Below, in pieces: positions 1-32,789 of a DNA stretch of 32,789 bases. The stretch is from an uncultured Clostridia bacterium (GTDB lineage: Bacteria > Bacillota > Clostridia > TANB77 > CAG-508), in assembly GCA_944390445.1 (NCBI GenBank), contig CALXQB010000005.1:1-32789 (forward strand). The letters run 5' to 3'. The notes below the pieces were generated by a model that saw only the letters and a program-made list of their open reading frames with translations, made no database searches and was not told the DNA's origin. The first letter of the stretch is position 1. Every line of letters starts with the position of its first letter. The position numbers and the translations under genes were made by a program.

Positions 1-69
1 GTAGCCCTATGGTAATTACAAATTTTGATGATATAAAAAATCAAAATTCTACCGTTACGAAAAGTAACA

Positions 70-225
70 ACGGTACATAAGGATGTAAGCGAAAGATTGG
101 TGCATATTAATAAAGCTTTAGCAGTAGAAGTGAGAAGAATTTTGGATGAAAATAAGGCAGAGAGACATATAAGAGGAGGAATGGCAACGAAACTAAAATA
201 TAGTGAAAGGCATAAAGCAAGTTAA
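70..225 (+). pseudogene. spoIIID: SpoIIID, 3' part with disrupted upstream frame
   Basis: Codons from 70 to the TAA at 223-225 read TVHKDVSERL, then a helix, then AERHIRGGMATKLKYSE. This is the second half of the helix-turn-helix and the C-terminal basic tail of SpoIIID, the mother-cell sporulation regulator. Upstream the same frame meets a stop at 34-36. A different frame (3-80) is open and reads STVTKS just before the junction, resembling the N-terminal side of the same helix-turn-helix. The reading frame therefore appears to shift around 61-72, with part of the recognition-helix region missing or altered. The window starts here, so the 5' end is not visible. It is either a decayed second copy or an intact gene carrying a sequence error. 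Family assignment of the 3' part is secure; pseudogene status is inferred. Confidence 0.7.
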
Positions 226-237
226 TGGATAGATAAG

Positions 238-266
238 AGTGTTGACTTTGATCAGCACTTTTTGTT
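238..266 (+). terminator. Intrinsic terminator after spoIIID
   Basis: AGTGTTGA (238-245) pairs with TCAGCACT (252-259) with one G-U pair and a 6-nt loop, followed by a T-rich run. It closes the spoIIID transcript before the metallopeptidase promoter. Confidence 0.7.
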
Positions 267-284
267 TGGAAAAATAAGGAAAGA

Positions 285-313
285 TTGCATAAAAAAAGAA
301 AAAGTGATAAGAT
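285..313 (+). promoter_or_regulatory. Sigma-A-like promoter for the M4 peptidase
   Basis: TTGCAT (285-290), a 17-nt spacer and TAAGAT (308-313). The repeat at 340-410 would lie in the 5' untranslated leader of this transcript. Confidence 0.45.
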
Positions 314-339
314 AAACATAGTAAAAAATAGAAAAGATA

Positions 340-410
340 GTGTAAAGTAATTTATGAAAAAATGTAGGGGCAATTTTAATCGCCCGTTCTTCGAAGAAAT
401 TACTTAAAAC
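340..410 (+). repeat. 5'-leader palindromic repeat, copy A
   Basis: Full-length copy of a local repeat family. The outer arms AAGTAATTT (345-353) and AAATTACTT (397-405) are inverted. Inside lie a TGTAGGGG box, a GC hairpin ending in CGCCC, and the palindrome TTCTTCGAAGAA. It ends 28 nt before the ATG of the metallopeptidase, just upstream of its GAGGGG ribosome binding site. The other copies are B (16889), C (21112), D (25891), E (30142) and F (30621). Confidence 0.8.
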
Positions 411-433
411 AAAGAAATCAGAGAGGGGAAATT

Positions 434-2215
434 ATGAAAAAGAATTACAAAATTTTAATTCTTATAGTTATGATAGGAATTGTGTTAGGAATTGCTGCAT
501 GGCTAATAACAAGTACTGTAAAAAATCGTAACATAATAGAAGTAAATCATATCCAAGGAAAATATTCAGAAGTAAAAATAATAGATGCACAAAGTGCAAT
601 GACATCACTAGAAGATGTTAAAGAAGAATTAGGAATATCATCTGTTACAGAGGAATTAGTAGAAGATAGTTCTAGTACAAATGATGTACTAAATACATAT
701 CGCCTAAAACAAGTTTATCAAGGATTAGAAGTGTACAATAGTGGTGTTTTAGTATATGCAGATAAGGAAGGAAATGCAAAAGGAGTGATTAATAAATATC
801 AATCTGTTTCAGATTTTGACATTACTCCCAAGCATACAGCTGATGAATTACAAGCAAAAGCAATTGAAACATTGGAATATGAGAATACTCAGCTTTTAAA
901 CAGCCAGCTAATTATTTTCCCATCAGAAACTGGAACAATTACATTAGCATACAAATATGAAATAAATATTGGTATTACAACAGCTACTGTAATAATTAGT
1001 GATGAAACATCAGAGGTATTAGACAAACAAGTACCAATTTATTTTATTGTAAGTGATGACTTACATGAATTTTATAATGGAAGTCAATATATCATGCAAG
1101 ACAAGGAGAGAAATATTCAGATTTATTTAGCTAATAATACAGAAATGAGTAAATTTATTACCGAAAAGTTTACTCTATACAGTTGGAACACATTAGAAGA
1201 AGCATTAAGTGAAGAAAATAGTCCTGTAATACAGGCTATGAATACAGCACAAAAGTGCTATGATTATTATAAAAATCAGTTTAATTACTTATCTTTTAAT
1301 CAAAGTGGGGATATGGAATTAAAAATTGTTTTAGGATTGCAAACAGCAGAGGGAATGTACAGAGCAGATAATGCATGCTATGCAAACAATCAATTTATAG
1401 TATTAGGCAATGAGAATTTATTTAATGATCAGATAGAAGTATTCGGACATGAGTATACACACGGCGTTTTTGATCATTTGGTAAATATTAGTGATAACAA
1501 TGTAGAGGGGCAAGCACTGAATGAAGCATACGCAGATATTATGGGGATGTGTATGGAAGCCCATTATGAGAATAAAGAAAGAATCGATGGAATGGTATGT
1601 GAAGAAATTTCCAGCCAGACAAGGAATATAAAAGATTCTACTAATAAATATATAGAAAATCAAAATAAAGAAGGCCTTGCACAAGAAGAACACCAAGATA
1701 GTACCATTATTTCGAGAGCTGCTTATCTCATGAGTGAATATTTAACAAGAGAAGAATTTGAAAATGTGTGGTTCACCTCTATCAGTCTATTATTTAATAA
1801 TCCTAATTTTTATGATTGTAGATATGCTGTAGTGGAGGCAGCAAAAGAATTAAATTTATCTGATGAAAAAATAGAAAAAATAAATAACGCTTTCGACAAA
1901 GTAGGAATTACAAAATATTATATGGCTAAATATAATTTATTAGAAGAGAGTAAGAAATTGAATGTAAAAGAACGAAACGATGAGGGAGTACAAAAAGTAA
2001 AAGAAATGCAAAACAATATAAAGGAAGAGGGAGAAAAAATAACTGAAACAATAAATGATATGAAACAAGAAGGCCAAGACACAATTGAAAGGATAAATAA
2101 TTTTAAAGAAAAAACGGAGCAAATATTTAGTAAAATAAGAGACTTTTTTGCTAAATTGAAAGAATTATGGGATATTCTATGTACTAATCTAGAGGAACTA
2201 CGAGAAAACCAATAG
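434..2215 (+). CDS. Membrane-anchored M4 (thermolysin-like) zinc metallopeptidase with coiled-coil tail
   Basis: This 593-residue protein has an N-terminal hydrophobic segment at about residues 7-27, either a signal or a membrane anchor. The following region to about residue 200 resembles the FTP/PepSY propeptide of M4 proteases. The catalytic domain carries HEYTH at 339-343, with two zinc histidines and the catalytic Glu. NEAYAD follows, with Glu364 as probable third zinc ligand. A later EEHQDS segment aligns with the thermolysin region holding catalytic His231. After about residue 490 comes a long Lys/Glu-rich coiled coil that ordinary thermolysins lack. Translation starts at the ATG after GAGAGGGG. 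It probably acts outside the membrane; its substrate cannot be read from the sequence. It is monocistronic, with its own promoter and terminator. Confidence 0.85.
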   Translation: MKKNYKILILIVMIGIVLGIAAWLITSTVKNRNIIEVNHIQGKYSEVKIIDAQSAMTSLEDVKEELGISSVTEELVEDSSSTNDVLNTYRLKQVYQGLEVYNSGVLVYADKEGNAKGVINKYQSVSDFDITPKHTADELQAKAIETLEYENTQLLNSQLIIFPSETGTITLAYKYEINIGITTATVIISDETSEVLDKQVPIYFIVSDDLHEFYNGSQYIMQDKERNIQIYLANNTEMSKFITEKFTLYSWNTLEEALSEENSPVIQAMNTAQKCYDYYKNQFNYLSFNQSGDMELKIVLGLQTAEGMYRADNACYANNQFIVLGNENLFNDQIEVFGHEYTHGVFDHLVNISDNNVEGQALNEAYADIMGMCMEAHYENKERIDGMVCEEISSQTRNIKDSTNKYIENQNKEGLAQEEHQDSTIISRAAYLMSEYLTREEFENVWFTSISLLFNNPNFYDCRYAVVEAAKELNLSDEKIEKINNAFDKVGITKYYMAKYNLLEESKKLNVKERNDEGVQKVKEMQNNIKEEGEKITETINDMKQEGQDTIERINNFKEKTEQIFSKIRDFFAKLKELWDILCTNLEELRENQ

Positions 2216-2229
2216 AAATCGAAATTTAA

Positions 2230-2270
2230 AAGGACTATCTTTATTAGATAGTCTTTTCCTTTTTTTCTTT
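2230..2270 (+). terminator. Terminator between the M4 peptidase and yabG
   Basis: GGACTATCT pairs with AGATAGTC around a short TTATT loop, with an A-run before and T-runs after. It can serve both the plus-strand peptidase and the minus-strand yabG, which ends inside it at 2244. Confidence 0.8.
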
Positions 2271-3080
2271 CTTTTTTCCTTTGGCATGTGTTCCACCAAT
2301 ACCTCTTAATCCATCTCGTAATTCGCCAGCTATTTCATTAATGCTAATATAACGGTTCTCATTCGTAGTTGCTACTTTTTCTGCAACAACAAGAGGATCA
2401 ATAAAATCAATCAAGATTCTCCCAGGAGAAGAGGCGAAATTTGCACCTGTGATCATTAGAGCTTCAAAGTAACTTTGACAGGCACCAGCAAAAATAACTA
2501 AATCTTTTTGATTTTTTGCCCATTCTCTTGCTTCTTTTACGGTATTAATAAAATGCCTTGAGTTTCTATAATTATAAATATCATTAAAATGACTGCCATT
2601 TCGAATCATAGCATCATGCCCAGTAATCACTAAAATATCTGGCATATATTTTGTTAGTAAACTTTTTACATAATAGGCTTGTTTGTTTTCAGGAATATTT
2701 TTTACGACAGCATTTAAACCTAAATCTTTATAATAACGATAGGATTTTTCAGCATATTTTTTATCACCATCTAAATGCAGAATTTTTCCAGTATCATTAT
2801 TTTCACCTAATATATCTCTTAAAAAATGTTTTCCTTCTTTTTCGCTTTTTTTTATTCGACTTCTTAAATCCTTTTCAAAGTGCTCCATATTTCTTTTAAT
2901 TTCATGTCTATCAATGATTTCTAAATCATCTAAAGGACTATCTGCCTCAATTCTTACAGTAATACCTTTTAAAATGGCAAAACTTTTTCCATGATTTGTT
3001 CGAATAATTTTTTTTACAGAAAATAAAATGTCTTTTCCATATGAAATTCTTCCTACGATATCTCCTTTTTTTATATTCAT
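2244..3080 (-). CDS. yabG: YabG sporulation-specific peptidase
   Basis: The protein has 278 residues and matches YabG (peptidase family U57) over its length. It opens with an MNIKKGDIVGR beta-rich segment, has a central VITGHDA motif with a conserved His, and then an IFAGACQSYFEAL motif with the probable catalytic Cys. YabG is a mother-cell protease that trims spore coat proteins such as SpoIVA during coat assembly; this is family knowledge. I chose the ATG at 3080, which follows AAAGGTGG at good spacing, over the in-frame GTG at 3089 that overlaps that site. A sigma-K-like -10 lies upstream. It sits divergently from veg, the same neighbourhood as in Bacillus. Confidence 0.92.
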   Translation of the reverse strand: MNIKKGDIVGRISYGKDILFSVKKIIRTNHGKSFAILKGITVRIEADSPLDDLEIIDRHEIKRNMEHFEKDLRSRIKKSEKEGKHFLRDILGENNDTGKILHLDGDKKYAEKSYRYYKDLGLNAVVKNIPENKQAYYVKSLLTKYMPDILVITGHDAMIRNGSHFNDIYNYRNSRHFINTVKEAREWAKNQKDLVIFAGACQSYFEALMITGANFASSPGRILIDFIDPLVVAEKVATTNENRYISINEIAGELRDGLRGIGGTHAKGKKKEKKEKTI

Positions 3081-3100
3081 GATTACCACCTTTTTTAATA

Positions 3101-3130
3101 TATTTTATGTTCTTTTTTGTAGAATGGTGA
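3101..3130 (-). promoter_or_regulatory. Candidate sigma-K promoter of yabG
   Basis: On the minus strand the sequence CATAAAATA (3101-3109) fits the sigma-K -10 pattern CATANNNTA. An ACC occurs about 16 nt upstream at the -35 position. This agrees with late mother-cell expression of yabG, but the -35 is too short a motif to be decisive. Confidence 0.4.
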
Positions 3131-3267
3131 AATGAAAAAACAAAAGACGACATAAAGAATGAAAAAAACCTGTAATATAATTGTAATAAAAATGTAATAT
3201 ATAACAAGAAGATAGCCTAAAGTGCTGAAAACAGCGAGAAACAAGAAAGGAAACTAATTATGTTGCT

Positions 3268-3296
3268 TTGACACAAGGGAGTAAAAATGATATAAT
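3268..3296 (+). promoter_or_regulatory. Consensus sigma-A promoter of veg
   Basis: TTGACA (3268-3273), exactly 17 nt, then TATAAT (3291-3296): perfect -35 and -10 boxes. The Bacillus veg promoter is a well-known very strong vegetative promoter, and the same strength is implied here. Confidence 0.9.
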
Positions 3297-3326
3297 TCGA
3301 CTATCTTAAGAAGGGTTGGTGGTTGT

Positions 3327-3617
3327 ATGATTCATCAAGCGGACATTGCAAACTTAAAGACAGACATTCAAGAAAAGATTGGACAAAAGATAATTATTAA
3401 GGGTACTTTAGGAAGAAGCAAATTTTTTGAGAAAGAAGCTACCATCGAAAAAATCTATCCTAACATATTTGTGGTAAAATATGATGAAAATGATAGAAAT
3501 GCTACCTATACTTATACAGATGTATTAACAAGAAATGTAGAAGTACAAGTATATGATGGTCAAAATTACAGCCCTTTAATTCCACAAGCACAAGTAACAA
3601 CAAAAAAAGCAATTTAA
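3327..3617 (+). CDS. veg: Veg family protein
   Basis: A 96-residue protein of the Veg family. It has the characteristic opening, a GRSKFFEKEATIEKIYP segment and a C-terminal TYTYTDVLTRNVEV strand region; it is a small beta-rich SH3-like fold. In Bacillus subtilis Veg affects biofilm matrix gene expression; its role in Clostridia is not established. Start is the ATG preceded by GGTTGGTGG. It is transcribed alone from a perfect consensus promoter and closed by its own terminator. The divergent partner is yabG, a conserved gene pairing. Confidence 0.92.
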   Translation: MIHQADIANLKTDIQEKIGQKIIIKGTLGRSKFFEKEATIEKIYPNIFVVKYDENDRNATYTYTDVLTRNVEVQVYDGQNYSPLIPQAQVTTKKAI

Positions 3618-3627
3618 AAATAATAAA

Positions 3628-3657
3628 GAAATTCCTAAAAATAGGAATTTTTTTTTA
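3628..3657 (+). terminator. Terminator of veg
   Basis: AAATTCCT and AGGAATTT pair around a short A-rich loop and are followed directly by a run of T. Confidence 0.85.
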
Positions 3658-3703
3658 TGTCCCAAATATATATTATATTAGTTAAATTAAAGGAGGGATT
3701 AGC

Positions 3704-5248
3704 ATGACAATCGATGCAGAAAGACAGAAAATTTGTGCCAACCAAATCATGGGACAAAAAAATGAAATGATTATGGTAGAAGGTGACTTAATTGTTCCTG
3801 ATATTAAACCAGATATTGTCAGTACCATACATACAAGTGGGAATGTATACATATATAAAAAAGAGGTATTAGATGATAAAGTAAGAATAGATGGAGGAAT
3901 CCATATCTATATTATGTATTTAGCAGATAGTAGTGATGGAAGAGTTAGAGGGATACATACGACATTAGATTTTACACAAATTTTGGATATTGCTGGTGTA
4001 AAAAGTGGAATGAACTTAGATGATGATATCACAATCAAGTCAATTGAATGCAAAATTTTAAATGGAAGAAAAATAAGCATAAATGCCATATTGAATTGTA
4101 GTGTAAAAATATATTCAAACGAAGAAATTGAAATTGTAAATGAAATTCATAATGTAGAAGGGATACAATGTCTACAACAAAATGTTTGTCTAAATTCTTT
4201 AGTAGGAATGGAATTATCAAAGGCCTATGCCAAAGAAACCGTTATGATTGAAAATACAGATAATTTAGCAGAGATATTAAGTGTACACACGAATATGATA
4301 AATAAAGAGGCAAAAATTAGTTATAACAAAATTTTGGCAAAAGCAGATTTAGACGTGAAAATTATGTATCTAACAGAAGATAATAGGATTGAAAATGTAA
4401 GTACGAAAATACCAGTTATGGGATTTATTGATATGGTAAATATTAGTGATGATAATATTTGTAATATTAAATATAAAATTAAAAACTTAGTAATTAAACC
4501 TAATAATGTGGATGAACATTCCATTTATGTAGAAGCAGAAATTGAACTTTTATGTCAAGCATTTGAAAAAAGAGAATTATCTGTTATACAAGATATGTAT
4601 AGTCCTAATAGTCAGCTAGAGTTTTCACAAAAAACAATTGATACTTTAAGTCAGAAAGAAATGATGAAAGAAGATTGTGATGTGAAAGAAAATGTTTCTA
4701 TTCCAGAAATCGGACAGAATAAAATTTTGCAAGTAGAAACAAATTGGAGTATTACTGACAAAAAGATCATGGAAGGAAAAATGATTTTAGAAGGAGAAGT
4801 GAATTTAAACTTTATTTTTGAATCAGACAATGTAGCAGGAATTGACACTAAAAAAATAGACATACCTTTTCACCATACAATTATGAATAATGAGATTAAC
4901 TCTGAAAGTATGATAGAGGAGACCATAAGCGTAAAAAATGATGACTTTATTATAGAATCACCTGGAATGATTCAATGTAATATTACACTAGAAATAAATA
5001 TAGATATCTTTCATAGAGAACACTTAAATGTAATCGAAAATATAGTTTTAGAAGATCAAGAAACAGAAGATTTATACAGCATGGTGGTATATTTTGTTAA
5101 ACCAGGAGATAGCTTATGGAAAATAGCAAAACAATTTAGAAGTACAATTGAAGACATTGTTAGAGTCAACGAAATAGAGAATGAAAATAAGCTTGAAGTA
5201 GGAAAACAACTATTTATTCCTAAATATATGTTGAGAAAAATATCTTAA
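3704..5248 (+). CDS. sipL: SipL-type spore coat morphogenesis protein (DUF3794 plus LysM)
   Basis: This 514-residue protein has repeated DUF3794 modules through most of its length. The first shows EGDLIVPDIKPDI near residue 30. It ends in a LysM domain starting VKPGDSLWKIA at about residue 467 and closing with GKQLFIPKY. This is the architecture of SipL, which in Clostridioides difficile binds SpoIVA through its LysM domain and helps encase the forespore in coat. There is no signal peptide, consistent with action in the mother-cell cytoplasm at the forespore surface. AAAGGAGGG precedes the ATG. The yunB start codon follows its stop after one base, so the two are probably co-transcribed. Confidence 0.88.
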   Translation: MTIDAERQKICANQIMGQKNEMIMVEGDLIVPDIKPDIVSTIHTSGNVYIYKKEVLDDKVRIDGGIHIYIMYLADSSDGRVRGIHTTLDFTQILDIAGVKSGMNLDDDITIKSIECKILNGRKISINAILNCSVKIYSNEEIEIVNEIHNVEGIQCLQQNVCLNSLVGMELSKAYAKETVMIENTDNLAEILSVHTNMINKEAKISYNKILAKADLDVKIMYLTEDNRIENVSTKIPVMGFIDMVNISDDNICNIKYKIKNLVIKPNNVDEHSIYVEAEIELLCQAFEKRELSVIQDMYSPNSQLEFSQKTIDTLSQKEMMKEDCDVKENVSIPEIGQNKILQVETNWSITDKKIMEGKMILEGEVNLNFIFESDNVAGIDTKKIDIPFHHTIMNNEINSESMIEETISVKNDDFIIESPGMIQCNITLEINIDIFHREHLNVIENIVLEDQETEDLYSMVVYFVKPGDSLWKIAKQFRSTIEDIVRVNEIENENKLEVGKQLFIPKYMLRKIS

Positions 5249-5249
5249 A

Positions 5250-5954
5250 ATGGCGGATAAAATTTATTCAAGAAAACGAATTCAAATTCCAAAATTTCGT
5301 TGGAATCATCCTGGGAAAAAGAATTTTGTAAAAGTAATTGTAATTCTTACAATTGCTTTTACTGTACTTTTTAGTGTGAATTCTTCTATAGAGCCGATTT
5401 TTAAAGAATTAGCAAAAAATAAAGCAAAAGAAGTAGCAACAGAAATTTTAAATATCGAATCAAGTAAAGTCTTAAAAGATGTACATTATGAGGATTTGGT
5501 AAAAATTGAAAAAGATGATAATAATACAATCACCATGTTAAAATTTGATGTAATTGAAATGGATATGTTAGCTTCTGATATGGCATACAATATACAACAA
5601 GAATTGGACAAAGAAGAAAATAATAAACTTTCTATTCCTTTAGGGAGCTTGGCTGGAGTTCCTTATTTGGCTGGGATTGGACCTAAAATTCAAATTCAAA
5701 TAATTCCAGCTGGAAACGTGATTACTGATTTTAAATCTGTTTTTGAGGAACAAGGGATCAATCAGACAATTCATAGAATTTACCTAAATGTTATTTGCCA
5801 AGTAAATATCATATCACAATATGAAGTAATTAAAGAAGATATTTTAAATCAAATATTAATGGCAGAATCAATAATAGTAGGTAAAATACCGGAAAGTTAC
5901 TATAACCTAGAAGGAGTGAAAATGGAAGATACTATTGATTTAATGTCAGAATAA
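5250..5954 (+). CDS. yunB: Sporulation protein YunB
   Basis: A 234-residue protein with a basic N-terminus and one membrane helix at about residues 28-47. The extracytoplasmic domain contains the conserved IPLGSLAGVPYLAGIGPKI segment of YunB. YunB is a sigma-E controlled sporulation protein in Bacillus whose loss impairs spore formation; the biochemical role is unknown. It starts one base after the sipL stop with only a weak ribosome binding site inside the sipL end, so translational coupling to sipL is likely. No clear intrinsic terminator follows, and hairpin element copy 1 begins immediately downstream. Confidence 0.9.
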   Translation: MADKIYSRKRIQIPKFRWNHPGKKNFVKVIVILTIAFTVLFSVNSSIEPIFKELAKNKAKEVATEILNIESSKVLKDVHYEDLVKIEKDDNNTITMLKFDVIEMDMLASDMAYNIQQELDKEENNKLSIPLGSLAGVPYLAGIGPKIQIQIIPAGNVITDFKSVFEEQGINQTIHRIYLNVICQVNIISQYEVIKEDILNQILMAESIIVGKIPESYYNLEGVKMEDTIDLMSE

Positions 5955-5964
5955 ATAGGAAACT

Positions 5965-6146
5965 ATATGAAACTTCAAAGTTTCGCAACATGAAGTGAAA
6001 ATAATCCGGCTCATTAAATTATATTTTGAAATAAAAGCTCGAACAGCCTGCTGCTGCCGGATTACTCCTTGAGCCTTGAGAGTTTTATGGAAAAATATAA
6101 TTTAATGAGCCGGATATATATGAATTTTTATTTTCAAAAGAAAAAT
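5965..6146 (+). repeat. Large hairpin element, copy 1 (core in forward orientation)
   Basis: A 40-nt left flank (5965-6004) is followed by a perfect 24-bp inverted repeat (arms 6004-6027 and 6092-6115) enclosing a 64-nt core (6028-6091). The right flank includes TTTTCAAAAGAAAAAT (6131-6146). The same flanks recur in the same orientation at 9519-9689, but there the core is inverted (61 of 64 bases match as the reverse complement). The left flank itself holds a GAAACTT/AAGTTTC hairpin. There are no open reading frames of note, so it is non-coding. Confidence 0.85.
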
Positions 6147-6207
6147 GTGAAACTTTTTATAACATAAAGTTGTATAAATAATAGTAACAAAGAAAGTGAG
6201 TGTTAAA

Positions 6208-6951
6208 ATGAAGAAAAAAATATGGATTCTTTTATTACTATTATTACTATTATTCATCCTAATATTAAGTATGGCATTTATTTTTAGAAGCCAAATCAGG
6301 ACCATGGCGAGGATGACGTGGATCGATATAAAATCCATTCATCAAGATGTAAAAATAATCGATGGTATTCCCTATTTAAACCAATTTACTCTGGGATATC
6401 CAACAGGATGTGAGGCGGTATCTGCAACGATGTTATTACAATTTAAAGGCTATGATGTTACGGTAGAAGATATTGTTGAAAATACACCTACCCAAGAGAG
6501 AGGAAAATACATGCATGAGAATCAAGTTTATGCAGGAAATCCATTTGAGGTATTTGTAGGACATCCAAGTAAAGGAAAATCAGAAGGTTCTTATGGATGT
6601 TTTGCAGAACCAATTGTAGTAGCCATGCAAAAATTTGCAGGGAATAAGGTAAAAAATATTTCTGGTTGTGATGAAGAAACTCTATTTTCTTATATTGATA
6701 AAGGTGAGCCTGTTGTTGTTTGGGGAATAAAAAATGCAGGAGATATTGAAGAAGGGGTAACATGGAAATATCCAGATGGGAGTGGAAGCTTTAAAGAGTT
6801 AATAGGGGAACACTGTTTTGTATTAATTGGTTATGATGAACAATTGGTATATTTGGACGATCCAAGTGCAGGCAGACATGTAGAACAGCCAAAAGAAAAA
6901 TTTATTAAAAATTGGAAAGCATTATATTCGCAAGCAATTATAGTAGAGTAA
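6208..6951 (+). CDS. Exported C39-like cysteine peptidase
   Basis: This 247-residue protein opens with a positively charged start and a Leu-rich hydrophobic segment at about residues 5-25, acting as a signal or anchor. The catalytic-type domain has YPTGCEAVSA with the nucleophile Cys. Later GEHCFVLIGYD supplies the His, and VYLDDPS the Asp. This order is typical of the Peptidase_C39_2 family, papain-fold peptidases found on the surface of Gram-positive bacteria. The family includes members of unknown substrate, and no bacteriocin genes lie nearby, so it is not assigned to leader processing. I chose the ATG at 6208 with AAAGTGAG seven bases before it rather than the GTG at 6196. Confidence 0.82.
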   Translation: MKKKIWILLLLLLLLFILILSMAFIFRSQIRTMARMTWIDIKSIHQDVKIIDGIPYLNQFTLGYPTGCEAVSATMLLQFKGYDVTVEDIVENTPTQERGKYMHENQVYAGNPFEVFVGHPSKGKSEGSYGCFAEPIVVAMQKFAGNKVKNISGCDEETLFSYIDKGEPVVVWGIKNAGDIEEGVTWKYPDGSGSFKELIGEHCFVLIGYDEQLVYLDDPSAGRHVEQPKEKFIKNWKALYSQAIIVE

Positions 6952-6957
6952 AAACAG

Positions 6958-7046
6958 GACAAATCTAGCTTCGCTAGACCTTTTCTCTACTTTTTAATAT
7001 TTGTTACATTAATTTAAGGTCTAGCAAGAAGCGTATAAGATTTGTC
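6958..7046. repeat. Imperfect inverted repeat after the C39-like gene
   Basis: GACAAATCT (6958-6966) with AGCTTCGCTAGACC (6967-6980) is matched in reverse by GGTCTAGC, AAGAAGC and AGATTTGTC (7018-7046). The right arm carries a few extra bases. It is followed by a second small hairpin, AAAAATTG/CAATTTTT (7053-7073). These lie between two convergent genes and could terminate the plus-strand gene. Confidence 0.6.
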
Positions 7047-7087
7047 GACGCGAAAAATTGTAAAGCAATTTTTCTGTGCATCTATAT

Positions 7088-7128
7088 TTTTTACTTTATA
7101 GGAAATGCAATTTCCTATAAAGTAAAAA
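7088..7128. repeat. 19-bp perfect hairpin
   Basis: The arm TTTTTACTTTATAGGAAAT (7088-7106) is exactly complementary to 7110-7128 around a 3-nt loop. It lies directly beside the rpsI terminator in the convergent gap. Confidence 0.8.
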
Positions 7129-7130
7129 TA

Positions 7131-7158
7131 CCCTCAAAAATGATAAATTTTTGAGGGT
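7131..7158 (-). terminator. Terminator of rplM-rpsI
   Basis: CCCTCAAAAAT and ATTTTTGAGGG pair. Read on the minus strand, the stem is followed by TATTTTTAC. It ends the ribosomal protein operon 8 nt after rpsI. Confidence 0.85.
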
Positions 7159-7165
7159 TAATATT

Positions 7166-7582
7166 TTATCTCTTACTAAATTGTGGAGCTTTTCTAGCTT
7201 TTTTAAGACCGTATTTTTTTCTTTCTTTCATTCTAGAATCTCTTGTTAAGAATCCATTTGCTTTTAAAATAGTCCTATGTTCTCCATTAGCTTCAAGTAA
7301 AGCTCTTGCAATACCATGTCTAACAGCTCCTGCTTGACCAGTATAACCTCCACCAGTTACTTTACAAATAACATCAAATTTTCCTAAAGTATTTGTAGTA
7401 GTTAATGGTTGTTTTACAATGAATTTTAAAGTATCTAATGTAAAATATTCATCAAGTGGTTTACCATTTACAGTAATATTACCTGTTCCATCTACAATTC
7501 TTACTCTAGCAATTGCCTTTTTTCTTCTACCTGTTCCATAAAACATAATTTTTTCAGTTTTAGATTTTGCAACTCTTGGCAT
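7166..7582 (-). CDS. rpsI: 30S ribosomal protein S9
   Basis: A 138-residue S9 (uS9). It contains [15 protein letters not shown] near the start, [10 protein letters not shown], and the [19 protein letters not shown] motif. The tail [24 protein letters not shown] ends in the conserved basic KR that reaches the decoding site. It starts one base after the rplM stop, with its GGGAGGT ribosome binding site inside the end of rplM, so the two are co-transcribed and probably translationally coupled. The N-terminus [12 protein letters not shown] is slightly extended relative to minimal S9 proteins. Confidence 0.98.
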
Positions 7583-7583
7583 A

Positions 7584-8021
7584 CTATTTTACCTCCCAAA
7601 CTTCTGGTTTTTGTGCTTGATTTTCATGTTCGCTTCCTGCATATACTCTTAATTTACGAATCATTTGTCTACCTAAGCTATTTTTTGGAAGCATTCCTTT
7701 TACAGCAAGCATCATAGCTTTTTCAGGAGATTTTTCCATCATAACTCTAGCAGAAGTTTCTTTCATTCCACCAATATAACTAGAATGATGTCTATATATT
7801 TTTTGATCTAACTTTCTTCCAGTTAAGATGGCTTTACTACAGTTTAATATAATGACATGATCACCTGTATCTAGATTAGGTGTGTATGTTGGTTTGTGTT
7901 TACCTTTTAATAATTTAGCAGCTTCTACAGCAACTCTACCTAATGGTTTTTCGGTAGCATCAATGATGTACCATTTTCTTTCTATTTCAGTTGCCTTAGC
8001 GCTATAAGTGGTATTATTCAT
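7584..8021 (-). CDS. rplM: 50S ribosomal protein L13
   Basis: A 145-residue L13 (uL13) of normal length. It has [15 protein letters not shown], the [20 protein letters not shown] segment, and [20 protein letters not shown]. It is the first gene of the rplM-rpsI pair, a universal operon order. AAGGAGG precedes the ATG. A structured leader at 8056-8104 lies between its sigma-A promoter and the start, fitting the autoregulatory L13 leader described in Firmicutes. Confidence 0.98.
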
Positions 8022-8055
8022 TCTTATTTCCTCCTTGTGAGTCTTTCGACAATTC

Positions 8056-8104
8056 TATGTAAACAAAAAATAAACCACCGGGGAGAAGTTTATTCTTTTA
8101 CATA
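8056..8104 (-). promoter_or_regulatory. Structured leader of rplM (candidate L13 leader)
   Basis: On the minus strand TATGTAAA pairs with TTTACATA and, inside it, AATAAAC pairs with GTTTATT, closing a loop that reads TTCTCCCCGGTG. Two stacked helices with a small internal loop and a GC-rich apical loop lie about 35 nt upstream of the L13 start codon. This matches the position and style of the Firmicute L13 leader. Assignment to that family is inferred from context. Confidence 0.6.
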
Positions 8105-8114
8105 ATGCTTTATT

Positions 8115-8143
8115 ATTTTAATACAAAAAAAAGAAAAAGTCAA
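8115..8143 (-). promoter_or_regulatory. Sigma-A promoter of rplM-rpsI
   Basis: Minus strand: TTGACT (8138-8143), 17-nt spacer, TAAAAT (8115-8120). Transcription would begin just before the rplM leader hairpin. Confidence 0.75.
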
Positions 8144-8162
8144 GAAAAATATGGAAAAACTA

Positions 8163-8191
8163 TTGACTTTTTCTAAAAAATAGGGTATCAT
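8163..8191 (+). promoter_or_regulatory. Sigma-A promoter of infC-rpmI-rplT
   Basis: TTGACT (8163-8168), 17-nt spacer, TATCAT (8186-8191). It leaves a leader of about 150 nt before infC. Confidence 0.7.
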
Positions 8192-8346
8192 TAACAAAGT
8201 TAAAGAAGAAGCAATTCACTTCTCACCTTTTTTCTATTAGAAAACGGGTTAAATATAGTAAATTTTGTTCTATATTTAAGAAGGAATTGGCTTGTCTTGA
8301 AAAAGATAAAGTCTTTTTTTTAACCAAAATAACGGAGGTGTTTTAT
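8192..8346 (+). promoter_or_regulatory. Long leader of infC with attenuator-like structures (candidate L20 leader)
   Basis: The leader contains a 10-bp hairpin, TTAAATATAG (8249-8258) with CTATATTTAA (8270-8279). It then contains AAAAAGA/TCTTTTT (8300-8306, 8312-8318) running into an eight-T tract, a possible transcription terminator just before the GGAGGTG of infC. In Bacillus the infC operon leader is bound by L20 and controlled by attenuation. The layout here fits, but the A-T stem is weak and the L20 site was not identified. Confidence 0.5.
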
Positions 8347-8856
8347 ATAAAACAAGAATTACTGATAAATGAACAAATAAGAGAAAAAGAAGTACAAGTA
8401 ATCGATGAAAATGAACAAAAATTAGGAGTATTATCAATTGAAGAAGCATTAGACATCGCAGAAAGCAAAAGATTAGATTTAGTATTAGTAGCGCCTGGAA
8501 CAAAACCAGCAGTTTGCAAAATTATGAACTATGGAAAATATAAATTTAATCAAGCAAAAAAAGAAAAAGAAGCTAGAAAAAATCAAAAAACATTTGATAT
8601 TAAAGAAATTAGAGTTACGCCTAATATAGAAGATCATGACTTTAATTTCAAAGCTAAAAATGCAAGAAAATTCTTAGAAGATGGAGACAAAGTAAAAATA
8701 ACAGTAAGGTTTAGAGGAAGAGAATTAAGTTATGTCAAAATTGGAGAAGAAATTCTAAACAAATTTATTGAAAATTTAGCAGACATATCAACCATTGAAA
8801 AGAAGCCTGTCTTAGAGGGGAAGAATATGTTTGTTATTTTAAAAACGAATAAATAA
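8347..8856 (+). CDS. infC: Translation initiation factor IF-3, apparently starting at AUA
   Basis: The 169-residue product begins IKQELLINEQIREKEVQVID, the normal IF-3 N-terminal start point. It contains LDLVLVAPGTKPAVCKIMNY and the C-terminal domain (KEIRVTPNIEDHDFNFK, then KVKITVRFRGRE). No ATG, GTG or TTG exists at the expected start. The ATA at 8347 lies 8 nt after GGAGG (8334-8338), the only strong ribosome binding site. An in-frame TTG at 8287 would add 20 residues overlapping the attenuator and has a weak site. Rare start codons on infC (AUU in Escherichia coli) let IF-3 repress its own translation; the same logic is inferred here. It is first in infC-rpmI-rplT. Confidence 0.93.
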   Translation: MKQELLINEQIREKEVQVIDENEQKLGVLSIEEALDIAESKRLDLVLVAPGTKPAVCKIMNYGKYKFNQAKKEKEARKNQKTFDIKEIRVTPNIEDHDFNFKAKNARKFLEDGDKVKITVRFRGRELSYVKIGEEILNKFIENLADISTIEKKPVLEGKNMFVILKTNK

Positions 8857-8883
8857 ATTAATTAACGAAAGGGGTTAATCATT

Positions 8884-9087
8884 ATGCCTAAATTAAAAAC
8901 AAATAAAGCAGCTAAAAAAAGATATTCTTATACAGCAACAGGAAAAGTAAAAAGAACAAAATCTAATAGAAGACATCTTTTAGCAAACAAAACCAAAAGA
9001 CAAAAACATAGTGGAAAGATTCAAAATGCTTATGCAGATAAAACTTGTGAAGCAGGAATCAAAAAAATGCTTCCATATGGAAACTAA
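8884..9087 (+). CDS. rpmI: 50S ribosomal protein L35
   Basis: A 67-residue, very basic L35 (bL35). It has the family opening MPKLKTNKAAKKRY, the central TGKVKRTKSNRRHLL and a C-terminal KKMLPYGN. GAAAGGGG precedes the ATG. It lies between infC and rplT, the standard operon order, so it shares the infC promoter and leader control. Confidence 0.97.
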   Translation: MPKLKTNKAAKKRYSYTATGKVKRTKSNRRHLLANKTKRQKHSGKIQNAYADKTCEAGIKKMLPYGN

Positions 9088-9124
9088 AATGAAACTAGGA
9101 TAGAAAAAAAAGGAGTGAAAATAA

Positions 9125-9475
9125 ATGGCAAGAGTAAAAACAGCAAGGACAACAAGAGCAAGACATAAAAAAATATTAAAACAAGCAAAAGGATACTATG
9201 GAGCAAAAAGTATTAGATTTAGAATGGCTAACCAAGCTGTCATGAAATCATTAAAATATGCGTATGTAGGAAGAAAGGACAAAAAGAGCAATTTTAGAAA
9301 ATTATGGATTGCTAGAATTAATGCGGCAAGTCGCCAAAACGGATTAACTTATAGCAAACTAATTGCAGGATTAAAAAAAGCCAATGTAGTAATTAACAGA
9401 AAAATGTTATCAGAAATTGCAATATCTGATCCAAAAGCATTTTCAGAAATTGTAGAAATTGCAAAAAAAGCATAA
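9125..9475 (+). CDS. rplT: 50S ribosomal protein L20
   Basis: A 116-residue L20 (bL20). It opens [20 protein letters not shown], has [17 protein letters not shown] and [18 protein letters not shown], and ends in a short helical tail. The protein binds 23S rRNA early in assembly. In low-GC Gram-positives it is also the repressor that acts on the infC leader. Last gene of infC-rpmI-rplT, with a strong terminator overlapping its stop codon. Confidence 0.98.
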
Positions 9476-9508
9476 AGTGGACGTAAGTTCACTTTATGCT
9501 TTTTTTGT
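9470..9508 (+). terminator. Terminator of infC-rpmI-rplT
   Basis: GCATAAAGTG, beginning at the last codons of rplT, pairs with CACTTTATGC, followed by seven T. Strong intrinsic terminator. Confidence 0.92.
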
Positions 9509-9518
9509 ATATGAAACC

Positions 9519-9689
9519 ATATGAAATTTCAAAGCTTAGCAACATAAAGTGAAAATAAAATGCTCCGGCTCATGACCTTATATTTTTCCATAAAACTCTC
9601 AAGGTTCAAGGGGTAATCCGGCAGCAGAAGGCTGTTCGAGCTTTTATTTCAAAATATAAGGTCATGAGTCGGATTTTCAAAAGAAAAAT
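9519..9689 (+). repeat. Large hairpin element, copy 2 (core inverted relative to copy 1)
   Basis: The left flank 9519-9558 matches copy 1 in the same orientation (36 of 40). A 23-bp inverted repeat (arms 9564-9586 and 9651-9673, one G-T pair) encloses the 64-nt core 9587-9650, which is the reverse complement of the copy 1 core with three differences. The right flank TTTTCAAAAGAAAAAT (9674-9689) is identical and in the same orientation. Three arm positions differ from copy 1 and are complementary within each copy. It lies between the convergent rplT and spoVAE genes. Confidence 0.85.
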
Positions 9690-9703
9690 CTTTTTTTATT
9701 TAC

Positions 9704-10090
9704 TTACTGCTTCTTCATTTTTGGCTTTGAAATAAGAGCAGCGAGATATCCAAAGAAAATGGCTGCTGCGATTCCACCTGCTGCTGCTTTTACTCCACCC
9801 ATAAAAGCACCTAAGAATCCCACTTTTTGTACTTCTTCAATAGCACCTTTGGCCAAGGCATTCCCAAAACCAGTTAAAGGAACTGTTGCTCCCGCTCCTG
9901 CAAAATCAACTAAATATTGATAAATTCCAAGACCACCTAAAATAGCACCAGCTGTTACAAAAATAACCAATATTCTAGCAGAAGTAAGCTTTGTTTTATC
10001 AATTAAAATTTGACCAATAATACAAATAAGTCCACCAACAATAAATGCTTTTAAAACTAACATCCAATCAATTTGTCCCCAAAAATCCAT
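9704..10090 (-). CDS. spoVAE: Stage V sporulation protein AE
   Basis: A 128-residue integral membrane protein of the SpoVAC/SpoVAE family. It has four hydrophobic stretches and a GAGATVPLTGFGNALAKGAIEE motif shared with SpoVAC. SpoVA proteins form the inner-membrane channel that moves dipicolinic acid into the developing spore and out on germination. It is the last gene of the operon, 22 nt after spoVAD, with GAAAGGAG before the ATG. The C-terminus ends in a Lys-rich tail. Length fits the short SpoVAE (SpoVAEb) type. Confidence 0.93.
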   Translation of the reverse strand: MDFWGQIDWMLVLKAFIVGGLICIIGQILIDKTKLTSARILVIFVTAGAILGGLGIYQYLVDFAGAGATVPLTGFGNALAKGAIEEVQKVGFLGAFMGGVKAAAGGIAAAIFFGYLAALISKPKMKKQ

Positions 10091-10112
10091 TTTGTTTCTC
10101 CTTTCTTAAGTA

Positions 10113-11117
10113 TTAAACCTCAATACTCACGGCATGAGCAATGCCTGGAATGCTTTCACCTTGTTGTGCTGTAGTAGAATTTGTAAGAGCACCTGTTGCC
10201 ATTAATAATATTTTCTTATATTTTCTTTCTTTTAATTGCTGATACCAGTAGCCAGAAAAAACAGTCCCAATACAAGCACAACCAGAGCCACCTGAATGCG
10301 TATCTTGAGTTGCTTTGTCAAAAATCATAACACCACAATCATTATAATTCGATTTAATTTGGTAACCTTTTGTTTCAGCCATTTCAATTAAAATTTCTTT
10401 TCCGACATACCCTAAATCTCCTGTAATAATAGCATCATAATAACTTGGTTTTCTTCCTGTATCCTTAAAATGAGAAATTAAAGTATCAAGAGCAGCAGGT
10501 GCCATAGCAGCTCCCATATTATTGGCATCTTTAATTCCCATATCTACAATTTTTCCTGTCGTAACATGAGTAATATAAGGACCAGTTCCAGACTTACTTA
10601 AAATAGCACTACCAGAGCCTGTTACTGTCCACTGGGAAGAAGGGGGCCTTTGATTTCCTAATTCTAGTGGAAAACGAAATTGTTTTTCTGCACTGCAAAA
10701 GTGACTAGAAGTACAGCAAAGTAAATTCTCAGCAGCACCACTTTCAATAAAGACAGCACCTAAACTCATTCCCTCTACAAAAGTAGAACATGCACCAAAT
10801 ATCCCGTAAAAAGGAATATTTAATTCACGTAAACCAAAACTAGAAGAAATACATTGATTCAATAAATCGCCTGCAAAACAATATTCAAGTTTATCTTGTG
10901 GTAGTTTCGATTTCCCGATTAAAATATTAACTGTTTCTTTTATAATTTTACTTTCGGCTTTTTCCCATGTGTTTTCACCCCAAAATTCATCTTCCAAACA
11001 TTGGTCAAAATATTTGGCAAGAGGACCGTTTGCTTCTTTAGGACCTACAATAGATGCGGTTTCTAAAATCGTAACAGGGTGCTCTAGTTTTAATGTTTGT
11101 TTCCCTAATTTTTGCAC
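10113..11117 (-). CDS. spoVAD: Stage V sporulation protein AD
   Basis: A 334-residue thiolase-fold protein of the SpoVAD family. It has DLLNQCISSSFGLRELNIPF, the GACSTFVEGMSLGA nucleophile-elbow region and GGSGCACIGTVFSG near the C-terminus. SpoVAD is the peripheral component of the SpoVA complex and binds dipicolinic acid directly. The start is a GTG at 11117 preceded by AAGGAGGAG at six bases spacing. It sits between spoVAC and spoVAE in the core order found across spore formers. Confidence 0.95.
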   Translation of the reverse strand: MQKLGKQTLKLEHPVTILETASIVGPKEANGPLAKYFDQCLEDEFWGENTWEKAESKIIKETVNILIGKSKLPQDKLEYCFAGDLLNQCISSSFGLRELNIPFYGIFGACSTFVEGMSLGAVFIESGAAENLLCCTSSHFCSAEKQFRFPLELGNQRPPSSQWTVTGSGSAILSKSGTGPYITHVTTGKIVDMGIKDANNMGAAMAPAALDTLISHFKDTGRKPSYYDAIITGDLGYVGKEILIEMAETKGYQIKSNYNDCGVMIFDKATQDTHSGGSGCACIGTVFSGYWYQQLKERKYKKILLMATGALTNSTTAQQGESIPGIAHAVSIEV

Positions 11118-11130
11118 TATGAACTCCTCC

Positions 11131-11595
11131 TTAAACTAATGTAATAGCTTGTGTATTAAATATTAAATAAATAATACCTACTAAAATAGATGCAGAAATT
11201 CCATAAACTAGGACTGGACCAGCAACTGTAAACATCTTTGCTCCCACTCCCATTACATAACCTTCAGATTTATATTCCATGGCAGGAGACACAATAGAAT
11301 TTGCAAAACCAGTAATAGGAACAAGAGAACCAGCTCCTGCAAATTTACCAATTTTATTAAAAACGTTTAATCCTGTTAAAAAAGCAGAAATAAAAATTAA
11401 TATAATAGAAACAATGGTATTAGATAAAGTAAGTTCAATGTTTCGGTATTTACAAAATTCTAAAATCAATTGCCCTATGGCACATATAAGACCACCCACC
11501 CAAAAACTATTAAAACAGTTTTTTAAAATAGGAGAATTGGGTGACTTTTGATTTACATATTCTTGGTATTGCTTTTTTGTCTCAATTGGTTCCAT
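11131..11595 (-). CDS. spoVAC: Stage V sporulation protein AC
   Basis: A 154-residue membrane protein of the SpoVAC family with four predicted membrane segments. Near the middle is GAGSLVPITGFANSIVSPAMEYKSEG, the family signature shared with SpoVAE. Bacillus SpoVAC behaves as a mechanosensitive channel in the spore membrane. A TTG at 11604 is in frame, but it abuts the AAGGAG ribosome binding site. The ATG at 11595, nine bases beyond, is the credible start and leaves five bases after the upstream dodecin-like gene. Confidence 0.94.
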   Translation of the reverse strand: MEPIETKKQYQEYVNQKSPNSPILKNCFNSFWVGGLICAIGQLILEFCKYRNIELTLSNTIVSIILIFISAFLTGLNVFNKIGKFAGAGSLVPITGFANSIVSPAMEYKSEGYVMGVGAKMFTVAGPVLVYGISASILVGIIYLIFNTQAITLV

Positions 11596-11600
11596 TCTTT

Positions 11601-11816
11601 TCAACTCCTTCTATCATTATCAATTGTAAAGGTTAAATCTAATGTAACAAAATATTCTACCATTTTAGAATCATTAATTTTAGCTTTTTGTTCTAAAACA
11701 GTAACTTCAGTTAAATAATCTATTGTTTTAGATGTTTCTAAAACAGTTTGCACAATGGCATCTTTCCATGAAATAGGAGAAGTGCCTGTCAATTTTAAAT
11801 GTTTTTCGATTGCCAT
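11601..11816 (-). CDS. Dodecin-like small protein heading the spoVA operon
   Basis: This 71-residue protein matches the dodecin fold pattern. It opens HLKLTGTSPISW, followed by an amphipathic helix, an EVTVLEQKAKI strand, and VEYFVTLDLTFTID. Dodecins are small dodecameric flavin or coenzyme A binding proteins. The Trp that stacks on flavin in the haloarchaeal dodecin strand is not at that position here, so flavin binding is uncertain. It starts at the ATG after TTGGAGGGA, and the spoVAC ribosome binding site is embedded in its last codons. It is therefore the promoter-proximal gene of the spoVA operon and probably forespore expressed. No clear sigma-G promoter was seen, only a weak GTATA/ATATAA pair upstream. 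Confidence 0.82.
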   Translation of the reverse strand: MAIEKHLKLTGTSPISWKDAIVQTVLETSKTIDYLTEVTVLEQKAKINDSKMVEYFVTLDLTFTIDNDRRS

Positions 11817-11927
11817 AAAATCCCTCCAAAAAAATATTACTTATATCTTTCCACAAAATGAAAAAAATATACCAATTTGGAATTATTACAACTATATTAC
11901 AATTACATTACAATTCCATGAAATTTA

Positions 11928-11955
11928 TTGACTTTTGTAGAAAAAAATATAAAAT
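11928..11955 (+). promoter_or_regulatory. Candidate promoter of the type IV pilus operon
   Basis: TTGACT (11928-11933), 16-nt spacer, TAAAAT (11950-11955) in the 264-nt divergent gap between the spoVA operon and the pilus genes. The rest of the gap is A/T-rich with repeated TTACAA steps, without other clear signals. Confidence 0.4.
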
Positions 11956-12080
11956 ATAACTAAAATTGATAAAAATAAAAAAGTATGACTTTTTTTGGAA
12001 AACCATATAAAATCTACAAAGTATGTAAAAAGAATTTTTGCAAATTCTAATAATATAAAATCAAAAATAAAGGAGTTATT

Positions 12081-13685
12081 ATGCCAAGTTGCTTAGGTTT
12101 GTATATAGAAAATAATTTAATTAAATATGCAAAAGTGTCAAAAGAAAAAGACAATGTAAAAGTCGAAGCGTTTGGCATTAAATTTTATGACCAGATAAAT
12201 GAAGCTATTGAACAAATCATAAAAGAAACTTTTAGTTATAAAAATGCTATTAGTATAAATTTATCTGAAGAAATGTATAACTATTTCAATTTATTTAGTA
12301 TGCTAAATAAAAAGGACTTAAGAAAAGTAGTACAAACAGAATTCGAATTTTTGTGTGAAGAAAAGGGATATAATGTTAATGCATTAGAATCAAGATATAT
12401 TCTTGTAAATAATATTGAAAATAAAGAAAACATTAAAGCAATTCATATTAGTGTTAACAAAACAGAATTAGTAAAAAGAAGTCAACAACTAGATCGCTAT
12501 AGACTAAATGCTGTAAGTCCTTTACCTATGTGTATACCAAACCTATTGGAAATTGGACCAAAAGATAATGCTATCATTGTAAATGGAGAGGACAAAACAA
12601 GAATCACAACGATAATAAATGGTAGAGCCTATCAAATTGATACATTAGATGAAGGAATGAGAGATATTCTTACAGAAATTAATATGAAAGAAAATTCCAT
12701 TGCAAAAGCATATGAAATTTGTAAAAATACTACGATCTATACTTCTGAAGAATTGGCAGTACAAGATGAGAAAAATGAATATCTTGAGTATATTATGCCT
12801 ACTTTATACAAAATTGTAACAGAAACAAAAAAAATAATGGAATCTAATATTGTTGCAATTGAAAAAGTTTACATTACAGGTACCATGGCGATTATTAATA
12901 ACATTGATTTATATTTTGAACAATACTTTGGTGGAGTTACATGTGAAATCTTAAAACCATATTTTTTATCTACAATTGTAACAAATATTAATGTTAAAGA
13001 TTATATCGAAGTAAATTCAGCCATTTCTTTAGCTTTACAAGGCTTAGGAGAAGGAGAAAAAGAAGTTAATTTTAAAGAACCATCTTTCTGGGAAAACCTT
13101 GTAAAAGGAATGGGAGAAAAACAAAATAAAAAAACTAAGAAAAAATTAAATATAAATTTAAGCTTAAAAGGAGCTTTAGATAGTGTTGAAAAAGGCCTAC
13201 TAAGAAGCGCGGTGGGATTGGCATTTGTTATTATTATTTATACTGTTTTATCTGTAGCACTTTCTAATAGCATTAATGCAAAAGAAAGAGAAGCAAGACA
13301 AAGATTAGAAGAGACAAATAGCGAAATTCAAAAAATTGAATCCGATATTACAAAAGTAAAAGAAGTAACAAATGAATATCAACAGCTTAAACAAAATTTA
13401 GATGATTTAAATGCAAGAATAGAAGAAAGGTATAAAACCAGAAATAGTATTCCTAATTTATTAGTAAAGATTATGTCAGTAATACCAGAGGGAGTACAAT
13501 TAACATCAATTGAAAATACGACTGATAAACATATTGTTATTAAAGCACAGGCCTTAAAGTATGAACAATTAGGATTCTTTAAAACAAAATTGACACAAGA
13601 AGACATTTTATTAAATATACAATCAGATAGTGGAATTATGCAAGATAATTTAATCAAAGTTACTATAGAAGGAGATTTGCCATGA
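12081..13685 (+). CDS. pilM: PilM-PilN fusion, type IV pilus inner-membrane assembly protein
   Basis: A 534-residue fusion. Residues 1 to about 330 look like PilM, an actin-like ATPase: LGLYIENNLIKYAKV at the start, an IVNGEDKTRITTIINGRAY strand pair, and KVYITGTMAIINNIDLYF late in the domain. A Lys-rich linker follows, then a membrane helix at about 375-395. A coiled coil and a small alpha-beta domain (LLVKIMSVIPEGVQLTSIEN) to the end resemble PilN. Separate PilM and PilN proteins normally interact through the PilN cytoplasmic N-terminus; here the contact is built in. Together with PilO they connect the motor to the pilus. AAAGGAG precedes the ATG. The stop overlaps the pilO start (ATGA). 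Confidence 0.85.
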   Translation: MPSCLGLYIENNLIKYAKVSKEKDNVKVEAFGIKFYDQINEAIEQIIKETFSYKNAISINLSEEMYNYFNLFSMLNKKDLRKVVQTEFEFLCEEKGYNVNALESRYILVNNIENKENIKAIHISVNKTELVKRSQQLDRYRLNAVSPLPMCIPNLLEIGPKDNAIIVNGEDKTRITTIINGRAYQIDTLDEGMRDILTEINMKENSIAKAYEICKNTTIYTSEELAVQDEKNEYLEYIMPTLYKIVTETKKIMESNIVAIEKVYITGTMAIINNIDLYFEQYFGGVTCEILKPYFLSTIVTNINVKDYIEVNSAISLALQGLGEGEKEVNFKEPSFWENLVKGMGEKQNKKTKKKLNINLSLKGALDSVEKGLLRSAVGLAFVIIIYTVLSVALSNSINAKEREARQRLEETNSEIQKIESDITKVKEVTNEYQQLKQNLDDLNARIEERYKTRNSIPNLLVKIMSVIPEGVQLTSIENTTDKHIVIKAQALKYEQLGFFKTKLTQEDILLNIQSDSGIMQDNLIKVTIEGDLP

Positions 13686-14365
13686 AAAAAATATTAATCT
13701 CTCTTATCATAGTATTATTAATTGCCGTTGTAGTATTAGGTTTAATGGGAAAAATCAAGATAGGAAATATAAAACTACTAGGAATTCAAGACCTTAAAAA
13801 TAGTAGTGAAGAACTTGACAATACTATAGAAGAAATTTCAAGATTAACAAGTATCACTTATCCTAGTAAGATTAGTGAACTAAACAGCGAAGGGAAAAAA
13901 CTTCTAACAGCCAAGCAAGATTACCAAAATAAAGTAACATTCAGTAGTGAATCTGATATTGAACAAGCAAGACAAATATTAAACTATGAAATAGAGGCAT
14001 TATGGATAAAGATGGGGCTTTATGCAGAACAAGAAGGACTAGGAGCAAGGTTCTTATTTACAAGTGGTAGTACATCATTAACAAGGAACCTAAATGTAAC
14101 GGTAACAGGACAATATATCGCAATTACAGATTTCATTTCTGACCTAGAAAATGATGATGAATTAGGATTTAAAATTGAAAATTTTAAAATGGTACCAAAT
14201 GCAAATGGGAACTTAACAGCAACATTTATCGTAAGGGATTTATATGTAAATGCTCCAGCAGCAACAAGCACAACAACAGAAGAAAATACAAATACTTCTA
14301 CAGGAAATACAACAAATGAAATTGAAAATAATACAGTAGATAATACCAATAATACAACATCATAG
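13682..14365 (+). CDS. pilO: PilO-like type IV pilus assembly protein
   Basis: The 227-residue protein has an N-terminal membrane helix (residues 3-22), a coiled-coil stretch to about residue 85 and a compact alpha-beta domain (residues 105-185, TVTGQYIAITDFISDLEN). It ends in a Thr/Asn-rich tail. The size, topology and overlap with the preceding PilN domain identify it as PilO, which heterodimerises with PilN at the outer face of the membrane. The tail is typical of a disordered wall-facing segment. The four-base ATGA overlap implies coupled translation. Confidence 0.8.
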   Translation: MKKILISLIIVLLIAVVVLGLMGKIKIGNIKLLGIQDLKNSSEELDNTIEEISRLTSITYPSKISELNSEGKKLLTAKQDYQNKVTFSSESDIEQARQILNYEIEALWIKMGLYAEQEGLGARFLFTSGSTSLTRNLNVTVTGQYIAITDFISDLENDDELGFKIENFKMVPNANGNLTATFIVRDLYVNAPAATSTTTEENTNTSTGNTTNEIENNTVDNTNNTTS

Positions 14366-14380
14366 AGAAAGAGGTGGAAT

Positions 14381-14761
14381 ATGGTAAAAACAGTAATCAA
14401 AGAAATTTTTATTATTCTTTTACTTCTCATTGCAATTGTATTAATATTTGGAGTGATTTTATATGATTATGTACCTACTAGAAAAACAATACCAAACAAA
14501 GTAGCATATGAGACTCCAAACGAAATAGAAAATGAATTAGTCTCAGCAGAAATACAGGATACGAATCCAGTTAATGTTATATATGAAATTGATGCAACAG
14601 AACTAGAAGGATATGAAATAACAGGAGAATACAAAGCAGGGAGATCAAATCCATTTGAGTCATTAAGTTCTGGTGGACAAGATAATACATCAGGAAGTAA
14701 CACAGGAGGACAAGGAGGCTCTACCACGCGGAACCAGTGGTGGAAGTTCATCAACAAATGA
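14381..14761 (+). CDS. Small membrane protein of the pilus operon, probable frameshift near its end
   Basis: Read straight, this is 126 residues: a membrane helix at about 8-30, an acidic extracytoplasmic region, then a Gly/Ser-rich tail ending abruptly in RNQWWKFINK. Near 14728-14731 the next frame takes over naturally with GTSGGSSSTNEDDETLFSEP and stops at 14799-14801. It continues the same low-complexity composition. One extra base at ACGCGG (14726-14731) would explain this, so the real product is probably about 139 residues ending at 14801. I do not recognise the family. Position after PilO invites comparison with PilP-like partners of PilN/PilO, but no PilP domain is visible. Confidence 0.6.
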   Translation: MVKTVIKEIFIILLLLIAIVLIFGVILYDYVPTRKTIPNKVAYETPNEIENELVSAEIQDTNPVNVIYEIDATELEGYEITGEYKAGRSNPFESLSSGGQDNTSGSNTGGQGGSTTRNQWWKFINK

Positions 14762-14865
14762 AGATGATGAAACATTATTTTCAGAACCAGGTTCTAAATA
14801 ATTTCGGTTATATTTATTTTTTATAAATATATACAAAAAATATAATACAATAAGGAGGAATTTTT

Positions 14866-15084
14866 ATGTTTAAAAAACAAAATGGTATTACATTAGTAGC
14901 TCTAGTTGTAACAATTATTGTTTTAATTATTTTAGCAGGGGTAACACTTATGATTGCATTAGACAATGATGGAATCATTAGCAAAACACAAGAAGGAGCA
15001 AATGAATATAATACGGCACAATCAGACGAAGCTGATACATTAGAAAAAGTAAATGAATATTTGCATAATGATGCTAATTTCTAA
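14866..15084 (+). CDS. Minimal type IV pilin-like protein
   Basis: This 72-residue protein starts MFKKQNG, a seven-residue leader ending in the Gly cut by prepilin peptidase. It continues ITLVALVVTIIVLIILAGVTL, the hydrophobic pilin helix, then NDGIISKTQEGANEYNTAQ and a short acidic tail. Position +5 of the mature form is Ala rather than the usual Glu. There is almost no globular head, so it could be a minimal major pilin or an initiating minor pilin. It has the strongest ribosome binding site in the block (AAGGAGG). A hairpin follows that may reduce downstream transcription and leave this gene the most expressed. Confidence 0.82.
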   Translation: MFKKQNGITLVALVVTIIVLIILAGVTLMIALDNDGIISKTQEGANEYNTAQSDEADTLEKVNEYLHNDANF

Positions 15085-15101
15085 AATAAAATTATGTATT
15101 T

Positions 15102-15142
15102 AGGCATATGTATCTATCATATATATATGCCTTCTTCTATAT
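15102..15142 (+). terminator. Attenuating hairpin after the pilin-like gene
   Basis: AGGCATATGTAT (15102-15113) pairs with ATATATATGCCT (15121-15132), with one G-U pair, followed by a T-rich stretch. A partial terminator here would separate high pilin expression from the peptidase gene. Confidence 0.6.
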
Positions 15143-15155
15143 AAAAGAGGAAATC

Positions 15156-15947
15156 ATGGAATTTTTTATCTATATCATTATTTTTATAATAGGGTTACTC
15201 ATAGGAAGTTTTGCAACTTTAGCCATATACCGTATTCCTATAGGAGAAAATATTACGCATAAACGTTCATTTTGCCCTAGTTGCAACCATAAACTAGGTT
15301 TTTTAGATTTAATTCCTGTATTGAGTTATGTTTTCTTAAAAGGGAAATGCAGATACTGTTCGCAAAAAATAGGAAAACGTTATATTTTTATAGAAATATG
15401 CTCGGGTATTATTTTCTTAAGTTTTGCACTATCCTTAAATATTGATTTTTATGCAATAGAAGCCTCAAAATTTATTTATTTGATATTTGGATTTTTATAT
15501 ATCATTGCTTTACTTTTAATAGCGGGAATGGATAAAGAGAAGAGATTTATATCTAAAAAAGTAGTCCTATATGGAGTTATTGTAAACTTTGCATATATAT
15601 TATATCTATATATAGTAGGAAAAAGTAATATGTATAGATATGCTATATATTTATTTTTCATGTCTTTCTTTCTTCTCATGAACACCTTGTTATTACAAAA
15701 AAAAGGAAGAGAAAATTATACAATAGATATTTTAATTTTATGTATGTTAATCATTACATTTTCAGGCACAGTTGCCTTTGAGCTAACTGTTATTTTAACT
15801 CTTTTCTTTATTTTATTACGTGCAATAAAATATGCTATAAAAAAAGATAAAGAAAATGGAAATATTCTTCCAATAGGATATTATTTATGCATATCCAACA
15901 TAATAATTTTGATATTACAAAATTTTGTCATATTAGGTGGTGACTAA
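15156..15947 (+). CDS. pilD: Prepilin peptidase (A24 family), divergent second catalytic motif
   Basis: A 263-residue polytopic membrane protein. The N-terminal part has GSFATLAIYRIPIGENI and two zinc-type CxxC pairs, C40/C43 and C65/C68, typical of PilD enzymes that both cleave and methylate pilins. The first catalytic Asp is D126 in GMDKEKRFIS. The second, normally in GxGD, falls at D191 in NYTID with both glycines lost. PIGYYL near the C-terminus matches the family closing motif. The ATG at 15156 follows AAAAGAGG and is preferred to an in-frame ATG at 15108 lying inside the upstream hairpin. It processes the pilin-like proteins on either side. Confidence 0.85.
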   Translation: MEFFIYIIIFIIGLLIGSFATLAIYRIPIGENITHKRSFCPSCNHKLGFLDLIPVLSYVFLKGKCRYCSQKIGKRYIFIEICSGIIFLSFALSLNIDFYAIEASKFIYLIFGFLYIIALLLIAGMDKEKRFISKKVVLYGVIVNFAYILYLYIVGKSNMYRYAIYLFFMSFFLLMNTLLLQKKGRENYTIDILILCMLIITFSGTVAFELTVILTLFFILLRAIKYAIKKDKENGNILPIGYYLCISNIIILILQNFVILGGD

Positions 15948-16802
15948 ATGGAAAACAAAATAAAAAACCAGGCTGGGTTAACAGGAATTGATATTACAAT
16001 AGCAGTATCTATTATCATTATATTAGTACCTATTGTTATGCTTGTCTTTGTAAATATTTATACCAACACGGAAAGTGCTAAAAGAAATTCAGAAGCAACA
16101 TCTTATGCTACTCAAATTATTCAAGAAACGCAAAAAATGTATTATACAGAAGTAACAGAAGAAAATGTAGAAAAAATAGTGGAACAAATGAATATTCCAG
16201 TCGGATATGAGGTGGATGTTGCTATTATACCTTACCAAGAAAATGATAATACAATAGAAGATTTGGTAAAAACGATAGAAGTTACCATTAGTTATAAAGT
16301 AGGCAAAGAAATGGAAATGGTAAAATTAAGTAAAATAAAAGCAAAAGAAAACTTAATCATTCCCAATAAACCAGAATTAGGAGATCAATATGTTCCTGTA
16401 AAATATAGAGAAGACGGAACATGGAGAATTATTTCTCAAAATGATACTACTTGGTATAATTATACAAATAAAAATTGGGCGATTGCTATGGCGATAGAAG
16501 GATTAGAAGTAGGAGATGGAATGGAAGTAACAACAGACAATAAAGAACAACTAATAGGTGAAGTTATTACTAAAATTACTGATATGTATGTATGGATACC
16601 AAGATTTAGCACACAAAATGGAGAAGTAGAATTTTTGTATCAAACAACAAATCGAACAGTTGATGAAAATGGAGAAATTGGACAAACAGAATTATCCACT
16701 TCTTTTGCATCAGACCAAAAAGGAGTATTTCTATTAATAAATGATACCGATAATGTTTTATATCAAACACTAAATGAAAGTAAGTATGGCCCAAGAAAAT
16801 AA
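15948..16802 (+). CDS. Large pseudopilin-like protein
   Basis: The 284-residue protein begins MENKIKNQAG, a prepilin-type leader. Its hydrophobic helix starts LTGIDITIAVSIIIILVPIV. Mature position +5 is Asp15, a conservative replacement for Glu. The globular part includes DGTWRIISQNDTTWYNYTNK and MYVWIPRFSTQNG, modules seen in surface proteins of gut Clostridia. It lies directly after the prepilin peptidase, its ribosome binding site AGGTGG inside that gene's last codons. It is probably a minor pilin or tip adhesin; the exact role is inferred from location. Confidence 0.75.
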   Translation: MENKIKNQAGLTGIDITIAVSIIIILVPIVMLVFVNIYTNTESAKRNSEATSYATQIIQETQKMYYTEVTEENVEKIVEQMNIPVGYEVDVAIIPYQENDNTIEDLVKTIEVTISYKVGKEMEMVKLSKIKAKENLIIPNKPELGDQYVPVKYREDGTWRIISQNDTTWYNYTNKNWAIAMAIEGLEVGDGMEVTTDNKEQLIGEVITKITDMYVWIPRFSTQNGEVEFLYQTTNRTVDENGEIGQTELSTSFASDQKGVFLLINDTDNVLYQTLNESKYGPRK

Positions 16803-16856
16803 TTGGAAATTTATTGAAAATTAATAAGAAATCTATCGAAAAAAGACAAAATATAG

Positions 16857-16862
16857 TATAAT
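16857..16862 (+). promoter_or_regulatory. Candidate -10 box upstream of pilB
   Basis: TATAAT within AGTATAATAAAG. No good -35 lies 17 nt upstream (TATCGA). It would begin a transcript whose leader contains repeat copy B. Confidence 0.4.
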
Positions 16863-16888
16863 AAAGTTAAGCGAGAGATAACAATAAT

Positions 16889-16955
16889 GTAAAGTAATTT
16901 ATGAAAATGGTGGGGCGATTTTAAACGCCTGTTCTTCGGAAAAATTTAAAAGCAC
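16889..16955 (+). repeat. 5'-leader palindromic repeat, copy B
   Basis: Starts with the conserved TGTAAAGTAATTTATGAAAA and contains GGGGCGATTTTAAACGCC and TTCTTCGGA. The right arm is degraded (AAATTTAAAAGC in place of AAATTACTTAAAGC). It ends about 20 nt before the pilB start codon. Confidence 0.7.
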
Positions 16956-16974
16956 ATACAAAGGAGGAAAGAAA

Positions 16975-18594
16975 ATGGCAAAAGTACCAATTGGAATCGA
17001 ATTAGTAAGAAGAGGTGTTGTATCAGAAAGTGACATTAATAAAGCAATTGAATATCAAAGAAGTCAACCAACGAAAAAAATAGGAGATATTTTACATATA
17101 TTAGGGTTATGCGATGATGAAATTCTAATAAAAGAAATTGGTGATATTTTAGGAGAGACACCGATTCTTTTAAAACCAGAAGACATCACAATTAATGTTA
17201 CGGATTATATATCAAGTGATGTTATAAGACAAAATAAAGCTATTCCATTTGATATTTCAGGAGGAAAAATTAAAGTATGTTTTGCAGATACAGTAAACAA
17301 AAGAGCAATGGAAACAGTAAGACTTTTGCTTTTAAACAAAGGTCTTATTATGGAGAGATATATTACATTTGAAAGTAATATAGAAAGGATTATAGAATCT
17401 TTACAAGGAAAAGCAAAAGATAAAATCATAGCAAGCAAAGATATAACAGAATTTGTGGATTCTGTTATCAAAACAGCATTTACCAAAAGAGCAAGTGATA
17501 TTCACATAGAACCTCTAGAAAATCAAGTAAGAGTTCGTTATAGGGTAGATGGGGAATTAATTACCGTTACTAATGCGGAAAAAGAAAAGCAAGCTCAAAT
17601 CATAGGAAGACTAAAAGCTATTTCTAATATGCACCAAGAAAAACAAGAAGCACAAGATGGTAGAATTGAATCTTACCCAGATTATAATATTCGTGTATCA
17701 TCTCAAAAAAATATATATGGAGAAAAATTTGTACTAAGATTATTAAAGAAAAATTCGGATATTAGGCACATATTTGAACTTGGATTTCCAGGAGACGAAA
17801 ACATTTTAAATAAAGGATTCAATAAAAGAAATAGTATTACTATTGTAGCTGCTCCTACAGGAGAAGGAAAAACAACAACATTATATAGTATTATTGACTA
17901 TTTAAACCGACCTGAAATTAATATCACAACGATTGAAGACCCAGTAGAAATTCGTATTCCAGGATTAAATCAAATTGAAATTGATCCTAAAACAAGTTTT
18001 TCCGGGGCATTAAGAACCGTTTTAAGACAAGACCCTGATATTATTTTAGTGGGAGAAATTAGAGATAATGAAACGGCAGAAATTTCTATGCAAGCAGGAC
18101 AAACAGGACACTATGTTTTATCAACCATCCATACAATTGATAGTATAGAAGTTGTGACTAGATTAAGAAAAATGGGAGTTTCCAATTACGATATTGCAAG
18201 TACATTAGCAACAACAGTATCTCAGAGATTAGTTAGAAAATTATGTAAAAAATGTGCAAGAGAAAGAGAGTTTAATGATAAAGAAAGAGCAGTAATAAGA
18301 GCAATGGAAGAAAAATATCATGTGTCTCTTAATTTAGAAGGAAAGAAAACTTATGATCCTGTTGGATGCAAAGATTGCGATTATACAGGATATTATGATA
18401 GAATTGGTATTTTTGAAATTTTAATGCTATCAGAAACCATCAAAGAATTAATTACAAAAAATGCCTCAAGCTTAGAGATTAGGGAGCAAGCTTTAAGAGA
18501 GGGATATGAACCATTAGTAATTGATGGAATGAGAAAAGTCATAGATGGAATTACAAATTTAGAAGAAGTAAATAAGAAATTATCCATTTATTAA
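16975..18594 (+). CDS. pilB: Type IV pilus extension ATPase PilB
   Basis: This 539-residue GspE/PilB ATPase has an N-terminal MshEN-like domain (IGIELVRRGVVSESDINKAI). The motor domain follows: RASDIHIEP, Walker A APTGEGKTTT, Asp box TTIEDPVEI, Walker B ILVGEIRD, and His box GHYVLSTIHT. A zinc site is formed by CKKC and CKDC. Walker A departs from the usual GPTGSGKTTT at two positions. It powers pilus extension from the cytoplasmic face through PilC. AAAGGAGG precedes the ATG. It heads pilB-pilT-pilC, with 15 nt to pilT. Confidence 0.95.
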   Translation: MAKVPIGIELVRRGVVSESDINKAIEYQRSQPTKKIGDILHILGLCDDEILIKEIGDILGETPILLKPEDITINVTDYISSDVIRQNKAIPFDISGGKIKVCFADTVNKRAMETVRLLLLNKGLIMERYITFESNIERIIESLQGKAKDKIIASKDITEFVDSVIKTAFTKRASDIHIEPLENQVRVRYRVDGELITVTNAEKEKQAQIIGRLKAISNMHQEKQEAQDGRIESYPDYNIRVSSQKNIYGEKFVLRLLKKNSDIRHIFELGFPGDENILNKGFNKRNSITIVAAPTGEGKTTTLYSIIDYLNRPEINITTIEDPVEIRIPGLNQIEIDPKTSFSGALRTVLRQDPDIILVGEIRDNETAEISMQAGQTGHYVLSTIHTIDSIEVVTRLRKMGVSNYDIASTLATTVSQRLVRKLCKKCAREREFNDKERAVIRAMEEKYHVSLNLEGKKTYDPVGCKDCDYTGYYDRIGIFEILMLSETIKELITKNASSLEIREQALREGYEPLVIDGMRKVIDGITNLEEVNKKLSIY

Positions 18595-18609
18595 TAAGGA
18601 GGGAAACAA

Positions 18610-19704
18610 ATGATACAAATTGAAAAGGTACTCGATAAGGCAATAAAAGAAAGAGCATCAGATGTTCATTTGATTTACAATATAAAGCCAACCTTAAGAA
18701 TTAATGGAACATTAGTAGAATGTTCAGAAATGCCAGTTCTTACACAAGAAGACATGTATGAAATATATGATTATTTTGTAAGAGGAAATATAGAAAAAGA
18801 TGAAGTTTTTAAGGAAAGAAGAAGACTAGATACTTCTTTTGAATATAATGATATCCGATTAAGGGTCAATATTTCTCTATCTGATGATGTACCTATTTTA
18901 ACACTAAGATTAATCAGAAAAGAATTACCAAAATTTCAGGATTTGGGAGTGCCGGACATTGTAAGACGTATGACATATCAACCACAAGGAGTTATGTTAG
19001 TAACAGGTAAAACAAATTCAGGGAAAACCACAACACTAAATGCACTTATTAACGAAATTAATGAAACACAATATCGCAAAATTTTAACATTAGAAAATCC
19101 AGTAGAATACAAACATGCATGTAAAAAATCAATTATTGTACAAAAAGAAGTAGGTTTAGGAAGAGATGTTTTAACCTTTAGTGAGGGAGTAAAAAACTCT
19201 TTAAGAGAAGATTGCGATATATTAGTTATTGGAGAGATTCGAGATAAGGAAACCATGGAAGCTGCTATTGATATGGCAGAATCAGGACATTTAGTAATTG
19301 GAACACTTCATACAAAATCTTGTGCAGAAACGATAGATAGAATGATTAACTTTTATGAAATAAAAGAACAAGCAAGTGTCAAGTACTTAATATCTTCACT
19401 ATTAAAATTAGTAGTATCTCAAAGATTACTAAAAGGAACAGATGGAAAACTAACTATGCTTCCTGAAGTTATGGTTGTAGATAATGTTATTGCAGGATGT
19501 ATTCGTAAAGAAAAATTTAGCGTATCTGAAATTGAAGATGCTATCCAAAGTAATTTGGATAAAGGAAATGTCAGCTTAATTAATTCTATTGCAAAATTAT
19601 TTGTAGAGGAAAAAATTACGTTAGAACAAGCAAAATCACAAATAGAAGAAAAGAACATAGAAACTTTAAATAGGACGATTATGCAATTAAAAATTAAAAA
19701 GTAA
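18610..19704 (+). CDS. pilT: Type IV pilus retraction ATPase PilT
   Basis: The 364-residue ATPase opens with the PilT-type RASDVHLIYNIKPTLRINGTL. It lacks the extra N-terminal domain and zinc cysteines of PilB. It has Walker A TGKTNSGKTTT, LTLENPVEY, LVIGEIRDKETM and GHLVIGTLHTKS. Near the C-terminus IAGCIRKEKF aligns with the AIRNLIRE element of PilT. Its presence implies retractable pili, hence twitching or DNA uptake rather than a static secretion pseudopilus. AAGGAGGG precedes the ATG. It is in one transcription unit with pilB and pilC. Confidence 0.92.
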   Translation: MIQIEKVLDKAIKERASDVHLIYNIKPTLRINGTLVECSEMPVLTQEDMYEIYDYFVRGNIEKDEVFKERRRLDTSFEYNDIRLRVNISLSDDVPILTLRLIRKELPKFQDLGVPDIVRRMTYQPQGVMLVTGKTNSGKTTTLNALINEINETQYRKILTLENPVEYKHACKKSIIVQKEVGLGRDVLTFSEGVKNSLREDCDILVIGEIRDKETMEAAIDMAESGHLVIGTLHTKSCAETIDRMINFYEIKEQASVKYLISSLLKLVVSQRLLKGTDGKLTMLPEVMVVDNVIAGCIRKEKFSVSEIEDAIQSNLDKGNVSLINSIAKLFVEEKITLEQAKSQIEEKNIETLNRTIMQLKIKK

Positions 19705-19715
19705 GGAGGAGGACA

Positions 19716-21062
19716 ATGCCAGTATACATATATAGGGCTGCTACAAAAGGTGGACAAATTATTACCAACCGTGTAGAAGAAACAAGCAAACATAGCCTTG
19801 TTAGCAAACTTAAAAAAAATGGATATATACCAATTTCCGTTGTGCAAGGCATTCAAAGAAGACAAAAAACAGTAAATAGAAAAAGAAATGCCAAAAACAT
19901 GGATAAGAGAATAGAAGAAATTATTGAAGGCGATAATATCTTAAAAAAAGGCAAATCTATGTCCTTTGTAAAAAGAGCAAACATGCTTTTAGCAAGAACA
20001 ACACCAATTAAAACAAGAGATATTATTGTTTTTACACAAAATTTCTATTTATTAAAAAAGGCAAACTTTAATAATATTCATGCACTAAGTACGATTATTG
20101 ATAGTACAGAAAACCTAATGCTACGAGGAATATTAGAAGATATTTTAGCAGGAGTAGAAGCAGGTGAAACCATGTATTCTACTATGGAATACTATTCTAA
20201 TATTTTCCCATATATCTATATCAACATAATAAAAGTAGGAGAACTATCAGGCTCTCTTACCAATTCTTTAGAGCAAGCAGTAAAATATTTGGAAGAATCA
20301 CAAAGACTAAATAAAAAAGTAAAAGGAATTTTAGTACCTAACATTATACAATTTGTTGTTCTACTTGTTATGCTATTTGCAGGAACTGCTATTGCTATTC
20401 CTGCCATCCAAAATGTTTTTGATACCTTAGGAACAGAAGAGGAGTTGCCAGCTATTACTTTATGGTTTTCGGGTGTGGTAGATAATATAATGACCTATTG
20501 GTATATTCCTGTTTTTATTATTGCAGGAATTGCGGCAGGAATTTTTCTGTATATCAGGACACCTGTTGGAAAATATAATTTCCATTACTTTAAATATACA
20601 TGTCCTATTTTTGGAAAACTAATATATGCATTAGATTTTTCAAGACTCATGAAAGCTGTATTATTAAATGTAAGAAATGGAACAAGAATTCAGGACGCTT
20701 TGGAAGTTAGTAAAAATGTAGTTAAAAATTATGTTATGTTATCCATGGTAGAAGCAGCCATAAACAATATTATTGTAGGTCAATCTTGGATTGAACCATT
20801 TGAAAAATCAGGACTATCTAGTCCTATGACCACAGAAATGTTAAAAATAGGAATGCAAACCGACTTAACAGAAATGATGGAAAAATTAGTAGAATATATG
20901 GAAATTGATATTGACAATATTATGAAAAAGATCATGGCGGTATTACCACAAGTTGTGTATGCGATAGTAGGTGTCTTATTAATCTTCTTCGTTATTGTTG
21001 TATTAGTACCATGTATCCAAGTTTATATGGGATCATTCCTATTCTCAGCATATGGTGTATAA
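19716..21062 (+). CDS. pilC: Type IV pilus inner-membrane platform protein PilC
   Basis: The 448-residue GspF/PilC family protein has an N-terminal YIYRAATKGGQIITN strand. Two repeated cytoplasmic helical domains follow (VFTQNFYLLKKANFNNIHAL and FSRLMKAVLLNVRNGTRIQDAL), with membrane helices at about 210-230, 260-282 and 415-440. The IKVGELSGSL and LKIGMQTDL pair marks the internal duplication. The insertion at about residues 45-95 is Lys/Arg-rich and longer than usual. PilC is the rotor-like platform driven by PilB and PilT. Last gene of the pilus locus; no convincing intrinsic terminator follows. Confidence 0.93.
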   Translation: MPVYIYRAATKGGQIITNRVEETSKHSLVSKLKKNGYIPISVVQGIQRRQKTVNRKRNAKNMDKRIEEIIEGDNILKKGKSMSFVKRANMLLARTTPIKTRDIIVFTQNFYLLKKANFNNIHALSTIIDSTENLMLRGILEDILAGVEAGETMYSTMEYYSNIFPYIYINIIKVGELSGSLTNSLEQAVKYLEESQRLNKKVKGILVPNIIQFVVLLVMLFAGTAIAIPAIQNVFDTLGTEEELPAITLWFSGVVDNIMTYWYIPVFIIAGIAAGIFLYIRTPVGKYNFHYFKYTCPIFGKLIYALDFSRLMKAVLLNVRNGTRIQDALEVSKNVVKNYVMLSMVEAAINNIIVGQSWIEPFEKSGLSSPMTTEMLKIGMQTDLTEMMEKLVEYMEIDIDNIMKKIMAVLPQVVYAIVGVLLIFFVIVVLVPCIQVYMGSFLFSAYGV

Positions 21063-21111
21063 AAAATTAGAAGTTGGGAGTTCCTATAAAAGGGATTCCT
21101 AATTTACTATT

Positions 21112-21214
21112 TGTAGGGTGTCGGCGCCCACGCCGACCCATGCTACGAAGAAATTTCTTGAAATGTAGGGGTGATTTTAATCGCCCGTTCTTCGAAGAAA
21201 TTACTTAAAGCAAA
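21112..21214 (+). repeat. 5'-leader palindromic repeat, copy C (composite)
   Basis: Two units in tandem. The first is TGTAGGG with a GTCGGCG/CGCCGAC hairpin. The second is ATGTAGGGG with GATTTTAATCGCCCG, the palindrome TTCTTCGAAGAA and the right arm AAATTACTTAAAGC. A second AAATTTC run sits between them. It ends 29 nt before the start codon of the ROK kinase. Confidence 0.75.
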
Positions 21215-21235
21215 GATATTTGAAGGGAGTAAAAT

Positions 21236-22117
21236 ATGAAAATTGGAATCGATTTAGGTGGAAGCCATATTGCAGTAGGAATAATAGAAAAAAACAAATT
21301 ACAATATAAAATAGAAGAAGACTTAAACAAAGAAAGTAATTTGCTGGAAAAAATGAAAGAACTAATTACCAAAACACTAATGGAAAACCAAGGAGCAAAA
21401 GAAGACATTGAAAAAATTGGAATTGCATGTCCAGGAACTATATCCAATGGAAATGTTATAAAAGCTGGGAATTTAGAACTTTATCATTTCCCTTTGGTAG
21501 AAGAGTTAAAAAAAGAATTTACGAATATCGAAATCACCTTAAGAAATGATGGAAAATGTGCAGCAATGGCGGAGAAACACTATGGTAGCTTGAAAAAAGC
21601 AAAAGATTGTATTTTTATGAATATTGGAACAGGAATTGGTGGAGCTGTATTTTTAGATGGGAAACTATTAGAACCCAAAAAATATTCTGGTTTTGAAATA
21701 GGACACATGGTAATTGAAAAAAAAGGAAGGCAATGTACTTGTGGCAAAAAAGGATGTTTTGAGACTTATGGTTCTATACGTGTTTTAAAACAAGAAGTAA
21801 AAAAAGAATTACATATCGAAAAAGATATCACAGGAAAAGAACTCTTAAATATCATGTTAGAAGAAAACGAAAATTTAGACAAAGTAGTGCAAGAATATAT
21901 TAGAAATCTTGCCATCGGAATCGGAAACCTTATAGACATATTTGAACCAGAGATGATTTCAATTGGGGGAAGTTTTTCTTATTATAATGAGTTATTATTA
22001 CCAAGATTAATCACAAAGTTACAAGAAAAAAATATGACTTTTAATGAAGAAGGATTACCAGTGATTACAACAGCGGAGCTACAAAATGATGCAGGAATCT
22101 TGGGAGCTATCTTATAA
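21236..22117 (+). CDS. ROK-family sugar kinase (glucokinase-like)
   Basis: A 293-residue ROK protein of kinase length, without the DNA-binding N-terminus of ROK repressors. It has the phosphate-binding IGIDLGGSHIAVG, RNDGKCAAMAEKHYG, the GTGIGGAVFLDGKLL loop, GFEIGHMVIE with the catalytic-site Glu and His, and the zinc motif CTCGKKGCFETYGS. Substrate is most likely glucose or another aldohexose, but specificity cannot be fixed by eye. GAAGGGAG precedes the ATG. It sits alone between the pilus locus and rnjA, with repeat copy C in its leader. Confidence 0.88.
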   Translation: MKIGIDLGGSHIAVGIIEKNKLQYKIEEDLNKESNLLEKMKELITKTLMENQGAKEDIEKIGIACPGTISNGNVIKAGNLELYHFPLVEELKKEFTNIEITLRNDGKCAAMAEKHYGSLKKAKDCIFMNIGTGIGGAVFLDGKLLEPKKYSGFEIGHMVIEKKGRQCTCGKKGCFETYGSIRVLKQEVKKELHIEKDITGKELLNIMLEENENLDKVVQEYIRNLAIGIGNLIDIFEPEMISIGGSFSYYNELLLPRLITKLQEKNMTFNEEGLPVITTAELQNDAGILGAIL

Positions 22118-22149
22118 ATGATGGAAATTTTCGTAAAACCTTATTTTTA

Positions 22150-22247
22150 CTGTCAATGGGGACGGAGACTTTGACAGCATTTCAAGCAAATTATTTTTCT
22201 TTTTTAGATTTATGAAATGTTGTCAAAATCTCCGTCCCCATTGACAG
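22150..22247. repeat. 35-bp inverted repeat with GGGGACGGAG motif
   Basis: The left arm 22150-22184 (starting CTGTCAATGGGGACGGAGA) and right arm 22213-22247 are complementary at 33 of 35 positions, counting one G-T pair as a mismatch. A 28-nt A/T-rich loop separates them. GC content is clearly above the surroundings. It could be a non-autonomous palindromic mobile unit; no transposase is present in the window. It also lies where a terminator for the ROK kinase would be expected. Confidence 0.75.
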
Positions 22248-22296
22248 TTGCATAACTTTTTATTTGGATAGAAAGGATATATATGACAACATGTAA

Positions 22297-22325
22297 TTGA
22301 CAACATAAGGAAAATATAGTATAAT
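22297..22325 (+). promoter_or_regulatory. Consensus sigma-A promoter of rnjA
   Basis: TTGACA (22297-22302), exactly 17 nt, TATAAT (22320-22325). A leader of about 135 nt follows. Confidence 0.88.
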
Positions 22326-22400
22326 AGTTTCCAGTTATAAAGAGATACGAAAAACTATTATTGTAAAAATGTTCGGAAAACAAAGATATAATAATGGAAG

Positions 22401-22435
22401 TAGAACAAAAAATATAGTTTGTTCTATTGTTTTTT
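22401..22435 (+). terminator. Attenuator-like terminator in the rnjA leader
   Basis: TAGAACAAA (22401-22409) pairs with TTTGTTCTA (22418-22426), followed by TTGTTTTTT. An intrinsic terminator between the strong promoter and the RNase J start codon suggests regulated read-through or autoregulation. Confidence 0.6.
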
Positions 22436-22466
22436 ACGTATGAAAAGAAAAGGAGAGAAGAGAAAA

Positions 22467-24221
22467 GTGGAAAAAACGGAAACAAGAGAAAACGTTAAGA
22501 AAAAAAGGCCTTATACACCAAGGCAACCTAAAAAGAAAAAAATAGAAAAAGGTGTTGAGTTTAAAAAGGAAACATTAAAGATTATACCTCTAGGAGGATT
22601 ACAAGAAATTGGAAAAAACATTACAGTATTTGAATATGGAAATGAGATGATTGTAGTAGACTGTGGTGTGGCTTTTCCAGAAGACGACATGTTGGGAATA
22701 GATTTGGTAATACCAGATATTACTTACTTAGAAAAAAACAAAGAAAAAATAAAAGGACTTATTATTACACATGGACACGAAGATCATATTGGAGGAATCC
22801 CTTATTTCTTAAAACAGATCGATGTGCCAATTTATGCTACAAGACTAACAGCAGGATTAATTAGCAATAAATTAGAAGAACATAAATTATTAAGAAAAAC
22901 GAAGCTAAATATTGTAGAACAAGGACAAACCATTACACTTGGTAAATTCAAGGTAGAATTCATTAGAAGCTGCCATAGTATACCGGATGCAGTGATCCTA
23001 GCAATAAAAACACCAGTTGGTACTGTAATACATACAGGTGATTTTAAAGTAGATTACACACCAATTGATGGAGAAAGAATGAATGTAGGAAGACTAGCAG
23101 AACTTGGTAATGAAGGTGTTTTAGCCTTAATGTCAGATAGTACCAATAGTGAAAGAAAAGGCTATACAATGTCAGAAAGTACAGTAGGAGATGTTTTTGA
23201 TAAACTATTTATTAATTGTACCAAAAGAATTGTAGTAGCTACTTTCTCATCTAATGTACATCGTGTACAACAAATTGCAAATTCTGCTGTTAAATATGGA
23301 AGAAAAATAGCAGTTTGTGGTAGAAGTATGATAAACATGATTGAAACAGCACAAGAACTAGGGTATATTAATGTACCTGAAAATACTTTTATAGATATCG
23401 ATATGATAAAATCTTATCCAGATGATAGGCTAGTCATTATCACAACAGGTAGTCAAGGAGAAGCAATGTCTGCCCTTACTAGAATGGCTATGGGAGATCA
23501 TAAAAAAGTAGAAATTACACCAAATGATTTAATCATTATATCTGCAACACCAATTCCAGGAAATGAAAAATTAGTATCTAAAGTAATAGATGATCTAATG
23601 AAAATTGGAGCAGAAGTGGTATATAGTTCTTTAGCAGATGTTCATGTGTCAGGACATGCTTGCCAAGAAGAACAGAAATTAATGATATCTTTAGTAAGAC
23701 CACAATATTTCATACCTGTTCATGGAGAATATAGACAATTAATTGCACATAGTGAAACAGCGAAAAAAGTAGGTGTAAATCCTAAGAATATTTTCATGTT
23801 AACAAATGGACGTATCTTAGAACTAAATGAAAACATGGGAAGACTAACTGGGACTGTTCCATTTGGTAGAATACTAGTAGATGGATTAGGTGTTGGAGAT
23901 GTTGGAAATATAGTTTTAAGAGATAGACAACATTTATCACAAGATGGATTAATCATTATTGTTCTAACAATGAATGGAGCCAGTGGAGAAGTAGTAGCTG
24001 GGCCAGACGTTATATCAAGAGGATTTGTATATGTAAGAGAATCAGAAAATTTAATGGAAGACATTAAAAGAGTGGTAAAAGATGAAATGCAAAAATGCCA
24101 AGACATGCATATAACAGATTGGACAACTATAAAATCTGCATTAAAAGAAAATTTAAGAGACTATGTATATCAAAAAACAAAAAGAAATCCAATGATTTTA
24201 CCAATTATTATGGAAGTGTAA
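22467..24221 (+). CDS. rnjA: Ribonuclease J
   Basis: This 584-residue RNase J belongs to the metallo-beta-lactamase / beta-CASP family. A Lys-rich N-terminal tail precedes LKIIPLGGLQEIGKN. The zinc motif is HGHEDHIGG, followed by RSCHSIPDA, HTGDFK and DSTNSERKG. The beta-CASP part includes ATFSSNVHRVQQIA, TTGSQGE and the late VSGHA and PVHGEY motifs. It performs 5'-3' exonuclease and endonuclease decay and processing of mRNA and rRNA. I chose the GTG at 22467, which follows AGGAGA; an ATG at 22440 lacks a ribosome binding site. It has a consensus promoter and a leader terminator. gltX follows after 24 nt. Confidence 0.95.
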   Translation: MEKTETRENVKKKRPYTPRQPKKKKIEKGVEFKKETLKIIPLGGLQEIGKNITVFEYGNEMIVVDCGVAFPEDDMLGIDLVIPDITYLEKNKEKIKGLIITHGHEDHIGGIPYFLKQIDVPIYATRLTAGLISNKLEEHKLLRKTKLNIVEQGQTITLGKFKVEFIRSCHSIPDAVILAIKTPVGTVIHTGDFKVDYTPIDGERMNVGRLAELGNEGVLALMSDSTNSERKGYTMSESTVGDVFDKLFINCTKRIVVATFSSNVHRVQQIANSAVKYGRKIAVCGRSMINMIETAQELGYINVPENTFIDIDMIKSYPDDRLVIITTGSQGEAMSALTRMAMGDHKKVEITPNDLIIISATPIPGNEKLVSKVIDDLMKIGAEVVYSSLADVHVSGHACQEEQKLMISLVRPQYFIPVHGEYRQLIAHSETAKKVGVNPKNIFMLTNGRILELNENMGRLTGTVPFGRILVDGLGVGDVGNIVLRDRQHLSQDGLIIIVLTMNGASGEVVAGPDVISRGFVYVRESENLMEDIKRVVKDEMQKCQDMHITDWTTIKSALKENLRDYVYQKTKRNPMILPIIMEV

Positions 24222-24245
24222 AAGATATTATAGGAGGAGAATCAT

Positions 24246-25901
24246 ATGAATTATACAGATTTAGCAAATATCATATTCCCAAATGCAAAAGAAGTTAGTT
24301 ATTATGAAGAAAAATACCCAAAAAGAAATTTAAAAGAAGGGGCAATTGTTACAAGATTTGCTCCAAGCCCTACAGGATTTGTTCACATTGGGGGACTATA
24401 CCAAGGACTTATTGCAAGAAAATTGGCAGATCAAACAGATGGAGTATTTTTCTTAAGAATTGAAGATACTGACCAAAAAAGAGAGATTGAAAATGGAATT
24501 AGTGGAATTGTAGAAGCATTAAAAGAATTTGACATAGAACCAGATGAAGGCATGATAAATGAAAAGGAAGAGAAAGGAAATTATGGTCCTTATAAACAAA
24601 GTGAAAGAAAAGAAATTTATGAAGCATATGCCAAATATTTAATTATACAGGGAAAAGCCTATCCATGTTTTTGTACTCCAGAAGAAGTAGAAGAAATTAG
24701 AACAAAGCAGGAAGCAGCACAAATAAGACCAGGTTATTATGGTGTTTGGGCAAAATGCAGAAATATTACGGTAGAAGAGGCCATTAAAAGAATTCAAGCA
24801 GGTGAGAAATATATTGTTCGTTTTAAATCACCAGGAAGAGAAGATAGAAAAATAAAACATCATGATGTGATAAAAGGAAATGTAGACTTTCCGGAAAATG
24901 ATCAAGATATTGTTATTATTAAAGCAGATGGATTACCAACTTATCATTTTGCACATGCCGTTGATGATCATTTAATGGGAACAACACATGTCATAAGAGG
25001 AGATGAATGGCTATCTTCTGTACCATTACATTTACAACTATTTCAAGAGTTGGGATTCAAACCACCTAAATATGCACATATTGCACCAATCATGAAAAAT
25101 GATGAGGGAAATAAGAGAAAATTAAGCAAAAGAAAAGACCCAGAAGCGGCAGTAAGTTATTATGCACAAGAAGGAATACCAGAAAGGGCCGTAAAAGAAT
25201 ATTTACTAAATATAGCCAATTCTTCATTTGAAAATTGGAGAAGAGCAAATCCAGATAAACCTATGGAAGAATTCGAATTACAATTAAATAAAATGAGTGT
25301 AAGTGGTGCTTTATTTGATATGGTAAAATTATTAGATGTATCTAAAACAGTTATTTCTAAAATGACAGCAGAAGAAATTTACCAAAAATCTTTAGAATGG
25401 GCAAAAAAATATGATGAGGAATTAGCAACATTATTAGAAGATAAATCTTATGCCATAAAAGTATTTTCGATAGAAAGAGGAAATAAAAAACCAAGAAAAG
25501 ATATTAGCAAATGGGCAGATGTAAAAGAAAATATTTCTTACATGTATGATGCAGAATATGAGAAAGATACAAGACCATATGAATATCAGTTAATTCAAGA
25601 TAAAGAAATGATCAAAAAAATAGTAAAAACATATTTAGAAAAATATTATGATGATAAGGATGATAAGCAAACTTGGTTTGATAAAATCAAAGAATTAGCT
25701 GGGGAAATGGGATATGCCAAAGAAGTAAAAGAATATAAAGCAAATCCGGAAAGTTATCCAGGACATGTAGGGGATATTAGCACTGTTTTAAGAGTGTCCC
25801 TAACCAAAAGGGCAAACACACCTGATTTATATGAAATTATGCAAGTATTAGGAAAAGATAGAATTGCCAAAAGATATGAAAAAATAGATAGTGTAAAGTA
25901 A
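24246..25901 (+). CDS. gltX: Glutamyl-tRNA synthetase
   Basis: A 551-residue class I synthetase with the HIGH-region motif RFAPSPTGFVHIGG. It also has FLRIEDTDQKR, VIRGDEWLSSVPLHL, and KRKLSKRKDPEA as the KMSKS equivalent. The C-terminal anticodon-binding region is longer than in many GltX enzymes. It charges tRNA-Glu and probably also tRNA-Gln, if an amidotransferase pathway exists as in most Firmicutes. AGGAGGAG precedes the ATG. The last codons, Ser-Val-Lys-stop, lie inside repeat copy D, so the natural C-terminus was altered by the repeat. Confidence 0.95.
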   Translation: MNYTDLANIIFPNAKEVSYYEEKYPKRNLKEGAIVTRFAPSPTGFVHIGGLYQGLIARKLADQTDGVFFLRIEDTDQKREIENGISGIVEALKEFDIEPDEGMINEKEEKGNYGPYKQSERKEIYEAYAKYLIIQGKAYPCFCTPEEVEEIRTKQEAAQIRPGYYGVWAKCRNITVEEAIKRIQAGEKYIVRFKSPGREDRKIKHHDVIKGNVDFPENDQDIVIIKADGLPTYHFAHAVDDHLMGTTHVIRGDEWLSSVPLHLQLFQELGFKPPKYAHIAPIMKNDEGNKRKLSKRKDPEAAVSYYAQEGIPERAVKEYLLNIANSSFENWRRANPDKPMEEFELQLNKMSVSGALFDMVKLLDVSKTVISKMTAEEIYQKSLEWAKKYDEELATLLEDKSYAIKVFSIERGNKKPRKDISKWADVKENISYMYDAEYEKDTRPYEYQLIQDKEMIKKIVKTYLEKYYDDKDDKQTWFDKIKELAGEMGYAKEVKEYKANPESYPGHVGDISTVLRVSLTKRANTPDLYEIMQVLGKDRIAKRYEKIDSVK

Positions 25902-25934
25902 TTTATGAAAAATGTAGAAATTACTTAAAGCAAA
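25891..25934 (+). repeat. 5'-leader palindromic repeat, copy D (internally deleted)
   Basis: GTGTAAAGTAATTTATGAAA joins directly to TGTAGAAATTACTTAAAGC, lacking the GC hairpin and the TTCGAA palindrome. The left end forms the stop codon of gltX (25899-25901). The right arm ends 27 nt before the DUF951 start codon. Confidence 0.8.
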
Positions 25935-25953
25935 TACAGTAAAGGAAAAGAAA

Positions 25954-26142
25954 ATGGAATTTGAAGTAGGAGAAGTGGTAAAAACCAAAAAAAAGCATCC
26001 ATGCGGAAGTGATTTATGGGAAATTACGAGAATCGGAGTAGACTTTAAACTAAAATGTAAAGGCTGTGGACATGTTATTGTTTTGGAAAGACCAAAAGCA
26101 TTAAAAATGATAAAAAAGATAAATGTATCGCCAAATGAATAA
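25954..26142 (+). CDS. DUF951 family protein
   Basis: The 62-residue protein of the DUF951 (YyzM) family has EVGEVVKTKKKHPCGSDLWE and LKCKGCGHVIVLERPKALKM. Cys18, together with CKGC, suggests a small zinc-ribbon-like or RNA-binding beta domain. Function unknown; the family is widespread in Firmicutes and often lies beside translation genes, as here after gltX. AAAGGAAAAG precedes the ATG. Repeat copy D occupies the whole gap from gltX. Confidence 0.88.
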   Translation: MEFEVGEVVKTKKKHPCGSDLWEITRIGVDFKLKCKGCGHVIVLERPKALKMIKKINVSPNE

Positions 26143-26162
26143 TTTGATGTGTAAGGACTAGC

Positions 26163-26285
26163 CTTGTGACGAGCCTATAAAGTAATTGGGCTTGTCAAGA
26201 CAAGCCCCTACATGTATCATTAATGAATAGTGAATAATTAATAATGAATGATAAATAATTTTGTAGGGGTCGGTCTTGACCGACC
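26163..26285. repeat. Facing TGTAGGGG palindromic units
   Basis: Two units of the TGTAGGGG type face outward. The first is GGGCTTGTC/GACAAGCCC followed by CCTACA (minus-strand TGTAGGGG). The second is TGTAGGGG with TCGGTC/GACCGA on the plus strand. A/T-rich direct repeats of AATGAATAGTGAATAATTAA type fill the space between. TAAAGTAATT just to the left is shared with the 5'-leader repeat family. Confidence 0.65.
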
Positions 26286-26288
26286 AAC

Positions 26289-26317
26289 TTGAAAAAAACA
26301 AGAAAAAAGAGTATAAT
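26289..26317 (+). promoter_or_regulatory. Sigma-A-like promoter of the Cys-rich small gene
   Basis: TTGAAA (26289-26294), 17-nt spacer, TATAAT (26312-26317), 33 nt before the start codon. Confidence 0.7.
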
Positions 26318-26350
26318 ATAGGTAATTCAATAATTAGGAGGGATAACACT

Positions 26351-26560
26351 ATGTTTTACAGGAGGAATCGGTGGGTTGAGGATTCAACAATAGGAACGGA
26401 ATGTGAAGGATGTACGCAAGCTTACGCATGTCCATTTGCAGGATGCAAGAATAAGACAAAAGGAGCACTAAAAGATATGCCTATGGCAGAATGTGCAGAA
26501 CTCGTAAGGAAGACCAGGATTCAAGACTTAACCGAGGAAACTGAAGCAAAGAGTTATTGA
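26351..26560 (+). CDS. Unrecognised Cys-rich small protein
   Basis: A 70-residue protein of unknown family. It contains five Cys: CEGC, then CPFAGC, and one in AECAELV. Two close pairs suggest a small metal-binding site. It opens MFYRRNRWVEDS and ends in an acidic tail. TAGGAGGG lies nine bases before the ATG at 26351, and a near-consensus promoter lies upstream, so it is a genuine expressed gene. An in-frame upstream ATG at 26276 overlaps the repeat and the promoter and is rejected. Codon use is less A/T-biased than in neighbours. A GC-rich hairpin terminates it. Confidence 0.7.
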   Translation: MFYRRNRWVEDSTIGTECEGCTQAYACPFAGCKNKTKGALKDMPMAECAELVRKTRIQDLTEETEAKSY

Positions 26561-26567
26561 ATCAAAT

Positions 26568-26591
26568 CCCCAGCTATGAATTTAGCTGGGG
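26568..26591. terminator. Bidirectional terminator between the Cys-rich gene and engB
   Basis: CCCCAGCTA (26568-26576) pairs with TAGCTGGGG (26583-26591) around a 6-nt loop between two convergent genes. T-tracts on both sides are weak. Confidence 0.7.
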
Positions 26592-26609
26592 ACTATTAAT
26601 TTTCGCTAT

Positions 26610-27212
26610 TTATAAACTTATAATGATTTTAAACCGTGCTTCATCTAATAAATCTAAAACATCATCTGTAAAAATCTTCTTTTCAGAAGAAAAAGGTAAA
26701 ATAACAATATCATCATCTAATTTTAATTTATTTTTTATGTTATCCAAATAAAGTGGTATTTTGGTAGGTGCAATTTTATCTGCTTTATTAGCTAAAATCG
26801 CAAAAGGAAACTGATTATCATTTAAAAACTGATACATCAACACATCATCTTTTGTAGGATCATGCCTGATATCTAAGATGAATAAAATAAGGGAAATATT
26901 TTCACGACGAATAAGATAATTTTCAATTAATTTTCCTACTTTTTCTTGCTCCATCTTAGACATTTGACTAAAACCATAACCAGGCAAATCTACAAAGTAA
27001 AAGGAAGAATTTATAAAATAAAAATTAATTTGCCTTGTTTTACCAGGAGTATTGCTGGTTCTGGCTAAAGATTTTCGATTGGTTAATGTGTTAATAAAAG
27101 AAGATTTTCCTACATTTGATTTTCCTACAAGAACAATTTCAGGAAAATCTCCACTTGGATACTGTTTTGGACTGGTAGCAGAAACTTCAAATTGAGCATT
27201 TTTAATCTGCAT
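26610..27212 (-). CDS. engB: Ribosome biogenesis GTPase EngB (YsxC)
   Basis: The 200-residue small GTPase of the EngB/YsxC family has G1 GKSNVGKSS, switch I GKTRQINFY, G3 DLPGYG, G4 NKADK and a G5-like FSSEKK. It assists late assembly of the 50S subunit. Length is normal. It starts two bases after the serS stop, so the two are co-transcribed on the minus strand behind the DUF1653 gene. The ribosome binding site (GGAAA) lies in the end of serS. Confidence 0.95.
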   Translation of the reverse strand: MQIKNAQFEVSATSPKQYPSGDFPEIVLVGKSNVGKSSFINTLTNRKSLARTSNTPGKTRQINFYFINSSFYFVDLPGYGFSQMSKMEQEKVGKLIENYLIRRENISLILFILDIRHDPTKDDVLMYQFLNDNQFPFAILANKADKIAPTKIPLYLDNIKNKLKLDDDIVILPFSSEKKIFTDDVLDLLDEARFKIIISL

Positions 27213-27214
27213 AT

Positions 27215-28498
27215 TTATTTCCTTTCTATTTTTTCAATTCCACCCATATATTTCTGTAATACTTTTGGAATTAGGACAGAACCATCTTTTTGATAATGAT
27301 TTTCAATAAGAGCAATTAACATACGTGGTGGAGCAATTACTGTATTATTTAAAGTATGAGCAAAATAATTTCCATTTTCTCCTTTAATACGGATACCAAG
27401 ACGTCTACTCTGAGCATCTGTTAGATTAGAACAGCTACCAACTTCAAAATATTTTTTCTGTCTTGGACTCCAAGCTTCTACATCAACACTTTTAGATTTT
27501 AAATCTGCTAAATCTCCAGAACAACATTCTAATGTTCGAACCGGAATATCTAAACTTCTAAAAAGTTCTACTGTATATGACCACATTTTATCATACCAGG
27601 TATAACTATCTTCAGGCTCACAAATAACAATCATTTCTTGCTTTTCAAATTGATGAATACGGTAAATACCACGTTCTTCTATACCATGAGCTCCTTTTTC
27701 TTTACGAAAACATGGAGAATAAGAGGTAAGAGTATAAGGCAATTCAGATTTTGCCAAAATTTGATCTTTAAATTTACCAATCATAGAATGTTCACTGGTT
27801 CCAATTAGATATAAATCTTCACCTTCAATTTTATACATCATGCTATCCATTTCATCAAAACTCATTACACCAGTAACAACATCACTTCTAATCATAAATG
27901 GAGGGATTACATAAGTAAATCCTTTTTCAATCATAAAATCTCTTGCATAAGTTAAAACTGCAGAATGCAATCTTGCAATATCACCCATTAAATAATAGAA
28001 ACCATTACCAGCTACTCTACGGGCAGAATCTAAATCAATACCATTTAAATTTTCTAAAATTTCAGTATGATAAGGAATTTCATAATCAGGAACAATTGGT
28101 TCTCCATATTTTTTTAATTCTACATTTTCTTGATCAGACTTACCAATAGGAACAGAATCATGAATCATATTAGGAATTCTTAACATGATTTCTCGTAATT
28201 CACTTGCAACTTTATTTTCTTCTTCTTCTAAAGAAGAAATTTCAGTATTAATAGAAGCAACTTCAGATTTTACTTTTTCAGCTTCTTCTATTTTTTTCTC
28301 ACGCATGAAGCCACCAATGGTATCACTTAATTTTTTACGGTTCATTCTTAAAGTATCAATTTGTAGTTGTAGATTCCTTCTTTTTTCATCTAAATCTAAA
28401 ACTTTGTCTACTAACTCTAATTTGTGATCCTGAAACTTTTTTTTCATATTTTCTTTTACCAAATCTGGATTTTCTCTAATGAATTTAATATCTAACAT
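27215..28498 (-). CDS. serS: Seryl-tRNA synthetase
   Basis: A 427-residue class II synthetase. An N-terminal coiled-coil arm (about residues 30-110) binds the long variable arm of tRNA-Ser. The catalytic core shows LIGTSEHSMIGKF, motif 2 PCFRKEKGAHGIEERGIYRIHQFEKQE, FEVGSCSNLTDAQSRRLGI and motif 3 NNTVIAPPRMLIALIENH. Length is standard. AAAGGAG precedes the ATG. It lies between the DUF1653 gene (11 nt upstream) and engB (2 nt downstream). No T-box leader is visible in the short gap. Confidence 0.97.
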   Translation of the reverse strand: MLDIKFIRENPDLVKENMKKKFQDHKLELVDKVLDLDEKRRNLQLQIDTLRMNRKKLSDTIGGFMREKKIEEAEKVKSEVASINTEISSLEEEENKVASELREIMLRIPNMIHDSVPIGKSDQENVELKKYGEPIVPDYEIPYHTEILENLNGIDLDSARRVAGNGFYYLMGDIARLHSAVLTYARDFMIEKGFTYVIPPFMIRSDVVTGVMSFDEMDSMMYKIEGEDLYLIGTSEHSMIGKFKDQILAKSELPYTLTSYSPCFRKEKGAHGIEERGIYRIHQFEKQEMIVICEPEDSYTWYDKMWSYTVELFRSLDIPVRTLECCSGDLADLKSKSVDVEAWSPRQKKYFEVGSCSNLTDAQSRRLGIRIKGENGNYFAHTLNNTVIAPPRMLIALIENHYQKDGSVLIPKVLQKYMGGIEKIERK

Positions 28499-28509
28499 AA
28501 TAATCTCCT

Positions 28510-28761
28510 TTAATATTTTTTGTTAATTTCATCTACTAATTCAAAACGATAAGTTTGTTTTGTAATATTATCTGGTCTAGATGCATCTATTTTTTCTAAA
28601 AACATTGACAAAGGTCTTATCCATAAAGAAGCATCTTCTCTTGAATAGAGGGGTCTATAAACAACATAATCTTCTTGGGTTTCCGAGTTTCTAGCAATAT
28701 TTTCTACATAATAATAATTTCCTTTAAAATGACGATATACTTTTCCAATTTGAATATCCAT
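28510..28761 (-). CDS. DUF1653 family protein
   Basis: The 83-residue protein of the DUF1653 family has GKVYRHFKGNYYYVENIARN, YVVYRPLYSREDASLWIRPL and MFLEKID. It is a compact beta-rich domain of unknown function, common in bacteria and usually a single-domain protein. I chose the ATG at 28761 after AAAAAGGGGG. An upstream in-frame start at 28824 overlaps the promoter and is rejected. It heads the minus-strand operon with serS and engB. Confidence 0.88.
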   Translation of the reverse strand: MDIQIGKVYRHFKGNYYYVENIARNSETQEDYVVYRPLYSREDASLWIRPLSMFLEKIDASRPDNITKQTYRFELVDEINKKY

Positions 28762-28792
28762 AAAAATCCCCCTTTTTAAAATAAGTAAAATT

Positions 28793-28821
28793 ATTTTACT
28801 ATAATTTTGCGAAATTTGCAA
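28793..28821 (-). promoter_or_regulatory. Promoter of the DUF1653-serS-engB operon
   Basis: Minus strand: TTGCAA (28816-28821), 17-nt spacer, TAAAAT (28793-28798). The divergent promoter for the exchanger begins 7 nt away. TTTTGCGAAA occurs twice in this region (28805-28814 and 28835-28844). Confidence 0.55.
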
Positions 28822-28827
28822 CAAAAA

Positions 28828-28856
28828 TTGCCATTTTTGCGAAACTGTTATATAAT
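28828..28856 (+). promoter_or_regulatory. Promoter of the CaCA exchanger gene
   Basis: TTGCCA (28828-28833), 17-nt spacer, TATAAT (28851-28856), 39 nt before the start codon. Confidence 0.75.
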
Positions 28857-28895
28857 TAAAAAAAGTTGAAACAATAGATACAGAGGAGAAAATTT

Positions 28896-29747
28896 ATGCA
28901 AGAAATCTTAGTAGAATTGATTAAATTTATTTTTCTGGCATTAATGATTGTTTTTATTGCTAAATATATATTAGTAGGTCTTTTAAGAAGATTAGCAGAA
29001 ACGCTTGGACTAAAACCAAGAACTGTAGGAAATATTACTGGATTTGCCACTTCTACCCCAGAAATACTTACTGTTTCTTTTTCTACAGGAACAGGATTAA
29101 TTGGAGCAGGAATTTTTAATATTTTAAGTTCTAATATCATCAACTTTCTACAATATCTTTTTTCTATTATCATTAACAAAAATGGAAAAATCATAAAGAA
29201 TACAGCAATTAAAATTGATATTTTACTTGTGCTCATCACCATTATTATTCCCATCTTCTTGATAAAATTTCAAATACAAACACAAACCGTTTTAGTTCCT
29301 ATATTTATATTATTAGCCTTTTTGTTTTTTACAATTAATAAAAATACACATAAAAAATATTTGTCAAAGGAAGAAAAAGAGCTAGAAGAGGAGATTCAAA
29401 AAGAAGAAAAGAAAATCCATGGCAAAAAGAGAAAAACATTTTTTTATATCTTTTGCTTAATTCTCACATCTTATTTATTATTTTTAATAGGAGATCGATT
29501 AAGTAGTAGTTTAGAGACTTTATGCCATCACTTAGAGATATCAGAAGAAATGATTGGTATTTTATTGGGCTTTGTAACAAGCTTACCAGAATTAATTACT
29601 TTTTTTGAATCACAAAAGCATTATGCTAAGCAAAATAATAGTAAGGCAGGAGTAGTAGAAGCAACAAATAATTTGTTATCTTCTAATATTGTTACCTTAT
29701 TTTTAGTACAAAGTATATCCATTATTATATTTACAATTACAAATTAA
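28896..29747 (+). CDS. CaCA-family cation (sodium/calcium) exchanger
   Basis: This 283-residue membrane protein carries the two alpha repeats of the calcium/cation antiporter family. The first is TGFATSTPEILTV at about residues 48-60, followed by GIFNILSSNIINFL. The second is LGFVTSLPELITFF from residue 224, followed by ATNNLLSSNIVTLFL. Each has the conserved Glu (E56, E232) and the later Asn of the ion site. A charged Lys/Glu-rich loop at about residues 150-180 separates the halves. It is slightly shorter than YrbG-type exchangers. It presumably exchanges calcium or another cation against sodium or protons; the ion is not determined. It has its own promoter and GAGGAG ribosome binding site. 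Confidence 0.85.
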   Translation: MQEILVELIKFIFLALMIVFIAKYILVGLLRRLAETLGLKPRTVGNITGFATSTPEILTVSFSTGTGLIGAGIFNILSSNIINFLQYLFSIIINKNGKIIKNTAIKIDILLVLITIIIPIFLIKFQIQTQTVLVPIFILLAFLFFTINKNTHKKYLSKEEKELEEEIQKEEKKIHGKKRKTFFYIFCLILTSYLLFLIGDRLSSSLETLCHHLEISEEMIGILLGFVTSLPELITFFESQKHYAKQNNSKAGVVEATNNLLSSNIVTLFLVQSISIIIFTITN

Positions 29748-29750
29748 GAA

Positions 29751-29772
29751 CCCCCTCTCAACGAAGAGGGGG
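29751..29772. terminator. GC hairpin between the exchanger and the minus-strand small gene
   Basis: CCCCCTCT (29751-29758) pairs with AGAGGGGG (29765-29772). The plus strand lacks a T-tract after it, but the minus strand continues TTCTTAATTTG, so it fits best as terminator of the small gene at 29786-30007. Confidence 0.65.
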
Positions 29773-29785
29773 GCGGGAAAGATAT

Positions 29786-30007
29786 TTATTCCTCAGAATC
29801 TGCCGGTACGACTGAAATCATACGAATCCGGTCGCGCAAATGTGGTTCAACCTGGAGACTCGTAACGTGGCTGGCAAGTTTTAGCATATTGCTCAAATTG
29901 CCAGTCTTCCGGAAGCAATTTCCATCTTGCTCAAGTTTACATACTTTCATAAACTCGGCAATCTTTGGAGTAACCATCGTGAATTCCACAGTCAGCTGAT
30001 ACATCAT
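29786..30007 (-). CDS. Unrecognised small protein with atypical codon use
   Basis: A 73-residue soluble protein of unknown family. It opens MMYQLTVEFTMVTP, has a Cys/Lys-rich middle (KVCKLEQDGNCFRKTG) and ends HLRDRIRMISVVPADSEE. Its codons include CGG, CGC, CTC, CTG and GCC, which neighbours largely avoid, suggesting a different origin. Expression signals are strong: GAGGAGG seven bases before the ATG pair, a promoter with 17-nt spacing and a GC terminator. The upstream in-frame start at 30082 falls inside the promoter and is rejected. A 10-bp palindrome, ATGTCGACAT, between promoter and start may be an operator. Confidence 0.65.
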   Translation of the reverse strand: MMYQLTVEFTMVTPKIAEFMKVCKLEQDGNCFRKTGNLSNMLKLASHVTSLQVEPHLRDRIRMISVVPADSEE

Positions 30008-30037
30008 ACTATCTTCCTCCTCATAATGTACTATGTC

Positions 30038-30047
30038 ATGTCGACAT
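30038..30047. promoter_or_regulatory. Palindromic operator-like site
   Basis: ATGTCGACAT is a perfect 10-bp palindrome within TATGTCATGTCGACATA. It is placed 6-16 nt downstream of the -10 box (TATAAT, minus strand 30054-30059) of the small gene. Confidence 0.4.
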
Positions 30048-30053
30048 AAATAT

Positions 30054-30082
30054 ATTATATAACAAATTGCAAAAAAAATCAA
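30054..30082 (-). promoter_or_regulatory. Promoter of the minus-strand small gene at 29786
   Basis: Minus strand: TTGATT (30077-30082), 17-nt spacer, TATAAT (30054-30059). Confidence 0.65.
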
Positions 30083-30141
30083 TTATGGTATAAATTAGAA
30101 AACCATGCATATAATAGTAATACAAAATAATAATATAGATC

Positions 30142-30212
30142 ATGTAAAGTAATTGATGAAATTGAAAGAGGAGATTTTAATCGTCCGTGCTACAAAGAAA
30201 TTACTAAAAATA
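30142..30212 (+). repeat. 5'-leader palindromic repeat, copy E (divergent)
   Basis: ATGTAAAGTAATTGATGAAA at the left, GATTTTAATCGTCCG with a preceding GGA in the middle, AAATTACTAAAAA at the right. The change CGCCC to CGTCC on the right arm is matched by GGGC to GGA on the left. It ends 27 nt before the yaaL start codon. Its bases are open in frame with yaaL and would give a false 27-residue N-terminal extension. Confidence 0.7.
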
Positions 30213-30233
30213 AGAAAAAGAAAGGAACTTAAG

Positions 30234-30509
30234 ATGAGAGAAGAGTATAAAAAAGAGGAAAGAGTAATAGAGCAAACAGAACAGGAAAAAGATATGGAAA
30301 TTATGAAAAGCTTAATGAAGACAAAAAGAGAATTAGAAACTGCGAACAAGAATTTTGAATATGCAGAAGAGGAATTAATTGATTATTATACTTATCAAAT
30401 AAAAGCGAATCAATCTAAACTAGATTATTTAGTAAAAAAGGCAAAAAATCAGAAATTAGTACGTAATATGCTAGAGGCAATTGAGATGGAACAAGGGAAT
30501 GCCTCATAA
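30234..30509 (+). CDS. yaaL: YaaL family protein (DUF2508)
   Basis: The 91-residue highly charged helical protein has LMKTKRELETANKNFEYAEEELIDYYTYQIKANQSKLDYLVKKAK, the pattern of the DUF2508/YaaL family. Function is unknown. In Bacillus yaaL precedes bofA, and the same pairing is kept here. I chose the ATG at 30234, which follows AAAGGAAC. A longer reading from 30153 starts inside repeat copy E and has no ribosome binding site. A long perfect hairpin separates it from bofA. Confidence 0.85.
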   Translation: MREEYKKEERVIEQTEQEKDMEIMKSLMKTKRELETANKNFEYAEEELIDYYTYQIKANQSKLDYLVKKAKNQKLVRNMLEAIEMEQGNAS

Positions 30510-30514
30510 TATTG

Positions 30515-30571
30515 TAAATAGAGACAAATGCTGCACTACCATTTTGGTAGTGCAGCATTTGTCTCTATTTA
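30515..30571. repeat. 27-bp perfect hairpin between yaaL and bofA
   Basis: The arm 30516-30541 (containing GACAAATGCTGCACTACC) is exactly complementary to 30545-30570 around a 3-nt TTT loop, plus one further pair at 30515/30571. Higher GC than its surroundings. No strong T-tract follows, so its role as terminator, processing site or inserted palindrome is open. Confidence 0.85.
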
Positions 30572-30585
30572 TCAAATAAGAATAT

Positions 30586-30614
30586 TTGTCCGATATCCAA
30601 CATAAAGATATAAT
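30586..30614 (+). promoter_or_regulatory. Candidate promoter of bofA
   Basis: TTGTCC (30586-30591), 17-nt spacer, TATAAT (30609-30614). The -35 matches four of six positions. Repeat copy F follows in the leader. A sporulation promoter might be expected instead, but none was recognised. Confidence 0.45.
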
Positions 30615-30620
30615 ATGATA

Positions 30621-30667
30621 GTGTATTGTAGGGGCATTTTAATCGCCCGTCTTAAAAAGGAATTACA
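30621..30667 (+). repeat. 5'-leader palindromic repeat, copy F (shortened)
   Basis: GTGTATTGTAGGGGCATTTTAATCGCCCGTCTT then AAGGAATTACA. It lacks the AAAGTAATTTATGAAA left segment and the TTCGAA palindrome but keeps the GC hairpin. It ends about 15 nt before the bofA start codon. Confidence 0.7.
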
Positions 30668-30681
30668 GGGAGGGTGGACAA

Positions 30682-30942
30682 ATGGATGATAATAGTGTAA
30701 TTACATTTTTGGCATGTATCATTTTTCTATTTTTATTTGGAAGGATTTTTATTTTACCATTAAAAAGTATTTTTAAATTAATTTTAAATTCTGTTTTAGG
30801 TGGTATCTTAATTTATATGATTAACTTGATTGGAGGAGCATGGGGATTTTCAATAGGTATTAATTTTTTTACCTCTATATTTGTTGGCATATTAGGAATA
30901 CCAGGTGCTATTTTACTGATAATTTTGCAACTTATTATATAA
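30682..30942 (+). CDS. bofA: BofA, inhibitor of pro-sigma-K processing
   Basis: The 86-residue membrane protein has two or three hydrophobic helices and the family region LILNSVLGGILIYMINLIGG followed by FSIGINFFTSIFVGILGIPGAILLIIL. The NxxTxxxxGxxGxPG-like C-terminal motif is characteristic of BofA. In Bacillus BofA holds the SpoIVFB protease inactive until the forespore signal arrives, timing sigma-K activation. AGGGAGGG precedes the ATG. It follows yaaL as in Bacillus. Confidence 0.92.
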   Translation: MDDNSVITFLACIIFLFLFGRIFILPLKSIFKLILNSVLGGILIYMINLIGGAWGFSIGINFFTSIFVGILGIPGAILLIILQLII

Positions 30943-30945
30943 AGA

Positions 30946-30975
30946 AAGACCAGGCTTCAATTGAAACCTAGTCTT
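30946..30975 (-). terminator. Terminator of the minus-strand small gene at 30987
   Basis: Read on the minus strand, AAGACTAGGTTTCAA pairs fully with TTGAAGCCTGGTCTT through two G-U pairs, then TCTTTCTTT follows. On the plus strand those two pairs become C-A mismatches, so the minus strand is the functional sense. It also lies just after bofA. Confidence 0.75.
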
Positions 30976-30986
30976 AATGGGGTTGA

Positions 30987-31217
30987 TCAGATGATCTTCT
31001 TAAAAGAGATCATTGACCTTGTTTCCTGAGCAATATCTACGACGACATTCAACTTGGTAAGAAGCCGTTCGCGGTCGTTGATTGAGCTTAGGTGACAAAC
31101 ATTCCTCACCCAAACTGGTGTAGAACAATAGCGACTTACAATCTTTCGGATGTAGGGCCACCAATGAGAGTCTTTCACCAAACTGTGCGGGAAGATCAAG
31201 TCAATCGTGTAATCCAT
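30987..31217 (-). CDS. Unrecognised small protein with atypical codon use
   Basis: A 76-residue protein of unknown family. It opens MDYTIDLIFPHSLVKDSHWW, has VSRYCSTPVWVRNVCHLSSI in the middle, and ends RSMISFKKII. It is rich in Trp, Arg and Cys compared with neighbours, with CGA, CGC, CGG and GTC codons that the surrounding genes rarely use. AAGGAAGGGG precedes the ATG at 31217. A promoter and a strand-specific terminator bracket it. The longer reading from 31244 starts upstream of the ribosome binding site and is rejected. Like the gene at 29786, it starts with an alternating beta strand and is about 75 residues, but no real similarity is claimed. Confidence 0.65.
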   Translation of the reverse strand: MDYTIDLIFPHSLVKDSHWWPYIRKIVSRYCSTPVWVRNVCHLSSINDRERLLTKLNVVVDIAQETRSMISFKKII

Positions 31218-31263
31218 GAAAACAACCCCTTCCTTTGATCTCATCCTAAGATGGATAATTTAT

Positions 31264-31292
31264 ATTATACCACTAGTTCACATAAAAAACAA
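31264..31292 (-). promoter_or_regulatory. Promoter of the minus-strand small gene at 30987
   Basis: Minus strand: TTGTTT (31287-31292), 17-nt spacer, TATAAT (31264-31269). Confidence 0.65.
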
Positions 31293-31318
31293 GTGAGTAA
31301 TAAGATAAACTTTACTAT

Positions 31319-32789
31319 TTATTCTACAGTAACAGATTTTGCTAAATTTCTTGGTTTATCCACATCCAATTTTTTTTCTTTAGAAATATAGTAGGCAAAT
31401 AATTGAAGAGGAATAACAGAAAGAACAGGAGAAAGATATGGATTAGTCTTAGGTATTTTTAATACCATATCAAAACTGTAGTTTTTCAATTCTTGGTTCG
31501 TAATCACAAGTGTTTTCGCACCACGAGTAACAACTTCTTGAATATTACTAATGGATTTTTCCAAAAGTAGTGGATTCGTAAGAATGGAAACAACAGTGAT
31601 TCCAGGCTCAATTAAAGCAATAGGTCCATGTTTTAATTCTCCAGAAGCATAGGCCTCTGAGTGAATGTAGGAAATTTCTTTTAGTTTTAAAGAACCTTCT
31701 AAAGCTACAGCATAATCATTTCCTCTTCCTAAGAAAAAGACATCGTGTTCTTTGTGTACTTCTTTAGCAAAAGATTTCAAATCATCTAAATTACTTAAAA
31801 TCTCTTCTACTTGTTCTGGTAATTTAAAAATATCAGATTTTAACTCATTTAATAATCCTTTATTGCAACTGCCCAATGTTTCTGCAAAATAAATGGCAAT
31901 AATGCTAAGAAGAGTAACCTGAGAAGTATAAGCCTTTGTAGAAGCAACAGCAATTTCTGGACCGGCATGTGTATAAATAGAATAATCAGCTTCTCTGGTA
32001 ATAGAGCTACCTATTACATTAGAAATGGCAAGGGTAGTGGCTCCTCTTGATTTTGCAAGCTTTAAAGCAGCAATGGTATCAGCCGTTTCTCCAGATTGGC
32101 TAATATAAATAGCAAGGGTTTTCTTATCAATAATAGGATTACGATATCTAAATTCTGAAGCAATATCTACTTCAACAGGAATATTACATAAATTTTCAAT
32201 CAAACATTTTCCGACCAAACCTGCATACATTGCCGTGCCACAAGCGACAATAAAAATTTTATTTAAGCCAGCTAAATATTCTTTTGAAAGACAAATATCA
32301 TCTAATACTGTTTTCTCATTTTCTCTTAAACGAGAGCCAATGGTTTCTCTAATAGACCTAGGCTGTTCGAAAATTTCTTTTAGCATATAATCTTCATAAC
32401 CATCTTTTTCAGCAGCAGTAGCATCCCAGTCTATATTTTTTAAATCTTTTTTTATAGACTTTAAATTTCTGTCATAAAATTTTTCACCTGTTTTAAAAAT
32501 TTCTACATATTCATTGTCATTTAACAAATAAAAATCTTTTGTAAAAGATAAAATAGCAGGAATATCAGAACTAATATAGTTTTCGTTTTCTCCTTTTCCA
32601 ATGACTAAAGGACTATCTTTACGAGTTACAATAATTCTATCAGGGAAAAGAGAACTAATTACTTCAATGGCATAACTTCCATTTAGATCATCACAAGCAC
32701 TTTTTACAGCACGTAAAAATTTAGCACTATCATCAGAAGTATCTTGTGAAAGATAATAATGAATTAAATTCGGAATAACCCCTGTATCT
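31319..32789 (-). CDS. glmS: Glucosamine-6-phosphate synthase (isomerizing), C-terminal portion
   Basis: The frame is open from the stop at 31319 to the window edge (about 490 residues), so the N-terminal part lies outside. The visible section begins in the glutaminase domain (TGVIPNLIHYYL, LNGSYAIEVISS, IGKGENENYISSD). It then has two SIS sugar-phosphate isomerase domains (IVACGTAMYAG, ISQSGETADTIAALKLAK, ASTKAYTSQ, LGRGNDYAVALEGSLKLKE). It ends with the conserved DKPRNLAKSVTVE. The enzyme converts fructose-6-phosphate and glutamine to glucosamine-6-phosphate for peptidoglycan. A glmS ribozyme, if present, would be beyond the window. No clear terminator follows. Confidence 0.96.
   Translation of the reverse strand, partial: DTGVIPNLIHYYLSQDTSDDSAKFLRAVKSACDDLNGSYAIEVISSLFPDRIIVTRKDSPLVIGKGENENYISSDIPAILSFTKDFYLLNDNEYVEIFKTGEKFYDRNLKSIKKDLKNIDWDATAAEKDGYEDYMLKEIFEQPRSIRETIGSRLRENEKTVLDDICLSKEYLAGLNKIFIVACGTAMYAGLVGKCLIENLCNIPVEVDIASEFRYRNPIIDKKTLAIYISQSGETADTIAALKLAKSRGATTLAISNVIGSSITREADYSIYTHAGPEIAVASTKAYTSQVTLLSIIAIYFAETLGSCNKGLLNELKSDIFKLPEQVEEILSNLDDLKSFAKEVHKEHDVFFLGRGNDYAVALEGSLKLKEISYIHSEAYASGELKHGPIALIEPGITVVSILTNPLLLEKSISNIQEVVTRGAKTLVITNQELKNYSFDMVLKIPKTNPYLSPVLSVIPLQLFAYYISKEKKLDVDKPRNLAKSVTVE

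Follow-up and report, generated by a model that had tools for sequence, protein, structure and literature searches.

Several families of short palindromic, non-autonomous elements are known in bacteria, among them ERIC, BOX, Bcr1, YPAL and other stem-loop families (PMC2229807, PMC2267715). The hairpin family described here resembles ERIC, BOX, Bcr1 and YPAL in being intergenic and non-coding, in its length of about 100-200 bp, in occurring in tens of copies and in its conserved secondary structure. Unlike them, it has variable arms around a conserved multi-helix core, the orientation of this core is randomised at orthologous sites, and the same core is found with different ends; it is by these features that the family is set apart, the sequences having been compared via Rfam only. 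REP and REPIN elements, which are moved by RAYT (Y1) transposases (PMC3116915, PMC3733652), are likewise palindromic, structured and amplified within genomes, but differ from the hairpin family in length, core and ends, and the sole RAYT gene of the genus is flanked by GGGGCGATTTTAATCGCCC repeats and not by the hairpin module.

Three further systems share single features with this family. Gut-bacterial invertons (PMC11892184) also have short inverted repeats with an inverting spacer, whereas the arms of the hairpin are not conserved, no recombinase was seen next to the window copies, and dozens of copies are dispersed. Group IIC introns are known to insert after intrinsic terminators, according to Robart 2007 as cited in PMC7161350, and on that account are similar to the host element of the hairpin, which inserts directly behind a terminator hairpin and T-tract; unlike these introns, the hairpin element has neither intron RNA nor an intron-encoded protein, and the reverse transcriptase (RT) present is not linked to it. 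Finally, template switching between the arms of inverted repeats is reported to homogenise the arms and invert the spacers, with inversion preferring long arms (PMC8604942), and to create multi-base compensatory changes in RNA stems (PMC8794818). The family shares arm homogenisation, multi-base compensation and inversion of the loop or spacer with these cases, but unlike the cases in yeast coding sequences, where spacers are a few bp, it is a mobile element in dispersed copies, whose spacer (about 64 nt) lies between arms some 24 bp long. A literature search on compensatory changes in MITE palindromes returned nothing.

Hairpin copies in the window and their relatives

The window, that is, the whole stretch of 32,789 nucleotides that was analysed, is contig C5 of a 1.23-Mb draft genome (G000). 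The genus comparison comprises this genome and one sister genome (G001, BRZ_BL__bin74), both searched as large stretches; the genomes are draft MAGs, and the coverage of the sister genome is about 6x. Two copies of the hairpin module, each next to parts of a host element, lie in the window as follows.

5955-6003, + strand: left part of the host MITE-like element, ATAGGAAACTATATGAAACTTC..., a direct repeat with 9509-9558 (88%)
6004-6115, + strand: copy 1 of the hairpin module, covariance model match of 138.9 bits
6004-6027, + strand: left arm of copy 1, helix P1, variable sequence, 24/24 pairs Watson-Crick
6028-6091, + strand: conserved core of copy 1, with helices P2, P2b and P3 and the unpaired GGATTACTCCTTGA motif
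6092-6115, + strand: right arm of copy 1, helix P1, pairing with the left arm
6116-6143, + strand: right part of the host element, TATATGAATTTTTATTTTCAAAAGAAAA, of which other copies were found
9473-9507, + strand: intrinsic terminator AAAGTGGACGTAAGTTCACTTTATGCTTTTTTT of the gene at 9125-9475, the insertion target; the sister species has the terminator without insert
9509-9563, + strand: left host-element part flanking copy 2, immediately after the intrinsic terminator
9564-9675, - strand: hairpin module copy 2, its core inverted relative to copy 1, 135.6 bits
9564-9586, - strand: arm of copy 2, helix P1
9651-9673, - strand: opposite arm of copy 2, helix P1

Copy 1 is 112 bp long with 24-bp arms free of mismatch, and these 112 bp form an inverted pair with copy 2 at 91% identity. 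Hairpin folding gives z ~ -8 against dinucleotide shuffles on either strand, well beyond chance. The arms, CTCATTAAATTATA in copy 1 and CTCATGACCTTATA in copy 2, differ at three positions (T-A to G-C, A-T to C-G and A-T to C-G, from copy 1 to copy 2), and, just as the sequence-only reading had claimed, all three substitutions are matched by complementary changes in the opposite arm. All three are transversions, so that a route through a G-U intermediate is impossible for each. The further G-U pair claimed for copy 2 exists on the + strand, as G9568 with T9669, but since the copies are oppositely oriented, the core strand of copy 2 itself has an A-C mismatch there.

When copies were fetched with their flanks and oriented by the core, a common layout was found: outer arms of about 24 bp enclose a core of about 64 nt, in which AAAAGCTCGAACAGCCTTCTGCTGCCGGATTACTCCTTGAACCTTGAGAGTTTT is conserved among the copies of the genus. 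The arms differ among copies, in several subfamilies over nearly their full length, and yet keep their complementarity, with 0-2 mismatches in 24 arm pairs for most copies. Core matches number about 34 in G000 and 41 in G001, and elsewhere in the bacterial family 24, 66 and 18 (G035, G027 and G070). The covariance model also detects the module in further genera of this bacterial family, several of which have tens of copies; because hits under about 45 bits may be mere palindromes (copy 1 scores 57 with R1 even when read on its wrong strand), we relied on those showing the core motif. Across a sample of 391 genomes of the class, with nine candidates scored per genome, the model gave no match outside G000.

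Rfam gave no match for the window, for the element at a permissive threshold, or for the element in relatives. Three candidate identities were rejected: a known RNA family, with no Rfam match above the gathering score; a tRNA-like core, suggested by its GTTCGAG motif, ARAGORN having found none; and phage carriage, three exact core patterns being without hits in viral contigs.

On this comparative sequence evidence, the family is best read as new, structured palindromic mobile elements that are absent from Rfam. The explanation that we favour, and consider rather probable, is that the hairpin module rides on MITE-like non-autonomous elements, apparently scattered through the intergenic DNA of one family of small-genome Clostridia, with a core that is structurally selected and arms that are complementary mainly through correction at the DNA level. 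More tentatively, the family may represent an unrecognised class of structured nucleic acid, where one folded core would be carried by several unrelated miniature transposons across the bacterial family, would act as single-stranded DNA or RNA in mobilisation or host control, and would have its arms renewed and its core flipped by template switching. The family contributes a structured element, without counterpart in Rfam, to an uncultured Clostridia family in which a genome can have as many as 66 matches, and its core turns up inside elements whose ends differ.

Covariation in the arms and the core

The sequence-only reading had proposed a covariation test on homologous copies, and its outcome is very strongly positive, with pairing far above shuffles within the genus and across genera. 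Within the genus, a sequence-only MAFFT alignment of 61 copies has 95.8% of its paired cells complementary, compared with 82.9% in shuffled and 35-48% in slid controls, and two-sided changes occur at 19 of 37 pairs (0 of 500 shuffles being as high). Across genera, 94.1% of cells pair in an alignment of 26 sequences (66.1% shuffled) and 31 of 37 pairs show two-sided changes; this alignment was fitted to the model, so these counts lean towards structure, but the changes are still directly readable. By itself, however, a passed covariation test is unable to tell selection on a fold from correction of the arms.

Along a minimum spanning tree joining 56 distinct copies, the outer arms have 62 two-sided Watson-Crick changes (36 transversions and 26 transitions) against 39 one-sided changes, evolving about twice as fast as the core and mostly via two-sided changes; this inference, like that on core flips below, draws on two species only. 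Some tree edges carry 4-7 double changes, 7 being the most on one edge, and on a few such edges the core is unchanged or nearly so; L018 and L019 differ by three double changes and nothing else. The mismatches in the outer arms comprise 19 G-T and 15 A-C, and because the two are about equally frequent, no strand is favoured in the arms. Judged from these patterns, selection on an RNA fold is probably not the whole story for the outer arms, for which the correction alternative fits best, and the matched arm changes probably arise in part from DNA copying across the hairpin.

The core behaves differently. Across genera, GC, AU, UA and CG pairs are found in P2, UA, CG, AU and GC in P2b, and AU and GC in P3, and helix variants such as CTC/GAG, TTC/GAA, CCC/GGG, TAC/GTA and ATC/GAT, which can be read directly, surround a largely constant GGATTAC...CCTTGACC motif. 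Thus, the core keeps its fold (P2, P2b and P3) and its unpaired motif while its helices change in compensating pairs. These conserved unpaired bases, together with the cross-genus covariation, fit an inner core fold under selection, and a folded single strand, DNA or RNA, would most likely be needed for spread of the element or be bound by a factor. Of the two sources that the sequence-only reading had offered for the paired changes, a selected fold and replication-linked arm correction, each thus fits one part best, the former the inner core and the latter the outer arms.

A functional structured RNA, transcribed and with all its helices including the arms kept by stepwise compensatory mutation, is an unlikely explanation for the whole module. 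It agrees with the cross-genus covariation in the short inner helices and the conserved unpaired bases, and with the 13 G-T to 3 A-C mismatches in the inner helices on the core strand, an excess that is expected if the core strand folds, many of the G-T pairs coming from one lineage. It is at odds with the near equality of G-T and A-C in the outer arms (19:15), the dominance of transversional double changes there, the random orientation relative to flanking genes between orthologues, the tens of copies per genome with presence/absence variation, and the want of an Rfam match.

Still less probable, at the other extreme, is that these are neutral palindromic MITEs, whose arms and core would be complementary by template switching only and whose core would be conserved owing to recent spread. 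Template switching is able to make multi-pair compensatory changes (PMC8794818), and copies within a genome are close to each other; but genera between which the arms cannot be aligned still share the core motif and the inner helices, and the core lies inside elements with different ends (GTTGCATAGGAAA, AATGTCATTAAG and GTTACCATTCA). Compensatory changes are commonly taken to prove that an RNA structure is under selection; here, a mutational mechanism, template switching, explains much of the arm covariation better. The family, which offers orthologous pairs and in-place inversions besides its tens of copies, is a natural test case, and it bears on how R-scape-type covariation tests are read for palindromic repeats.

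Inversion of the core between orthologous loci

Between G000 and G001, the core was found flipped at 7 of the 14 orthologous loci with both flanks mapped and in the same orientation at the other 7, which means that core orientation is randomised between orthologues. At one pair of loci (L029/L075), the outer palindrome around the core is flipped too. Most of the flips are unlikely to be assembly artefacts because the length of the arms (about 24 bp) is below the k-mer size typical of assembly. Among control inverted repeats outside the family in the same stretches, about 31 had arms of at least 12 bp, and one of these was flipped; when the minimum arm length was 14 bp, 1 was flipped and 7 were not (Fisher p 0.17 vs the family). 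Hence, the excess of flips stands out from the controls as a whole but not from the long-armed ones, which are few, and for this reason a core-specific recombinase may yet be involved. Nor is inversion universal, since in another genus, g35, the core has one orientation relative to the TAGC/GCGGA end markers in all listed copies; no orthologous pairs were found between the two g35 species.

In published work, homogenised arms combined with an inverted spacer are the mark of template switching across inverted repeats, and both are found together here. In the mechanism that we propose, the arms would pair with each other during replication to form a DNA hairpin or cruciform; one arm would then be copied onto the other by template switching, which would sometimes flip the spacer as well. 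Arm complementarity would thereby be largely maintained by mutation, with the fold of the core additionally selected.

The least probable explanation is a programmed inverton, in which a site-specific recombinase acting on the arms flips the core and so switches a signal for neighbouring genes: half of the orthologous loci are indeed flipped within the same flanks (both orientations being seen between species) and tyrosine recombinase genes are present in both genomes, but recombinase sites should be conserved, whereas in this family conservation is found in the core and variation in the arms. Moreover, flips occur at loci with unrelated arms; the outer palindrome can flip as well, as did one unrelated 14-bp inverted repeat; about half of the copies lie between convergent genes, where there would be little point in switching a promoter; and no recombinase gene was recognised in the ORF list beside the two window copies.

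The unrelated repeat is a perfect 14-bp inverted repeat with a 12-nt spacer (L140, 9123-9162), flipped between the two species; from this flip, spacer inversion may be general in these genomes.

Host elements, insertion sites and mobility

The sequence-only reading had also raised a structured mobile unit as a possibility, and this is now well supported by dispersed copies, presence/absence at orthologous sites, and terminal inverted repeats (TIRs) with duplications in g35. The left host part of the 5955-6003 type is also found elsewhere without the hairpin, the insert of copy 1 is missing at the orthologous G001 site, and at another locus (L066) the insert lies directly behind a terminator, GCTCGTTTTAACGAGCTTTTTT, that is uninterrupted in G000. 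Presence and absence at orthologous sites were seen for L066/L150, for window copies 1 and 2 vs L120, and for L071/L151. For a lone module (L079), the flanks have diverged, and a clean empty site is not delimitable.

By an automatic test, 20 of 29 host left ends lie behind a hairpin and T-tract, compared with 22% of random positions, and several further ones adjoin a hairpin and T-tract with a longer loop. Placed copies are intergenic in 49 of 50 cases; the remaining one overlaps the 5' end of a long ORF, the start of which is uncertain. Gaps between convergent genes hold 24 of the 49 intergenic copies but make up 66 of the 451 background gaps (Fisher p about 1e-7). In being dispersed in many copies and lacking coding capacity, the family agrees with MITE-like elements.

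In genus g35 (L233-L264, two species), the module is embedded in units of about 190-195 bp bounded by GTTACCATTCA inverted termini, and several copies have 8-bp target duplications, e.g. TGTCTATA, GTTTCTTT and GACTTCTC. TIRs with a target duplication are clear in g35 and in one nested copy (L034), and unclear for the element type of the window copies. In genus g1, the module occurs in two different hosts and also alone, and the same core is thus found inside elements with GTTGCATAGGAAA, AATGTCATTAAG or GTTACCATTCA ends. The nested copy (L034, G000:C52, 383-654) is a MITE inside the core loop of an older hairpin copy, and has an apparent 9-bp target duplication, GATTMCTTC, as read from the sequence.

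Because of the TIRs and the 8-bp target duplications found in g35, a related genus, we infer that a transposase may mobilise the element in trans. A search of PF01797, PF00078 and PF00589 found no transposase linked to the element, and no autonomous partner with matching ends was seen among the matches to these three. Mobilisation as a RAYT/REP system was rejected, as the RAYT gene is flanked by another repeat. Derivation from a group IIC intron, suggested by the terminator-adjacent insertion, was rejected too: the RT present is of another kind, with an RT-5 RNA, the covariance model of the hairpin has no match at the RT locus, and Rfam gave no match to a group II intron RNA.

Other repeats and RNAs

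The only Y1 transposase (RAYT) gene is flanked in both genomes by TGTAGGGGCGATTTTAATCGCCCG hairpin repeats (L118, 1443-1466 and 1985-2010), which also occur in the window at 360-431, 16905-16976, 21161-21232 and 30161-30232 and look like the REP elements of this RAYT. The RT gene with its upstream RT-5 RNA (Rfam RF03026; L160 1172-2520, L161 2190-2289) is intact in G001, and its G000 version is interrupted by stop codons. In another genus (L175, 192-342 and 556-676), an RT-14 RNA match (Rfam RF02921) lies about 200 bp from a hairpin copy, with no RT gene within the stretch examined. The window also contains two further long palindromes, one at 22149-22248, which has 36-bp arms with GGGGACGG and is absent at the orthologous G001 site, and the other at 30515-30571, which has perfect arms of 27 bp.
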